Part shown: in pieces, positions 1 to 64,000 of the stretch
How the letters are laid out: each line of letters begins with the position of its first letter
How positions within the stretch are numbered: position 1 is the stretch's first letter
DNA from: Chloroflexota bacterium
GTDB lineage: Bacteria; Chloroflexota; Anaerolineae; J036; Brachytrichaceae
Assembly (NCBI GenBank): GCA_021788625.1
Contig: JAJYKL010000004.1
Span: forward strand, 38,273-102,272
Length of the DNA: 64,000 nt
Direction of reading: 5' to 3'
The notes under the pieces: generated by a model
What the model was told of the DNA's origin: nothing
The model's input: the letters and a program-made list of their open reading frames with translations, nothing else
Databases searched by the model: none
Translations under genes and position numbers: made by a program

Positions 1-662
1 GTTGGGTCACCGTTGTAAACGGCCTCCACGAAGCTAAAACCGAGGCCGGAGAGGGTACGCTGGATTAGGCGCAAGGTATTGAAGCGATAACGGACCGGGT
101 ACGTGTCATGCTCCTGCCGCCCCTGCAGGCGGCGCGAGAGCCGGTCGTGCAGTGCATGCGGCGCGAGCCGGATCAGCCAGGTGGTGTAGTTCCATGCGTT
201 GGGCGTGAGGAAGAGCACATGTCCGCCCGGCCGCAGCACGCGATAGATCTCGCCGAAGGTGCGAGCCGGGTCGATCAGGTGCTCGCACAGCCACGCCGAA
301 GTGACGACGTCGAAGGACCTGTCGCGGAAAGGCTGGTCTTCGGCCAGCGCGGCGATGCGCTGCCGTACAGTGGTGTTCAGGCGCAGCGCCTGCTCGTCGG
401 CGTCCAGGCCGCAGGTGAGCCCGGCGCGTGCGTAGACGGGCGACAGGAAGTCTGCGTGGCCGCAGCCGATATCGAGGACGGCGGCGCCAGGGCGCATGTA
501 GCGATCCACCACATCGCGGAAGACGTACAGACTGTGTCGCCAGCCGGGCTTGCGCCGGGCATACAGTTGGCGGAAATACTCCTGCCGGTTGGTATCGCGA
601 TGAGGAGCCGCACTTTCCGACGGGTGCGCTGGCGATGTTTCATGATCGGTTGATGGATGCAT
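1..662 (-). CDS. Class I SAM-dependent methyltransferase, partial (C-terminus beyond window start)
   Basis: Reverse-strand frame from ATG at 662 reads MHPSTDHETSPAHPSESAAPHRDTNRQEYFRQLYARRKPGWRHSLYVFRDVVDRYMRPGAAVLDIGCGHADFLSPVYARAGLTCGLDADEQAL...YRVLRPGGHVLFLTPN; motif I (VLDIGCG) and post-motif VLRPGG present. Absent from the ORF track because it runs off the edge. Confidence 0.85.
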   Translation of the reverse strand, partial: MHPSTDHETSPAHPSESAAPHRDTNRQEYFRQLYARRKPGWRHSLYVFRDVVDRYMRPGAAVLDIGCGHADFLSPVYARAGLTCGLDADEQALRLNTTVRQRIAALAEDQPFRDRSFDVVTSAWLCEHLIDPARTFGEIYRVLRPGGHVLFLTPNAWNYTTWLIRLAPHALHDRLSRRLQGRQEHDTYPVRYRFNTLRLIQRTLSGLGFSFVEAVYNGDP

Positions 663-718
663 AGTCAACCTGATCATTGTACGGGTTTCAACCTAGTAAG
701 TTGATCAACACGTTGCGG

Positions 719-1963
719 TCACTCATCACCCCACCAGGGCTCGCCATCGGCGAGGTTGGCCTTCAGGTATTCCTGGTCGAGCACAATGCCTAAGCCGGGA
801 TGAGTGGAGATGAGCATACGACCGTCGCGGATGACTGGTTTGTTGCCGGCGGCCTCGGGGGCCTGGTCGGCGTTGCGAACACACTCCATGCGTGGGCAGT
901 TGAAAACGGCCGCAGACCATTGCTGTGAGGCCATGTTCAACACATAGCCACTGACGTTGTGCAGGCTCACCGGGATGCGATAGAGTGCGGCGATGTCTGC
1001 GATGATATGTGTGCCAGTGATGCCGCCGGAGTTGATCAGATCCGGTTGCAGACAGTCGATTGCCTGGTTCTGGATGAATGGCAACGCCCCTTCGGGCAGC
1101 TCGATGTTCTCGCCGGTCATGATCGGCAGGCGCGTGGCGTGGCGCAGCGCCATCCACGCGTCAGAATAGACTGGCGCGATGGGATCTTCCAGGTACAGGG
1201 GTTTGATCGGCTCCACGGCCTGAGCCACCTGGATGGCGCTGGGCAGGTCCAGCTCGTTGTGGCAGTGCACGATGATGTCGATACCGTCTCCCAGCGCTTC
1301 GCGCGCCAGGGCGTAGGCACGGCGCACCCTATCCACTTCCTGTGGACCGAGGTTGGGAGTGTACTGCTGCATGGGTGTGCCCAGGATATGATGGATGTCG
1401 ATCTTGTAAGCCTTAAAGCCGTGCGGATCGTCTTTGAGTTGTTGAGCTCGAGCGCGCCACTCGTCACGGCTTAGGAAATCCCCTCCTGCACAATGCGAGT
1501 ATAGGGGAATTTCCGTACGGAAATTCCCTCCCAATAACTTCGAGACAGGCTGACCGAGCAGCTTGCCGGCAAGGTCCCAGAGTGCAATATCTATCCCGCT
1601 CAGCACGCGCATCTGCCTACCGCGCTGAGGGTAAGCGTAAAACATGTTATGGTAATGCACCTGAATTGCCAGGGGATCCTTACCGATGAGTCCCAGGTGT
1701 GGCAGGCGCGGGCCTTCGAGTCCTGCTATGGCGGAACGTGCAAGCGGGCCGGTTGCTCCACATGCACCGTAGCCACAGATGCCGGCGTCCGTTTCTACCT
1801 TGACCAAGGTAGTTCCATGCCGGGGCTGCATGGCCTTTATGGCTGTAATTTTTACCTGCCCTTGTACTGAGCGAGCTGCCACGTTTAGTGGGTTTACTGG
1901 CTGGGCAGGATCGCTGGCGGATGGGTTAGGCGAAGAAGTGGATGGCAAAGGATTTTGAGACAT
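719..1963 (-). CDS. Enolase-superfamily (mandelate racemase / RspA / mannonate dehydratase-like) protein
   Basis: VKVETDAGICGYGACG..., GIDIALWDLAGKLLGQPVSKLLGG, YLEDPIAP, TGENIELPEG, DLINSGGITGTHIIADIAALY are typical of MR/enolase-superfamily dehydratases. Confidence 0.85.
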   Translation of the reverse strand: MSQNPLPSTSSPNPSASDPAQPVNPLNVAARSVQGQVKITAIKAMQPRHGTTLVKVETDAGICGYGACGATGPLARSAIAGLEGPRLPHLGLIGKDPLAIQVHYHNMFYAYPQRGRQMRVLSGIDIALWDLAGKLLGQPVSKLLGGNFRTEIPLYSHCAGGDFLSRDEWRARAQQLKDDPHGFKAYKIDIHHILGTPMQQYTPNLGPQEVDRVRRAYALAREALGDGIDIIVHCHNELDLPSAIQVAQAVEPIKPLYLEDPIAPVYSDAWMALRHATRLPIMTGENIELPEGALPFIQNQAIDCLQPDLINSGGITGTHIIADIAALYRIPVSLHNVSGYVLNMASQQWSAAVFNCPRMECVRNADQAPEAAGNKPVIRDGRMLISTHPGLGIVLDQEYLKANLADGEPWWGDE

Positions 1964-2354
1964 ATGAAACCTTCCTGGGTGGTGCGATATTGTTTAGTGA
2001 TCATTGATTGAAACATGCGTAAAAGGTGCGTTGTTGTCAGAAGTTTTGAGTGGCTCAATGGTGGTTCGGGTGCTTTGCGGGTGGAGTGTGGTTGGGCGAG
2101 CGACAGCGAATACAACATGGCTAACTCCCTGAATATGATGGTCCATTTCAGGCCAGGTGTGTTATGGCTGATCACATTGGGATTATAGGCAGCATACTTC
2201 GGAAAAAACAGTAACAGGTCTGCTGCTGCATGTGAATCATTGTTCATGGGTGATTGTTAAGATCAACAATGGCGAAGTGGTTTAGAATCCTCTTATATAC
2301 CCCCAAAGAGCGCACTGACATATATAAAAATAGCCGAAAAAAAGCAAAAAAGCA

Positions 2355-2383
2355 TTTACAACGCCTACCTTTAGATTTATACT
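2355..2383 (+). promoter_or_regulatory. Sigma70-like promoter upstream of SH3b gene
   Basis: TTTACA (2355-2360), 17-nt spacer, TATACT (2378-2383), 43 nt before the ORF at 2426, in an AT-rich intergenic stretch. Confidence 0.5.
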
Positions 2384-2425
2384 GCTAATTAGTGATAGAG
2401 GAGCGCGGAATGGGTTGGGGGAATT

Positions 2426-3010
2426 ATGACAACTGTGTTTCGGTCGCGCGCTTCGATGGATGGTGTGGCGCGGAGATCAAGGCACGCTCATAACGATAAA
2501 AGGCGTGATAACCTATATCTTCCAGTGCAACCCGCACTGGCTCTTGAACACCGTCGGTTACGTTGGATCAGACTGATCATTATCTCCGGTGTTTGTTTGG
2601 TCCTGGCAATGGTTTTCCTGCAGCATCTATACCTGCCGGTGGGGCAGGGAGCGTCTGTAAACGAGGTCGCAGGCACACCTGTTGTGACCGTACAGTTTAC
2701 TTCTGGAACTTCGGTACCATCAGCCAGCAACGTGGCACAGCCGGTGAGCCGGCAAATGCCCGATCAAGCAACACAACCGAGTTTGACAGTCGTCAGCGAC
2801 CTGGGGTACGTGAACGTACGCAGTGGACCTGGCGTAGAGTATGGGCAACTCGCTACGCTTGCCAGTGGGACACGTGTGGTGGTGACAGGGCGGAGTGCTG
2901 ACGGAACATGGTGGCAGATTACATTCAGCGGGAAGACGGGTTGGGTATTCGGTCAACTAACGCATTTCGACGGTGATTTGTCGCAGGTGCCAGTGGTCAC
3001 GTCACCATAG
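2426..3010 (+). CDS. Membrane-anchored SH3b (bacterial SH3) domain protein
   Basis: One N-terminal TM (WIRLIIISGVCLVLAMVFL) then GYVNVRSGPGVEYGQLATLASGTRVVVTGRSADGTWWQITFSGKTGWVF, a classic SH3_3 motif. Confidence 0.85.
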   Translation: MTTVFRSRASMDGVARRSRHAHNDKRRDNLYLPVQPALALEHRRLRWIRLIIISGVCLVLAMVFLQHLYLPVGQGASVNEVAGTPVVTVQFTSGTSVPSASNVAQPVSRQMPDQATQPSLTVVSDLGYVNVRSGPGVEYGQLATLASGTRVVVTGRSADGTWWQITFSGKTGWVFGQLTHFDGDLSQVPVVTSP

Positions 3011-3256
3011 GCCCTTAATGATGCCTGCAACCCCTGGAACATCGCAATACCCTGTATCAATCCACGCGTTATTCTGAAAGTTAAGGCGAGCGACAGGAAA
3101 ACACCGCATTGACGATCGGTTAGCCCTTCCTGAAACTTGCCGATGATCGCACTGCGCATACCCTCCTCGCAAGAGAGATACTACATTCGTAATCTGTAAT
3201 ACCAGAATTCATCAGGTCACCATTGCCCACAAAGCAGGTGCATAATCGCGTCTACG

Positions 3257-4249
3257 TTGGGAAACGACTCACTTGACCCGCGCCAACTAGTTGCCCTGAT
3301 GCGCTCGGTGCTACCTGCCATCGCATCGGCGCACAGTGCGGCGCATGAACCGGCACATGAACCGGCGCATAGTGATATTCGCTTGCAGGCCATTACGACC
3401 GGCAAGTTCAATTCCTCGTTTTACGTCTGCAACGCGGGCGAAGAACTGGTGCTACGAATCGCTCCACCTAAAGAGCAGGTGTTCCTTTTCTATGAGCGAG
3501 ACATGATGCGTCAAGAGCCACCGTTACATGCTCTGCTGCAAAAGCACACTCAGGTACCTGTGGCTACCATCCTACTCTTTGACGACACGCATTCGCTGAT
3601 CGATCGCGACTTCATGCTGATGCAGCGGCTGCCAGGTCGACCGCTCTCCAGTGTAAGTGGCGTGGACGTCGCGAAGGTTCTTTATCAGGTCGGACAGTAT
3701 TTGGCGCAGGCACATGCATTGACACGCGAACGTCATGGTTACCTGGGCGCGCACCATCCCATGGAACCACAGACAACCTGGGTGCAGGCGTTCGAGGTGA
3801 TGTGGAATAAACTGCTTGACGACATTGTTAGTGTTGGTCACTATGATGCTCGTGAGAGTGAGCAGATGAGAAATCTGTTCCAGACCTATCGGGAGATGTT
3901 CGACCGGCCGGTGCAGGCCAGTCTGCTGCACATGGATGTGTGGGCACAGAATATCCTGGTGGATGAGAGAGGAAATGTCAGCGGGTTATTGGACTGGGAC
4001 CGGGCATTATGGGGTGACCCGGAGATCGAGTTCGCCGTGCTGGACTATTGCGGCATTTCGGAGCCAGCCTTTTGGGAAGGGTATGGTAAACAGCGCGACA
4101 AGTCGCCCGAGGCGGAGGTGCGGCGCGTGTTCTACCTGTTGTATGAGTTGCAGAAGTACATCGTGATCGAGCAGGGCCGGAAGCACAACACCTCCGGGGC
4201 ACATCGCTATAAAGAACAGGCTATGCAAATTGTGAGGCAGGCTTTATGA
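3257..4249 (+). CDS. Aminoglycoside phosphotransferase (APH)-family protein
   Basis: LLHMDVWAQNILVDERGNVSGLLDWDRALWGDPEIEFAVLDY matches the APH catalytic/metal-binding motifs. Confidence 0.85.
   Translation: MGNDSLDPRQLVALMRSVLPAIASAHSAAHEPAHEPAHSDIRLQAITTGKFNSSFYVCNAGEELVLRIAPPKEQVFLFYERDMMRQEPPLHALLQKHTQVPVATILLFDDTHSLIDRDFMLMQRLPGRPLSSVSGVDVAKVLYQVGQYLAQAHALTRERHGYLGAHHPMEPQTTWVQAFEVMWNKLLDDIVSVGHYDARESEQMRNLFQTYREMFDRPVQASLLHMDVWAQNILVDERGNVSGLLDWDRALWGDPEIEFAVLDYCGISEPAFWEGYGKQRDKSPEAEVRRVFYLLYELQKYIVIEQGRKHNTSGAHRYKEQAMQIVRQAL
3341..3370 (+). repeat. Short 12-bp tandem repeat (AHEP AHEP AH) inside APH-family CDS
   Basis: gcgcatgaaccg / gcacatgaaccg / gcgcat read directly. Confidence 0.8.
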
Positions 4250-4434
4250 TGATGGCGTATCTTGCTCTTCGAAAAACTGCCAGAGAGTTGGTCAACTGAT
4301 TGAATTACCACTCGAAGCGGAGAATGCTGTATTACGATACCAGGCAAACCTCACAGCCCCGAGCCAGGATTCACGACGCAGCCCACCTCAACGGCCGAGC
4401 AACTATACGTGGCTGATTCGGGTTCAGGTACCAG

Positions 4435-5547
4435 ATGGGACCATACATGACGGAATTGACTTGTGGCGAGCGCGTGGTGCGCTGTTTCATTGGAGAAGAT
4501 ATAGACCGTGTGCCGTTTGGTGTTGGCCTGGGCTGGGACCCATGGGGCGAGACACTTGACCACTTTCGCGCCCAGTCCGGTATTGTGAACCTGGACTTGC
4601 GCGAGTATTTCAGGCTGGATAAGAGCTTCGCACTGCCTGATGTGCATTACGGTATATATCCAGAGTTTGAGCCCCTCGTCCTGGAGCAGACGCCCGAGTT
4701 CATCGTTCACCGTGATGGCCGTGGCATCACCATGCGTGACCGGCGTGATAGCGGATCGATGCCGGAGTGGCTGGACTACCCAGTGAAGACCGAAGACGAC
4801 TGGGAGCGTCTAAAGAGTGATCGATTGCGACCCGGTGACCCCGGTCGCACTGCAATCGACTGGGATGCATTTCGCGCCCGTCTGAAGGAGACAGGCGAAG
4901 CTGTACAGGTCGGCGTGTTCCCTTACGGTGTGTTTGGTACTCCGCGCGACCTACTCGGCGTGGAAGAGTTGCTAATCAGTTTCTATGAGCGACCGGCGCT
5001 GGTGAAGGATATGATGCAGCACCTGACCAGCGTGTGGCTTGCGGTGTGGGAGCGTGTGGCGAACGAGGTGCCCATCAGTCATATTCATATTTGGGAGGAT
5101 ATGAGTGGCAAGGCGGGTTCGCTTATCTCGCCGAAGATGGTACGTGAGTTTATGATGCCATGCTACGACCGCATTGTCGATTTCGCCCGTGCGCATGGGG
5201 TGCGTGTCGTTTCGGTGGACACCGATGGCGACTGCAGCCAGCTCATCCCCGTTTTTATGCAGCATGGCATCAATATGATGTTTCCATTCGAAGTGCAGGC
5301 GGGCAACGATGTACGCGAATTTCGCCAGCACTATCCCACTCTGGGTATTATGGGCGGGCTGGATAAACGGGCCCTGGCAGCCAGTCATGTCGATGTGGAT
5401 CGAGAAGTGCAAAAGGCGGTTGACATGGTGCGGTGTGGCCGATATGTGCCCAGTTTCGATCACCTCATCCCACCGGACGCCATATGGGATAACTACCGCT
5501 ATGCCGTATCGCGGCTTCGGCAGGTCTGCTGGGGTACGAGCACCTGA
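4435..5547 (+). CDS. Uroporphyrinogen decarboxylase (URO-D)-family protein, probably a methyltransferase-type paralog rather than HemE
   Basis: RVPFGVGLGWDPWGETLDHF, HIHIWEDMSGKAGSLISPKMVREFMMPCYDRIVDFARAHGVRVVSVDTDGD, NMMFPFEVQAGNDVREFRQHYPTLGIMGGLDKR are URO-D/MtaA-like. Internal ATG at 4444 is also possible. Confidence 0.8.
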   Translation: MGPYMTELTCGERVVRCFIGEDIDRVPFGVGLGWDPWGETLDHFRAQSGIVNLDLREYFRLDKSFALPDVHYGIYPEFEPLVLEQTPEFIVHRDGRGITMRDRRDSGSMPEWLDYPVKTEDDWERLKSDRLRPGDPGRTAIDWDAFRARLKETGEAVQVGVFPYGVFGTPRDLLGVEELLISFYERPALVKDMMQHLTSVWLAVWERVANEVPISHIHIWEDMSGKAGSLISPKMVREFMMPCYDRIVDFARAHGVRVVSVDTDGDCSQLIPVFMQHGINMMFPFEVQAGNDVREFRQHYPTLGIMGGLDKRALAASHVDVDREVQKAVDMVRCGRYVPSFDHLIPPDAIWDNYRYAVSRLRQVCWGTST

Positions 5548-5752
5548 GAGAAATCGGTTTTCGTGCTACAAACAAGGCTGAGTCCAGACCGGCGAGTAGC
5601 GTAATCCACCTGCAGAATATAGCCGGCTCCATGTGGGCTGCCTTATGCTCGACGGCATAATCAGGCATGGCCAATCATCCTATCCGGTAAATAGTTGAGT
5701 TCATTGACGATTATGGTTCATTGAAGCTTGAAAGCCCGCCATGCTACCTTGC

Positions 5753-5800
5753 AACGATCGGTGTCATAATGAGGTGGGAAGCACTTGGCCGATCGTTTTT
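5753..5800 (+). terminator. Putative stem-loop, terminator-like
   Basis: Perfect 9-bp inverted repeat AACGATCGG (5753-5761) / CCGATCGTT (5789-5797), followed by TTT; the 27-nt loop is long. Confidence 0.3.
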
Positions 5801-5961
5801 GCCGATGAGGTGGATGCACATGTCTGACATATTGCAGAATTCAGACAAGCTGCTGTCATGCAGGACGCGGTATCAGGTGATACTCTTGTCCCTCGAATAG
5901 AACACAGATACACATTCATCGTAATATTTTAGGTAATGCTGCTGGAGGAGCGAACCGACCT

Positions 5962-7410
5962 ATGCCGCACCCGGTTATTAGTTGGGAGCACGAGGCACCT
6001 GTGCCGAACGATTACCAGTTTAACGATTTTCTCTGCAATCATGACGGCCGACTGTATTACGAAGATCTTGACCTGACACAGTTGCTCATCGCAGGGCGGA
6101 AAGATCAGGGTATGGGCCACACGCTGAGCAGCCCGCTGGAGGTTGTATACCTGCCGAAGGTCCGCCAGAAAGTGACGCAGCTCAGAGGTATATTCGCCGA
6201 AGCAGCACAGGCGCTGGGTTACACGGGGCAGTTCCATTACGCCTACGCTTCGAAAGCGAATACCGCCGAAGAAGTGGTGCAGGTTGCACTTGAGGCTGGT
6301 GCGCACTACGAAATGTCATCGCAGGTGGACACGGTCATCGCACAAATGATGCAGGCGGCTGGCCAATTACCTGAAGGTCGCATGGTTATCGCCAATGGAT
6401 TCAAGCCGGCTGGCAGTAGTTACGCGCGCAGTCTGGTGCGCATGAAGCAGGTGCATGATAACCTCATCCCTGTTTTAGAGGACCTGGTGGAGTTGGCTCC
6501 TTTCATCGAATCGGGTGTGCCGTTTGATGTGGGCTTGCGGTTGAAGTGTTATGGACATCGCAACCATGGCACCAAAACCCCTGTCGATGCTGGCAACTCC
6601 CGCTTCGGACTGACAGTGGAGGACCTGACTAAAGCAGCAGATATTATTGCCGCAGCACCTACGCTAAACCTGAAGCTCTTCCACGCCATGATCGGAAGCC
6701 AGATCGCGAGCGAACATGAGTTCGTCAGTGCGCTGAAACCTGCCATAGACCTGTATGCCCGTCTGCGCCAGCGCCATTCCACGCTGCACATTTTTGACTT
6801 TGGTGGCGGCGTACCGGCACCGATGACACTTAACTTCCATTTCGACTATGTGGAGTTTGCGCATCTGTTGATGACCTCGCTGCTGGAATCGTGCGGGCAT
6901 TACAACGTGCCGGTGCCCGATATCATGGGCGAAATGGGTCGCTATACCACTACCGAACATGGCGTGCACTGCTTTAAGGTGCTGATGGTTAAGAACAACG
7001 GATCCACGCTGCCCTGGTATATCATCGATGGTTCCATCATGACGTCGTTCCCCGATGTTTGGGCTTTGGGCGAGCATTTTATCGTCCTGCCGCTCAATCA
7101 CCTTGACAGACCCTTTCAGCGGGTGCAGTTGGGTGGCCTGACCTGTGATAGCGATGACATCTACCCACCCAAGATGAGTCTTTCACCGCTCTACCTGCCC
7201 GTCGAGACGAAAGACCTGTACATCGGCTTTTTCAGTGTGGGAGCCTATCAAGAGATGCTCGGAGGCGTGCGCGGCAGCAAGCATTGTATGCTGCCCGAAG
7301 CGTGCGAACTGGTGGTGGATCGTAATGGCAGCGGAGCTTATCAATTCCATACCATTCCAGGCCAGACGGCTAATGACGTGTTACGCAATCTGGGTTACCC
7401 GGTGAGTTGA
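5962..7410 (+). CDS. PLP-dependent fold-type III decarboxylase, arginine decarboxylase-like
   Basis: FHYAYASKANTAEEVV (PLP lysine region), GFKPAGSSYARSLV, HIFDFGGGVP, GEMGRYTTTEHGVHCFKV; RBS-like GGAGGAG upstream. Confidence 0.8.
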   Translation: MPHPVISWEHEAPVPNDYQFNDFLCNHDGRLYYEDLDLTQLLIAGRKDQGMGHTLSSPLEVVYLPKVRQKVTQLRGIFAEAAQALGYTGQFHYAYASKANTAEEVVQVALEAGAHYEMSSQVDTVIAQMMQAAGQLPEGRMVIANGFKPAGSSYARSLVRMKQVHDNLIPVLEDLVELAPFIESGVPFDVGLRLKCYGHRNHGTKTPVDAGNSRFGLTVEDLTKAADIIAAAPTLNLKLFHAMIGSQIASEHEFVSALKPAIDLYARLRQRHSTLHIFDFGGGVPAPMTLNFHFDYVEFAHLLMTSLLESCGHYNVPVPDIMGEMGRYTTTEHGVHCFKVLMVKNNGSTLPWYIIDGSIMTSFPDVWALGEHFIVLPLNHLDRPFQRVQLGGLTCDSDDIYPPKMSLSPLYLPVETKDLYIGFFSVGAYQEMLGGVRGSKHCMLPEACELVVDRNGSGAYQFHTIPGQTANDVLRNLGYPVS

Positions 7411-7453
7411 GGTTAGTATCCAAGCGGGTGAAGCCAGGCAGCCTGGCGACCAG

Positions 7454-8329
7454 GTGATCTATATGAACCGTGATCAACTCAGCAGGGGGATGCAGGAGCA
7501 GGTACGCAAGTCCCTGCTGTCATACTCCATCTTTCGACCGGAGAGTGCAGCGGTCATCGCACTGACGCTTATTCTGGTCACGCTGTCGGTGCTGGGATTG
7601 TCATGGTTTCCCGGCACCTGGTGGATGTGGCTCGCCTTTGGCTTAGTGGGAGAGGGGCTGGTAGTTTTTAGCAGCCTGCGTGATCCCCGGTTTAACCAGC
7701 AGGTGATGGACGAAGTGTTCCACGAACGATTTGACGTGCGTCGTTTGCACAATCCCGACCTGCGCCAGAAAGTGAACAAGGCTCTTGATTACCGTGAGCA
7801 AATCGCTCAAGAGATTGACCGTAAGAAAGATGACGTACTGGATGAATACCTGCGCGATACGGCGCACGGATTGGAAGATTGGATTGCTCAGGTATATCGC
7901 CTGGCGCTGGGCCTGGATGACGATAAAGATGCCATGATCGCACGCGAGTTGCAGTCAGTGCAACAGGAAATCACGCGTTACAAGGCGGAACTTGTCAGGC
8001 AGAAGGGCACTGCAGTTCAGGAGGATATCGAAAAAACCATTAGCCTCAAACAAGCGCAACAGACCGCATTGAGCAGCCTGCGCGACACGCGCGAGAAAGC
8101 GCGCTTGCAGCTGGAAGACACACTCTCGGCCATCAGTACCGTCTACACTCAGGTGGTGCTGCTCGGTTCGAAAGACGTCAATAGTGCACAGGCACAGCGC
8201 CTGCAGCAAGATATGGTTGACCAGGTGCAGGCACTGCAAGACACCAGCGATGCAATGGATGAGGTGTATCAGACATCGGGGATGCAACCAGCAGTGTCAA
8301 AGACCACTGGAAAGACAATAAACAAGTGA
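7454..8329 (+). CDS. Membrane protein with two predicted TM helices and a long C-terminal coiled coil; unknown function
   Basis: TMs AAVIALTLILVTLSVLGLSWF and WWMWLAFGLVGEGLVVF followed by ~200 aa charged helical region (LRQKVNKALDYREQIAQEIDRKKDDVLDEYL...). Confidence 0.7.
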   Translation: MIYMNRDQLSRGMQEQVRKSLLSYSIFRPESAAVIALTLILVTLSVLGLSWFPGTWWMWLAFGLVGEGLVVFSSLRDPRFNQQVMDEVFHERFDVRRLHNPDLRQKVNKALDYREQIAQEIDRKKDDVLDEYLRDTAHGLEDWIAQVYRLALGLDDDKDAMIARELQSVQQEITRYKAELVRQKGTAVQEDIEKTISLKQAQQTALSSLRDTREKARLQLEDTLSAISTVYTQVVLLGSKDVNSAQAQRLQQDMVDQVQALQDTSDAMDEVYQTSGMQPAVSKTTGKTINK

Positions 8330-8356
8330 ACGGGTGGGGGATGATCGCCCCATGCC

Positions 8357-9997
8357 GTGTATGAGGTAATGACGATGCAAAGGCTTAGTTCCACCCGAAC
8401 CATCTTTTTCCTGATCATTGGCGTCGCTCTGATCGTGGTATGCGTTGCTTTGGCGAATACCTTTATCGTAAATAAACTGACTGCTACGCCCACTGCTGCA
8501 CCGCTCGTGGTGTCGTCAGCGGGTGCACAAACGCCGCAGGTGAACCTGCAGTCACCCGCGCCGGTGTTCGCCCCAGGCACCAACACTAAGGATGGCCTGC
8601 CTACGTATATCTGCGGAGCTGATTCGTTTGGCAGTTACTTTACGCTGCAGCAGATGCAAATGTCCGGCAAGGATGTAGCACATGGATTCCACCTGGGGAT
8701 AGTGCCATTCCTGCTGGACAATAACACCGCCTACGACGTCTCGGAGGAACAGCGCACAGCCCTGTTAAGTGCGGGCAAGTGGAATTGTCTGCTCACCACG
8801 CTGGATTCGGTAGCCCTCTCCAGCCCGGGCATCATTACAGCCATCATCGATGAGAGTGCAGGCGCGGATCAGTTATGGGGACGTGACATAAAAACAATAA
8901 ATGACCTGAAAGGCAAGCGCATCGCTTTTTCGCGCGGCAGCGTGAGTGAGTACTTCGTCGATTACACCCTCTCCATCGCGCGCCTGAACCCGCATACCGA
9001 CGTGACGCTTATGCCGGAAGATACAGTCGACGATGCCGTGAAAGCATTCGTCGATAGGAAAGCGGATGCTGTGGCTGCCTGGGAGCCAAACATCTATGAT
9101 GCCAAACAAGCTGGCGGCACACCGCTCCTGAGCTCTGCCCAGATGCGCATCGTGATTGATGTGATCGTGACCTCACGCCAGTCCATCACCACGCAGGCTG
9201 ACCTGGTGCAGAAGTTCCACGACGCCTGGTTCGATACGCTCAAAGTACAGGAAGACAACTTTGACAGTGCGGCCGCCCAGATCGCGAAATGGGGCCACAA
9301 CGACTGGTCTGGCATTAGTGTAGCGACCGCCAGCCAGGACCTGAAGACAGCATTGCAAAGCGTGGCACAGGCTGATCTGGGTGACAACGCTTACGTGATG
9401 AACAACACTGCGCCACTCATAAACCGTCTGGCGACCGCACGGCGGGTATGGGCAGCCTCAGGTGAGACAGTCCCGAATGACAATGTAGCCGACCTGGTGA
9501 ACCCCGGCTACGTTACGCGCTCGGCTGCTCAGGCATCGCTGCAAGCCAATGGTAAACCGGTAAATGATACGTTCTCCATGTCCACAAAACTGGACCTGAG
9601 TGGAGTGAACACGACCGATGCGGCGACGCTCGCGGTACTGCCGTGCCGTTCGTTCACATTCGTTCCAGAGTCCACGTCACTGACGATCGAATCGCGCCGC
9701 ATTCTGGATGATTGCGTGGTACCCACCATGCAACAGAGCGTTGGGTTATTCCTGCGTGTCAAGGGGTCGGCAGCATGGCCAGGACCTCAAGGTACGTACA
9801 AGCAACAGGACATTCTGTCGATCGCTCAGGCGCGCGCACAGGCGGTGGTGGATTATCTTGTTTCACAGGGCATCGATCGCAGCCGTTTTATCGTTGAAGC
9901 AACACTACCCCCTAAAGATCATTGGGAGACCGAAGACCCCGACATCCAGGCCCAGGATCGCTATGTGGAGCTGACACTGCTCACCGTTGGGCGGTAG
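8357..9997 (+). CDS. Membrane-anchored NMT1/PstS-like substrate-binding domain fused to C-terminal OmpA-like peptidoglycan-binding domain
   Basis: N-terminal TM (TIFFLIIGVALIVVCVALANTF); SBP segment LKGKRIAFSRGSVSEYFVDYTLSIARLNPHTDVTLMPEDTVDDAVKAFVDRKADAVAAWEP; OmpA motif DILSIAQARAQAVVDYLVSQGIDRSRFIVEA. Confidence 0.8.
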   Translation: MYEVMTMQRLSSTRTIFFLIIGVALIVVCVALANTFIVNKLTATPTAAPLVVSSAGAQTPQVNLQSPAPVFAPGTNTKDGLPTYICGADSFGSYFTLQQMQMSGKDVAHGFHLGIVPFLLDNNTAYDVSEEQRTALLSAGKWNCLLTTLDSVALSSPGIITAIIDESAGADQLWGRDIKTINDLKGKRIAFSRGSVSEYFVDYTLSIARLNPHTDVTLMPEDTVDDAVKAFVDRKADAVAAWEPNIYDAKQAGGTPLLSSAQMRIVIDVIVTSRQSITTQADLVQKFHDAWFDTLKVQEDNFDSAAAQIAKWGHNDWSGISVATASQDLKTALQSVAQADLGDNAYVMNNTAPLINRLATARRVWAASGETVPNDNVADLVNPGYVTRSAAQASLQANGKPVNDTFSMSTKLDLSGVNTTDAATLAVLPCRSFTFVPESTSLTIESRRILDDCVVPTMQQSVGLFLRVKGSAAWPGPQGTYKQQDILSIAQARAQAVVDYLVSQGIDRSRFIVEATLPPKDHWETEDPDIQAQDRYVELTLLTVGR

Positions 9998-10085
9998 ACA
10001 GTTTATATGGCCGGCGTCAGGCTCCATGGTTACATCGTTCATGGCTGCCGATATGGACAGCCTGTTTGATGAAGGTGGGTGAAGC

Positions 10086-11747
10086 ATGCTACGAAAAGCT
10101 TCAGGCTTGCTCAGAATTCTTTCATTCGTCACGGTGACAGGCTTATTGGCAACGGCATGCGAGATGAGTGCTGGCGATGTGCCGAGTAATGCGGCAGTTG
10201 TCAAGGTGGTTGCCAATACCAACCTGACTCCTTGGCTGAAGGGGACTGTTGACCAATTCAACCAGGCAAGCGTAAAGATCAGCAATGGCCAGCAAGCGTA
10301 CGTTCAACTGCAGTCGGTTGATGCAGGCCAGGCGGCGGCTGACATGACGAGTGGGACATCTTTACCCGGCCTGTGGATCCCCGACGACGATGCCTGGGTA
10401 GCGGTGCTGGCGAGCAAGGGGCAGGCGGCGTTCCAGGGAGATTGCCAGAGTGTGGCCAAGAGTCCACTGGTGATCGCTATATGGCGCCCGATTGCCGAGG
10501 CGCTGGGTTGGCCAGGTCGTGCGCTGGGCTGGTTGGATCTAGGCACCCTGGCAGCCGACCCTTCGTCGTGGGCCTATTACACGGGTGGCCAATACGGGGC
10601 AACACTACGCGTTGGTCACACCCACCCAGGGCTTTCGGGTAGCGGCAGCGATACCCTCCTGGCTGTGGTGCATGCAGCCAGGAACAAGACGTCAGCCTTG
10701 ACGGCTGCTGACATCAACGACCCCGTTGTACAGGCTTCTGTAACAGCCTTTGAAGGCACGGTGGCTACCTTCAGCCAGTCGACCGAGCAGCTCGGACAAA
10801 CGATGGAAACACGAGGGATCAAGTACCTGAGCGCGGCCATCATGTACGAAAGCACGGTTGTGAATGACGGGGGTGGCGGTGCAGATGGACTGGTAGCGGT
10901 ATACCCTTACGAGGGCACCTTCATGTCCACCAACCCAGCCTGTGTGAATGGTACGGCGAGTGCTCCGGTGCAGGAAGCGGCGCGAGCTTTTCGCGATTTC
11001 CTGCTTAAGCCTCAAGCACAACGAGCTGCGCTAGCTGCCGGGTTGCGTCCCGTGAATAATAGCGTGCCTCTCAGCTCGCCTATTGACGCTGCTCACGGTG
11101 TGGACCCCGCGCAACCAAAGGTGCTTTTTAGCGCCCCGAATGCCGAGTCGGTGTTGGCGGTGGGGCAGTTATGGCAGGCTGCGCGTAAAGCAGTCAACCT
11201 GTTTATGCTGATCGATACGTCGGGCAGCATGCAGGGCGAAAAGATCGACGCTGTGCGTAACGCAGCAGAGCAATTTGTCAAGCAGATGGGTGATAGCGAT
11301 TACCTGACACTCATTACCTTTGCCAGCCGCACTAATGTATTGATCGATCACCGCAAAGTGAGTGACGTCCGTGACAGCGCGGTGCAGCAGATCGATGGAA
11401 TACAGGCTGGCGGTAACACCACACTCTACGACACGATTGGGGAGGCGGCAGACCTGATCGCCAAAACGAACAGTTCGCAGACCAGTAATGCGATCGTATT
11501 GCTGACAGATGGCCAGGACACATCCAGTTCTCACTATGAGTTTAACCAGGACCTGATCGATAAAGCCGCTGCGAACAATACCACCGTGTTCACTATTGCT
11601 TACGGAAGCGATGCAGACACAAATGTGCTATCTCAACTGGCCAGCCAGGGGCGCGGCCAGTTTTTCCAGGGTGATCAGGCTAACATTGCCAGCATTTACC
11701 AGCAGATGTCGGCAGCCTTTGGTGGATCCGTTGGCATCGGACGATAA
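10086..11747 (+). CDS. Lipoprotein with substrate-binding domain fused to C-terminal von Willebrand factor A (VWA) domain
   Basis: Lipobox-like LLATAC; SBP region; VWA MIDAS NLFMLIDTSGSMQGEKIDAVRNAAEQFV with downstream NAIVLLTDGQDTSS. Confidence 0.85.
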   Translation: MLRKASGLLRILSFVTVTGLLATACEMSAGDVPSNAAVVKVVANTNLTPWLKGTVDQFNQASVKISNGQQAYVQLQSVDAGQAAADMTSGTSLPGLWIPDDDAWVAVLASKGQAAFQGDCQSVAKSPLVIAIWRPIAEALGWPGRALGWLDLGTLAADPSSWAYYTGGQYGATLRVGHTHPGLSGSGSDTLLAVVHAARNKTSALTAADINDPVVQASVTAFEGTVATFSQSTEQLGQTMETRGIKYLSAAIMYESTVVNDGGGGADGLVAVYPYEGTFMSTNPACVNGTASAPVQEAARAFRDFLLKPQAQRAALAAGLRPVNNSVPLSSPIDAAHGVDPAQPKVLFSAPNAESVLAVGQLWQAARKAVNLFMLIDTSGSMQGEKIDAVRNAAEQFVKQMGDSDYLTLITFASRTNVLIDHRKVSDVRDSAVQQIDGIQAGGNTTLYDTIGEAADLIAKTNSSQTSNAIVLLTDGQDTSSSHYEFNQDLIDKAAANNTTVFTIAYGSDADTNVLSQLASQGRGQFFQGDQANIASIYQQMSAAFGGSVGIGR

Positions 11748-11779
11748 CCAGCCCCCTTGCAAGGCGAAACGCAAGAGCT

Positions 11780-12778
11780 ATGTCTTTTAGAGCGCTGGTA
11801 GTCAGTGAAGGTCCAACAGGGCAGTACGAACGCCATGTGACGAGGCGCACCCCAGCCGAGTTACCTCCGGGTGATGTGTTGGTGCGTGTGCAGTATTCAT
11901 CGTTGAACTATAAAGACGCGCTCTCTGCATCAGGTCACCATGGCGTAACCCGGCGCTATCCCCATGTTCCGGGTATCGATGCGGCTGGCGTGGTAGTGGA
12001 ATCGACCAATCGGCAATACAAACCGGGCGATGCGGTCATGGTTCATGCTGCCGAGTTTGGCGCCAACGTGCCGGGTGGTTATAGCGAATATGCGCGTATG
12101 CCGGCGGAGTGGCTGCTGCCTCTACCGGATGGACTGACATCGCGCCAGTGCATGGCCATTGGCACGGCTGGGATTACGGCGGCACTATGTGTCAGGCGAT
12201 TGCAGGAGCAAGCGGTGCAGGCTGCCGACGGCGAGGTTCTGGTTACCGGCGCGACGGGCGGGGTGGGTATCTTTTCCGTGGCGTTACTGGCACGTCTGGG
12301 TTACCGCGTGGTGGCCTCTACTGGCAAGCCCGCCGCCCGCGATTTGCTACAACACCTGGGCGCAGCCGAGGTAACCCACCGCGCGAGTATGCAGGATTTC
12401 AGTGAAAAGGCACTCTTGAAGGGGCGATGGTCTGGTGTTCTCGATACGGTAGGCGGCGCGAGCTTATCAACGGCTATTCGTTCCATGCACTATGGCGGTG
12501 TCGTGGTGTGTTGCGGCAATGTGGCCGGTGCCGATCTGGTGTTAACGGTATATCCGTTTATCTTGCGTGCCGTACGTCTGATCGGGGTCGATGTGGCGAA
12601 CTGCCCCCAGGACCAGCTTGCTGGTCTATGGACTGACTTTGGTTCTCTTTGGCCACTCGATCAGTTCGCCCAGTTCATACGTGAGTGCACTCTGGAAGAG
12701 CTGGACGTCGAAATTGACCGCACCCTGCATGGCGGGCGAATCGGGCGGACGGTGGTGCACGTAGCGGGTGCACAATAG
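11780..12778 (+). CDS. Zn-independent MDR oxidoreductase, YhdH/AcuI (acrylyl-CoA reductase-like) family
   Basis: SSLNYKDALSASGHHGVTRRYPHVPGIDAAGVV, VLVTGATGGVGIFSVALLARLGYRVVASTGK. Confidence 0.85.
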   Translation: MSFRALVVSEGPTGQYERHVTRRTPAELPPGDVLVRVQYSSLNYKDALSASGHHGVTRRYPHVPGIDAAGVVVESTNRQYKPGDAVMVHAAEFGANVPGGYSEYARMPAEWLLPLPDGLTSRQCMAIGTAGITAALCVRRLQEQAVQAADGEVLVTGATGGVGIFSVALLARLGYRVVASTGKPAARDLLQHLGAAEVTHRASMQDFSEKALLKGRWSGVLDTVGGASLSTAIRSMHYGGVVVCCGNVAGADLVLTVYPFILRAVRLIGVDVANCPQDQLAGLWTDFGSLWPLDQFAQFIRECTLEELDVEIDRTLHGGRIGRTVVHVAGAQ

Positions 12779-13435
12779 GTGTATATGGACCTGACAACAA
12801 TCGATCATCTGCTGACCACCACACGAAGTGTGCGATTGCGACTGGACCTTAAGAAACCCGTTGAACCGGAGATCATCCAGCGGTGCATTGAGATCGCTAT
12901 CCAGGCACCGACTGCCAGTAATAACCAGCGCTGGCATTTCGTGATCGTCTCCGATCCACAAAAACGTGCCGGGGTCGGAGCGCTCTACCGCCGCTCTTAC
13001 ATGATTTACCAGGAAGCGAACCGCGAGCAGGACGCTGTGTATCGCTCGCGGCCGGATGACCCCTTCGCTGTCCAGATGCTGCGTATGCGCAAGTCGGCGC
13101 TGTACCTGGCCGAGCATATGGGCGATGTGCCAGTGCTGGTCATACCGTGTCAGGAGGGGCGGGTTGAGAACGCGGGTGCCCAGTCGCAAGCCTCCTTTTA
13201 TGGCTCCATATTGCCAGCCACCTGGTCCTTCATGCTGGCATTACGTGCGCGCGGCCTGGGCTCGGCCTGGACTACCCTGCACCTGCGCTACGAGAAGGAA
13301 GTGGCCAACATCCTGGGCATCCCCGATACTGTGACCCAGGCCGCCCTGTTGCCAGTGGCTTATTACACCGGCGAAGACTTCGTACCTGCCAAACGACTAC
13401 CCATAGCCGAACGCCTGCACTGGGATTCCTGGTGA
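12779..13435 (+). CDS. Nitroreductase-family protein
   Basis: TTRSVRLRLDLKKPVEPEIIQRCIEIAIQAPTASNNQRWHFVIVSDPQ...; ALRARGLGSAWTT. GTG start directly abuts the preceding TAG (12776-12778). Confidence 0.85.
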   Translation: MYMDLTTIDHLLTTTRSVRLRLDLKKPVEPEIIQRCIEIAIQAPTASNNQRWHFVIVSDPQKRAGVGALYRRSYMIYQEANREQDAVYRSRPDDPFAVQMLRMRKSALYLAEHMGDVPVLVIPCQEGRVENAGAQSQASFYGSILPATWSFMLALRARGLGSAWTTLHLRYEKEVANILGIPDTVTQAALLPVAYYTGEDFVPAKRLPIAERLHWDSW

Positions 13436-13549
13436 TAACGGCGAGTAGCCTGTGACCGTACTCTTGCCGCACACCAGGAAAAACGACCTGGGTGATGCGG
13501 GCGCAGAGTTTGCGAGCAGGCTGGCCGTCTTCACCTGCGTTTCGGCTCA

Positions 13550-15835
13550 GTGCAAGTCATCTTCCCAATCAGATCATTGCAGACCAAACACGTAACTATG
13601 ATGTCTAAAATCAGAGTGAAGTTCGATCTGCTGTTGGGCCACCGAGTGGGCCAGATCGTGCAAACGACGGCGCCCTGGCTGGCATTGCTGGCTATGCTGC
13701 TGTGGGGCTGGCGTGTGACCGATTTCTTTCAGCGTATTCCTGCCTATGGTGATGCGCTGGAGGTAATCTGGGGCATACGTCACTATCACGATGCGCTATT
13801 CGCAGGTAACGGATCAGCATTTTTCACACCTCTGGTGTTTGCGCCGAACGGCTGGCATACGACCACTCTGGCCCACACCCCCCTGTTATTTCTTCTGGCT
13901 CAGCCTCTCAATTTAATCGGCGGCGCCGCATTTGCCTACAATGTACTCGCCCTTGTGCCATTTGTCGTGGCGTATGCAGGCTCACTCAAGCTATTACGGC
14001 GATACACGACTGCGCTTCCAGCTACGGCGGCTGCGCTGGTATTCACGTTCTTCAACACACGCTGGTTCCGTATTAATGGACACCTGCACATATTATGGGC
14101 GACCAGTTTTTTGCCGTGGCTCCTTTCAGTATTACTGACCCTTGGGCAAGATCACCAATCCCGTACATCGAACCGGCGTCTGTTAGTGATGGGTGGACTG
14201 ATATGGGGTTTAATGGTGAACTTTTCGTACTACAGCATTTTCCTTGGGGCGATCCCATTCGCGGTGTGGGGCAGGCAGCTCTTCAGTCGTCGGCGACTTA
14301 GCCAGGTGATAGCCATTGCACTGATCGCAGCATTCATCAGTGCGCCGACTCTGATCTTGTACGAAGTGGGCAACCGGCAGGATCACCTCGTTTCCTGGGA
14401 TATCAACGGACTGCAGATATGGGGAGCCAGCCTGAATAGTCTGCCAGATGAGAGCGCCACCAATCCTATCGCGACTATCCGGCAGTTATCCAGGGCCATC
14501 TACTCAGGTCCATGGGACGAGACCTTCCTCGATGAATTTGGTCTGGTCACCACACTGCTGGCTGCGATTGGCACCGTGTATCTGGTGAGGCGGCGCAGTA
14601 CCATGACAGGGTTGCTCTGGCTGGCAGGGTTGGGGTTCCTATTATCTCTGGGCTTGCTATTGCGCTGGAACGGCCAGGAAGTTAGCTCACAGATATTCAA
14701 ACCCCTAAACGAGCTGATCTGGCAAATCGGGAGGTTTTTAAAACCAGACATCTTCACAGCGGCGAGTCCTGGAATACCCTTCGATATGGGTATTCCACTG
14801 CCCGGGTTCCTGCTGACGGCCGTGGTGCCCTATTACGAGTCGGCGCGGGTTATGGCGCGTTATGCGATCGTAGGTGGGTTAGGTCTGGTTGGACTGGCTG
14901 CCATCGGGCTGCAGCGATTACCAACCCTGGGGCGCTGGATACTCGCAGGGGTTTGGATCGTGGAGGTATTACCCCTCCCCACTACTGCAGGTGTGCCACT
15001 TACCACGCTCCAGCCTCATCCAGCTTTTGTGTGGCTGAGTCGACAACCTCTCGGCGCAGGCGAGAGCATTGTCGATATTACTTACCCCACCATCATGATT
15101 GGCGGCGAGGTCATTACTGAAGCCCAGTTCACCCATAAACCCACACTATCTGGCGTAGGTTCCTTCATGCCATCCCCTGTGTATTATCTATGGCAGTATC
15201 TTATCGATGACAGCGTTTTGCACGGCGGACGGGCAATGGAAGAGCCCGGTGTGGTGAAGATACTCGCGCAATACGGCGTGCGCTACATAGTATTCCACTT
15301 CAAGGTTAAAGGGACGCAAACCATGTGGGATCAGGCAGTGCAGAACCCGCTGCTGAAGCCTGTGGGGTGCTTCGATCCAAATAAGGAACAGTCTCCGTGG
15401 TACTACCGTATCTGCATAGCAGAAGTACGATCGCTGAATATTAATATTCTAACGACACAGGGCTGGTCACAATCGGAAAGCTGGGGGACATGGGCTGAGG
15501 GAAAAGAGTCACAAGCGGAGTGGTACGCTACGGCACGGAGCGAGTACGAATTAACGTTAGATGCCTTCCCCTACTGTGCACCGCATGACCGTACGACAAC
15601 GCAGGTCGTGCGAATCACCGTGAACGGCTTTCTCCTGGCGGAGCACGACTGGGTAGCATGCCAGGTGTGGCACGCTGTTATATCCATCCCTGCAACCGAA
15701 GTTCGTGTTGGGGTGGCCAATAAACTGATTTTAAATTACGCTCAGGCGACCCAACCAGCAAATCACGATCCTCAAAGCGGCGACTTGCGTTCACTGAGCG
15801 TAGGTTTTACGCATTTGCGCGTGCAAAGAAAGTGA
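13550..15835 (+). CDS. Large multi-pass membrane protein, putative GT-C-like glycosyltransferase
   Basis: ~10+ hydrophobic segments; N-terminal periplasmic loop and topology typical of GT-C/YfhO-like proteins. True start may be internal (MMSKIRVK). Confidence 0.6.
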   Translation: MQVIFPIRSLQTKHVTMMSKIRVKFDLLLGHRVGQIVQTTAPWLALLAMLLWGWRVTDFFQRIPAYGDALEVIWGIRHYHDALFAGNGSAFFTPLVFAPNGWHTTTLAHTPLLFLLAQPLNLIGGAAFAYNVLALVPFVVAYAGSLKLLRRYTTALPATAAALVFTFFNTRWFRINGHLHILWATSFLPWLLSVLLTLGQDHQSRTSNRRLLVMGGLIWGLMVNFSYYSIFLGAIPFAVWGRQLFSRRRLSQVIAIALIAAFISAPTLILYEVGNRQDHLVSWDINGLQIWGASLNSLPDESATNPIATIRQLSRAIYSGPWDETFLDEFGLVTTLLAAIGTVYLVRRRSTMTGLLWLAGLGFLLSLGLLLRWNGQEVSSQIFKPLNELIWQIGRFLKPDIFTAASPGIPFDMGIPLPGFLLTAVVPYYESARVMARYAIVGGLGLVGLAAIGLQRLPTLGRWILAGVWIVEVLPLPTTAGVPLTTLQPHPAFVWLSRQPLGAGESIVDITYPTIMIGGEVITEAQFTHKPTLSGVGSFMPSPVYYLWQYLIDDSVLHGGRAMEEPGVVKILAQYGVRYIVFHFKVKGTQTMWDQAVQNPLLKPVGCFDPNKEQSPWYYRICIAEVRSLNINILTTQGWSQSESWGTWAEGKESQAEWYATARSEYELTLDAFPYCAPHDRTTTQVVRITVNGFLLAEHDWVACQVWHAVISIPATEVRVGVANKLILNYAQATQPANHDPQSGDLRSLSVGFTHLRVQRK

Positions 15836-15899
15836 AATCGGTATACAAATAGAAACTGGAGTAGTCCGGCGCGGTGTCGCATCGGGCAAGGGTACCACT

Positions 15900-16472
15900 A
15901 TGAAAGTCATCATGATCTGCGGAAGCCGTAACCCAGACGGACAGACGGGACACGCTGTTGATGCGCTAACTGATGGCTTCCGAAGCAGCGGGGGAGAAGC
16001 TGAGAGCTATTACTTACCCACGTTGAAAATCGATCATTGTATTCAATGCGAAGATAACGGCTGGGGGATATGTCGTAAAAATGGAGTCTGTCTGATCGAG
16101 GATGATTTCGCAGAACTGGTCGACGACATCCGCCAGGCTGATGCAGCGGTCTTCGCTTCACCGGTCTATTGGGGTGATCTTTCGGAGAGCATGCGAGCAT
16201 TCACCGACCGTCTGCGACGAATCTGCACGTTCGAAGGTGCGCGAGTGGGCATCGAAGACAAACCGGTCATGGGTGTGTGCGTAGCCGGCGGGGTTGGAGG
16301 GGGGTCGCTCTCGTGTTGCATGAGCCTGGAGAAGGTTCTCAATACCTGCGGATTCGACGTGCTCGATATGATCCCCGTTCGCCACCAGAACCTGAAGGCG
16401 AAGCTCAATCAACTACGCCTGGCCGGCGCCTGGTTGGATACATTGTTGAAGGCCAGACAGGAACGTGTATAG
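15900..16472 (+). CDS. Flavodoxin-like NADPH-dependent FMN reductase / iron-sulfur flavoprotein-type oxidoreductase
   Basis: MKVIMICGSRNPDGQTGHAVDAL, CIQCEDNGWGICRKNGVCLIEDDF, ADAAVFASPVYWGDLSESMRAFTDRL. Confidence 0.85.
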   Translation: MKVIMICGSRNPDGQTGHAVDALTDGFRSSGGEAESYYLPTLKIDHCIQCEDNGWGICRKNGVCLIEDDFAELVDDIRQADAAVFASPVYWGDLSESMRAFTDRLRRICTFEGARVGIEDKPVMGVCVAGGVGGGSLSCCMSLEKVLNTCGFDVLDMIPVRHQNLKAKLNQLRLAGAWLDTLLKARQERV

Positions 16473-16478
16473 CGAGCC

Positions 16479-17303
16479 ATGCATCCCATCCTGCTGGAAT
16501 CGCTGAAAAGACTACAAGAGTATTACGCTCAGGATGAACGCTGCCTGGGGATGTTTCTCTCAGGATCAATCGGCGCGGGCACGACCGATGAATGGTCGGA
16601 CGTGGATGCTGATGCCGTTTTCCGCGATGAAGAATACTCGACCATCAAGGCAGAGATACGTGCCGTATGCGAGGCTCTGTGTGGCCCGCTCCTGGTGTGG
16701 CTGCCGGAAGGTGAAAGTGAAGATAACGTAAACTATGCCTTCCTCTTTGAAGCTGGAGGTCGATCGCACCTTTTTGACTTCGCTGTATGCCGCGAGCGTT
16801 ATATTCGAAATGCCCCCTGGTTGCGTCCTCAGCGCATCCTATTCGACCGCACAGGCCTGCTGGCCAAAGCAATGCAGCGCACACCCGTGCCGTGCTTTAA
16901 CCCGACCGACCTGTTGCACCAGATAAACATCTACTATGTGTACGCCTACCTGAGTGGCAAGTATTTCCGACGCGGCGATGTTTATAAAATGATGTATGTG
17001 CAGCAGGTGATCTTTCAGGCTCATTTACGCGTGCTGAATGCTTTTTATCCCAATGCCGAATGGAACTGGTGGGCGCGTGACATCCATGCCCTATCGCCAG
17101 AGCAGCAGACTGAATTGCTCGTTTATTTTGGCTCGAATCAGTGCCAAACGATTGCGGGCGCATTGCAAAATGAGATGAACTTATTTTCGCGCGACGCGCA
17201 AGCAGCGTGCAAGCGATACGCGCTACGCTACCCCGTCGAACTGGAGCGGGATGTACGCGAGCACTTTACATTAATGGGCCTCACCACACAGGACAACTAC
17301 TAG
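16479..17303 (+). CDS. Nucleotidyltransferase-domain protein (aminoglycoside adenylyltransferase-like fold)
   Basis: MFLSGSIGAGTTDEWSDVDADAVF matches GSxGxGxxDxxSDxD. Confidence 0.75.
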   Translation: MHPILLESLKRLQEYYAQDERCLGMFLSGSIGAGTTDEWSDVDADAVFRDEEYSTIKAEIRAVCEALCGPLLVWLPEGESEDNVNYAFLFEAGGRSHLFDFAVCRERYIRNAPWLRPQRILFDRTGLLAKAMQRTPVPCFNPTDLLHQINIYYVYAYLSGKYFRRGDVYKMMYVQQVIFQAHLRVLNAFYPNAEWNWWARDIHALSPEQQTELLVYFGSNQCQTIAGALQNEMNLFSRDAQAACKRYALRYPVELERDVREHFTLMGLTTQDNY

Positions 17304-17316
17304 ATAGGGCGAGCAC

Positions 17317-18237
17317 TTGACCTTCACCATCTTCATCGACATTATCCTGCCAATCTTCATCCTGATCGGAGTAGGGGCGATCGTGGACCGCGCCTTCCAT
17401 CTGGATCTCAATACATTGTCCAAGCTCAACTTTTACGTGTTTGTTCCGGCGCTGGTATTCGTGAAGACGCTGGACGCAAAGTTGTCGCCGGCGCTGTTTG
17501 GGATGGTGGCGCTGTTTACCCTGCTGCATATCACATTGATGTTTGGCATCAGTTGGTGTCTCTTCGGTGCAGGACACTTTCGTGCCGAGCGTCCGGTGCT
17601 CTCGCTGGCTTCGGTACTCTCCAACGCTGGCAACTATGGAATACCGCTGGCGACACTGGCCTTTGGCGCACAGGGTGCCAGCGCCATGGCGATCGTGGTG
17701 CTGGTACAGAACCTGATGACCTTCACCGCCGGACTGTGGGTGATGGACGGTGGCCGCTCGCACTGGCGAGACATGCTCATCGGTTTCCTGAAGGTGCCGG
17801 TAGTCTGGGCCGCCACGGCGGCCATTGCGTTGCTTGAGCTTAAGGTCCAGGTCCCGGCGCCTATCCACGATCCACTTGCTTATCTTTCCGACGGTTTGAT
17901 TCCAGTGGCGTTGATCACTTTGGGCGTTCAACTGGCTCGTAGCCATTTGGGAGCACACCTGCGAACGGTCAGCCTGGTAACCGCAATCCGGCTGCTTCTG
18001 GCACCACTGGTCGCTACGCTGATGGTGGTCGCGTGGACAGCGATTGCACCCGGCAGCCTGGGTGCTCTGGGACCGGTAATGGTGATCGCGGCCGGCATGC
18101 CTGTGGCGGTCAATGTCTATATCCTTTCAGTGGAATACGAACGTAACTCGGACCTTGCCTCACAGATGGTCTTTCTCACCACGTTGCTCAGTGCCGTGAC
18201 CCTGACGGGTTGGTTGGTGCTTGTTAAGGTAAGTTAA
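17317..18237 (+). CDS. AEC (auxin efflux carrier) family transporter
   Basis: ILPIFILIGVGAIVDRAFHLDLNTLSKLNFYVFVPALVFVKTLD; SNAGNYGIPLATLAFG; PVAVNVYILSVEYERNSDLASQMVFLTTLLS. Confidence 0.85.
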   Translation: MTFTIFIDIILPIFILIGVGAIVDRAFHLDLNTLSKLNFYVFVPALVFVKTLDAKLSPALFGMVALFTLLHITLMFGISWCLFGAGHFRAERPVLSLASVLSNAGNYGIPLATLAFGAQGASAMAIVVLVQNLMTFTAGLWVMDGGRSHWRDMLIGFLKVPVVWAATAAIALLELKVQVPAPIHDPLAYLSDGLIPVALITLGVQLARSHLGAHLRTVSLVTAIRLLLAPLVATLMVVAWTAIAPGSLGALGPVMVIAAGMPVAVNVYILSVEYERNSDLASQMVFLTTLLSAVTLTGWLVLVKVS

Positions 18238-18249
18238 GGAGGTGGCACA

Positions 18250-19245
18250 ATGCAGTATCGGATTTTAGGTGACACAGGGGTGTGGGTGTCTGCTCTGTGC
18301 ATGGGCACCATGACCTTTGGCCGCGAAGCGGACCGGACTACCTCAGCGGCTCTCTATCGCCGCTGCCGGGATGCAGGCATCAACTTTTTCGACTGTGCGG
18401 ATGCCTACGCCGGTGGGGAATCGGAACGCATCCTGGGTGACCTGGTTTCGGGGCACCGTGATGAGGTGATCCTAACCACCAAGGTGTTTGCCCCGACTGG
18501 CAGTGACCGCAATGCGCGCGGTAATTCCCGCCGCCATATTCTGTCCGCGGCGGAGGCAAGCTTACGGCGCTTGAAAACCGACTGGCTGGACGTGTACTTT
18601 CTGCATGGCTTTGATCTGGCGACTCCGCTCGAGGAGTCACTGCGTGCCCTGGAAGATCTGGTAAGGCAGGGCAAGGTGCTCTATACAGGCGCGAGCAACT
18701 TCGCCGCCTGGCAGGTGATGAAGGCTTTGGGCATCAGTGATAAGAGTCACCTAGGCCGGTTCAAGGTAATCCAGCCCATGTACAACCTGGTGAAACGTCA
18801 GGCTGAGGTGGAGATCCTGCCGCTTGCCTTTGCGGAGCACGTCGGCGTCATTAGCTATAGTCCGCTGGGTGGTGGATTACTGACCGGAAAATATCGAGAT
18901 GCGTCATCTGGTACCGGCCGGATTAATGAGAACCAGACCTACATTAAACGCTATGGCGATCTACGGGTGCGTCAGGCAGCTTCAGACTTCGCGAGTTTCG
19001 CACAGCAGCATGGTTTTGCACCTGCTGCTTTAGCGGTTGCCTGGGTGGCAGTGAATCCAGCTATAACGGCACCCATCATCGGGGCGCGTAATGTGGAGCA
19101 ACTGGACGAATCGCTGGGCGCTCTGAACATACCGATGAATGCACAGCTGTATGGTGAAGTTTCGCACCTGACGGTGGCACCTCCTCCCGCGACAGACCGG
19201 AATGAGGAGGTACGCGGGACGCCGCCCCTGTGGCCATGGCCGTAG
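18250..19245 (+). CDS. Aldo/keto reductase
   Basis: MQYRILGDTGVWVSALCMGTMTFG, DCADAYAGGESERILGDLV, DWLDVYFLHGFD, YTGASNFAAWQV. Confidence 0.9.
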   Translation: MQYRILGDTGVWVSALCMGTMTFGREADRTTSAALYRRCRDAGINFFDCADAYAGGESERILGDLVSGHRDEVILTTKVFAPTGSDRNARGNSRRHILSAAEASLRRLKTDWLDVYFLHGFDLATPLEESLRALEDLVRQGKVLYTGASNFAAWQVMKALGISDKSHLGRFKVIQPMYNLVKRQAEVEILPLAFAEHVGVISYSPLGGGLLTGKYRDASSGTGRINENQTYIKRYGDLRVRQAASDFASFAQQHGFAPAALAVAWVAVNPAITAPIIGARNVEQLDESLGALNIPMNAQLYGEVSHLTVAPPPATDRNEEVRGTPPLWPWP

Positions 19246-19442
19246 AGATCGTTGAGGCAGGGCAGAACACAAATTCAATAAGCCATATCGAAGGACACGG
19301 ATGGTTTTCACCATAGGGTGGCACTCAGTTGGATATACCAATTGGAAAACAGACGGACCATTGATGATTGGCCGGTCCGGTAGATTCTGTTGATAGAGTG
19401 TCGAATAGTCAGTAGACTCTGGGAAGCGAGCAGACACCCGGC

Positions 19443-20144
19443 GTGCCTGCGCGTAGTGGCGACACGCTGGATGGTGCGGTTCGATGTGAGCTGTTACCGT
19501 TCGCGGTATTACTGATTGTTGCCGGTCTGGCCCTGTTATTCGTCCTATTGGCAGGCGAGGTGCTGCACGGCGACACCACCACCTTCGACAGGGCGATCCT
19601 GATGGCCACACGCGATCCCGCGAATCCCAGCCAGCCGTTCGGTTCGCCCACCGTACAAAATGTGGCGCGCGACATTACCGCCTTAGGCGGTGTAGCATTG
19701 CTCACCTTTATTACGCTGGCAGTGGTGGTTTATCTGCTACTGATCGGCAAGCAACGCGTAGCACTGTATGTGATTGTTGCCATTGGCGGGGGAGCCATTA
19801 TTAGCTATGTACTGAAAACTGCAATCAACCGACCGAGACCGGAGCTTTTCCAACATCTGGCGTATGTGACCACGGCAAGCTTCCCCAGTGGTCATTCCAT
19901 GTTATCGGCGACCACCTACCTGACACTGGGCGCACTGCTGGCAAACCTGCAGAATAACCGGCGCTTAAAAGCTTACCTGATTGGTCTGGCGATCTTCATT
20001 ACCATTGCGGTTGGCCTCAGCCGCATCTATCTGGCTGTGCACTGGCCAACTGATGTGCTGGCAGGCTGGATGGCCGGTGCAGCATGGGCGCAGGTCTGCG
20101 ATTTCGTCGCTTATACGGTGAAACGCAGCACTCGCATCGAATAA
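19443..20144 (+). CDS. PAP2-superfamily membrane phosphatase
   Basis: KTAINRPRPE, SFPSGHSMLSATTYLTLG, GLSRIYLAVHWPTDVLAGWM (all three PAP2 motifs). Confidence 0.9.
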   Translation: MPARSGDTLDGAVRCELLPFAVLLIVAGLALLFVLLAGEVLHGDTTTFDRAILMATRDPANPSQPFGSPTVQNVARDITALGGVALLTFITLAVVVYLLLIGKQRVALYVIVAIGGGAIISYVLKTAINRPRPELFQHLAYVTTASFPSGHSMLSATTYLTLGALLANLQNNRRLKAYLIGLAIFITIAVGLSRIYLAVHWPTDVLAGWMAGAAWAQVCDFVAYTVKRSTRIE

Positions 20145-20299
20145 GCCACAGACCTGCCCGACACCTACATCGACGCCGTTACGTGAACAATATGGTCAAT
20201 TGATCTACTTTGGTATTGCTGCCGTCTGCCAGAAGGAATCATGTCAGATATGCACGAAATGAGAGGGCTTTTATGTAACAAGCCAACCAATTTCGACTA

Positions 20300-20873
20300 A
20301 CTTGCTGATGTACGGCGAATTTCCCATGGGCGCGCCCTGCAATAAAGGCAGCGCAGCAGGCCAGTCCTGCTAAACGACGGTTTGATTCGGCTCAACCTGA
20401 AAACCACTATTCTTGCAAATGGACAGACGCTGTGGCTGAGTCCATCCAAGAGACAGAAGCACACCCTGCCAGTCAGAATCCAATTGCCAGTATGTCTGGA
20501 AAGGCGAGCCTGACTATACCAACCCACATCGTTACCATGCGGACTGGATCTTCATCCGAATATGGGCCGGTGTTCGCGTATAGCTCTACCTACGATGCGT
20601 GATGGCCTAAAGGTGGACGTCAATGATAAGGACTTACTGTGGACCTAACGTACTGAGGTGATGGCAGCGAGGTTACCAATCTGTGGAGACCATCGGAATC
20701 GTATCTGGTGGGGCAGTTAGTACCTGCCACGGACATGACCTTTCAGGGTGAGGTGATTGCAGTTGGTGCACAGCATGCGCTCTACGCAGCGTTCTCCGGC
20801 ACGGTAATCCTGCATCGGCAATGCGTGTCGGAAATGTTAAGTGCAGATGCTTCAACCTTTAAGAACTGGTGAG
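20300..20873 (+). pseudogene. Possible decayed protein-coding gene, family unresolved
   Basis: Protein-like segments in different frames (EPDYTNPHRYHADW; SSEYGPVFAYSS; GLKVDVNDKDLLWT; GDGSEVTNLWRPSESYLVGQLVPATDMTFQGEVIAVGAQHALYAAFSGTVILHRQC...FKNW*) separated by stops/frameshifts. Confidence 0.35.
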
Positions 20874-20881
20874 ATTCATCC

Positions 20882-22231
20882 TTATGCTGGGGCAACGTAA
20901 GGGATTGTCTGCGGTCCCTCGGGCAGGACACATACAGTTGCGCCAGGTCCCATCTGCTCGCGTAGTTTGGAAACGGTAGTAATGATATCGTGACAGGGCT
21001 TGAGCAGGGCGGACGTGATTTGTTCGTCATTAAGGCCATCGCTAAACAGGTGGACATCAGCCTTTAGTTGAATCTGTGCCTGGATCTGAATCTCCCACTG
21101 GTCCTGCTCCAGGAAACCTGGTACGTTGATCCGGTCCAGGAGCTCGCGTGGGTTCGAAGCCTCGCGCAGCATTCTACCGTAAAGGCCATGGTCGGGGATG
21201 CCTTCGCTGCATGCCGAGGCCACCACAATAGCTCCGGCTGGCTTAACCACCTGAGACGCTGCGCACATGCCTTTCACCGTCTGGTACAGATTCAGGTCCA
21301 GGGGGTAACCGGAATTGGTCGTGATGACGACATCATATGCGTGCTGCACAGGTTGCATGGCGGTATCCCTTACGAACGCACAACCACGCGCGTGAGCCTC
21401 ATCCAGGTCGCCAGCGAACACGCCGGTGATCTGTTTGTCTTTGTTGAGTGTGACGTTAAGCAAATAGAGGGAGGTGACTTCTGATGCAACCTTAAAGGTG
21501 CTCGCGAGTTTCGCAGTCTGGTTTACCATCCATGCCGCCTCGCGGGCTTCCTCCCAGATGGGGTTGCCTTGCGTGACGCCCCAGGTGGCGTTGGGGTGGC
21601 CGATCATTTCAGCATTATGGTTGCGGAGCACCGTGCGCAGACCAGCCATGCCGGGCATGACGGCCTTGCCGCCGCCTGAGAAACCAGCAAAAAAGTGCGG
21701 CTCGATAAAGCCTGTCAAGATCTTCAGGTCGCATTGCACCAGTTCACGATTCAACCAGATTTCGTGACCGCGACGGGATGTGCCCACGTACACCTGAGTG
21801 GCAGATTCGAAGGCATCATTCTGTACGATCCGGTAATGATCCACAATGGCATCGCCCAACATCAAGCGCAATTCCGCCTCGGTATTGGGGCGATGCGTAC
21901 CGAGTGCATTGAAAAGTGTTACGGAGTGGCGCGGCACGCCGATTCGAGCCAACTCGTCCAGCACAACAGGCACAATAATGTGGTTGGGGGTGGGGCGGGT
22001 AATGTCGCTGAAAATGACCCCGACCTTAAGCCCCTCATGGTCGGCCGCAACGAGTGCATCTCCCAACTTGTGGACTGTCTCATCAAAATGATGCTGCCGC
22101 AATTCCTGCCTGATTGCTTCGAATGGATCCGGCAGACCTGTAATATAACGCGGCTCTACGACGGTCGCATTCCATTCGTCGGGGAGCCTTAGCGGCAAGC
22201 CCTGCTTGCCATAAGCGAGCTTGACATTCAT
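20882..22231 (-). CDS. LarA-family (nickel-pincer-dependent lactate racemase-like, DUF2088) protein
   Basis: GVIFSDITRPTPNHIIVPVVLDELARIGVP, NALGTHRPNTEAELRLMLG, GFIEPHFFAGFSGGGKAVMPGMAGLRTVLRNHN are LarA signatures. Confidence 0.88.
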   Translation of the reverse strand: MNVKLAYGKQGLPLRLPDEWNATVVEPRYITGLPDPFEAIRQELRQHHFDETVHKLGDALVAADHEGLKVGVIFSDITRPTPNHIIVPVVLDELARIGVPRHSVTLFNALGTHRPNTEAELRLMLGDAIVDHYRIVQNDAFESATQVYVGTSRRGHEIWLNRELVQCDLKILTGFIEPHFFAGFSGGGKAVMPGMAGLRTVLRNHNAEMIGHPNATWGVTQGNPIWEEAREAAWMVNQTAKLASTFKVASEVTSLYLLNVTLNKDKQITGVFAGDLDEAHARGCAFVRDTAMQPVQHAYDVVITTNSGYPLDLNLYQTVKGMCAASQVVKPAGAIVVASACSEGIPDHGLYGRMLREASNPRELLDRINVPGFLEQDQWEIQIQAQIQLKADVHLFSDGLNDEQITSALLKPCHDIITTVSKLREQMGPGATVCVLPEGPQTIPYVAPA

Positions 22232-22284
22232 GATTAAAACAATACCACCGCTCTTTAGCCTGATGCAGTTGAGGAAACGGCTGG

Positions 22285-22968
22285 TCAGGTGCGAGGAGAC
22301 AGGTCAATCTGTTTCACGCGCTGCACGATTTCACGCAACTGCTGCTCGAAGCCCTGTTGGGCTTTAAACTCAGTACCACTAATCACGAGGGGAGCGCCAA
22401 ACACGACGATTTGTGCGCCCATTTGCAGTGTCTGGATGGCCTGGTCAATGCTTAAGCCTCCTACAGCCTGCACGGGTATCGTCACAGCCTGCAACACGGC
22501 TGGAAGGTCGTCAAGGGGACTGAGACCTTTGATCATATTACGCTCGTCGAAGCCAGTGTGCACAATGATGTAATCCACCCCCAGTTCCTGGGCACGGCGC
22601 GCGCGACCAGGCTTGTCGGGACACAGCATCACATCACACATCACTTTGCCACCGTAGCGTTTGGCCATTTTCACCTGCTCTATGATGCTGGCATCATGCG
22701 CCTGGCCCATGACTACGACCATATTCGCTCCGGCCTTGAACATCACCTCGGCCTCCAGGCCGGCACCGTCCATCGTCTTGAGGTCTGCTACGATGGGCAC
22801 ATGGGGGAACTCGCGGCGGAACAGTTGCGCACCGCGCATGCCTTCAGCTAAAATCAAAGGCGTGCCGGCTTCCAGCCAGTCTACGCCAGCCGCTACTGCT
22901 TCGCTTGCCAATCCAATCGCTTCATCGAGTGTAGTTACGTCGATCGAAATCTGGATTATGGGCTTCAT
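22285..22968 (-). CDS. Orotidine-5'-phosphate decarboxylase/3-hexulose-6-phosphate synthase-family protein
   Basis: IQISIDVTTLDEAIGLASEAVAAGVDWLEAGTPLILAEGM, VADLKTMDGAGLEAEVMFKAGANMVVVMG, AVGGLSIDQAIQTLQMGAQIVVFGAPL. Confidence 0.85.
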   Translation of the reverse strand: MKPIIQISIDVTTLDEAIGLASEAVAAGVDWLEAGTPLILAEGMRGAQLFRREFPHVPIVADLKTMDGAGLEAEVMFKAGANMVVVMGQAHDASIIEQVKMAKRYGGKVMCDVMLCPDKPGRARRAQELGVDYIIVHTGFDERNMIKGLSPLDDLPAVLQAVTIPVQAVGGLSIDQAIQTLQMGAQIVVFGAPLVISGTEFKAQQGFEQQLREIVQRVKQIDLSPRT

Positions 22969-23022
22969 CTTGTTCCTCTACTGGGAATGAAGTGGCTGAG
23001 TCACGACAGCGATTTGCATTCG

Positions 23023-24069
23023 TTAATTGAGCATCGTCAGAACGGATTTGACATTTGCCCCGTCTGCCATGCGTGTGAAGGCCTCGTGCCAGTCATCCAG
23101 CGGGTAGATCCCGCCGATCACAGGTGCCAGGTTGATTTGCCCGGTGGAGAGCAGCCCCAGGGCACGCTCCCAGGTGGGATAGGTGTGACTGAAGGAGCCC
23201 TGCAGCGTCACGGCCTTGGCCACCAGCGGATCCAGGCTGATGCCAAGCGGCTGGGGACCCCAGCCGATCTTGGTGATGCGCCCATTGGGACGAACCAGCT
23301 CCAGCGATTGTTGCAGCGCGCCACTCACGCCAGTGCAGTCCACCACCAGGTCTGCGCCATAGCCGTCACTCAAAGAGCGAATCAGCTTGACCGGGTCATC
23401 GTGCTGAATATTCACTATATACTGCGCGCCGAGCTCCTCAGCCACCTCCAGGCGGTGTTTATCTACATCTGTGCCCAGGACGATTGATGTTCCGGCACCA
23501 CGCAGTTTAGCCATCTGTAATGCCATGATGCCGATGGGTCCAGGTCCCTGAATGACCACGACGTCGCCGGGTTTGATGGCCGTCTTTTCCACCAGTGCGT
23601 TATAAGCCACGCAAATGGGTTCAGTGAGCGCAGCGTGCTCGAATGGCACATTGGCGGGGATGCGATGCAATATCTGTGGACGTGCCACGACATAGCGCGT
23701 GAAGGAGCCGTCAGCCAGCGCCCCGTAACCCAGACGGTGTGGACATAGATTGTAATTGCCGCTCAAGCAGTAAACACACTGGCCGCACACCTGGTACGCC
23801 GTTTCGCAGGCAACACGCTCGCCGACCTGGAAACCACTTACCCGCTCACCCACCTGAGCCACCACACCGCTAAACTCATGACCTAGAATGAGTGGCAGCT
23901 TGATCGCCCAGCTTTGGTGTTCGCGCCACATATGAATGTCACTGCCACACACACTGGTCGCTTTGACGTCCAGCAGCACTTGGTCAGGGTTAATGGCTGG
24001 TTCGGGCACGTCACGTATCGCCACGGCGCCATCTTCATGAGCGAACTTTACTACCGCCTTCATGGTCAC
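23023..24069 (-). CDS. Zinc-dependent medium-chain alcohol/sugar dehydrogenase
   Basis: SVCGSDIHMWREHQSWAIKLPLILGHEFSGVVAQVGERV, CGQCVYCLSGNYNLCPH, VIQGPGPIGIMALQMAKLRGA. Confidence 0.9.
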   Translation of the reverse strand: MTMKAVVKFAHEDGAVAIRDVPEPAINPDQVLLDVKATSVCGSDIHMWREHQSWAIKLPLILGHEFSGVVAQVGERVSGFQVGERVACETAYQVCGQCVYCLSGNYNLCPHRLGYGALADGSFTRYVVARPQILHRIPANVPFEHAALTEPICVAYNALVEKTAIKPGDVVVIQGPGPIGIMALQMAKLRGAGTSIVLGTDVDKHRLEVAEELGAQYIVNIQHDDPVKLIRSLSDGYGADLVVDCTGVSGALQQSLELVRPNGRITKIGWGPQPLGISLDPLVAKAVTLQGSFSHTYPTWERALGLLSTGQINLAPVIGGIYPLDDWHEAFTRMADGANVKSVLTMLN

Positions 24070-24698
24070 CTCCTACTGTCGTATCTTACCCGCTGTGGCG
24101 GATATTGGCGCCGATAAATGGTCGGCACCGGTTCCAGCTTTTGTAGTGTGATGATGGTGCAGGCATAGTAGCGTCAAAATCGTAAAGCGTAAGGCCTTTG
24201 CCACGGTAGCCTCGTAGCGCATCGATTATCTATTAACACCTCGTCGGACGTAATACTACGAGTTCCCAGCACTTATAAATGGGCGTCGACATCGACTGGT
24301 AATCGAGAAGGGGGTAAGAGCAGACCAGCGGCAAGTTGATGGACACGTAATGCAGGAAGGTGCAGTTCCACATCTCGCTTGTGCTCTCCATGCGCGGCAA
24401 GATGTGCGATATGGCATGGGGCGTCTTCAGCCTAATGTGGTGTACGAGCCTAATGTAGCCGGAGTACTGGGCCGTGGTGGGGGCCGTCTGACCGTGATAT
24501 CGATTGGAGAGAAGTTTTACATTTCGGTGCCCACTAGATCGCCGATGGAATGGCGTAACGGCCGGTGTCTCGCTTCATGACCATGTGTACGATATCGTCA
24601 ATGACTGCTAACAGAGCAGTCGTGGCTATGGCCGCTGTGTTACCACTCCTTGATGAGCCGTCTGGGTTCATCGATATTTGCCCGCGGTTCATGGACAC

Positions 24699-27365
24699 TT
24701 ATGCCGGGGCGAGACGGAACTTGATTGTCTGGATCTCATACGGGTGCAGACTCAACTCCACGCCGTTGTCACGAACGAGGAGCGGGGTTCCCGGATCCTC
24801 CATAAGGTTGACCTCCTCGGCAGATACAACGCGCGCGTCCAGCCTGATGCGCACGCCCTCAGTCTGTTGTCCCGCAGCCTCATACAGGCGTAGCACCGCG
24901 CTGCCGTCACTGCCGGGTTTCATAGCGGAGACGATGACGTTAGGGTGGGAAATCTCCAACAGGCCCCAGCGCTGCAGACCCCCACCTGCGTGCGGGGATG
25001 CTGTGCGTACGATGAGCGGGTGGTTGAACTCCCAGCCTGTGCGGTAGACAGCAGCCTGGCGCCAGTCGCCAGCGTGGGGGAGCAGCGCGTAGTCGAAGAC
25101 AAGCTGCTTACCCAGCTCCAGGCCACTGTCAGAACCCATGCCCGGTTCGTACCCTCCACCGTAACCGTAAGACACGATACGCGTGCTGCGCAGCAGCGAG
25201 AGCATTAGCGTCCCGCCAGAGACGTTGTTGCCGGGCAGCCCGCGGTTGAACAGCGTGACGCCCTTTACGCCGTCGCCCACTCCTTCGGAGTAGTCGATCC
25301 AGTTCTGGGCGGGGAACTCGATCTCCTCTGGCCGCTCGATGGCGCCAAACGGAATTTCGTCGGTGCGCTTACCCGAACGGATGGACGTAGGGAAGAGAGC
25401 ACGGTAGCGTACAAATTCGTCGTTATTAAGGATGCGTGTGCGAATGTCGACGCGGGGCAGGCCCGCGTAGATGCGCACAGTGGTGGCGAAATGGCTCCGC
25501 TCGCCGAACGAGTGCTCCACCTTGAACTCCGAGACGACCGGCCCGCATATCACCTTCGCTGGAACGCCCTGTTGCTGGGTGCTGAAGGTGGCCTGTCTGG
25601 GCTGCGGGGGCGGATGGGGCGTGTCCATGGCGATGGCCTGCGCACCGTTGAGCGGGTGGTATGGTTCCCACAGGTCGCCGTGGTCCTGTTGCTGTGCCAC
25701 GACGTTCGCCGGGGCGCTGAGAACTTCCCAGCCAGTAGGTTTGTATACCAGACTGGTGAGAGCGCCGGTGGAGGGATCGAACGTGACGCGGATGGAATCG
25801 TTCTCGAGGGTATTGGTTAGGACTGTCAACGTTTCTGCTGTGGTGCCGACCTCTGCCAGCGGCGAGACATGGTAGACGGCGTGCCCCAAGGCGGGTACGT
25901 CTCGTGCAAGGAAAGCGATTTCGGCCTCCAACAGCGCGCCGTTCTCGTGGCGGCGAGCGCTCATGATCTGTACCGGCACGTTCTGCCCGTCGGCGTCCAC
26001 CAGGCGCAGGTTCATCACGCTTTCATCGCTGAAGCCAACTTTCGCGAAGGCGATGTCGGTGCGTGGCCACCCAAGGGTGTTGTAAACAACCAGTGGCGTG
26101 CCCTCGCCACGCGTGTCGATGTGCGGGGCGATCTGCCGCAAGCGCTCATCTACCAGCGCCTGGCCAAGGCGCCTTGAAAATTCGTAACTGTGCACGACGT
26201 CCTCATACACGTAGTCGGTCATCACACCCGACATGAGGTCGTGCGTCTGGTTGAACAGGGCCGGCTCCCAGGCGCGCCAGACGACCTCGTCATCGACAGG
26301 TTCCCCCAGCCAGCGCAGCAAGACTCCGAGCTTCTCGGCGGTGGTCAATAGTCGCTCGATTTCGCGCGTGTGCTGCTTCAGCTCGATGCGGCTGGAGTAG
26401 GTGCCCTGAAAGATTGGATTGAGCTCCCCACTGACGACTGGCCACTCGGCGTGCGGCAATAGCGCGCTCTCGTACTCGGCGGGGGTGGATAGGCGCATGG
26501 TGAAGGACATACCAGGCTGCTGGTTGAAGTGTTGCTCCAGCACCGGCACGTGGTCTTCTGGAGGGGTCACGTCCGCTCCTGAAAGTCCTAGTCGCACAGG
26601 GCCGGACGCGGTGGGCGACATATCATCCCACGCACGACGCAGGAAGGAGGTGAATTCAGGAAGCGTCCTGGGCGTGTTGTAAAGGGCGCCGTAGCCATAG
26701 AGCCAGAAGGCGATGATCTGGGAACCGTCTATGCCTTGCCATATGAATTCGTGCGGATTGGTGGGGCTATGGACACCTCGACTGAAATAAAACGTCTTGT
26801 AGCCAGCCAACTTGAGTAACTGGGGTGTTTGAGCATTGTGGCCAAAAGTATCCAGTTGCCAGGCAACAGAAACATCCACCCCCAATGTTTTGCGGAAGTA
26901 ACCCTTGCCATAAAGAATCTGGCGTACGAACGACTCACCGCCGGGCATGTTGTTATCAGGCATCACGTCCATGCCACCGACAATGCCCAGACGACCTTCG
27001 TCTACGAAACGCTGGAAGGTATCGACCTCCTGTGGGTAGCGCTCCAGGAACGGTTTCACATAAGCAGCCTGATCAAGAACGAACCGGTAATTGGGGTAGC
27101 GCTTGAGTAACTTCAGTGCCCATAGAATGTGGGGCAGACCCATGTCGAGATAGTCTTCGCGCGTCTTGAAGACAGCTCCCTCCCAATGCGTATGAGGGAC
27201 GAAAAAGAGCATACCCTTTGTCTGGGACACATCACCTGTCATGTACCGTGTACTCCTTGACAAACTTCGTGTGATTTGCATCATGCGTAGAACGCTAACG
27301 ATCTGACGAATGATGCTCTGGTTTAGGGTCGATTGTAATCTCCAGTTATCCTGGATAAGGGACAC
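24699..27365 (-). CDS. Glycoside hydrolase family 38 (alpha-mannosidase-like)
   Basis: FFVPHTHWEGAVF, RQILYGKGYFRKTLGVDVSVAWQLDTFGHNAQTPQLLKLAGYKTFYFSRG, NQTHDLMSGV. More likely start is ATG at 27242 (MTGDVSQTKGMLFFVPHTHW). Confidence 0.88.
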   Translation of the reverse strand: MSLIQDNWRLQSTLNQSIIRQIVSVLRMMQITRSLSRSTRYMTGDVSQTKGMLFFVPHTHWEGAVFKTREDYLDMGLPHILWALKLLKRYPNYRFVLDQAAYVKPFLERYPQEVDTFQRFVDEGRLGIVGGMDVMPDNNMPGGESFVRQILYGKGYFRKTLGVDVSVAWQLDTFGHNAQTPQLLKLAGYKTFYFSRGVHSPTNPHEFIWQGIDGSQIIAFWLYGYGALYNTPRTLPEFTSFLRRAWDDMSPTASGPVRLGLSGADVTPPEDHVPVLEQHFNQQPGMSFTMRLSTPAEYESALLPHAEWPVVSGELNPIFQGTYSSRIELKQHTREIERLLTTAEKLGVLLRWLGEPVDDEVVWRAWEPALFNQTHDLMSGVMTDYVYEDVVHSYEFSRRLGQALVDERLRQIAPHIDTRGEGTPLVVYNTLGWPRTDIAFAKVGFSDESVMNLRLVDADGQNVPVQIMSARRHENGALLEAEIAFLARDVPALGHAVYHVSPLAEVGTTAETLTVLTNTLENDSIRVTFDPSTGALTSLVYKPTGWEVLSAPANVVAQQQDHGDLWEPYHPLNGAQAIAMDTPHPPPQPRQATFSTQQQGVPAKVICGPVVSEFKVEHSFGERSHFATTVRIYAGLPRVDIRTRILNNDEFVRYRALFPTSIRSGKRTDEIPFGAIERPEEIEFPAQNWIDYSEGVGDGVKGVTLFNRGLPGNNVSGGTLMLSLLRSTRIVSYGYGGGYEPGMGSDSGLELGKQLVFDYALLPHAGDWRQAAVYRTGWEFNHPLIVRTASPHAGGGLQRWGLLEISHPNVIVSAMKPGSDGSAVLRLYEAAGQQTEGVRIRLDARVVSAEEVNLMEDPGTPLLVRDNGVELSLHPYEIQTIKFRLAPA

Positions 27366-27496
27366 TTGAGCCGTCTCATCACAGTTTGACCTGTATCAAT
27401 CTATGGCGACACCATCGCGTTTTCTGTATTAAGGACGTAATATAATCAGTAACGCGTAATAACTTTTCGCCTCGCGCGGAGGAGCATTCTGGACCT

Positions 27497-30400
27497 ATGA
27501 TTACAGCCGGTCAAGTCCTCCAAAATCGTTATCGTATCGATGCCCTGCTCGGAAAGGGCGGTATGGGTGCTGTTTTTAAGGCGTTTGATCTTTCCCTGCA
27601 TCGCACAGTCGCCATCAAACTGCTCGCTCCGCACCTGGTGTGGGAGACGGATTTTGTAGAGCGTTTCATGCGTGAAGCGCGTGCGGCTGCTAACCTGCGC
27701 CACCCAGCCATCATCGATATTCATGATGTGGGGCAAGATGGCGATGACCATTTTTTTATCATGGCGTACCTATCGGGTGGCACGCTCAAAGCCAGGATTC
27801 AGGCGAGTGGACACCTGCCACTGGATGAGGTACTACGCATCCTGCATCCCATTTCTGATGCACTGGATTATGCGCATGCCGAAGGACTAATACACCGTGA
27901 TGTAAAACCCGCTAACGTGATGTTCGATCAACGGGGTCAGCCGGTATTGACCGACTTCGGGATCGTTAAGGCAGCGCAAGAGACCAAGCTCACAGCGACG
28001 GGCACCTCTTTGGGCACGCCACAGTACATGGCGCCTGAGCAGGTACTGGGTAAAGGGGTCGATGGGCGGAGCGATCAATATGCCCTGGGCATCATCGCAT
28101 ATGAATTATTGACCGGGAAGGTTCCATTCGATGGTGAATCTACAACTGTCATCCTGCATAAACAAGTGTACGAGCCTCCCCCGTTGATATGCTCCCTTGC
28201 ACCCGGGCTACCTCCCGCTGTGGACGATGTGATAAGACGTGTGCTGGCCAAGACACCCGCAGATCGCTATAACTCGTGCAGTGAATTTGTAACCAGCCTC
28301 GAGCATGCACTCAAGCCGACTACGCTAAAGATTGCACCCACACCGCCACCCGACATTGAATCAATGCTCTTAGCGAACACAGCGCCTGAAACGCCTGCAC
28401 CAATTGCTACGTTCGTGCCAGAGAGCATTGATCATCCTGACATTAAGAAGCAGTTCGAGCCGGACAAGAGCCATGATGACCTGGCAGGGGCGACCATCCC
28501 TTTGGATGCTAACAGGCAACCTGTTGTGGAACACGAGCATCAGGGGGCCAAGCAACACGAGCGCGACGTGGTTGAGCCACCAGCGCAGGATGGAAGCACG
28601 AAATCATTGGCCGAAACGCCGGGTCCTTCTGCGGTCGAGCCGCCGCGTCAAGAGGCCACGAGTGAGTCACATCCCGCGCTTCGGAAAACCTCGCTCAGCA
28701 GACGTGCAGTCCTCATTGGCATAACCGGTCTCGCAGCGGGTGGAACGCTTTACTGGCTGCTGGCGAACCGGGTGCCGTCAACTCAACCACCATCCACCGA
28801 AACGGAGGTACCGAGCGAGCCGACTCCTGAACCGACCTCGACGAAAGAGACTGAAGCTCCCACCGCCACGGGTTCCACGAGTGGAGATGTTGCTGAAGGC
28901 GAGATCAAGGTGGCGATCATTGCTCCTCTCTCGGGTTCGGAAACTCCGCTGGGCGAGTCGACACGTAATGGAGCGTTACTAGCGATTGATCAGTGGAACT
29001 CCCGTGGTGGTGTATTGGGACGGCGCATTCAGCCTATCGTAGCGGATGGGCAGTGCGCCGCTGACGCTGCCTTAAATGCTGCACGCAAGGTGGTCGAGCA
29101 GGATGGCGTGAAGTTCATAATAGGAGAAGTATGCTCCAATGCGTCCATATCAATATCGGACTATGCCACCTCCATGAAGGTCATACAGATCAGCCCTGCC
29201 TCCACGAATCCTGCAGTCACGGTTGATCCCAGTGGTACGGTGAAGAATTATGTGTTCCGCACCTGTTATACAAATGCCTTGGAAGGCACTGCCGCTGCCT
29301 GGTTTGCTCTGGACAACCTGAAAGCCAGAACAGCTTTCATTTTCGATGAGCGCGATAACACGTACATGATCGGTCTGGCCGACTATTTTGAGAAGGCTTT
29401 CAGTAATGGAGGTGGTCGGGTAGTTGGCAGGACGAGTTATGCGGGCGGCGATACTGACTTCACGGCTAATCTGGACGAGATTGACCATGTGAAACCTGAT
29501 GTAATCTATCTGCCTGCTGACGCAAGCGTCGCGAACCTGATGACCAGGCAGGCTAAGGGACGCAGCATGACGATACCTTTCGTGGGCAGCGAAGGCTGGT
29601 ACACACCAGACCTGGACCTTGGGGCGGCTGAAAACAATTTCTTCACTGCCCATTACGCAAACGATGATCCCCGGTCCGAGGTACAGGATTTCGTTCACGC
29701 GTTCACCCAGAAATACCGCGATGATAAGCAGCAACCACTGATGCCGAATGAGTGGGCTGCTTTGGGTTATGATGCGGCTAGCATGCTATTCCAGGCGATC
29801 GGTGAAGCGGGCAACGACGATCCAGAGGTGGTGAAAGAAAACTTCGTTAAGATTGAATATACGGGAGTTACCGGCGTCATGCAGTTTGATGATGCACATA
29901 ATCCGGTAAAGAGCATCGTGATTATGCATGTGCGGAATGGGATGATCTCGTATGATACTTCCATAGGCCCACACCCTGTCGCGTCACCTGGTGGCAACGG
30001 AGAGCAGGCTCTCACATCACTCAAGGTAGGCCTGTTGGCTGATGCGGGTGATATGACCCAGCAGTCCTACAACCGGGTTGCCTGGAGTGCAATCCAGAGG
30101 GCAGCGCAAGAGTTCAGTTTTATAGTCAGCAATATGGAGGCAAAGCAACCTGCCGACTATGAGATCATCATCGACCAGTTCGCAGCCGATCATTGCGGCG
30201 TAGTCATTGCTGCTGGCTTCAGGATGAGCGATGCCGTTGCCGTGAAAGCGATCCAATATCCAGATATCCAGTTCGCGATTGTTGACCATGCCTATTACCC
30301 GACTAGAGGCGCCTCCGTCTGCGACGAGACCAAGAAAGACTGTTACGCCGATGGAGGACTGAATAACGTGACCAGCTTGATGTTCAGGGAGGACCAGGCA

Positions 30401-30982
30401 GGTTTCCTGGCAGGCGTGGTCGCTGCGGGTGTATCCATGAAAGGCATGGTATGCACGGTTGCTGGCATGGAAATCCCGCCGGTGCAACGGTTTGTAATGG
30501 GCTATGAAAATGGCGCAAGGTGGATAAAACCTGATGTGAAAGTACTGCACATCTACGCGCCTTCGTTTACTGACCCAGCCTGGGGTACTAAGGCGGGTAA
30601 CGACATGATCCAGCAGGGCTGCGATGTGGTGTTCGGAGCAGGAGGCGAAACCGGCGACGGTGGCTTGATGGCTGCCATGCAGGCCGGTGTGGCCGCGATC
30701 GGGGTGGATGTCGACCAGTACGAAACCTTTCCTAACGTGAAAGAGGCACTGATTACAAGTGCAATGAAGAATGTAGAAGCTGCGGTGTACGAGTACCTTA
30801 AGAGTGTCCATGAGCAAGCCAATCGGGCTGGTATCGCCATGGCAGATCTTCGGAACGGCGGAATTGGTCTCGCTCCTTACCATGACTGGGAATCGAAAGT
30901 GCCTACACTGGTGAAGGCGAAAGTAAAAGAAGCCATCGATGGGTTAATAACCGGCCAGCTATCGACTGGTGTTCCCTTTTAA
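27497..30982 (+). CDS. Transmembrane Ser/Thr protein kinase with two extracellular periplasmic-binding domains: LivJ-type and BMP/PnrA-like
   Basis: Kinase: GKGGMGAVFKAFD, HRDVKPANVMFD, DFGI, MAPEQ. Single TM ~28699-28773. LivJ-like: EIKVAIIAPLSGSETPLGESTRNGALLAIDQWNSRGGVLGRRIQPIVADGQC (~28908-29985). BMP-like: LKVGLLADAGDMTQQSYNRVAWSAIQRA...FREDQAGFLAGVVAAGVS...VGVDVDQYETFP-type core (~30024-30979). Confidence 0.88.
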   Translation: MITAGQVLQNRYRIDALLGKGGMGAVFKAFDLSLHRTVAIKLLAPHLVWETDFVERFMREARAAANLRHPAIIDIHDVGQDGDDHFFIMAYLSGGTLKARIQASGHLPLDEVLRILHPISDALDYAHAEGLIHRDVKPANVMFDQRGQPVLTDFGIVKAAQETKLTATGTSLGTPQYMAPEQVLGKGVDGRSDQYALGIIAYELLTGKVPFDGESTTVILHKQVYEPPPLICSLAPGLPPAVDDVIRRVLAKTPADRYNSCSEFVTSLEHALKPTTLKIAPTPPPDIESMLLANTAPETPAPIATFVPESIDHPDIKKQFEPDKSHDDLAGATIPLDANRQPVVEHEHQGAKQHERDVVEPPAQDGSTKSLAETPGPSAVEPPRQEATSESHPALRKTSLSRRAVLIGITGLAAGGTLYWLLANRVPSTQPPSTETEVPSEPTPEPTSTKETEAPTATGSTSGDVAEGEIKVAIIAPLSGSETPLGESTRNGALLAIDQWNSRGGVLGRRIQPIVADGQCAADAALNAARKVVEQDGVKFIIGEVCSNASISISDYATSMKVIQISPASTNPAVTVDPSGTVKNYVFRTCYTNALEGTAAAWFALDNLKARTAFIFDERDNTYMIGLADYFEKAFSNGGGRVVGRTSYAGGDTDFTANLDEIDHVKPDVIYLPADASVANLMTRQAKGRSMTIPFVGSEGWYTPDLDLGAAENNFFTAHYANDDPRSEVQDFVHAFTQKYRDDKQQPLMPNEWAALGYDAASMLFQAIGEAGNDDPEVVKENFVKIEYTGVTGVMQFDDAHNPVKSIVIMHVRNGMISYDTSIGPHPVASPGGNGEQALTSLKVGLLADAGDMTQQSYNRVAWSAIQRAAQEFSFIVSNMEAKQPADYEIIIDQFAADHCGVVIAAGFRMSDAVAVKAIQYPDIQFAIVDHAYYPTRGASVCDETKKDCYADGGLNNVTSLMFREDQAGFLAGVVAAGVSMKGMVCTVAGMEIPPVQRFVMGYENGARWIKPDVKVLHIYAPSFTDPAWGTKAGNDMIQQGCDVVFGAGGETGDGGLMAAMQAGVAAIGVDVDQYETFPNVKEALITSAMKNVEAAVYEYLKSVHEQANRAGIAMADLRNGGIGLAPYHDWESKVPTLVKAKVKEAIDGLITGQLSTGVPF

Positions 30983-31006
30983 AACTGTTGAGGAGCGTCC
31001 TGATCT

Positions 31007-33022
31007 ATGCTGGCCGCTGGCCAAGTCCTAGCCAATCGTTATCGCATTGACTCTCAACTTGGGAAAGGCGGTATGGGCGCGGTGTACCAGGCATATGACC
31101 TGACACTCGGCCGTACGGTGGCGATTAAGCTGCTAGCCCCTCAACTGGCTTGGGAAACGGAATTCGTCGAGCGTTTCCAGCGTGAAGCCCATTCCACTGC
31201 CAGTCTGCACCACCCGAACATCATCGACGTGCACGATGTGGGTCACGAAGGTGATAACTACTACCTCGTCATGGCCAACCTGCCAGGCGGGACGCTCAAG
31301 CAGAGACTTTCGAATAAAGGTCATCTGCCACCAGACGAGGTGATTGGCATCCTGCGACCTATCGCTGCGGCGTTGGATTACGCCCATGCGAAGGGGCTGG
31401 TGCACCGTGACGTAAAGCCCGCCAACGTATTATTCGACGAGCTGGGTACACCCGTTCTGACAGACTTTGGCATCGTCAAAACCGCCCAAGACACAAAGCT
31501 TACAGCGACGGGAGCATCCATCGGCACGCCGCAGTATATGGCACCTGAACAGGTGTTGGGTAAAGTAGTAGATGGCCGCACGGATCAATATGCTCTGGGC
31601 GTCATTGCGTATGAGTTACTGACGGGGCGGGTTCCGTTTGCAGGTGATACAACTACCACGATCCTCTACAAGCAGGTTCATGAGACACCTCCACCCGTTC
31701 GCTCGTTTGCTTCGCATCTACCAGCAGGCGTAAACGGCGTATTGAGACGCGTGTTGGAGAAATCACCGGACAAACGCTACCGAAATTGCGCTGATTTCGT
31801 GGCTGATCTGGAACGAGCGCTCAAGCTCCCGAGAACCAGGGAACAGGTGCTGCCGGAGCCTAAAGTTGATACGACAATTGTGTTGCCCGACGCGACGCTG
31901 CCAATGTCTCGCCCACAATCAGGCCAGGCAGGCATAGTTCCTGACGGCTCATTACAGGCGGCACCACACAACCTTAAGAACAGAGGATTGACGCGCAGAG
32001 CTTTCCTGATTGCGACGGCGGGCATCGCAGTAGGAGGAGGTGTGGGATTATTCCTGATCATCCGCCCAGTCAGACCAACTCCGGGCGTTACCCCAACTCT
32101 GCCAGCGACAGATCAGCAGAACAATACACCCAGCACCACCAGCATGTCGGAGCCAACGGCAACCCTGATGCCAACAGATACCTCCAAACCGACCGAAACC
32201 ACTGCAGCCCAGCCAACCCCGCTGGTTCAGGTCACACGGGTGAATGACCATGCTGTCATGCTCCCCCTCGCAGCAGGTGTAGCACTGGAATTCTTACGTA
32301 TACCAGCCGGGGCATTCCTGATGGGCAGTGCAGACACGGACAAGGATGCTCTGGCAAATGAGAAGCCGCAGTCGACCGTGTTGCTGGGTGAATACTGGAT
32401 CGGCAGGTATGAGGTGACGAACGCACAGTTCCGGGTATTCGTCCAGGCGTCTGGTTACCGGACAACGGCGGAGCAGAATGATTCGTCAGGTGCGAACTGG
32501 CAGCATCCGGGTGGTGCTGGCAGTGATCTGACCGGCAAAGACAATTATCCTGTGGTACAGGTTAGCTGGGATGATGCAGTGGCTTTTAGTACATGGGCAG
32601 TTAAGCAGACCGGGTATGAGATTCGACTGCCAAGTGAAGCCGAGTGGGAGAAGGCTGCCCGTGGTACGGACGGGAGATTGTACCCCTGGGGAAATAACGT
32701 GCCAGGCCTTACTCTCGCAAATGTTGGCATGAATGTTGGAGCTACCACACCTGTAGGCAAGTACAGCCCGCAGGGTGACAGCCCATATGGGGTGGCAGAC
32801 ATGGCAGGCAATGTCTCGGAGTGGACGAGTAGCCTGTATATGCCCTATCCCTATAAGGCTAACGATGGGCGGGAGAACCAGCAGAGCCGTGACCTGAGGG
32901 TGATAAGAGGGGGGAACTATTTTCTGGGTGCGAAGATTGCCCGCTGTGCGGCACGGAGCGGAGGAGATCCGACAAACTCCAGTAGTTATTACGGCTTCCG
33001 AATCGCTGTGACCGTCATTTAG
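31007..33022 (+). CDS. Transmembrane Ser/Thr protein kinase with C-terminal FGE-sulfatase (SUMF1-like) domain
   Basis: Kinase: LGKGGMGAVYQAYD, HRDVKPANVLFDE, DFGI, MAPEQ. TM ~31990-32070. FGE-like: FLRIPAGAFLMGSADTDKDALANEKPQ, VSWDDAVAFSTWA, RLPSEAEWEKAARGTDGRLYPWGN, ADMAGNVSEWTS, RVIRGGNYFLGAKIARCAARSGGDPTNSSSYYGFRI. Confidence 0.9.
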   Translation: MLAAGQVLANRYRIDSQLGKGGMGAVYQAYDLTLGRTVAIKLLAPQLAWETEFVERFQREAHSTASLHHPNIIDVHDVGHEGDNYYLVMANLPGGTLKQRLSNKGHLPPDEVIGILRPIAAALDYAHAKGLVHRDVKPANVLFDELGTPVLTDFGIVKTAQDTKLTATGASIGTPQYMAPEQVLGKVVDGRTDQYALGVIAYELLTGRVPFAGDTTTTILYKQVHETPPPVRSFASHLPAGVNGVLRRVLEKSPDKRYRNCADFVADLERALKLPRTREQVLPEPKVDTTIVLPDATLPMSRPQSGQAGIVPDGSLQAAPHNLKNRGLTRRAFLIATAGIAVGGGVGLFLIIRPVRPTPGVTPTLPATDQQNNTPSTTSMSEPTATLMPTDTSKPTETTAAQPTPLVQVTRVNDHAVMLPLAAGVALEFLRIPAGAFLMGSADTDKDALANEKPQSTVLLGEYWIGRYEVTNAQFRVFVQASGYRTTAEQNDSSGANWQHPGGAGSDLTGKDNYPVVQVSWDDAVAFSTWAVKQTGYEIRLPSEAEWEKAARGTDGRLYPWGNNVPGLTLANVGMNVGATTPVGKYSPQGDSPYGVADMAGNVSEWTSSLYMPYPYKANDGRENQQSRDLRVIRGGNYFLGAKIARCAARSGGDPTNSSSYYGFRIAVTVI

Positions 33023-33033
33023 CCTGGTGCTCG

Positions 33034-36000
33034 TCACACCACCGGTAAGGTGAACGAGATGGTGGCTCCAGAGTAGGTGTTCTGCTCGAAACCAATCCGC
33101 CCGCCGTGGGCTTCGACCAGCCCCTTGCAGATGGCGAGACCCAAACCGGCGCCTTTTGTCTGTCGCGCACTTCCATTACTGCCCCGGCGGAAAGCCTCAA
33201 AAACGAACGGCATATCCTCTGGAGCGATGCCCAGGCCTTCGTCTGCCACAGTCACTTTCACCGCATCGCCTTGATGCCGGGCTGTGACTCTAATGGTAGT
33301 GCCGGCTGGCGAGTATTTTGCAGCATTACCGACCAGGTTGATGAGCACCTGGGTGATACGTTGGGCATCGACCCGTACGACAGGCAGATTCATCGGGAGG
33401 TCAATGCTGAGCGTGTGGGCTCTGGTGAGTAGTTGCAGTTGGGGCTGTGCAGATTCCACAATAGGAGCCAGAGTCTGGTCGTGTGGATCGATGCGGAGCG
33501 TACCAGCTTCGATACGACTCAGATCCAGCAACTGATCGATCATATCGGTGAGTTTATCTGCCTCCTGATCGATAATCCCTACATATTCGTGCCAACTCGT
33601 CTCGTCCCACGTCACATCCTGGGCCAGTAGAGTCGTGGCAAAACCTTTAATCGAGGTGAGCGGGGTGCGTAGCTCGTGGCTGATCATACCCAGGAAACGC
33701 AGACGCAATGCTGTTTGGCGTTCAGCCTCCTGCTGGGCCTGTTCCGCCTGCCTTCGAGCAGCCGTCTCCGCCATAAACAGGCGCTCACGCTCCTGTTCAG
33801 CTTGTTTCCGTCTGGTGATGTCGATGTTCATCCCCACCCATTTATAGATCGAACCATTGGGGAGTAGCAGCGGAGCTGCATGCATGTTCGTCCAGCGCCA
33901 GCCACCCATGGCACTGCGCAGACGGAATTCTGCGTTGACCGGCGTGCCGTCGCGCACGGAGTCGCGCCAAAGCTGTTCGGCGTACGCACGGTCCTCTGGA
34001 TGAACAGCGGCACTCCAGCCCATTCCGAGCCATTCATCAACACTCTGCCCCGTATATGCGCGCCAGCTTGGCGAATCGACTACCGCGTTACCCTGCGCAT
34101 CGGTTTCCCACACAGCCTGGGATAATACTTCCACCAGAGCACGGAAACGCTCTTCACTTTCACGTTGCGCATCCTCGGCCAGTTTAAGATCTGTAATGTC
34201 CAGGAATGCACCAATGGCTCCTGCTGGGTGACCCATAGCATCCTGTACAGGTATGACATTGCCCTGGAGTGAGTGCACTGTCCCATCGTTGAACACGATT
34301 TCCATCGCGTAATCGAGCAAGGCCTGCCCTGTGGCTGCTACACGCTGCATGGGCATGTCAATGGGCGACAGCTCGACTCCGTCATGATGAACCCGGTAAT
34401 GCGCAAGGCGCCCGGTCTCTGTTCCCGTCTTGGACAGGTTGGTGCCCGGTCCGACTCGGAGTAGGTCTGTCGCATCACGATTTCCAGAGATTTCACGACA
34501 TTCACTATCATGCGCGATCCAGATGATAGCTGGCGTAGTGTCCAAGACCGCCTGCAGACGTGCCGTTTGCTCATGGGCCCGTTCCTCGCTTATTCGAAGG
34601 CGTTGTTCGGTGTGACGCTGTTGTGTGACATCATGCCCCACTGCCACTGCACCGGTCAGGCTACCCTGGTCATCAAACAAGGGAGCGGCATTCCAAACGC
34701 AGTTGATCTCGCGGCCCTCAGTGGTGCGTTGGACGACTTCGACGTCACGCACCCATTCACCGAAGAGAGCGGCGCGCTGCAAGGGCAGATCCTGCGGAAC
34801 AAAGAGTGTGCCGTCTGAGCGGTAGAGCTGGTAAAAGTCGGATTGAGTATCCAGGTTCTGATTGAGGTCTATCGTACGGTCGACAAGGTTCGAGTAAGCG
34901 GGATTCATGTACACCGATCGCCCCAGTGAGTCGCATACCGCCACGGGATCCGGCATGTTTTCGACCATGGTCTGCCAGCGTCTGCGTTCAGTGGCAAGGT
35001 CCGCGAGTAAACTCTCCCGTTCGTGTTCCGCCTGTCGGCGTGAGGTGATATCGTGATTAACCACTACATAGCCAGTACAGATGCCATGGGCGTCGCGTAA
35101 AAGGATCGTGTACACGCTGATCGTTAAGCGGCGATCGTCGCGGGTATACAGAGCCAGCTCAGTGGATACGGAATGGCCCAGCTGCAGTTCCCGCTCAATC
35201 GCGGAACGCTGCTCATCGGGTAGTTCAGGGCGCAAGATATCTGTCAGGCTCTTGTTAAGGACCTCTTCTGCTTTCCAGCCATACACCTGTTCAGCGGCTT
35301 TGTTCCACGAGGTAATCTGGAATGACAGGTCCGTAGCGATGACTGCATCATTGATCGCATCCAGGATGCTGGCCTGCAAATGGAGTTGGCTTGTTGAGCG
35401 CTTATGCTCGGTGATGTCGGCGAACATGAATACGGCGGCACGGAGAGTACCAGCCGGAGCATACACAGGTGCGATCGTTACCGTGGCGGGAACGGACATA
35501 CCGTCCGCGCAACGCAGTTCGCACTCTCCGCCCCATATACCGTTCTGTTTGAGTGTGGCGATGATGAGGGTAGCGGGTGTGGAGTCGGCACAGTTCATCA
35601 CGAGTTGCTCGACCTGCTGACCGATCATCTCCTTAGAATGCCAACCGAACATATGCTCAGCCGCCTGGTTGCAATAGATGATCGTACCTTGGGGATCTGC
35701 GCCGAGTACAGCCAGTCCGACTGCATCCAGCAGTTGAGTGGATAGCGCCGGTGTCGTGTCAATGTTGTGCTCCTTCACCTGGTCGCGACTGGCATCAACA
35801 GAAAGGGAGGCAGTCTGCCGAATGACCTTATCGACTGAATCCGAATGAATGAGTGCATCCGGTGTGCCCGGCATATCCGGAGTATTCCCAATGTCCATAC
35901 AATGGCCTCGGATTTGTATATTGCTCGCACAAGTGACTTCAAACGTAACCGGCTGACCGGTGGGTGGCGTGTGTTCTGTGATACAGACTGCTTCGATGAG

Positions 36001-36105
36001 ATAGGTTGGCCTGTAGCTGGAAAAGATTATAGCAACAAGGCTGGCGATAACCAACATAGAATAGGCTAAAGTGTGAACCATGAGTGACAGACAGGATGTA
36101 CTCAA
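33034..36105 (-). CDS. Multi-PAS (about five PAS domains) sensor histidine kinase
   Basis: PAS/PAC repeats, H-box FLGMISHELRTPLTSIKGF, N-box NLVGNAAKYSPAGT, G-box DEGLGIAPEDMPFVFEAF / GAGLGLAICKGLVEAHGGRI. Longest ORF overlaps the divergent epimerase start; an internal start such as ATG at 35898 (MDIGNTPDMPG) is plausible. Confidence 0.88.
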   Translation of the reverse strand: MSTSCLSLMVHTLAYSMLVIASLVAIIFSSYRPTYLIEAVCITEHTPPTGQPVTFEVTCASNIQIRGHCMDIGNTPDMPGTPDALIHSDSVDKVIRQTASLSVDASRDQVKEHNIDTTPALSTQLLDAVGLAVLGADPQGTIIYCNQAAEHMFGWHSKEMIGQQVEQLVMNCADSTPATLIIATLKQNGIWGGECELRCADGMSVPATVTIAPVYAPAGTLRAAVFMFADITEHKRSTSQLHLQASILDAINDAVIATDLSFQITSWNKAAEQVYGWKAEEVLNKSLTDILRPELPDEQRSAIERELQLGHSVSTELALYTRDDRRLTISVYTILLRDAHGICTGYVVVNHDITSRRQAEHERESLLADLATERRRWQTMVENMPDPVAVCDSLGRSVYMNPAYSNLVDRTIDLNQNLDTQSDFYQLYRSDGTLFVPQDLPLQRAALFGEWVRDVEVVQRTTEGREINCVWNAAPLFDDQGSLTGAVAVGHDVTQQRHTEQRLRISEERAHEQTARLQAVLDTTPAIIWIAHDSECREISGNRDATDLLRVGPGTNLSKTGTETGRLAHYRVHHDGVELSPIDMPMQRVAATGQALLDYAMEIVFNDGTVHSLQGNVIPVQDAMGHPAGAIGAFLDITDLKLAEDAQRESEERFRALVEVLSQAVWETDAQGNAVVDSPSWRAYTGQSVDEWLGMGWSAAVHPEDRAYAEQLWRDSVRDGTPVNAEFRLRSAMGGWRWTNMHAAPLLLPNGSIYKWVGMNIDITRRKQAEQERERLFMAETAARRQAEQAQQEAERQTALRLRFLGMISHELRTPLTSIKGFATTLLAQDVTWDETSWHEYVGIIDQEADKLTDMIDQLLDLSRIEAGTLRIDPHDQTLAPIVESAQPQLQLLTRAHTLSIDLPMNLPVVRVDAQRITQVLINLVGNAAKYSPAGTTIRVTARHQGDAVKVTVADEGLGIAPEDMPFVFEAFRRGSNGSARQTKGAGLGLAICKGLVEAHGGRIGFEQNTYSGATISFTLPVV

Positions 36106-36889
36106 AGTTCTGGTGACTGGGGCGTATGGGCTGATCGGTAACCTTATCTACGCGCATCTCGCAGCGCAACCGGATCGCTACGTGGTATATGGTTCCTCTC
36201 GCCGCCCTCATCCATCGTTGCGCGCCAGCGGGATGACATACCATGACATACCAAAAGACAAGTTACGTCTGGCTGAGTTGACTGATATTGGCGCAGTGCA
36301 GCACGCTCTGGAAGGCGTGGATATCGTGGTGCATATGGCAGCGGATGCCAGCGGCTCCGCCGGATGGGAAAGTGTACTCCACAACAATATCATTGGAGTG
36401 CACAACCTCTTTGAAGCCTGCCGGCTGACCGGCGTGCGGCGTGTGCTATATGCCAGCACGAATCAGGTGGTGTTTGGCTACCGTGATACGGAACCTTATA
36501 AATCACTGTTCGAAGCCCGGTTCGACACGCTGGATCCCGCCACCATCCGACCGATCGAGCACGTCCAGCCTGCACGGCCGCTGAATGATTACGCGTGCAG
36601 TAAAGTGTACGGCGAGGCGCTGGCCCATTACTATGCGCACGTCCACGGTCTATCTTGCATCGTTTTGCGCGTCGGCTGGGTGACGGCTGACAATCGTCTC
36701 CCCCGCCCAGCCGCACGGGCTCTATGGTGCAGCCAGCGCGACTGCGTCCAGCTGGTCGAGCGGGCCATCAACGCCCCGGCAGATCTGCATTACGATGTAT
36801 TTTTTGTGCAATCAGCCAACACCTACAACCTTGTAGACATACAGCACGCTCGTGCTGTGCTGGGCTATGCACCGGAAGATGGCGTATAG
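36080..36889 (+). CDS. NAD-dependent epimerase/dehydratase (uronate dehydrogenase-like SDR)
   Basis: KVLVTGAYGLIGNLIYAHL, DIVVHMAADASGSAGWESVLHNNIIGVHNLFEACRLTGVRRVLYASTNQV, YACSKVYGEALAHYYA. Confidence 0.88.
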   Translation: MSDRQDVLKVLVTGAYGLIGNLIYAHLAAQPDRYVVYGSSRRPHPSLRASGMTYHDIPKDKLRLAELTDIGAVQHALEGVDIVVHMAADASGSAGWESVLHNNIIGVHNLFEACRLTGVRRVLYASTNQVVFGYRDTEPYKSLFEARFDTLDPATIRPIEHVQPARPLNDYACSKVYGEALAHYYAHVHGLSCIVLRVGWVTADNRLPRPAARALWCSQRDCVQLVERAINAPADLHYDVFFVQSANTYNLVDIQHARAVLGYAPEDGV

Positions 36890-36912
36890 GCTTACCTACT
36901 ACATGGAGACTT

Positions 36913-37302
36913 ATGAACAGAGAACACGTGAACAATATGCCGCAGGTGCGAACGGCTCTGGAGGTGCTCGATCACCACGTGCAAACCCTAGGTGAGGGAC
37001 TGGTCGATGAAGTGGTTTCCGACTATGCGCCGGACGCCATGATTTTGACGTCTGACGGAGCGGTGAAGGGACGCGACGCGATCAGGCGGTTCTTCGCAAA
37101 TTCGGTGGTCAATGTGCTTCCGCCCAGCAGCACTCTAATCATGCATCACAAGTGGGTGGAGGGAGAGCTGGCTTTCATCATCTGGACGGCGGAATCGCCG
37201 TTCTACTCGTTCTCCTTTGGCACCGATACGTTCATCATCCGCGATGGACTGATCCAAGAGCAGACGTTCGCCGGCGTAATGGTCAAGAAGGAATCAAAAT
37301 AA
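36913..37302 (+). CDS. SnoaL-like/NTF2-like small protein
   Basis: From ATG 36913: MNREHVNNMPQVRTALEVLDHHVQTLGEGLVDEVVSDYAPDAMILTSDGAVKGRDAIRRFF... typical NTF2-like. The ORF-track start at 36724 overlaps the upstream gene and is not favoured. Confidence 0.8.
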   Translation: MNREHVNNMPQVRTALEVLDHHVQTLGEGLVDEVVSDYAPDAMILTSDGAVKGRDAIRRFFANSVVNVLPPSSTLIMHHKWVEGELAFIIWTAESPFYSFSFGTDTFIIRDGLIQEQTFAGVMVKKESK

Positions 37303-37314
37303 AGGAGAGTCAAT

Positions 37315-38247
37315 GTGCGAATAGGTATTGGCACGCAACTTTGGTTGATGGACAACCATTATGAGAACTTCTACCGCATGCTTGATGAGCTGGCTCTAGA
37401 GGGTTACGACGGTTTCGAGTGCTGCTACCCTTTCCTGGTGGATTGGTACGAACGTCGTCCGGCAGAGCTCAGACGCCTGCTGGCCATGCATGGGCTGGAA
37501 CTGGCCAGCTACTACACCGGAATCGGTTTCGCCCACGCCGGGGTTCGCCAGCGAGGGATTGAGGAGTTTAAGCGACGATGTCGTTTTACCAGTGAAGTGG
37601 GTGGCCACACTGTTCTACTCGACGGTGGCGAGAAGGAATACCGGGATGAGTTCAACAGCCTGGATGAGTATATCCGGTGCATCGCTGAAACTGCAAATGA
37701 GCTGGGCCACTATGCGATGTCGCTTGGCCTCAACCTCGCCTGGCATCAGCACTGGGGCAGCCTCTTCGAGGTGGAAGCCAATCTGGATCGACTCATGGAA
37801 TTGACCGATCCATCGGTCGTGGGCTTCTGTTGCGATGTCGCGCAAATCACCCTCTCTCATATGGATGTGTTGTCGATCATGCGGCGCTATATAAAACGGA
37901 TCACGTTTATGCATTACAAAGATGTAGCGCCAAACTATCGTAGTGAGGGCGAGTTATGGCCTGGTCATCAAATGCCGGGCGACGACGGTGCCTATGGTGT
38001 TGATTCAAAATGGCGCATGGTCGAGCTGGGCAGGGGGGTGGTACCATTTCGCGAAGTGACAGACCTCCTGTTGGGCGCTGGATATGATGGGTATTTGATG
38101 GACGACTTTGACTACTCGGGATATGCCGCGGCGGTATCGGCCAGGGCCTGCAAGGAGTTCGTCAATTACGGGTTAGGGATATGGGGAGAGCGCGATTTGC
38201 GCGAGGGATGCGGTGGTGCGAGACGCAACTCAGGAGGAATACGATGA
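37315..38247 (+). CDS. Sugar phosphate isomerase/epimerase (xylose isomerase-like TIM barrel)
   Basis: LDELALEGYDGFECCYPF..., GHYAMSLGLNLAWHQHWGSLFE, VGFCCDVAQITLSHMDVLSIMRRYIKRITFMHYKDV, ELGRGVVPFREVTDLLLGAGYDGYLMDDFD. Confidence 0.85.
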   Translation: MRIGIGTQLWLMDNHYENFYRMLDELALEGYDGFECCYPFLVDWYERRPAELRRLLAMHGLELASYYTGIGFAHAGVRQRGIEEFKRRCRFTSEVGGHTVLLDGGEKEYRDEFNSLDEYIRCIAETANELGHYAMSLGLNLAWHQHWGSLFEVEANLDRLMELTDPSVVGFCCDVAQITLSHMDVLSIMRRYIKRITFMHYKDVAPNYRSEGELWPGHQMPGDDGAYGVDSKWRMVELGRGVVPFREVTDLLLGAGYDGYLMDDFDYSGYAAAVSARACKEFVNYGLGIWGERDLREGCGGARRNSGGIR

Positions 38248-38978
38248 ACCAGATCATTACCTGGCTTGGTCATGCTACGTGGCGTATGACGACACCAGCG
38301 GGTACGCTGATCTACCTGGACCCGTGGATCAAGGGAAACCCGGCATGCCCTATCCGCCTGGAAGACATCAACCGGGCGGACATCGTGTGCGTCACGCATG
38401 GGCATAATGACCACCTGGGAAACGCCATCCAGTTAGTGAAACAAACTGGTGCTGTGCTGGTCACACTGCCGGAAGTGGCGGCCTATTGCAGTTTACATGG
38501 CATCCCATATGATGACCGAGATGGCTGCTTGCAAACAGGTGGCAGCGTCCGCCAGAAAGACGTGCAGATCCACGCTGTGTTTGCATTGCACTATTCCGAC
38601 ATTTGGGGTGAGGAGTACGACCGTACCGGCCAGGTTACGGCTGGCAGCGGTGCGTGTGGAATGATCATCGAACCTGATGCGGGCCGACCGGTCTATTTCG
38701 CAGGCGACACGGGCATCTTCGGTGATATGGAACTGATCAGCAGGTTATATCACCCTTATGTGTCGGTGCTTCCGGTGGGCGGCAAGTACACCATGGGTGT
38801 GCTCGAGGCCGCTTATGCAATTCAAATGCTGGGCAGCGCCGTGATGATTCCCGGACACTACAACACCTACCCGAGCCAGACGATCGATCTGAATGAGCTG
38901 TCGCGCCAGGTCAAAGAAAAGGCTCCCGATACACGACTGGTGGTGCTCAAGCCGGGCGAATCTTTTGATGTGGGTTAA
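38244..38978 (+). CDS. Metallo-beta-lactamase-fold hydrolase (UlaG-like)
   Basis: MNQIITWLGHATWRMTTPAGTLIYLDPWIKGNP, VCVTHGHNDHLGN, YFAGDTGIFGDMELI. ATG at 38244 overlaps the upstream TGA (ATGA). Confidence 0.88.
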   Translation: MNQIITWLGHATWRMTTPAGTLIYLDPWIKGNPACPIRLEDINRADIVCVTHGHNDHLGNAIQLVKQTGAVLVTLPEVAAYCSLHGIPYDDRDGCLQTGGSVRQKDVQIHAVFALHYSDIWGEEYDRTGQVTAGSGACGMIIEPDAGRPVYFAGDTGIFGDMELISRLYHPYVSVLPVGGKYTMGVLEAAYAIQMLGSAVMIPGHYNTYPSQTIDLNELSRQVKEKAPDTRLVVLKPGESFDVG

Positions 38979-39142
38979 GTGAGTGACTGACCTGTGTGCA
39001 ACGGCGCTTAAGGTGTTGCCGGGTTTGTGAACCACATCGATCTACTTTGGCTACCCATGTAATGGGGCGCATAGAGGCTCGATATTCGCGTGATGTGCCC
39101 GTGTATAACAATTTCATACTGTAGGTTGGGAGGAAAATCTAA

Positions 39143-40075
39143 ATGGAGTATCGGCAACTGGGGAAGTCGGGTGTGCGTGTGTCCGTCATCGGGATGGGCA
39201 CGAACCAGTTTGGTGGGAAGGTCGACCAGCAGGGAGTGAATAGCATCGTCACGACGGCGCTTGATCTGGGTATTAATTTCTTCGATACGGCCGACGGATA
39301 CGCGAAAGGGCGATCGGAAGAAACTTTAGGCGTGGCACTAAAGGGGCACCGTGATCGAGTGGTCATCGCCACGAAAGTGCGAAGCAGGACGGGCGAGGGC
39401 ACCAATGACCAGGGCGCTTCGCGTTACCACATTTTAAATGGCGTGGAAGTCAGTTTGCGCCGCCTGCAGAGTGATCATATTGATCTATACCAGATCCATA
39501 GCTGGGATGAGACAACACCTATTGAGGAGACGCTTCGTACGCTCGATCAGTTGGTGCGCTCGGGCAAAGTGCGCTATATCGGTGCGTCGAACTTCGCAGC
39601 CTGGCAACTGGCCCGTGCCAACCTGCTGGCCGATGTAAACGGTTGGGAACCGTTCGTCAGCATCCAGCCGCACTACCATATGCTGGAACGCGGGATCGAG
39701 AATGAACTGGTTCCCTATTGCAATGTCTACAACGTCGGAATCCTGCCGTACTTCCCACTGGCTGGCGGCTTTCTCACTGGCAAGTATCACCGTGGGGAAG
39801 CTGCGCCAGCTGGTTCGCGCGGTGAGAGCAGCCCGTATGTAAAACGATATATGACCGATGCCAACTATGAGCGGCTCGAGAAACTGGAAGCATGGGCAGT
39901 GGAGCGAGGTCACACGATGGGCGATCTGGCGCATGCGTGGCTGTTGGCTCAGCCACAGGTCAGCTCTGTGATCTCCGGCGCAACCAACACGGAACAGGTG
40001 CGCTCCAACACCAAAGCGGCTGACTGGAAGCTGTCGCGAGAGGAGCATGTACAGGTGAACGCGCTACTGGGGTGA
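39143..40075 (+). CDS. Aldo/keto reductase
   Basis: MEYRQLGKSGVRVSVIGMGTNQFGG, FDTADGYAKGRSEETLGVALKG, DHIDLYQIHSWDETTPIEET. Confidence 0.9.
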   Translation: MEYRQLGKSGVRVSVIGMGTNQFGGKVDQQGVNSIVTTALDLGINFFDTADGYAKGRSEETLGVALKGHRDRVVIATKVRSRTGEGTNDQGASRYHILNGVEVSLRRLQSDHIDLYQIHSWDETTPIEETLRTLDQLVRSGKVRYIGASNFAAWQLARANLLADVNGWEPFVSIQPHYHMLERGIENELVPYCNVYNVGILPYFPLAGGFLTGKYHRGEAAPAGSRGESSPYVKRYMTDANYERLEKLEAWAVERGHTMGDLAHAWLLAQPQVSSVISGATNTEQVRSNTKAADWKLSREEHVQVNALLG

Positions 40076-40159
40076 GATAAACGCCCACCCTGTGGTACCG
40101 AAGTCCTAAGAGGATACAAGGCATCCAGTCAGATGCCTATGTGTCCCTCTACTCAATCT

Positions 40160-41035
40160 TTATAAACGGTAAAATGTGACACCGTTGTCGTGGAGCAGGT
40201 GGTGCAGTTCGTCTTCTGAGCAACCAGACGTCGCCCACAGCAGGGCATCCAGCCATTGTTCATATCGCGCTGCCTGGAAGGCTACCGGCCAGTCTCCACC
40301 GAAGCAGGTGCGTTGGAAGCCAAAACAAGCCAAAACGTGGTCGATATAAGGGCGTAGATCATCACGCGTCCAGTGCTGGTGGTCCGCCTCAGTCACCAGG
40401 CCCGACATCTTGCACCACACATTGGGGAATCCAGCGAGCGTCTTGATCTGCTGTCGCCAGGGATCGAGCACGTGATTCCTGATGTTGGGTTTGCCGATGT
40501 GGTCCAGAATAAACGTCGTGTTTGGACAGCGACGCACCAACTCGATGGTTTGAGTCATCTGGGTGTAATCAATACAGATGTCAAACGTCCAGCCATATTC
40601 TGGCAAAATCTGCACACCACGAACGAAATTGGGTTGCAGGCAGAAATCCGGGTCGGGCTCAAACTGGATGATACGCCGTATGCCTTTGATACGCTTGCCG
40701 ATCTCAGCGAGTGAATCGAGGAAGGCCCGGACGCGTTCACCGTATTCCAGAGGCGCCCATGGCACGATGCCCTTGAGCCGTGGGTCTTCACCGGCGCATG
40801 CAGCGGCCCAGCGCGCTTCCAAAATGGCGTAGGGTGTTTCCACCTCCGTCTGGATGTACACCATGGCTTCGACATTCACACCAGCACTATGCTGGCGATA
40901 CTCAGCCAGGCCATACGTCTTGTTCAGCAAGGCATTGTGGTCCAGCCAAGAAATGCGGAAATGGGCCGGGTTCCAAAGATGTAAATGCGTATCGACGATG
41001 GATGGAGTCCGATCGCGCCGGGTCGTCTGCGTCAT
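40160..41035 (-). CDS. Amidohydrolase-superfamily (lactonase-like, Amidohydro_2) protein
   Basis: SIVDTHLHLWNPAHFRISWLD, NTTFILDHIGKPNIRNHVLDPWRQQIKTLAGFPNVWCKMSGL, ACFGFQRTCFGGDWPV. Confidence 0.88.
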   Translation of the reverse strand: MTQTTRRDRTPSIVDTHLHLWNPAHFRISWLDHNALLNKTYGLAEYRQHSAGVNVEAMVYIQTEVETPYAILEARWAAACAGEDPRLKGIVPWAPLEYGERVRAFLDSLAEIGKRIKGIRRIIQFEPDPDFCLQPNFVRGVQILPEYGWTFDICIDYTQMTQTIELVRRCPNTTFILDHIGKPNIRNHVLDPWRQQIKTLAGFPNVWCKMSGLVTEADHQHWTRDDLRPYIDHVLACFGFQRTCFGGDWPVAFQAARYEQWLDALLWATSGCSEDELHHLLHDNGVTFYRL

Positions 41036-41064
41036 GATAGGGTCTCCTGATGGGCTAATCGAAA

Positions 41065-41090
41065 TGTCAGACTTATAGATAAGTCTGACA
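41065..41090. promoter_or_regulatory. Perfect 26-bp dyad (12-bp arms, 2-nt centre); operator or stem-loop
   Basis: TGTCAGACTTAT-AG-ATAAGTCTGACA read directly, between pgm stop and amidohydrolase start (both minus). Confidence 0.75.
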
Positions 41091-41096
41091 GGTCAC

Positions 41097-42746
41097 TCAG
41101 CTCTCCTTGCCGAGCGCAGCATTCACGATGGCCTCAGCTTCCTGCTGGATGAGATGCAGGTGCTGCTCGCCATTAAAGCTCTCCGCGTATATTTTGTACA
41201 CGTCTTCGGTGCCCGATGGCCTGGCTGCGAACCAGCCGCTTTTAGCAGTTACCTTCAACCCGCCAATGGGCACGTCGTTGCCGGGTGCGCGCGTTAGCTT
41301 GGCGGTGATGGGTTCTCCTGCCAGGTCGCCAGCGGTCACCATCTCGGGGGAAAGACGACCCAGGATGGCTTTCTGTTCGGTCGTAGCGTGTACGTCGATG
41401 CGCTCGTATACCGGCGCACCGAATTGTTGTTCCAATGCCTGATAGTGTTCATCCGGGTCGCGCCCGGTGACGGCTGTAATCTCGGCCGCAAGCAGGTCAA
41501 GAATCAGGCCATCTTTGTCGGTAGTCCAAACGGTGCCGTCTTTACGCTGGAATGAAGCGCCAGCACTCTCTTCACCCCCGAAGCCCAGTGTGCCGTCGAG
41601 CAATCCATTTACGAAATACTTGAACCCGACGGGCACTTCGTAGAGCTTGCACCTCAGGTGCTCTGTGACGCGATCGATCATGGAACTGGACACGAGCGTC
41701 TTGCCAACCATCCGAGTGTTGCCCCAGCCAGAGCGGTTCTGGAACAGGTACCAGATTGCGACAGCCAGATAGTGGTTGGGGTTCATCAAACCGCCACGAT
41801 GTGTGACGATGCCGTGTCGATCGCTATCCGGGTCGTTTCCAAAGGCGATGTCGAACTTGTCTTTGAGAGCGATGAGCCTCGCCATCGCGTACGGTGAGGA
41901 ACAATCCATACGGATCTTGCCATCGTAATCCACTGTCATGAACGAAAAGGTGGGGTCGACTTCACGATTCACGACATCAACCTTCAATTTGTAGCGGTCA
42001 ATGATGGGATCCCAATATGCGACGCTCGAACCACCCAGCGGATCAACGCCTAGATGAAGACCAGCAGCACCGATGGCGTCGAAATTGATGACTGTGCCCA
42101 GATCCTCTACATAAGGCGTGATGTAGTCATAGCGGTGGATCACACCTCCACGTAGAGCGCGGGTAAAGGGCACACGTTGTACCGCCTGTAGCTCACCTGT
42201 CAAGATGGCATTGGCTCGGTCCTGGATCGAAGCCGTGGTACGCGTGTCAGCAGGACCGCCCTCGGGTGGGTTGTACTTGAAACCCCCATCGGCGGGAGGA
42301 TTATGGGATGGAGTGATGACTACCCCATCGGCCAGGCCGGCAGATCGGCCACGATTGTGTGTAAGGATAGCGTGAGAGATGACTGGTGTAGGGGTGTATC
42401 CCAAACCGAATTGGATCATCGTATCCACCCCGTTCGCGGCGAACACCTCAACGGCTGTAGCGAGCGCCGGCTCCGATAAGGCATGCGTATCCATTCCTAA
42501 ATAGAGCGGTCCGTTAATCCCTTGTGACTGGCGGTGCTCGCAAATAGCCTGGCAAATGGCAAGGATGTGATCTTCGTTGAACGAATTCTTGGGTGCAGAA
42601 CCGCGATGGCCGGATGTTCCAAAGTTTACACGTTGACCAGGAATGGTCACATCAGGCTCGCGTGTGTAATATGACGATACGAGACGAGGCACATTAATAA
42701 GAATCTCTCGTGGTGCAGGTTTACCGGCCAGTTCAGAAGTACTCAT
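41097..42746 (-). CDS. pgm: Alpha-D-glucose phosphate-specific phosphoglucomutase
   Basis: [95 protein letters not shown]. Confidence 0.95.
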
Positions 42747-43188
42747 ATCATCTCTCCCCCTTTAACCTTCTCGCATGCGGACCGACCCAAACCTGCTTAT
42801 AGCTCCACAATCCTCGTGTGCCATGGAACTGATGCGAGCAGGTGTCCGGCCTGTACACGTGAACATCAGGTCACTGCCCAACTGCTGCCAATTGGATACT
42901 GACCTAAATGAGTCGAAACATGGGATTTCCAAGCCATCTGTATTATGGCTCACAACAGACGCGCATACGTTTCCATGCCTGCGTGTGCAGTTCGAGCCCG
43001 CCTCAATGAGAGCTGCCTGGGCTGGTGCCTCCTTGGATTCTGAGGTCGATAACAGTCTGAACAGGTCTTTGTCGAGCACTGCCTTTTGCAGTGAACGCTC
43101 ACCGTGCTCGAATCCATGTGCGGCAACACCCGCCATATTCACACTCCTTGTACACTACATATTCATAACTCGCGATAAGGTAATCCAT

Positions 43189-43800
43189 TCAATTAATACC
43201 ATCGAGTCCATTCGGTGGATCAATGCGTTGATGGTGCAGGTTAGGATCGACCATGCTGGCCATTTTATGTTCATCCAGCCATCCGCCGAGGAACATGTTG
43301 ATATTGTGGACCAGCACCGAGGGTGAATGCACCAGCTGCGCGTAGTCGATGTACAACACTGGCATATTTGCCTGAAGAGACAGCCAGTGCTCCACATGTT
43401 GAAGATGGCGCGTAAAAATAGCTTCCATGGCCGCATCGCCAGTTTTGTCATCGTGCTCGCCACGGTGGTTTAGCATGCGACGCTGCGAAGTCAGTATCTC
43501 CTTCAGGCTGCGTTGCATGAACAGGATCCTGTATCGGTACTCAGCCGGCAGCTCAAGGAGCAGAGCTGAAACGATTTTCACGGCTTTTCCTTGCGCAAGG
43601 GGCAACCAGGAGTGATTCGTCTTGAGTTTCTTGACTGGCTCGAATTCGAAGTAACCTCTTGGGTTGTCGTCATCGGCCTGCCGAACATCGTCGACCAGGA
43701 GAGGAAGGCCACCCGCAAAAAGCATGCTCATCATAAGCGATGTACCGGAACGAGGCAGGCCAGACACAACAGTAATGGTGTGTATGTCTTTTTCGATCAT
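43189..43800 (-). CDS. Sulfotransferase-family protein
   Basis: ITVVSGLPRSGTSLMMSMLFAGG (5'-PSB-type P-loop) and downstream YRILFMQRSLKEILTSQRRML. Confidence 0.8.
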   Translation of the reverse strand: MIEKDIHTITVVSGLPRSGTSLMMSMLFAGGLPLLVDDVRQADDDNPRGYFEFEPVKKLKTNHSWLPLAQGKAVKIVSALLLELPAEYRYRILFMQRSLKEILTSQRRMLNHRGEHDDKTGDAAMEAIFTRHLQHVEHWLSLQANMPVLYIDYAQLVHSPSVLVHNINMFLGGWLDEHKMASMVDPNLHHQRIDPPNGLDGIN

Positions 43801-44274
43801 TCATACATCTCCCTCAATACACCACCTCAGCAGAGCAATAGAGCGGGCTAATTATGCTGGAGAAATGCCAGTTATGGTTTGGTTGCAGTGTATTGTCTTT
43901 ATTAACCTTGGCAGTGTAGATGGTTTTGGAGCTATTCATTGCTTAAGGTATAGCATGATACCCCAGTTGATGCGGATTTTTACGGAAAGTAAACATATCT
44001 ACTTTGATGCTATACGTAATTATTTGAAGGTAATCGCAATTCTATATTGATACTGATTTATGTAGAGATCGCAAATATCACATCAATCAGTGCAAATTTA
44101 TGAATATACTCTCATTAATGATATGCTATATAATTGCTATTATAGGTGATTTCTAATTAACATCTATGTACATTCTGCAACCTAATGATTGTCCATTTCT
44201 AAATTTAATGGCCATAACTAATATAGTGTCGTAGTAAAATATAACTAAATAGTGGGCTTACAACTATGTACCAC

Positions 44275-44303
44275 TTGCTTTAGCACAACGCATAGCATAT
44301 AAT
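44275..44303 (+). promoter_or_regulatory. Sigma70-like promoter upstream of EPS glycosyltransferase block
   Basis: TTGCTT (44275-44280), 17-nt spacer, TATAAT (44298-44303) in an AT-rich intergenic region, ~170 nt upstream of GT2 CDS. Confidence 0.5.
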
Positions 44304-44470
44304 CGCCGATGCAGTTAGGTGGGTAGCCAATTACCGCGAAATGAATAATTATTACTTTGGCTACGTGTATTGGGGTTCGTGGTTGAAGGTCGGTGTAGAC
44401 TCTCTTACCCGGCGGAATCGTACTACATCGATCGTGCTTCGTTTGAATAGCTGATGGGAGATTTTGTGTA

Positions 44471-45325
44471 ATGGCAATCAGGATTAATGTTGGAAGCCGA
44501 TTCATCGGCTGGCGCGTGCCCAGAGTTCACACACAGAGTGTGAGAAGCCAACTCGGTTGGAGAGAACCTGCTATAACAGTGGTCATACCAGCACTCAATG
44601 AAGCAAAAAACCTGCCGATCGTTTTACCTCGCATTCCCAAGTGGGTTAGGGAAGTTATTCTGGTCGATGGTTGCTCTACGGATGATACGGTGACGGTGGC
44701 TCGCCGGTTACGCCCAGACATTCGCGTTATCGAGCAGGAAGGTAAGGGGAAGGGCGCGGCGCTGCAAACAGGCTTTAAGGCGGCTACATGCGATATCATC
44801 GTCATGCTGGACGCTGATGGATCCACTGACCCGGCTGAGATTCCCGCCTTCGTCGATGCATTACTGGCCGGGGCCGATTTTGCCAAGGGATCGCGTTTCC
44901 TGAAGGGTGCCGGTACGGCCGATATGCCGCTTTACCGGAAACTGGGTAATTGGGGGTTCGTCGCCATAGTGCGTCTTCTCTTTGGAGGGCACTACAGTGA
45001 CCTGTGCTATGGCTATAACGCGTTCTGGAAGCATGTCATTGCCCAGCTCAATTTGGACGGCAACGGATTCGAGATCGAGACAATGATGAACGTTCGGGCA
45101 CTCAAGGCAGGTTTCAAGGTGACCGAAGTGCCAAGCTTCGAGGATAAACGCCGCTATGGTGAAAGTCGATTGCGCACATTCCCCGACGGATGGCGTGTAT
45201 TGCGGACTATTGTTAACGAGTTTACCCGGCATGACTGGAAGCCATATACCAGGGCCGTACACGATCGACATACGCAGCAGGCGAGTCTTTTTGATTACGT
45301 GGCTGGTGAAAGCCTGAGCGACTAG
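44471..45325 (+). CDS. Glycosyltransferase family 2 (dolichol-P-mannose synthase-like)
   Basis: ITVVIPALNEAKNLPIVLPRI, VDGCSTDDTVTVARRL, DIIVMLDADGSTDPAEIP. Confidence 0.88.
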   Translation: MAIRINVGSRFIGWRVPRVHTQSVRSQLGWREPAITVVIPALNEAKNLPIVLPRIPKWVREVILVDGCSTDDTVTVARRLRPDIRVIEQEGKGKGAALQTGFKAATCDIIVMLDADGSTDPAEIPAFVDALLAGADFAKGSRFLKGAGTADMPLYRKLGNWGFVAIVRLLFGGHYSDLCYGYNAFWKHVIAQLNLDGNGFEIETMMNVRALKAGFKVTEVPSFEDKRRYGESRLRTFPDGWRVLRTIVNEFTRHDWKPYTRAVHDRHTQQASLFDYVAGESLSD

Positions 45326-45430
45326 AATAGAATCGGCTGTTCCAGACACTGAGCTGACTCCGGTGCATTGCTTTGTGGGGTGGTATAAGAGTATTACACC
45401 GATGTTACCGGCACTGTCGTCAAGGCCACC

Positions 45431-46351
45431 TTGAATCCAAGTATTTCTGTCGTAATCTGCACGTACTCCTGCGAGCGCTGGAATGATCTGTGCGCGGCTG
45501 TGACATCTGTTCATAATCAGACGTATCCACCGAACGATGTCGTTGTCGTAATTGATCACAACCTCGATTTGTATAACCGTGCACTTGAAAGTTTGTATGA
45601 CACGCGTGTGATCGAGAACAGCGAAACGCGGGGGTTGTCAGGAGCCCGCAATACGGGTATCAACTCTGTGTCTGGAGAGATTGTTGCCTTCCTCGATGAC
45701 GATGCTGTTGCCACGACCCATTGGCTTGAAAATCTGGTAGCGGTCTACACTAACCCGTCCGTCATTGGCGTGGGAGGTGCAATTGAACCTATGTGGCAGA
45801 CCAGACGTCCCCGATGGTTTCCTCTAGAGTTTGATTGGGTTGTTGGCTGTACCTATACTGGCATGCCTCGCGAACGGGCGTCTGTGCGGAACTTGATCGG
45901 GGCTAATATGTCGTTTCGCCGTGATGTGTTCATCAAATATGGTGGGTTTCGTAATAATATGGGTCGAGTCATGTCCGTACCAACTGGGTGTGAGGAAACG
46001 GAGTTATGCATCCGTATTTGCCAGTACGGGTCAGAACGCCAACTCCTTTATGAACCAAAGGCTCGTATCCTACACCGTGTTCCAGCCAGTCGCGCACGCT
46101 GGTCTTACTTCCAATCACGCTGTTACTTTGAAGGTCTTTCCAAGGCTCAAGTGTCACGCTTGGTCGGTAAGAGAGATGGCTTGGCGTCCGAACGAGCTTA
46201 TACACTCCACACGTTGCCATCTGGCTTTTTGAGAGGAATGTGTGATTTCGTATTGCATGCTGACATAAGCGGCGTTACTCGAGCAGGGGCAATTATGGCA
46301 GGTCTGATACTCACGACAGTAGGTTATTTGAAGGGTTCTCTTTTCGGATAG
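45431..46351 (+). CDS. Glycosyltransferase family 2
   Basis: ISVVICTYSCERWNDL, VVVIDHNLDLYNRAL, GLSGARNTGINSVSGEIVAFLDDDAVATTHWLEN. Confidence 0.88.
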   Translation: MNPSISVVICTYSCERWNDLCAAVTSVHNQTYPPNDVVVVIDHNLDLYNRALESLYDTRVIENSETRGLSGARNTGINSVSGEIVAFLDDDAVATTHWLENLVAVYTNPSVIGVGGAIEPMWQTRRPRWFPLEFDWVVGCTYTGMPRERASVRNLIGANMSFRRDVFIKYGGFRNNMGRVMSVPTGCEETELCIRICQYGSERQLLYEPKARILHRVPASRARWSYFQSRCYFEGLSKAQVSRLVGKRDGLASERAYTLHTLPSGFLRGMCDFVLHADISGVTRAGAIMAGLILTTVGYLKGSLFG

Positions 46352-46402
46352 TGCGTATCTGATCAGAACCATCATCGTTACCAGACGGATTCATTCGTCG
46401 AC

Positions 46403-47605
46403 ATGATAAATACTGCTGTATCGACCGCACAGGTACATACTAATCGAATAGTGTACGCGGCTGGCGAAGCAACAGCCGTCCACCATCGAGGCACCTTGCG
46501 CGTGGTAATGGTCACCCCACGCTATCTCCCGCACATGGGTGGTGTGGAGCACCATGTACATGAAGTGGCACGCCGTATGGCGCAGCTTGGTATTAGCATT
46601 ACTGTATTAACCACTGAGCCAGGGGAGCAGAAATCAATTGTTGATTGCTCCGATGGAGTCACGATTGTTCGAGTACCAGCATGGCCGAAAGGTAAAGACT
46701 ACTATTTTGCCCCAGGTATTTATCGCACTATCAGGAGAGGCGCCTGGGATATTATTCATATTCAGTCCTATCACACACTGGTCGCGCCACTGGCGATGCT
46801 TGCGGCCTTCAGGTCCAGGACTCCCTATGTTGTCACCTTCCATGGAGGTGGGCACACATCGAAACTACGGAACTCATTGCGTCACGCTCAGTGGATATTG
46901 CTACGCCCACTGCTGGCGCGGGCAGATAAACTGATTGCCATTGCCAGGTTCGAAGAGGCTTACTATGGGAAACCTTTGCACCTTCCGCCTGAGCGCTTCG
47001 TGTTGATCCCGAATGGCTCTGATTTACCGGCAGCCTCTATGGCTGCAAGCACGTCAACTGATGCAGGTACCCTGATCGCATCAGTTGGACGGTTGGAGCG
47101 CTATAAAGGGCATCACAAAGTAATAACGGCTATGCCCTATATTCTTAAGGAAAGGCCCGATGCACGGTTGTGGATCGCCGGCACGGGTCCGTATGAACCG
47201 GCGTTGCGTGACCTGGCCAGACGGTTAGGTGTGTCAGAGCAGGTTGAGATACGCTCCATCCCACCGAATCAGCGCGATAGAATGGCCGACGAGTTGTCCA
47301 GGGTGGCGCTGGTCGTTCTGCTCAGCGAGTTTGAAACAAATCCGATTGCAATCCTGGAGGCGCTTGCACTGGGGCGTCCTGCGCTGGTAGCTGATACATC
47401 CGGTATGAGCGAGCTGGCCGCTCAAGGGTATGCACGGGCGATCCCCTTGCACAGCACTGCCCGGCAGATCGCCGACGCCATAGTGAAAGAGCTGGGCCAA
47501 TCGCGCCAACCTGTACATCTGACGCTGCCCAGTTGGGATGATACGGCTTCGCAGCTCCTGGCTCTTTACCAGGATATCAAACGGAGCCACCCGTGCGCAT
47601 CTTAA
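46403..47605 (+). CDS. Glycosyltransferase family 4 (GT-B)
   Basis: RVVMVTPRYLPHMGGVEHHVHEVARRM, IASVGRLERYKGHHKVITAMP, LSEFETNPIAILEALALGRPALVADTSGM. Confidence 0.9.
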   Translation: MINTAVSTAQVHTNRIVYAAGEATAVHHRGTLRVVMVTPRYLPHMGGVEHHVHEVARRMAQLGISITVLTTEPGEQKSIVDCSDGVTIVRVPAWPKGKDYYFAPGIYRTIRRGAWDIIHIQSYHTLVAPLAMLAAFRSRTPYVVTFHGGGHTSKLRNSLRHAQWILLRPLLARADKLIAIARFEEAYYGKPLHLPPERFVLIPNGSDLPAASMAASTSTDAGTLIASVGRLERYKGHHKVITAMPYILKERPDARLWIAGTGPYEPALRDLARRLGVSEQVEIRSIPPNQRDRMADELSRVALVVLLSEFETNPIAILEALALGRPALVADTSGMSELAAQGYARAIPLHSTARQIADAIVKELGQSRQPVHLTLPSWDDTASQLLALYQDIKRSHPCAS

Positions 47606-48828
47606 TGCTCGCTCAGTTCTACGCCCCAGTAATAGGGGGCGAGGAACGAATGGTACAAGACCTGAGCAGGGAGCTGGTAAGTCACGGTCATGAAGTTGCC
47701 GTCGCAACTCTGTGGCAGCAGGGATTCCCATCGTACGAATTGGATCATGGAGTGCGCGTGTATCGCATCCATGGAACGCTACCGCGCCTGAGTTGGTTAT
47801 ATGCCGAAACGGAAAGGCGGCACGCACCACCGTTCCCGGACCCCGAGTTAACGTGGGCGTTGCGTGGAATCATGACCCGCGAGCGACCACAGATCGTGCA
47901 TGCACACAACTGGCTGGTACACTCCTACCTGCCTCTCAAACGATTTTACCGGGCTCCGCTTGTCATGACTTTGCATGATCACAGCCTGATATGCGCTACG
48001 AAGCGTATGATGTATCGCGGCGTGCCCTGTACTGGGCCAGGCATGGCCAAATGCCTGTCTTGTTCACGCACGCACTACGGTGCTGTGAAAGGCAGCGTGA
48101 CGACTGTTGGCAACTGGGTCATGAGTGCTTTCGAGCGTGGGACGGTTGATCGCTTTCTGCCCATCAGCCAGGCAACAGCCACGGCATGTGGTCTGGCTGG
48201 TTCTCACCTGCCCTATGAGGTGGTACCAGATTTCATCCCCAACGACCTGGGTGAGCCAGGTCCGGTTACAGACCCGCGCATAGCGCAATTACCAGCAGAT
48301 GAGTTCATTCTGTTTGCCGGTGATATGTCAGCCGATAAAGGCGCGGACGTGATGTTGCGCGCGTATGCAGGCCTGGACAATGCACCGCCATTAGTCCTGA
48401 TTGCCAAGAGTGAACTGCCCAAACCACCAGAATTACTACGCAATGTGATCATCCTGAACAACTGGCCTCACGATGCCGTGATGGAAGCCTGGCGCCGGTG
48501 TACCTTCGCACTAGTGCCATCGGTCCTGGCGGAGCCATTCGGTCTGGTAGCTATCGAAGCCATGTCTGCAGGCAGAGCTGTGATCGCATCGCGTACTGGC
48601 GGCTTGGCTGACATCGTCGTGGATGGTGAGACAGGCATTCTCGTCACGCCAAATGATTCACTGGATTTACGGCTTGCAATCAAGCGTTTATTAGGCGATC
48701 CAATCCTGCGCAAACGTATGGGTCAGGCTGGAAAGTTAAGGGTAAATCGCTATCGGGCAAGCACGGTGCTTCCACAGGTCGAGAAGGTATACCAGGCCTT
48801 GTTGGAAGCACAGGGGGGTCGCCACTAG
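47593..48828 (+). CDS. Glycosyltransferase family 4 (GT-B)
   Basis: MRILMLAQFYAPVIGGEERMVQDLSRELVSHGHEVAV, PSVLAEPFGLVAIEAMSAGRAVIASRTGGLADIVVDGETGILV; overlaps the preceding gene by 13 nt. Confidence 0.9.
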   Translation: MRILMLAQFYAPVIGGEERMVQDLSRELVSHGHEVAVATLWQQGFPSYELDHGVRVYRIHGTLPRLSWLYAETERRHAPPFPDPELTWALRGIMTRERPQIVHAHNWLVHSYLPLKRFYRAPLVMTLHDHSLICATKRMMYRGVPCTGPGMAKCLSCSRTHYGAVKGSVTTVGNWVMSAFERGTVDRFLPISQATATACGLAGSHLPYEVVPDFIPNDLGEPGPVTDPRIAQLPADEFILFAGDMSADKGADVMLRAYAGLDNAPPLVLIAKSELPKPPELLRNVIILNNWPHDAVMEAWRRCTFALVPSVLAEPFGLVAIEAMSAGRAVIASRTGGLADIVVDGETGILVTPNDSLDLRLAIKRLLGDPILRKRMGQAGKLRVNRYRASTVLPQVEKVYQALLEAQGGRH

Positions 48829-50877
48829 ATGGCCTGGCATGTCCTGCCTCGGATGGATACCTCAAATATCCTCGCAAACCACGCCGAGGTAGCAGAGGTT
48901 CAAACCAAAGTGTCAGACTGGGGCTGGTTGCCAGCCCTAAGTGTGTTCGCTGCTTGCGGCTTGCTATTCATCGCTTTAGCGGATGCGGCGTCGTTGCGTG
49001 CATCCAGCCTGGCTGAACCTCTTTTCTACGCGGGTCTGCTCATCGTGCTTATGCCTATTGCAGCCAGGCTAATTGCTATTCAGCCATCACGCCGTGAACG
49101 AATTGGCCTGGTTGTGGTTCTCGGTATGGTGCTCTACCTGGTAAAGGTGCTGCACAGCCCCTTTGGTTTCACGTTCGCCGACGAGTTCGTACACTGGCAC
49201 AATGTCAACCAGATTCTGCAAACTCACAGGCTATTTGAGTGGAACACCATCTTGCCAGTCACCCCTTACTATCCAGGTCTTGAGGAACTGACCAGTGCTC
49301 TGGCTTCACTCAGTGGACTTTCCGTTTTTTATGCAGGCCTGCTTGTGATCGGAGTAGCGCGTCTGATCATGTTTCTCAGCCTGTTCCTATTGGTCGAGCT
49401 GGTGAGCCGGTCGGCACGTGTAGCGGGCGTGGCAAGCCTGCTGTTCATGTGCTACCCCTTCTTCCTATTTTTCAGCGCTCAGTTCTCATACGAGTCACTC
49501 TCGTTACCACTTGTTTTGGCCATTCTGTTCATTGTTGCACGCCGGGAACAGGCTGCCAATCCTGCTATTAAAACTCCGTTCACCTTGCTGGGATTATTAG
49601 TCATCAGCGCCACTGTCGTAACGCATCATTTATCGGTCTACTTCCTTGCCGCATTCCTGGTTCTGTGGACAGTTGTGGCAAGATGGCATTTTAGTGATTA
49701 CCTGACGCGCCTTGTAATGTGGAGCCAGACGAGTTTGACCAGATTTCGTGCCTGGTTGGTGAAGAGGCATATATGGAAAGCCTGGCTGACTCGTGCCGTA
49801 CGATGGATGCCTCAATGGATATGTACATGGCGTGAGGCGGACGATCCGGGCGACCCGAGTGTGAACCATGGACCTGTTGATCTATCAGCGTTTACGATCG
49901 TAGTGGCTGTTTTATGGCTGTTACTGGTGGCGAATCTGACAATAGGCTACCTGCGGCCTGTCATCCTCAGCGCGGTTGTGTCGGTCCTCCGGTTGATTGC
50001 CAGGGAGCAAACATCGCGTACACTTTTCGTTACGGCAAGCGGCCATGTACCACCGCTGTGGGAACGTGTAGACGAGATCGGTTCAGTGGTACTGATTGGG
50101 CTGGTAACGCCATTTGGTTTGGTTCAGGCATTTCGACAGCGTCGCAGTCATCCGCTCGTGCTAACGTTGGCTATATTAGCCATGGCTTACTTTATATTGC
50201 TGGGGTTCCGGCTCACTCCTGCGAGTTGGGAAACAGCTGCACGTGGCACCTCGTATGCGTTCATTGGTCTGTCTTTCATCCTGGCGCTGGGGTTTGTCCA
50301 TGTGCTGGTGCCGCAGCGAGTTACCACACCTGGTCGCATCCTATTTAGTGTATATGTAGCAGTCGTATTCGTAGGCGGTTTCTTATCTGGCTGGCAGCCC
50401 AATATTCGCCTGGCACAACCTTACAAGATCGTCATACAGAATCAAACATTCATCCCACAGAGCTATGCCGTTGCAGAATGGACGCGAGCAGTATTGGGGC
50501 CAGGTAATGGCTTCGCATCCGATTTCGCCAATGGTGGACCGCTGCTTGCCATTGGAGGCCAAAAAGTCGCGGCAGTTAATGATCCGACAGCCAATAATCT
50601 GGTGCAAATAGTTGAATTCGGACCTGAACAGGTGAATATTATTCGGGAGCAGCATATCCGTTACATTTTGATGGACCGCCGTGTCATTAGCCGCGATGGT
50701 ATGGCTGGTCGATACTTCGATCGCACTGCTGGACAAGCCGTGCCAACTGTTGCAATCCTGGAACCGGCGCTGGTTGAGAAATATGATCAGGTTCCAATGG
50801 TCAATCGGATTCTAGATAGCGGGTATATCGTCATATACGATATGGAGGCTTATATACATGCCCCGCCCAGTTCGTAA
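48829..50877 (+). CDS. Large multi-pass membrane protein (GT-C- or polymerase-like) in EPS locus
   Basis: Many TM segments; periplasmic loop FADEFVHWHNVNQILQTHRLFEWNTILPVTPYYPGLEELTSALA. Confidence 0.65.
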   Translation: MAWHVLPRMDTSNILANHAEVAEVQTKVSDWGWLPALSVFAACGLLFIALADAASLRASSLAEPLFYAGLLIVLMPIAARLIAIQPSRRERIGLVVVLGMVLYLVKVLHSPFGFTFADEFVHWHNVNQILQTHRLFEWNTILPVTPYYPGLEELTSALASLSGLSVFYAGLLVIGVARLIMFLSLFLLVELVSRSARVAGVASLLFMCYPFFLFFSAQFSYESLSLPLVLAILFIVARREQAANPAIKTPFTLLGLLVISATVVTHHLSVYFLAAFLVLWTVVARWHFSDYLTRLVMWSQTSLTRFRAWLVKRHIWKAWLTRAVRWMPQWICTWREADDPGDPSVNHGPVDLSAFTIVVAVLWLLLVANLTIGYLRPVILSAVVSVLRLIAREQTSRTLFVTASGHVPPLWERVDEIGSVVLIGLVTPFGLVQAFRQRRSHPLVLTLAILAMAYFILLGFRLTPASWETAARGTSYAFIGLSFILALGFVHVLVPQRVTTPGRILFSVYVAVVFVGGFLSGWQPNIRLAQPYKIVIQNQTFIPQSYAVAEWTRAVLGPGNGFASDFANGGPLLAIGGQKVAAVNDPTANNLVQIVEFGPEQVNIIREQHIRYILMDRRVISRDGMAGRYFDRTAGQAVPTVAILEPALVEKYDQVPMVNRILDSGYIVIYDMEAYIHAPPSS

Positions 50878-51631
50878 GGTGTTTGTCAGCGCTATCATCA
50901 TATTTGTCGTGACGCTAGTGGTCTTTGCCGCAGTTAGCTGGCCGACTGCCCGGGTTTTCGGAGCACTGATGTTGGTCTTCCTGCTACCCGGTTGGGTAGT
51001 GGTCATGGCACTGATGCCGCGGACAACACTGGGAATTCCGCAAAGGATATTGTTAAGCATTGTCACTAGTGTGACGCTGGTCATTTTGGGTGGCCTTGTA
51101 CTCAATCTCACACCCTGGGGATTACAGCCTGGTTCCTGGGTTGTACTGCTAACTGGAATCACCCTGATAGCAGGTGTCGTTGCGTGGTTACGCATGCGGA
51201 ACAGTGAGATGGCATGGCATTTCCCACACGTTGGGCTGGGCATCAGGCAGGTCATGCTTTTCGTGCTGGCATTAGGTATCACCGGCATCGCATTACGCGT
51301 TGCGTTAACTCCTCCTTCGCTGCATGGCGAGCAAGGTTACACGATTCTGTGGATGCTGACACCTGACCCGAAAACCCCAAACACCCTACAACTGGGTGTG
51401 GATAATCGTGAGTTCAGCGAGATGACATACAACGTAATAGTGCTGGCTGCAGGCCGTACCATCCAGGAATGGCCATCCATCAGACTGATGCCCGATTCGC
51501 AATGGGAAACGGTGGTGGAATTGACGCCAGGTTCAGTGAAATCTGGAGATAGGCTTGAAGCTGACCTTTATAAGGCAGATGCACCCGGTATCGTATATCG
51601 GCATGTCAGTTTGTTATTTATTCCGAAATAG
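50858..51631 (+). CDS. DUF1616-like membrane protein
   Basis: LMLVFLLPGWVVVMALMPRTTLGIPQRILLSIVTSVTLVILGGLVLNLTPWGL; C-terminal extracytoplasmic domain. Overlaps upstream gene by 20 nt. Confidence 0.65.
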   Translation: MPRPVRKVFVSAIIIFVVTLVVFAAVSWPTARVFGALMLVFLLPGWVVVMALMPRTTLGIPQRILLSIVTSVTLVILGGLVLNLTPWGLQPGSWVVLLTGITLIAGVVAWLRMRNSEMAWHFPHVGLGIRQVMLFVLALGITGIALRVALTPPSLHGEQGYTILWMLTPDPKTPNTLQLGVDNREFSEMTYNVIVLAAGRTIQEWPSIRLMPDSQWETVVELTPGSVKSGDRLEADLYKADAPGIVYRHVSLLFIPK

Positions 51632-51699
51632 TAGGTTCGAGCTCGCTAACTCGCAGATTTCATTATGTAGGTTGTAGTGTGTACTTGTACGTAATATGA

Positions 51700-52677
51700 T
51701 TATGGCGATCGCCTCTGGGCACCTTTGTATTGCTTAATCAAATCACGATCTGATAATATATTGCCTGCTTTCAAGCCCATAAAAAAGAGTCCCGAAGCTG
51801 CATCAAGCGCTCCAGGTTTGTTTATAAGTAGGTAATCGAAATATTTCAAATAAAAACCAGTCAGCCTAGTAAATGCTCCTACTATCGCTCTTGCTATATG
51901 AGAGGTTGTAAAACTCAACATAAAATAATGGTATGACCATACTAGTGCCATACCTGGACCACATACGGCTCCGCTTTCGAGCTCATCAAACTCGCGAAAT
52001 AATCGCCTATGCCCCAGATATGTGAAGCGCGTGTAATCATATTCGCCCATGTGTACTTGTTGCATAAAAGGAGTTTCTGCATAAACAATACCGTTTACCT
52101 TTAGTACACGATGAAGTTCCGCGACACACCTATATGGGTCAAGAACGTGCTCTAAAACAGCTTGTATAACAACGCCATCGAAAACTTCGTCTTCAAACGG
52201 GATGTCATGGGCATCGCATATTAGCGTGGTGCGTGGGCCGAATGATACGTCGCTTTCTACCAATTCAAAAGCCTTGTTTGCGAATATATCGTGCATGCCT
52301 TTACCCGGTATGCTTCCACCCACTATGAGTATTCTAGGATGTGATGAATAATGGAGTAGTAAATTGGCAAAATGTTTGTAGTTTTCTGTCGCGCGTATAT
52401 TGATGCTTATATCGGGTAATACACGCCCCAAAAAAGAAAAGAGAGTATTCTCATGTAGATTGAAAGTAGTGTTGCGATGATTTGTGAAATCATTAATAGA
52501 GAAAATACTGTTATGTTCATTAATAATTACCGGGATTCCATCCACAATAGGAAAACCAACTCCACATCTGTAATTAGTACATAATGCTACATTTTCGCTT
52601 TCAAATGCTAATTTTGAATGGCAAATGGGGCAGCGCAGTAAACTCTGTAATGATATAGATATTTTCGTGCTAGACAT
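51700..52677 (-). CDS. SAM-dependent methyltransferase with N-terminal Trm112-like zinc ribbon
   Basis: LLRCPICHSKLAFESENVALCTNYRCGVGFPIVDGIPVII; FEDEVFDGVVIQAVLEHVLDPYRCVAELHRVLKVNGIVYAETPF. Markedly AT-rich and opposite in orientation to neighbours. Confidence 0.8.
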   Translation of the reverse strand: MSSTKISISLQSLLRCPICHSKLAFESENVALCTNYRCGVGFPIVDGIPVIINEHNSIFSINDFTNHRNTTFNLHENTLFSFLGRVLPDISINIRATENYKHFANLLLHYSSHPRILIVGGSIPGKGMHDIFANKAFELVESDVSFGPRTTLICDAHDIPFEDEVFDGVVIQAVLEHVLDPYRCVAELHRVLKVNGIVYAETPFMQQVHMGEYDYTRFTYLGHRRLFREFDELESGAVCGPGMALVWSYHYFMLSFTTSHIARAIVGAFTRLTGFYLKYFDYLLINKPGALDAASGLFFMGLKAGNILSDRDLIKQYKGAQRRSP

Positions 52678-52754
52678 GAAACATATTCTAGCGCATTTGA
52701 ACTACATGGTCACTAATTATGGCTTAGTGAAGATAAGTACTAGATTATGTCGTA

Positions 52755-53864
52755 TTGGAGAGCTCGCATAAGCTTTTAATGAAATACGCACCTTTGATCA
52801 GCATTATCATCACGAGCCACAACTATCAACGTTTCCTGGCTGACGCTATTGAAAGTGCCCTTGGCCAGATATACATCTCGACCGAGGTCATCGTCGTGGA
52901 TGATGGGTCAACAGACGAATCCCGTACTGTGATCGAGCGTTATGGCAATCGTGTTGATGCGGTGTATAAGCCGAACGGTGGTCAGGCCTCTGCCTTCAAC
53001 ACAGGATTCGCACGCTCACGTGGTGAAGTGGTTATCTTTCTAGATGCCGACGATGTTCTGCTACCCACGACCGCTGCTCGAGTCGTGAATGCGTTTTCTG
53101 TCAACCCTGCACTATCCAAAGTGATGTACCGTATGGAGGTCATCGACGAAGGCGGCAGGCGAACTGGCGCATATAAACCAGCATCGCACCTGCCATTGCT
53201 AAGTGGAGATCTTCGTCAGTATGTTCTGTCATTTGCCGATGACATGACCTGGATGGCAACGAGTGGAAATGCATTCAGTACGAAAACACTCAGACTGATA
53301 TTACCTATGCCAGAGCATGAATATAGAACATGTGCCGACTGGTATTTATCACTCATCAGTCCGCTATACGGTCAGGTAGAGTTCCTTAGCGATGTCGGTG
53401 CATACTATCGGGTTCATGGTCGGAATAATTACGAGCAAATGCTGCCCACAATAGATATGCGACGTATCAAGCAAACGATATGCTATTCAGAAACCACTCG
53501 CCGTTATATAGGGCAAACCGCTGATCGGTTGAATTTGCGTGAGGCCAAATCTCGTGGGAAGGAAATTCAATCAGTATCAAGCCTGGCGAACCGCTTAATC
53601 GCACTCAAGCTGGCATCAAGCCAATACCCTATAAGAGGAGATACCGCCTGGCATCTGACCCGTTCAGGTATACGCGTTGCACTTCGACGATTCGATGTTT
53701 CCTGGCTCATGCGCCTGGCATTCATAGCATGGTTCCTATGTATGATGCTTGCACCCAAGTTCATGGCACGAAGGCTGGCTGAGTGGTTTCTATTTCCGGA
53801 AAAGAGGAGAGTCTTCAACAAATACGCCAGGTTGCTCCGTCACAGCAATAAACCAGTTCGATAG
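52755..53864 (+). CDS. Glycosyltransferase family 2
   Basis: LISIIITSHNYQRFLADAIESALGQ, VIVVDDGSTDESRTVIERYG, ARSRGEVVIFLDADDVLLP; likely start at the MKYAPLIS methionine. Confidence 0.88.
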   Translation: MESSHKLLMKYAPLISIIITSHNYQRFLADAIESALGQIYISTEVIVVDDGSTDESRTVIERYGNRVDAVYKPNGGQASAFNTGFARSRGEVVIFLDADDVLLPTTAARVVNAFSVNPALSKVMYRMEVIDEGGRRTGAYKPASHLPLLSGDLRQYVLSFADDMTWMATSGNAFSTKTLRLILPMPEHEYRTCADWYLSLISPLYGQVEFLSDVGAYYRVHGRNNYEQMLPTIDMRRIKQTICYSETTRRYIGQTADRLNLREAKSRGKEIQSVSSLANRLIALKLASSQYPIRGDTAWHLTRSGIRVALRRFDVSWLMRLAFIAWFLCMMLAPKFMARRLAEWFLFPEKRRVFNKYARLLRHSNKPVR

Positions 53865-53875
53865 TCTATTACCAA

Positions 53876-55105
53876 GTGATATGGTTGGATTCGGTAAATC
53901 CAAAGATGATTCATCTATTACATGGACCGTTTACCTGTGTCATTATCCCGTTTATTGCTGCTGCATTGATGGTCAGTACCGGCTGTATAGCAACTACACC
54001 ACATAGCAGCCCAACAGGAACCTCGGTACCAGAATCGTTGACACCTACAGCGGTCCGTACCTTCGCCCCTTCACCTACAGCGACCCAGTCGCCTGTGCCG
54101 ACCCCCACCAAGGCTCGTGTAGCCAGGCAAGCCATCTACTGGGGGGCAATGATCGTCGACAATGGAAAGTTTGCTCCTTGGGATACGCAAGTCATTACCA
54201 ATTTCGAGGCTATAGCAGGGAAGAAGATGTCTATTATGCACTGGGGGCAAGCCTGGTGGCAGTGTGACCCTAAGTGCGGTTATCTATACTTCAACTTACA
54301 AGTGGATCAATACAATTATGTACGAAATCAGGGGATGATACCCCTTGTCGACTGGGGTTCATGGGATACGGGTGCTGCGGTGACATACAGCCAGACACAG
54401 TTCTCATTGTCGACTATTATCAGTGGAACACATGATGAGTTCCTACGACAGTGGGCTACTCAGGCGAGAGAGTGGGGACACCCATTTTTCCTGCGTTTTG
54501 ATTGGGAAATGAATGGGGACTGGTACCCGTGGAGCGAGCTGCGCAACAACAACCGAGCCGGACAGTTTATACAAGCCTGGCGGCATGTGCATGACATCTT
54601 CACGGCTGTTGGCGCACGCAACGTTACCTGGGTATGGTGCCCCAACGTCAGTTACCCGTGGGGTGGAATTCCAATCGATAAGCTCTACCCAGGTGATGGC
54701 TACGTCGACTGGATGTGTATGGATGGATATAACAAGGGCACCAATCCCGCCCAGCCTGAGGGTTGGAAGAGTTTTGCGCAGTTATTTGAGCCTACCTACA
54801 ACATCTTGCTGGGACTTAACCCCAATAAACCGATCATGATTGGTGAATTTGCAAGTAGTGAAATGGGCGGATCGAAGGCGAACTGGATCTATGACGCAAT
54901 TAAGTTCCAGATTCCATCGAATTTTCCCGATATCCAAGCCATTGTCTGGTTTGACTGGTATGCTGATCAGATGGACTATCCAATTGAGACGTCCCGGTCA
55001 TCCGAGCAGGCTTTTGCAGCGGCCATCGCTTCGCCCTATTACGCCCAAAACGAATTCGCTGACCTGAACGTATCGCCTATTCCGCGTCTCAGCCAGTTGC
55101 CATAA
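53876..55105 (+). CDS. Secreted GH26-like (endo-mannanase-type) glycoside hydrolase
   Basis: Signal-like N-terminus ending in Cys, Ser/Thr/Pro linker; FFLRFDWEMNGDWYPWSE and NKPIMIGEFASSE match GH26 catalytic regions. Confidence 0.8.
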   Translation: MIWLDSVNPKMIHLLHGPFTCVIIPFIAAALMVSTGCIATTPHSSPTGTSVPESLTPTAVRTFAPSPTATQSPVPTPTKARVARQAIYWGAMIVDNGKFAPWDTQVITNFEAIAGKKMSIMHWGQAWWQCDPKCGYLYFNLQVDQYNYVRNQGMIPLVDWGSWDTGAAVTYSQTQFSLSTIISGTHDEFLRQWATQAREWGHPFFLRFDWEMNGDWYPWSELRNNNRAGQFIQAWRHVHDIFTAVGARNVTWVWCPNVSYPWGGIPIDKLYPGDGYVDWMCMDGYNKGTNPAQPEGWKSFAQLFEPTYNILLGLNPNKPIMIGEFASSEMGGSKANWIYDAIKFQIPSNFPDIQAIVWFDWYADQMDYPIETSRSSEQAFAAAIASPYYAQNEFADLNVSPIPRLSQLP

Positions 55106-55149
55106 TGTTATCTGTGGTGTGAAGGAAACGGTCACAGAGTAAACCTCGT

Positions 55150-56391
55150 ATGCAAATTAACATGCAGATATTACTCGCCGTACCTATGCCTCCCAGTTCC
55201 AAGTCACCTGGCGCCATACCAGTGTTATTACATGCCTTGCTAAAGGCCATAACGCCACGTCACCAGGTGACAATAGTGGTTCCTGTCGGCCCCGAAAAAG
55301 AACAGTGGCAAGCTGTAAAGGAACTTTGTGCACAAGGGTTTGAGGTGCACACTGCTCCTCTAATACATCAATCGCAAATGGAGCGTTGGGTCAGGCGCTG
55401 GCATCTGCTCAGTGAATGGTCAAGTGGTCACTATCCCTGGCGCTCTGCCTGGTTTCATGACCTTGCCCTTCAACGCGTGCTGGACCAATTACTTTTAAGC
55501 AGGCGTTTTGATCTGGTTCAGATTGAAGACAATGCCATGGGAGCCTATCAATATCGTACCGACGCACCTGTTTTATTCACCGAGCACGAGGTCCGACTGG
55601 CTCGGCCCATTGATTGGAAAGGGTGGCGTGCTGGTAACATCCGCAGTTGGATGTTTCGTGAGGCTGACTGGCATCGTTGGCCACGATATGAAATGAATGT
55701 CTGGCAACGCATGGATCGTATTCAGGTATTTACACAGCGCGATGCAACATCGATTAAGAACATGTTGCCCACTGTAGCAGATCGCGTGCGGATCAACCCC
55801 TTCGCGATTGAGATTCCAGCCCCTTTGGATGCGAGGTACGAGCAGAACGGACACATGGTCTTCATTGGTAACTTCACTCACGCGCCTAATGTCGATGCAG
55901 CCCTATGGCTTGGGCTCGAAATTATGCCGCGTCTACGTGAACGGGTCTCTGGTCTGCAGTTGGATTTGGTCGGTGTCTATCCTCCCTCGTCGGTTCAGGC
56001 ATTAGCCTGTGATGATATACATGTAACTGGGCTTGTGCCAGATACTAAACCTTACCTGGAAAGAGCTGCTGTGGTGCTGGCTCCGGTGCGTATCGGCGGT
56101 GGAATGCGCATGAAAGTGCTTCAGGCAATGGCGATGGGAAAGGCGGTCGTAACAACATCGCGTGGGGCAGAGGGATTGCAGATGGAAGACAGCCAACCCC
56201 CTCTGAAGGTTGCCGATGACGTCGAAGGAATAGTAAATGCCACAACATCGCTGGCTTCTTCGGCTGACGCGCGACTAGTGTTAGGTTTGCGTGCAAGGCA
56301 ATTCGTGATCGAGCACCACAGTCCTGCAGCATATAGCGATCGGCTTGAAGCGATATACAACGAACTACAACGGGGTGAGGTATCGGCGTGA
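55150..56391 (+). CDS. Glycosyltransferase family 4-like
   Basis: GHMVFIGNFTHAPNVDAALWLGLEIMPRLRERVSGLQLDLVG, VLAPVRIGGGMRMKVLQAMAMGKAVVTTSRGAEGL. Confidence 0.88.
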   Translation: MQINMQILLAVPMPPSSKSPGAIPVLLHALLKAITPRHQVTIVVPVGPEKEQWQAVKELCAQGFEVHTAPLIHQSQMERWVRRWHLLSEWSSGHYPWRSAWFHDLALQRVLDQLLLSRRFDLVQIEDNAMGAYQYRTDAPVLFTEHEVRLARPIDWKGWRAGNIRSWMFREADWHRWPRYEMNVWQRMDRIQVFTQRDATSIKNMLPTVADRVRINPFAIEIPAPLDARYEQNGHMVFIGNFTHAPNVDAALWLGLEIMPRLRERVSGLQLDLVGVYPPSSVQALACDDIHVTGLVPDTKPYLERAAVVLAPVRIGGGMRMKVLQAMAMGKAVVTTSRGAEGLQMEDSQPPLKVADDVEGIVNATTSLASSADARLVLGLRARQFVIEHHSPAAYSDRLEAIYNELQRGEVSA

Positions 56392-56819
56392 TGAGGATAA
56401 CCGTGCCGATCTTGACGTATCAGCAGGGGACACCGGACCTAGCGCCGGATTTTCAAAAATACGCTGTAACACCGAAGCAACTTGGTGAGCAAATGCTCTG
56501 GCTGGCATATAACAGTTACACGGCGATCACGCCAGATGAACTGATTGATTTTCAAGGTGAACGAGGAGGTTTAGCAAGGCGGCCCATTATGATCACCTTC
56601 AACGATGGTTACAGTGACTGTGTCCGCTATGCAGTGCCAATATTACGTAAGCATGGCTTCAAGGCTATCATTTATATCGTAACGAGTCGGGTGGGCAAAC
56701 CGAGTGACTGACTGGGAACGGAGCGCATGCTTAAGTGGCCCCTTGCGGATTGGACTGAATTACGTCACTTGTCTGATATCGGGTTCGTATGCGGGGTACA
56801 TTCACATAATCATAACCTG

Positions 56820-57780
56820 ACTTGCCACCCAGCCGCCTAGCCACATATCGAGAACGCCAGCACGGCGAGGAAAGCCTTGAGTTCGACGCCGCGCGCCATG
56901 ATGGCATAGATGCGCTTGGCAAAGTGATCGGCCATCTGGCTGAACGAGGTTTCCATGCAGTGACGCACGTGCGCACAGATATACCGAATGCACTCGTCCA
57001 AGGGCCGTTGGCTGTTGCGCTTGCGCAAGGTGGTCAACGCGAACATTGTATCTTCGTTCAGCACATCCTCGCAGACATAGTAGGTGTACGCCTTGTCGCC
57101 GTACAGGGTGGCTCCCTCCGGCAGGTCGAGTTTAAGGCGGCGGAGCACCGTGATGTCTACATCGGCACCGGGCGCGATCACCACATCGACAGGCTGGCCG
57201 TCCGCCGTCACGATGACATGCACGCGCAAGCCGTAGAAGTGGCGCTTTTTGCTGGCTATATAGCCCCGGAAGGCGGCACCCTGGTACAGCCGGCAGCGCC
57301 AAATGCGGTAGTTGTCACACACCGGCAAGGGGAACTGTCTACGCTGTACTCCTGGCTCGGGTTCAGTTGCTTATGGATCTGGGCCAGCACGTCAAACAGC
57401 CCCAGCCATACCCACCCCCTCCGGGATGGCATACAAGGGCCGATTCAGCCGACTTTCCTTCAGCATATGCGGCATGTAGCCCTCTTCTTGCAAGCAGCTA
57501 TCGCCTGCGCCAAGCAATTCTTGTGGTCCTGCGCCGCCACCAACGCCGTAGTCATCACCTCGGCTGTTGTAATTCGGAGCCCTGGGCATCAGCGCGGTAG
57601 CCGATCGCCTTCAAGTATTCGTCACAGATCACATAAAGCGTGAAAATCTCATCTTGCACGACTGCCTCCGTTACCCTTTGAGCTTGGTTACCCAAAGTGT
57701 AGCGGGTCGCAGTCATGCGTCATAGGTAGCAAGATAGGTTAATCATATCCTCCTCATGAAGTTGGACACCCCAACATGTA
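56820..57780 (-). mobile_element. Decayed IS982-family insertion sequence (ends approximate)
   Basis: Interrupts the deacetylase; minus-strand frame 57328-56837 encodes PVCDNYRIWRCRLYQGAAFRGYIASKKRHFYGLRVHVIVTADGQPVDVVIAPGADVDITVLRRLKLDLPEGATLYGDKAYTYY..., IS982-type transposase C-terminus. Confidence 0.75.
56837..57659 (-). pseudogene. IS982-type transposase, frameshifted
   Basis: GTG at 57659: MQDEIFTLYVICDEYLKAIGYRADAQGSELQQPR*, then AEVMTTALVAAQ..., EEGYMPHMLKESRLNRPLYAIPE, LFDVLAQIHKQLNPSQEYSVDS, PLPVCDNYRIWRC... in successive different frames. Confidence 0.75.
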
Positions 57781-58089
57781 AGGTGGAACTAAGCAAACCG
57801 CGCCAGGAATTAGAAGAAAGATTAAATCAGTCGGTATATCATATGGCATATCCATATGGCTCCTGGGATGAGCGGGTGCGAGCCTTGGCGATAGTAGTGG
57901 GTTACCAGACAGCTTGCACCACACGGATAGGTCATTCCAAACCAGATGATGATCAGATGGCGCTACATCGTGTACCTGTAAATGGTCAAGAGTCACTGAG
58001 TGATCTCGTTTGTCGTATGCACACCGCGCATAACTTTTCTGAGTCGTCACATGCTCTAGCAGGAGAGCTGCTACGCATGATGCGTCGAG

Positions 58090-59154
58090 GTGGGCGTCGA
58101 TAAAGGAATGGCCATGGTGTGCAGTCTCAGTGTCATCATACCTACCTACAAGCGGCGTGCATCGGTACAGCGTTTACTACAATCGCTCACGATGCAGTCA
58201 ATTGCACCGGAAGCTTACGAAGTCATAGTTTCGATCGATGGTTCTGACGATGGCACTCGCGAAATGGTTGCCGCATTCGCTGCTCCCTACTCACTTCGAT
58301 GGATCTACAAACCGAACCGTGGTCGTGCAGCAGCTCTCAATGAAGGAATTCATGCTTCTTCAGCAGAAGTGACAGTATTTCTTGACGATGATATGGAGGC
58401 GTCACCGGAGTTACTAGCATCCCATACACGCTTACATCCGTCAGGTACACGGTTAGGTGTAATGGGTGCAGTACCTATCCGGGTCGACCCGTCGTCACCA
58501 CCACTTGTCGTATACATAGGGACGAAATTCAACAATCACCTGGCGGCGCTTTCAATGCCAGACCACGTAATGAAGCTTAGGGATTTCTATAGTGGTAACT
58601 TCTCAATCCGCCGTGAAGTACTAGAGTCGGTTGGATTATTCGATGAGGCATTCCGTATCTATGGCAACGAAGATTTGGAGCTCTCGTTGCGACTTGTTCA
58701 GGCAGGTGTCAAACTTATGTATGATCCCGAGGCTATAGCATATCAGTCCTATTCAAAGAATTTTAGCGAATTGGCACGAGATACCATAGCGGAAGGTCAA
58801 ACAGCTGTGCTCCTCGCATCAATGCATCCTGATGCGATTCGCGACCTTAAACTGGGGACATATAAAAGTGAATGGCGAAAGTGGCGGCCGTTAAGAGCGT
58901 TGTTGCTTCTCTTGGGCCAGCGATGGCCCAGAATAACTAATCTGCTGGTGAACCTGGTTCTCCAGCTAGAGTATCACAAACCACGTAGCCTTGCTCTGTA
59001 TTATGCACTTGCGCTGGACTATTGCTATTGGTTAGGTGTGCGAGCAGCGTTAAATGAAAACAAACACAACGGTCTTGAACCATCGTCCATTACGCAACTT
59101 GCGAACATAGGACTCGATACATCTGATCAAGGTAAGCATAATAGCACGCTATAG
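58090..59154 (+). CDS. Glycosyltransferase family 2
   Basis: SLSVIIPTYKRRASVQRLLQSLTMQ, ALNEGIHASSAEVTVFLDDDMEASPELL; likely start ATG 58108. Confidence 0.88.
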   Translation: MGVDKGMAMVCSLSVIIPTYKRRASVQRLLQSLTMQSIAPEAYEVIVSIDGSDDGTREMVAAFAAPYSLRWIYKPNRGRAAALNEGIHASSAEVTVFLDDDMEASPELLASHTRLHPSGTRLGVMGAVPIRVDPSSPPLVVYIGTKFNNHLAALSMPDHVMKLRDFYSGNFSIRREVLESVGLFDEAFRIYGNEDLELSLRLVQAGVKLMYDPEAIAYQSYSKNFSELARDTIAEGQTAVLLASMHPDAIRDLKLGTYKSEWRKWRPLRALLLLLGQRWPRITNLLVNLVLQLEYHKPRSLALYYALALDYCYWLGVRAALNENKHNGLEPSSITQLANIGLDTSDQGKHNSTL

Positions 59155-59158
59155 CAAG

Positions 59159-60295
59159 GTGGACGCGAACATGCCAACAAACATCATCTACTACACGGAT
59201 ACAAGTGGCTTTGGTGGCGCTGAACAGGTTCTATTGACACAACTTAAAAGCCTTGACCGCAATCGATGGTGCCCTGCAGTAATATGCCATCCAGCATCGG
59301 GTATTACTCCAATGATGGACGAGGTACGCAAACTTGATTTACCTCTATGGCTTGTACCACATATGCCTGAAGGTATAGGCGGGTTACTACGTTTGCCTTC
59401 GTTCATGAGAAAGTTATCGGTTTGGCAGCCAATGATTTTTCATGCGCACCTGACTTGGCCAAGAGCTTGCAAATACGGACTAATAGGTGCAATACTTACC
59501 CGCGTTCCAGTTATCGTAGCAACAGAACACTTATTTGTCGATGTGCCTTATAACAGGTTTGCTATATTACAACAGAGGCTTATCGCGAAAGGTGTAGATC
59601 GGTACATTGCTGTTTCAAACGAAGTATCTCACCGGATACACCAGACCTATGGCATCTCGCACGATAAGCTTCAGGTTATATACAATGCTGTACCACAGGC
59701 TTTATCCGCGTCAGATAGTTTAACCATACCGGCTGATGCTCCTTGGAGTTCGAGCAAAATGCCTATTGTTCTTTCAGTGGCTCGGTTGGACAAACAGAAG
59801 GGTCACCGATATCTTTTAGAAGCGGCCAAGCAGGTCCCAGAAGCCCTGTTCGTACTTGTTGGAGAAGGAGACGAACGCGCTGATCTGGAGACCTATGCTG
59901 TTTCATTGGGTTTACTGGATCGTGTTTTTTTTACAGGTTTCCGAAATGACGTTCCCCGTCTGTTGGCACAGTGTGACGTCTTTGTTTTACCATCTTTATA
60001 TGAGGGACTACCGATATCGATATTGGAGGCAATGGAAGCCGCGAAGCCTGTAATAGCAACAACTGTCGGCGGTGTCGACGAAGAGATCATAGACGGCGAA
60101 ACTGGATTACTTGTTCCACCCGCAGATTCCGAGGCTCTTGCAGGTGCAATTCGCCGACTTCTGGCTGATCACGCACTTTGTCGAAAATTGGCCAACGCAG
60201 GCAGGAATCGAGTGAGGTCCGTGTTCTCTGTACAGGCGATGATGCAACAACTAACGCAACTCTATGAGAGTTTGCTTGTGCGCTCCGGTAAGTGA
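59159..60295 (+). CDS. Glycosyltransferase family 4
   Basis: IIYYTDTSGFGGAEQVLLTQL, VLSVARLDKQKGHRYLLEAAKQ, VLPSLYEGLPISILEAMEAAKPVIATTVGGVDEEIIDGETGLLVPP. Confidence 0.92.
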   Translation: MDANMPTNIIYYTDTSGFGGAEQVLLTQLKSLDRNRWCPAVICHPASGITPMMDEVRKLDLPLWLVPHMPEGIGGLLRLPSFMRKLSVWQPMIFHAHLTWPRACKYGLIGAILTRVPVIVATEHLFVDVPYNRFAILQQRLIAKGVDRYIAVSNEVSHRIHQTYGISHDKLQVIYNAVPQALSASDSLTIPADAPWSSSKMPIVLSVARLDKQKGHRYLLEAAKQVPEALFVLVGEGDERADLETYAVSLGLLDRVFFTGFRNDVPRLLAQCDVFVLPSLYEGLPISILEAMEAAKPVIATTVGGVDEEIIDGETGLLVPPADSEALAGAIRRLLADHALCRKLANAGRNRVRSVFSVQAMMQQLTQLYESLLVRSGK

Positions 60296-60296
60296 C

Positions 60297-61895
60297 ATGG
60301 GCAATACTATTGCCAATATTGAACAAGAGCGTAATCGCCGACTCAGGCGTGTTGATTGGCGATTCCTGCTATCCAACCCCTATCCACGAAAGAGTGCGTG
60401 TTTTACGAACGGTTTCCTGCGGCAATGCGTGGCGGAAATATCACAGGCAATTCATCCTTCCGGCAGCGTTGTTGCAGATGCTGACTGTGATCTAGTGGTA
60501 GCAGTTAATCCAAACGCTGCCACGTTACGAGCAGCATGGTCAGCGTTGGAACCTGGTGGCTCTCTATATAGTGAGTGGCATTCGCCTCTGGTGGGAGGTG
60601 AGACCGGCATCCGCAAGCGATTACAGACTGCACAGTTCATCGACATTGAGTGCTACTGGGCCTGGCCGTTGCCTGACTATCATGCCAGCGCATTCTGGTT
60701 ACCGATTGATGCATGGGCAGTGTTACGTTATTTTCGAGTGCGCTATCAGCAGGAAAGGACGATATGGCGGCGTATCAAGCACGAGTGTTTATGGACATTG
60801 TGGCATGCGGCGCGTAGAACAGGGTTGTTGTTGCCAGTCTCCACTATTGCTCGAAAACCTCACCCGCTGGACTCCGAGCAGATACAGAACACCCTAATTG
60901 AAGATATCCGGTTAGCGTGGAGACGCCGTCAAAGTACGCATCCACCTGCTCGGTTGTCGTGGCTACTTCTGACAGGCGGATACCGAAGTATCAATAAAGT
61001 TGTGGGCCTTATTTTTGCCGATGATGAAGAGCTACCACGGATGGCCGTTAAATTGCCTCGCGCGCCGGAATCCGCACCGGCGCTGCAGCGAGAGGCGTTG
61101 ACCCTGCGTGTTGTCCGCAGGCTGAAACCAGGTGGTATTCCGGGCGTACCCAGAATACTTGCCTTTAAGGAGCATGCTGGCTTGCCTGTATTGGTAGAAA
61201 CCGCTTTGACAGGCACCCCGATGTGGGCTGTACTCTCTCACGAAAACTACCGGATCCTGGCACTACAGGTGACAGATTGGTTGCTAGAACTTGTACACCC
61301 GAGCATCTACCTGCAACGTACCGAATGGTGGGCATATATTGCTGAACCAGTCTTGGCTGACCATGAACGCTTCTTTGGTTCAATACTGAAGCCCAATATG
61401 TTGCAGGAAACACGATCCATATTGTCCAGACTGGGGGACTTGCCATTGACAGTCGAGCAACGCGATCTGTCGCCTTGGAATATCCTGGTAGGTGAAGCAG
61501 GTCAATTGTTGGTTCTTGATTGGGAATCGGCTGAGATTAAAGGGTTACCAGTACTAGATTTGTGTTATTTCCTAACACATCTTGCCTTCATGGTTGAACG
61601 TGTTCCGGTCCATGATGATATCGATCTGGTGCAGGCTCGGCGGTTATATCATGATATCCTGCATCCCAACACCTTCACGGGTCAAGTTGTGAGCGAATGT
61701 ATGACAAAATACATCGAGCATGCTGGTCTCACACATGACACCATTAAGCCACTTCGTGTGCTGACATGGCTCATACACGCGCAGTCAGAATATCGGTCTT
61801 TCTCAAGCGGAAGGATGCACAGACCGTCTGATCATGTTCTACGGCAAAGTCTTTGCATAAATCTGTGGGAGGAGGAGTTGCAGTGCGGTTTGTGA
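60297..61895 (+). CDS. Two-module protein: N-terminal degenerate methyltransferase-like region and C-terminal APH/kinase-like phosphotransferase
   Basis: C-terminal LTVEQRDLSPWNILVGEAGQLLVLDWESAEIKGLPVLDLCYFLTHL is APH-like; N-terminal CDLVVAVNPNAATLRAAWSALEPGGSLYSEW resembles a methyltransferase core lacking motif I. ATG 60297 is 1 nt after the upstream stop. Confidence 0.65.
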   Translation: MGNTIANIEQERNRRLRRVDWRFLLSNPYPRKSACFTNGFLRQCVAEISQAIHPSGSVVADADCDLVVAVNPNAATLRAAWSALEPGGSLYSEWHSPLVGGETGIRKRLQTAQFIDIECYWAWPLPDYHASAFWLPIDAWAVLRYFRVRYQQERTIWRRIKHECLWTLWHAARRTGLLLPVSTIARKPHPLDSEQIQNTLIEDIRLAWRRRQSTHPPARLSWLLLTGGYRSINKVVGLIFADDEELPRMAVKLPRAPESAPALQREALTLRVVRRLKPGGIPGVPRILAFKEHAGLPVLVETALTGTPMWAVLSHENYRILALQVTDWLLELVHPSIYLQRTEWWAYIAEPVLADHERFFGSILKPNMLQETRSILSRLGDLPLTVEQRDLSPWNILVGEAGQLLVLDWESAEIKGLPVLDLCYFLTHLAFMVERVPVHDDIDLVQARRLYHDILHPNTFTGQVVSECMTKYIEHAGLTHDTIKPLRVLTWLIHAQSEYRSFSSGRMHRPSDHVLRQSLCINLWEEELQCGL

Positions 61896-61971
61896 GCAGG
61901 TGACAATCGGTCCACACAACTGCAAATAACGTCGCTACGGTTTTGATATTACTACCATCAGTAGAACATAA

Positions 61972-63552
61972 TTGGCCCATATGATGACACAACCTCTGGA
62001 GGACATGAAACTTCGCCAGCGAATATTCCGAAACACGGCCAGCAATTACATAGGTCAGTTTATCGTTCTCGGCGTTGGTTTTGTAATAGCCCCTTTCATT
62101 TTACATACGCTGGGCGCCAGCGTATATGGCCTATGGGTACTCGTAAATTCAGTAATGGCATATGGTTCACTGCTGGATTTAGGTTTATATAGCGCAGTTG
62201 TGAAATATGTTTCGGAATATTACGCCAAGCATGATTTGCAACAAGCTGAAAGCATGATAGCGACAGCGCTGTCCATTTACACTGTCGTGGGTCTGATTGC
62301 GATCATGCTGAGTATACCAATGGCCTTTTTGTTCCCTAGATTATTCAGTGTGCCACCAGTTGAACGTTCTACCATTACCTGGCTCGTGATACTGGCCGGT
62401 GTGAATTTGGGGCTGTCGATTCCAGGCGTGACAATATGGGCTGTGCTGAACGGCCTGCAACGGTTTGATCTGGCTAACATATTGACCGTTACTGGGACAC
62501 TGATCAATGCATTAGCAACTGTAGCAATACTTCTTGCTGGAGGTGGAGTTCTCGGTGTTATTTGTGTCAATCTGCTCACAAATGTAACTATGCAGATTCC
62601 CGCGATATTGCTCATACGCCGAACCGCTCCTGGATTGCATGTTGGATGGCACTCTGGTAGCCGCAAGCATCTCCGCCAAGTTGCTTCATTTAGCGCCTCA
62701 CTACTCGTTACAAATATCGCTGGCCGGCTCCAAAACAAGACAGATGAGATTGTCATTGGAGCTTCGCTTCCCATCACATCTGTTACTCCCTATTACTTCG
62801 CCCGCAGACTTAGTGAAGTCGTACAGACGCTAACTGACCAGTTTATGAAAGTGCTCCTTCCACTCGCATCGGAACTTCATGCGACGGAGTATTACGAGAG
62901 GCTACGTAAGCTCTATCTGGCCAGCACAAGGCTGACACTTGTCGTTTTTTTGCCTTTGGGATGCATCGTGGTGATTTTAGGACAGCAAATATTAAGTGCG
63001 TGGGTTGGAGCGGAATATGGAAAGTACGCCTACCTTATATTGATCCTTACCGTGTCGGGGGTAATTGACACTAGTCAGTGGCCGGCAGGTGCGCTATTAC
63101 AGGGTATGGTTCGCCATCAGCCACTGGCCGTCATCGCCATTAGCTCGGGGATCATCAATCTCGGTCTGTCGATCCTGCTCGTACAACACCTCGGTGTTAC
63201 TGGTGTTGCACTGGGTACGTTAATTCCAACCACTATTGCCAATCTTGTTTTCGTCGCACCCTACGCCATGCGCACCCTGGGCGTTAATCTGGGCACAGTA
63301 GTTAGAGAGGTGCTGCGTCCTGTATTGATCCCCATGCTGCCGACGGTGATAATACTGTTTGCATTACGGCAGATAGTGCAGCCTTCATCGCTACCAGTGA
63401 TCGCGCTGGTGGCGGCTGCGGGACTGTCTGTTTATGTATCGATCTACTATCTTGCAGGAGCTGACTCGGTAGAGCGGCAGGCCTATCAAAACGTAGCCTT
63501 GGCGACTGTGCGCTCTATTCACGCTTACCTACAGTCAATTGGATCTGCATAA
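61972..63552 (+). CDS. Polysaccharide flippase (Wzx/MATE-like oligosaccharide exporter)
   Basis: IFRNTASNYIGQFIVLGVGFVIAPFILHTLGASVYGLWVLVNSVMAYGSLLDLGLYSAVVKYVSEYYAK; ~12-14 TM. Confidence 0.88.
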   Translation: MAHMMTQPLEDMKLRQRIFRNTASNYIGQFIVLGVGFVIAPFILHTLGASVYGLWVLVNSVMAYGSLLDLGLYSAVVKYVSEYYAKHDLQQAESMIATALSIYTVVGLIAIMLSIPMAFLFPRLFSVPPVERSTITWLVILAGVNLGLSIPGVTIWAVLNGLQRFDLANILTVTGTLINALATVAILLAGGGVLGVICVNLLTNVTMQIPAILLIRRTAPGLHVGWHSGSRKHLRQVASFSASLLVTNIAGRLQNKTDEIVIGASLPITSVTPYYFARRLSEVVQTLTDQFMKVLLPLASELHATEYYERLRKLYLASTRLTLVVFLPLGCIVVILGQQILSAWVGAEYGKYAYLILILTVSGVIDTSQWPAGALLQGMVRHQPLAVIAISSGIINLGLSILLVQHLGVTGVALGTLIPTTIANLVFVAPYAMRTLGVNLGTVVREVLRPVLIPMLPTVIILFALRQIVQPSSLPVIALVAAAGLSVYVSIYYLAGADSVERQAYQNVALATVRSIHAYLQSIGSA

Positions 63553-63661
63553 TGTGTACAGATTTTCTACTCTGATGTAACCGTCGCTATAAATTACGAA
63601 ACTGACTCCACTATATTTTTTTATGGACGATGCGCGCCAAAATAGTGGTGACATTCGCTTA

Positions 63662-64000
63662 TTACTTCGCTGGCGGAATGGGAGAGTTTTTCAGGTTGGC
63701 GTAACGGTTTGTATCGTAGTACTGGGAGCTAATGGCAGAAGCAAAGGCGCTGGCAGAGGCACTGGAACTATCGACAGGGAAGGTGTTGGCAGGATCACCG
63801 GCATCCCAGTCGAACCAAACAACAGCCTTGATGGCTGGGAAGCGGGAAGGTATTTGAGAGGATAAGGCGTCCGTAATCCAGGCGGCTTTGGCGGCACCAC
63901 CATCACCCGCTTCGAGTGAAGCGAACTCGCCTATCATTATAGGTTTGGTGGGAGCCAGAGCCAGGAGTTGCTGATAAGAATCGTAAATCCAGTTGACGCC
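63662..64000 (-). CDS. GH26-like glycoside hydrolase, partial (N-terminus beyond window end)
   Basis: Reverse frame to the window edge reads GVNWIYDSYQQLLALAPTKPIMIGEFASLEAGDGGAAKAAWITDALSSQIPSRFPAIKAVVWFDWDAGDPANTFPVDSSSASASAFASAISSQYYDTNRYANLKNSPIPPAK, colinear with the C-terminus of the 53876-55105 product. Confidence 0.8.
   Translation of the reverse strand, partial: GVNWIYDSYQQLLALAPTKPIMIGEFASLEAGDGGAAKAAWITDALSSQIPSRFPAIKAVVWFDWDAGDPANTFPVDSSSASASAFASAISSQYYDTNRYANLKNSPIPPAK

Follow-up and report, generated by a model that had tools for sequence, protein, structure and literature searches.

Why would a bacterium encode two substrate-binding proteins (SBPs) side by side with no importer gene near them? 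The question is raised by a 64,000-nucleotide stretch of a draft Chloroflexota genome (the window, by which we mean this whole stretch), in which three open reading frames follow each other on the + strand with intergenic gaps of 27 and 88 nt. This three-gene run, first proposed from the letters of the DNA alone (the sequence-only reading), was confirmed at the positions listed here. The boundary originally drawn at 7454 is too narrow, since it misses a conserved upstream gene (dec).

5962–7410, + strand: dec, PLP-dependent arginine-decarboxylase-like enzyme, 482 aa (PDB, NCBIfam, neighbourhood)
7454–8329, + strand: A, two-TM hairpin and helical coiled-coil protein (predicted structure, pspA-adjacent relatives)
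7538–7681, + strand: membrane hairpin of A, helices 26–43 and 53–73 (predicted helices, hydropathy)
8357–9997, + strand: B, TM-anchored SBP-OmpA protein (Pfam NMT1 and OmpA; model pLDDT 85.6)
8390–8482, + strand: N-terminal transmembrane helix of B (hydropathy; model helix 6–36)
8600–9409, + strand: NMT1/TauA/SsuA-type substrate-binding domain of B (Pfam, predicted fold)
9623–9994, + strand: OmpA-like domain of B, motif Asp replaced by Ala467, Arg487 kept (Pfam, alignments)
9989–9994, + strand: C-terminal Gly-Arg of B (62 of 62 orthologs)
10086–11747, + strand: C, lipoprotein SBP-VWA (Pfam, alignments)
10149–10160, + strand: lipobox ATAC of C with Cys25 (sequence; family alignment)
10200–11048, + strand: SBP_bac_11 substrate-binding domain of C (Pfam)
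11196–11696, + strand: VWA domain of C with intact MIDAS, D377, S379, S381, T445 and D475 (Pfam, alignments)
11739–11744, + strand: C-terminal Gly-Arg of C, within the Gly-rich tail AFGGSVGIGR (48 of 48 orthologs)

Alignments place the probable starts of A and B at ATG 7463 and ATG 8375. Comparison with same-genus orthologs gave pN/pS values of 0.18–0.34 for A, B and C, which shows that all three encode real, selected proteins. The main window genes from 719 to 22231 were scanned and include no ABC permease or ATPase, so the original remark that neither is nearby holds here. A defence system was ruled out by zero PADLOC matches.

By their sequence features, the jointly encoded B and C are both binding proteins that face outward, one held by a transmembrane anchor and the other as a lipoprotein. 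Protein C matches SBP_bac_11 (E 1.7e-16) and VWA (E 3.5e-21), and its signal peptide carries a lipobox (LATAC) the cysteine of which is invariant in 9 family members and conserved in at least 90% of 45 sequences, which marks C as a lipoprotein by sequence. The MIDAS residues (DxSGS...T...D) conform to the DxSxS...T...D pattern and are invariant in 45 sequences. The description of C as a lipoprotein with an SBP and a MIDAS-intact VWA domain is therefore well founded. A single-sequence scan of the genome contigs with C returned zero matches.

Protein B had been described as a TM-anchored NMT1/PstS-like protein with an OmpA terminus. The anchor, which is conserved among orthologs, the NMT1 domain (Pfam E 1e-8) and the OmpA domain stand; the likeness to PstS does not, as the modelled fold matches TauA/SsuA binding proteins (E 2e-12). 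The OmpA match is weak (E 7e-5, below the curated cut-off; 27.2 and just at the cut-off in another search). Canonical OmpA-like domains contact the diaminopimelate of peptidoglycan through a motif Asp. When the motif positions of B are assigned by hand alignment to OmpA, the Arg of the peptidoglycan-binding Asp/Arg pair (Arg487) is invariant among orthologs and the Asp is lost, with an equally invariant Ala467 in its place. This substitution makes ordinary peptidoglycan binding by B unlikely and renders the epithet "wall-anchored" doubtful. The motifs WEP and DESA in the SBP domain are invariant as well, which suggests that B keeps a ligand pocket.

These features bear on the possibility that B and C form a non-signalling scaffold that joins membrane, wall and surface, with the SBP folds as rigid spacers. 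OmpA-like and VWA domains often serve for adhesion or anchoring, and two SBPs without a transporter would suit such a role. The loss of the OmpA Asp from all orthologs argues against canonical wall binding, the probable ligand pocket of B against a mere spacer, and the recurrent pspA linkage described below against a purely structural function. We consider such a tether rather improbable.

Gene A was modelled with nine helices including the membrane hairpin (pLDDT 79), in agreement with its first description as a 2-TM/coiled-coil protein. The motif FR.E.A at the start of TM1 is invariant, and the charge pattern suggests that both ends of the hairpin lie in the cytoplasm. No Pfam, PDB or NCBIfam family could be assigned to A from the libraries searched (LTXXQ gave a weak match, E 0.005), and a structural search with the model produced no significant fold match.

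To what extent is this arrangement conserved? A profile-based scan of GTDB genomes provided 62 Chloroflexota loci with a clear B; the relatives of the window genome are mostly Anaerolineae-type MAGs. C lies directly after B in 50 of the 51 loci with room downstream, dec lies 5' of B in 39 of 58 testable loci, and within the window's own family every contig that is long enough shows A, B and C in this order. Co-occurrence in related genomes, the point on which the sequence-only reading had staked its case, is thus established. Outside the genus the flanks of A-B-C mostly change, and the placement of A 5' of B is limited to the own family and a handful of others.

A clustering of the neighbouring genes revealed dec as a further conserved partner. 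Its nearest PDB entries are biosynthetic arginine decarboxylases, the NCBIfam match is SpeA/LysA-like, and the motifs YASKAN (PLP-Lys) and CDSDD (Cys-Asp) are conserved as in arginine decarboxylases, although dec is shorter than SpeA. The product is a probable polyamine-forming metabolic partner. In L052 and L066 methyltransferase genes stand between dec and B, and in L054 a ThuA-like gene precedes B; neither type is a conserved part of the cluster.

The frequent position of dec upstream of B and its kinship with arginine decarboxylases raise the possibility that arginine-derived amines, as products of dec, are the ligands that the SBPs sense or bind, so that the cluster would control polyamine balance and not envelope stress. 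About a third of the testable loci lack dec, however, and several family genomes (G006, G013, G018, G022, G009 and G015) have B and C without a close dec ortholog. Two loci (L190 and L197) contain dec without the B-C cluster. Hence dec is not strictly required for the cluster. Since the fold of B also belongs to the sulfonate/nitrate class, we regard a dedicated polyamine system as very unlikely.

A different connection emerges from the genes next to C and A. pspA follows C directly in only 6 of 41 testable loci (L047, L048, L049, L060, L062 and L087), and in all of these except L048 gene A follows pspA, so that A stands 3' of C instead of 5' of B. The identity of PspA was established by Pfam PF04012 for three of the five C-pspA-A loci (E 1e-15 to 4e-17), and a PspA profile built from the cluster group matches all five as well as L048. 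Stand-alone copies of A adjoin pspA in five of five genomes examined (G011, G012, G046, G076 and the window genome, G000, where a second A copy lies beside pspA on contig C3). Two further loci (L171 and L173) show the order pspA-SBP-SBP/VWA-A; L192 is similar, with pspA at a slightly greater distance upstream of SBP-SBP/VWA-A. NfeD is the next gene after A in L193. In two Chloroflexota, SBP-SBP/VWA-A is followed by a Peripla_BP_6 protein (L192, 9056–10435; L173, 4528–5685).

Within the window cluster itself no PspA (PF04012) was found, so the cluster as it stands here lacks this element of a PSP system; the PspA matches of this genome lie outside the window, on contigs C3 and C172. A tree of A separates the upstream-of-B clade (support 100/99) from the PspA-linked A genes, which identifies the window A as a dedicated paralogue. 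Because it forms a clade of its own and has no pspA beside it, the window A may no longer work with PspA. A-like proteins of Chloroflexia came from an iterated profile that may have drifted, and serve as support only.

Given that the A family sits beside pspA, and that pspA lies within the cluster in several relatives, the original idea of an envelope-stress function is supported by way of PspA; the route through TelA on which it also drew is not supported for this lineage. We assign about even chances to the reading that dec-A-B-C encodes a PspA-coupled envelope-sensing complex. Such a complex could work as follows. B and C would associate outside the cell, aided by the MIDAS metal site of C and possibly also by the Gly-Arg tails common to both. 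Ligand binding or envelope damage would alter this assembly, and A, with its hairpin ends and coiled coil in the cytoplasm, would relay the change to a PspA partner, which in this genome would be the one encoded elsewhere beside the second A. As the cytoplasmic effector, PspA would remodel or stabilise the membrane, while dec might tune polyamines, which are themselves membrane-stabilising.

The sequence-only reading named TelA (PF05816) as a neighbour of related SBP/OmpA and VWA genes in other bacteria. For this lineage the link is not supported: TelA was found in none of 29 own-family genomes, which argues against a TelA/Ter-linked system here and led us to reject TelA as a partner in this lineage. 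Among 300 Chloroflexota only 22 genomes scored above the TelA cut-off, and a C-type match lay close to TelA in just 1 of 20 TelA loci. For distant proteobacterial relatives the link is real. Vibrio plasmids (L032 and L033, including pAM7) encode in one run SBP-OmpA, vWA, SBP-OmpA, a 2-TM coiled-coil protein, TelA, an SBP, a permease and an ABC ATPase. On plasmids of Sphaerotilus (L038) and Variovorax (L201), TelA adjoins SBP-VWA and a small protein, which in Sphaerotilus has two TM helices. All these loci resemble the Chloroflexota cluster in that a single run of genes unites an SBP with a 2-TM or small protein and with either SBP-VWA or the pair of SBP-OmpA and vWA. They differ in that TelA occupies the place that PspA has in Chloroflexota, and in that their 2-TM proteins are not detectably homologous to A. 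A comparison of A with its 2-TM counterparts in Vibrio, Sphaerotilus and Streptomyces detected no homology, and the likeness is therefore treated as analogy. In the actinobacterium Miltoncostaea, SBP-VWA is followed by a detectable relative of A (E 5e-18, HHalign probability 97%). Judging from this handful of loci, TelA and PspA seem to fill the same slot in different lineages.

A locus of Candidatus Uhrbacteria (L105, 6885–15543) has the order SBP-OmpA, vWA, SBP-OmpA, 2-TM-like protein, SBP, permease and ATPase, which is similar to that of the Vibrio plasmids without TelA. Since both versions carry an ABC permease and ATPase, the SBPs of B and C may descend from a transport-linked module. They could even still serve one, by capturing substrate for an NMT1-type ABC importer encoded elsewhere; the combination of genes in these two loci and the TauA/SsuA fold of B are what such orphan binding proteins would lead us to expect. 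Real importers of the NMT1/TauA/SsuA type share this binding fold, but they differ from the window cluster, which has no permease or ATPase and in which the binding domain is fused to a TM anchor and an OmpA-like domain. Moreover, one mixed cluster of neighbours (14 loci, scattered positions) aside, neither permease nor ATPase occurs among the conserved genes that most often flank B in the 62 Chloroflexota loci, and even in the importer-bearing loci vWA and a 2-TM protein are present, joined in Vibrio by TelA. Substrate capture for a distant importer thus appears unlikely, and a PspA-coupled sensor remains our preferred reading.

The most specific feature shared by B and C is their exact -Gly-Arg terminus, without exception in the cluster loci (L040 to L101). 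Their C-terminal domains are mutually unrelated. Among 412 other ORFs of the neighbourhoods just 2 share it, and within the window the ending is confined to B and C. SBP-VWA relatives that occur without B mostly have FF or YF at the C-terminus, and the outlying relatives of B also have termini other than Gly-Arg. The glycine-rich tail of C with its Gly-Arg end looks like a flexible, exposed end. We know of no explanation for these tails; the simplest idea is a common docking or processing signal. A bolder proposal, to which we give perhaps one chance in five, is that the tails of B and C form a docking or tethered-ligand code for a common receptor, from which strain on the envelope frees them and so switches a PspA-linked response. 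The receptor in this case would perhaps be the binding domains of B and C, each recognising the tail of the other.

Parts of this picture have precedents. pspA operons that include polyamine-metabolism genes have been described, some with an ABC ATPase/permease and a PBPB-OmpA protein, and other pspA contexts contain YqiJ/YuaF-type proteins and 2-TM partners (Ravi et al. 2024, PMC11237479). The systems presented in that article are thus similar with respect to 2-TM membrane partners, polyamine genes and a PBPB-OmpA protein near PspA, and dissimilar in that the A family belongs to no searched library and the window cluster lacks pspA. Searches of the text of the article gave no match for vWA or von Willebrand, TelA or arginine decarboxylase. 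Measured against this text, SBP-OmpA and polyamine genes near pspA are known, and the association with vWA, TelA and arginine decarboxylase appears to be new. A literature search on SBP-VWA with TelA found no paper in the collection covered.

How a signal travels from outside the cell to PspA without the proteobacterial PspB and PspC is largely an open question. The cluster offers two binding proteins as candidate outer sensors and A as a candidate membrane relay, and the similar genomic slots of TelA and PspA across phyla suggest a role for TelA, a protein that is still poorly understood. The -Gly-Arg tails provide a sharp feature by which these ideas can be tested.

Further downstream in the window, a single protein of 1161 aa (27497–30982) combines a Ser/Thr protein kinase with Peripla_BP_6 and PnrA-like Bmp domains, apparently a further case of SBPs used as sensors. 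Directly 3' of this gene lies a fusion of a Ser/Thr kinase with an FGE-sulfatase-type domain (31007–33022).

Follow-up and report, generated by a model that had tools for sequence, protein, structure and literature searches.

The open reading frame (ORF) at positions 27497-30982 (+) of the window, the whole 64,000-nucleotide stretch of DNA analysed here, encodes K1, a receptor Ser/Thr kinase (STPK) of 1161 amino acids whose ectodomain carries a LivJ-like and a Bmp-like binding domain in series. Our preferred reading, to which we give a probability of roughly 0.6, is that K1 is a two-input, single-pass receptor kinase whose solute-binding protein (SBP) modules were taken over from same-genus transporters and whose autophosphorylation would be controlled by ligand. 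Judged by its domains, K1 probably senses one amino-acid-like and one nucleoside-like molecule, and from its architecture we infer that it integrates two signals; its topology, dimerisation, ligands, and kinase activity are likewise predicted.

The frame starts with ATG, has no internal stop, and coincides exactly with the bounds given above, and the Pfam matches for all three of its domains far exceed the curated cut-offs. The Pkinase domain (residues 12-259; 27530-28273, +; 1.7e-48), whose best solved relatives are PknA and PknB, has intact catalytic motifs: GKGGMG (19-24), VAIK (38-41), HRDVKPAN (133-140), DFG (153-155), and APE (179-181). By this domain and its Lys, HRD, DFG, and APE motifs, K1 is a Hanks-type Ser/Thr kinase of predicted activity. 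Behind it lies a juxtamembrane linker at about residues 275-399 (28319-28693, +), which had been described as Pro/Glu rich; its composition is indeed rich in both, but Ala and Thr are prominent too (Pro 19, Ala 17, Glu 12, and Thr 12 over residues 276-420), so it is not mainly a Pro/Glu linker. Hydropathy and motif then place a single transmembrane (TM) segment, led by SRRAVL and resembling a Tat-type twin-arginine anchor, at residues 401-422 (28697-28762, +); it is the only hydrophobic segment of the protein (about 403-422), with SRR just before it. The LivJ-like domain (residues 469-814; 28901-29938, +) matches Peripla_BP_6 at 2.2e-55 over profile positions 1-341 of 343. A flexible linker (residues 824-839; 29966-30013, +; pLDDT <50) separates it from the Bmp/PnrA-like domain (residues 847-1147; 30035-30937, +), which matches Bmp at 1.8e-51 over positions 6-284 of 301. 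The original prediction of one polypeptide with a complete STPK, one TM segment, and two complete SBP domains is thus borne out by the ORF, Pfam, AlphaFold, and Foldseek alike: all three kinase motifs that it named (GKGGMG, HRDVKPAN, and DFG) are present, and the profile search recovers both SBP domains, each nearly full length. Nor is K1 a decaying gene: silent changes predominate strongly over replacement changes (pN 0.21-0.30 versus pS 0.74-0.83, with dS saturated), and the idea of a pseudogene was rejected on this ground.

An AlphaFold model of residues 466-1161, built from 54 sequences, had a mean pLDDT of 93.1, with only residues 824-839 disordered; its pTM of 0.58 means that the relative placement of the two binding domains is not predicted. 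In Foldseek comparisons, the LivJ-like half matched LivK/LivJ structures (3td9 and 4gnr), and the Bmp-like half matched the nucleoside binders Lbp (7x0r), BmpD (6shu), and PnrA (6y9u and 2fqw). Domain and fold assignments therefore agree for each half, and the BMP/PnrA-like domain that had been proposed is confirmed by a complete Bmp match together with the PnrA/BmpD/Lbp fold. The accompanying description of "two unrelated SBP folds" is doubtful, as we take both domains to be members of the periplasmic-binding-protein type I superfamily. A profile-profile comparison of LivJ with Bmp from shallow alignments gave a probability of 9.5%, which neither supports nor contradicts such a kinship; for the K1 ectodomains we prefer the more cautious "two families of one fold."

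Both SBP modules are best read as captured from ABC transporters of K1's own genus and then changed fast, because both nest within the transporter SBPs of that genus on branches that are several-fold longer. In maximum-likelihood trees, the LivJ part falls among the LivJ transporter proteins of its own genome and genus (support 100/99) on an end branch of 0.97 versus 0.12, while the Bmp part groups with Bmp transporter proteins from two species of the genus (support 100/100) on an end branch of 0.55 versus 0.04-0.08. Among LivJ proteins the closest, about 54-55% identical to the K1 part, is a lipoprotein whose gene comes first in a LivJHMGF operon of K1's genome; the closest Bmp (65% identity) is encoded at the head of a nucleoside-type ABC operon of a sister species. 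K1 is not itself a lipoprotein component of an ABC operon: its SBPs form a kinase ectodomain, and ABC genes were absent among the neighbours examined.

The two pockets have fared differently. Twenty SBPs were aligned and compared at the LivJ contacts Tyr18, Ser79, Thr102, Tyr150, Tyr202, Glu226, and Phe276, with Glu226 presumed by us to be a ligand-contact position. LivJ ligand contacts have been given from docking (PMC6983066). K1 retains the equivalents of Ser79, Thr102, Tyr150, and Glu226 (S547, T570, Y623, and E699), and E699 is nearer to E. coli LivJ than is the Asp found in the relatives. Tyr202, a Tyr in 20/20 of the compared SBPs, has become D675; L485 and W753 stand at the Tyr18 and Phe276 positions, and the FIDPFQG of LivJ relatives reads YTNALEG. 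A carboxylate/amine ligand is still possible for this domain, with a side-chain pocket that would be new or failing, and the ligand may differ from that of the relatives or have been lost. The assignment of a branched-chain-amino-acid-type domain thus stands for the complete Peripla_BP_6 domain and its fold, but with the amino-acid pocket altered, a branched-chain amino acid is unsafe as the ligand of K1.

In BmpA numbering, the Bmp pocket comprises Asp19, Asp24, Phe27, Asp98, Phe151, Phe176, Ala200, Val224, Asp225, and Lys242, and that of BmpD includes Asn28 (PMC13325309). K1 retains D849, N859, D930, F999, F1024, A1048, V1070, D1071, and K1091; Phe27 is replaced by Y858, BmpC likewise having Tyr, and Asp24, the sole position lost, by Q855. 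The base-stacking aromatics (Y858 and F1024) and the ribose contacts (D930, D1071, and K1091) are therefore present. Among 163 Bmp columns invariant across nine relatives, 43 are altered in K1 (each relative, when withheld from the set, alters 1-4, the most distant one altering 22), and the 43 include the specificity loop, rewritten from GGVNDKSFN to GDMTQQSYN. With the pocket mostly kept and this loop rewritten, nucleoside-type binding with changed specificity is plausible. Loss of the ligand pockets, which the original prediction had raised against itself, has come about only in part: the Bmp pocket is mostly kept, and the LivJ pocket keeps its anchors but lacks Tyr202 and is reshaped.

Under the two-input reading, the kinase domain would be cytoplasmic and the TM segment, resembling a twin-arginine signal anchor, would cross the membrane, with the LivJ-like clamshell adjoining the membrane and the Bmp-like clamshell held distally by a short, flexible tether. 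An amino-acid-like ligand at the LivJ domain, a nucleoside-like ligand at the Bmp domain, or both would close the clamshells, and closure would alter dimerisation of the ectodomain. Trans-autophosphorylation of the PknB-like kinase domains would then be activated or relaxed, so that the output of K1 would report on nutrient availability. By analogy with PknB-type kinases, with CdgH, and with GlnH-GlnX-PknG, ligand closure would be expected to change both dimerisation and kinase activity. CdgH of Vibrio cholerae, like K1, carries two tandem periplasmic binding domains on one signalling protein; these differ in the amino acids that they bind, and the dimer they form responds to ligand (PMC5431781). 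Unlike K1, CdgH is a diguanylate cyclase, and both of its domains belong to one family, PBPb. GlnH-GlnX-PknG passes a signal from an SBP to an STPK in response to nutrients (PMC6069109, PMC9769921) but is made up of three separate proteins with one SBP and a soluble kinase. With the PknB/PASTA-type kinases (PknA, PknB, and StkP), K1 shares a PknB-type kinase, a juxtamembrane linker, one TM segment, and an extracytoplasmic C-terminal sensor; unlike them, it has two SBPs as its ectodomain and no PASTA repeats, and it falls below the cut-off of the NCBIfam model PknB_PASTA_kin (NF033483; 339 versus 450 bits), the PASTA domain being absent.

Some of the evidence above could also be accommodated by a receptor for one ligand, in which binding is left to the Bmp domain, the LivJ domain having degenerated into a stalk or a module for dimerisation by the membrane. 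The LivJ part has lost Tyr202 and FIDPFQG, sits on the longest branch of its genus, and additionally matches Pfam ANF_receptor (4e-22), and the Bmp part retains about ten of twelve pocket positions; periplasmic-binding-protein type I domains do dimerise in eukaryotic receptors. We nevertheless consider a one-ligand receptor rather unlikely, given the four retained LivJ contacts and the closeness of E699 to E. coli LivJ. The derivation of both modules from same-genus transporter SBPs, with the LivJHMGF operon still in the genome, would also suit ectodomains that, instead of free ligand, bind or survey partners from the transporter, or other SBPs, in a decoy-like manner, leaving the kinase to monitor transport flux. 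Neither a standalone Bmp nor a close Bmp-type ATPase was found in K1's genome (92% complete), so one docking partner seems to be missing, and such a flux monitor strikes us as improbable. The genome is assembled in 204 contigs, and one might suppose that separate kinase and SBP genes were joined by an assembly or annotation artefact. This idea is hardly credible and is contradicted by the open frame of 1161 codons with its two in-frame junctions in linkers, by a GC3 of 0.55-0.60 throughout, and by the SBP parts being just about 54-55% (LivJ) and 65% (Bmp) identical to their nearest standalone copies, too divergent to be collapsed copies; a comparable fusion is known besides, at loci L125/L177 described below. 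The two-input receptor kinase is the reading that we retain.

A Tat-like motif, (S/T)RRx(F/V)LI, opens the TM segment of three STPKs in the genome, namely K1, K2 (described below), and the kinase at L085; the twin-arginine segments are SRRAVLIGITGLAAGG in K1 (28697-28762), TRRAFLIATAGIAVGG in K2 (32000-32080), and TRRSFLIGAAGVAAGG in the kinase on contig C168. In K1, S/T-R-R-x-hydrophobic-L precedes a Gly/Ala-rich hydrophobic segment, and TatC is present in the genome (contig C97). The motif occurs in 3/11 TM-bearing STPKs of the genome versus 1/69 elsewhere (Fisher p 0.007, an uncorrected value for a pattern noticed before testing, in which the paralogues K1 and K2 are not independent). The positive-inside rule accounts for arginines at TM segments in general, and the motif of K1 sits behind a cytoplasmic part of 400 residues, which is unusual for Tat. 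Our hypothesis is that K1 may be exported by Tat via an internal anchor behind its cytoplasmic kinase. The fuller proposal, that K1 is a coincidence or ratio detector for two ligands with its ectodomain exported by Tat via an internal twin-arginine anchor common to a small kinase family, we regard as doubtful.

Between the K1 start and a divergently oriented alpha-mannosidase gene lie 131 bp. K2 (31007-33022, +), identified by ORF, Pfam, and kinase comparison as a paralogous STPK with an FGE-sulfatase-like ectodomain and a TM segment led by TRRAFL, begins 24 bp after the end of K1 and has a ribosome-binding-like sequence of its own, which makes the two genes operon-like. Twelve STPKs were detected in the genome; the kinase domain of K2 is 69% identical to that of K1 and that of a third kinase of the genome 66%, the next best in 99 relatives reaching 50%. 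The FGE-sulfatase-like domain (RGGNYFLGAKIARCAARSG) seems to lack the cysteine pair that we take to be catalytic in formylglycine-generating enzymes, and may thus serve as a sensor, not as an enzyme. Beyond K2 lies a convergent gene for a PAS-rich histidine kinase (33034-36105; Pfam). Elsewhere in the window (8357-11747), two adjoining ORFs carry binding-protein domains, one NMT1-like and the other SBP_bac_11 fused to a VWA domain.

No second ORF joining kinase, LivJ, and Bmp was found among 99 related genomes or 301 genomes of the phylum (ectodomain queries) or 249 genomes of the class (full-protein query), these sets overlapping and the long-query searches scoring two or three candidates per genome, so that rare fusions could be missed. 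A scan of genome contigs for close relatives likewise returned no kinase fusion, and the receptor was found in one genome only, with no orthologue in the sets searched. The nearest named hit, in that scan and among the tree labels, is from Chloroflexota (Thermoflexales), which makes Chloroflexota, class Anaerolineae, the likely placement of K1's genome. These searches lend no support to the idea that the architecture is common in relatives. Two sets of supposed precedents were rejected: no plasmid match reaches 80% coverage of the query, and the long Embleya "open frames" are not kinases, the SBP there being a lipoprotein. We believe that a RefSeq name, "bifunctional serine/threonine-protein kinase/ABC transporter substrate-binding protein," exists; our literature search found no description of an STPK with two SBPs. 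The view that the architecture had not been described before agrees with this search and with the genome sets. Its uniqueness holds for the exact combination, which was not found again, but not for the principle, which recurs in L125/L177 and, with a single SBP, in L132 and L141.

About 86 distinct STPK ORFs were gathered, as a non-random and partly Pfam-scanned sample. Like K1, the STPK L125/L177 (from a related genome) carries a pair of SBP domains one after the other and ends in Bmp; unlike in K1, the first SBP is Phosphonate-bd, and the Bmp and kinase domains are 26% and 45% identical to those of K1. It was assembled independently. L132 and L141 are STPKs with a C-terminal SBP ectodomain that, unlike that of K1, is a single SBP_bac_5, and L146/L176 combines Pkinase, a PD40 beta-propeller, and the start of Peripla_BP_6, one SBP against the two of K1. 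The class also has serial SBP lipoproteins that string together the same families as K1 without a kinase, including Bmp-LivJ lipoproteins in the reverse order (L039/L057); Phosphonate-bd-Bmp lipoproteins (L034/L047) are serial and kinase free as well. Chains of this kind occur often in the class (Bmp-Bmp, Bmp-LivJ, LivJ-LivJ, and Bmp paired with SBP_bac_8 or Phosphonate-bd; loci L033, L037, L038, L039, L040, L041, L043, L054, L057, L058, and L062). Stringing SBPs together is thus an evident tendency, which sometimes extends to kinases, and K1, as far as domain architectures indicate, adds a new combination to it.

Other domain layouts were also observed. On inspection of the sequences, a Bmp domain is apparently fused straight to an ABC permease in one ORF at L042, L045, L046, L050, and L055. 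A secreted-looking ORF of 3323 amino acids (L227:6606-16577) holds a Bmp domain and an SBP_bac_5-like stretch amid repeat-rich, adhesin-like sequence, and in genome G073 tandem ORFs (L176:3605-8149 and 2-3073) each apparently have a pair of successive Pkinase domains ahead of the TM segment.

To our knowledge, stimuli have been established for few bacterial Ser/Thr kinases. Finding them has been called an outstanding question (PMC6069109). The ectodomains of K1 come from transporter families with well-studied ligands and so allow direct guesses at what it binds. K1 also shows receptor evolution in progress, with SBPs taken from same-genus transporters and changing fast once fused, and its bacterial class may more widely tend to put serial SBPs on kinases.
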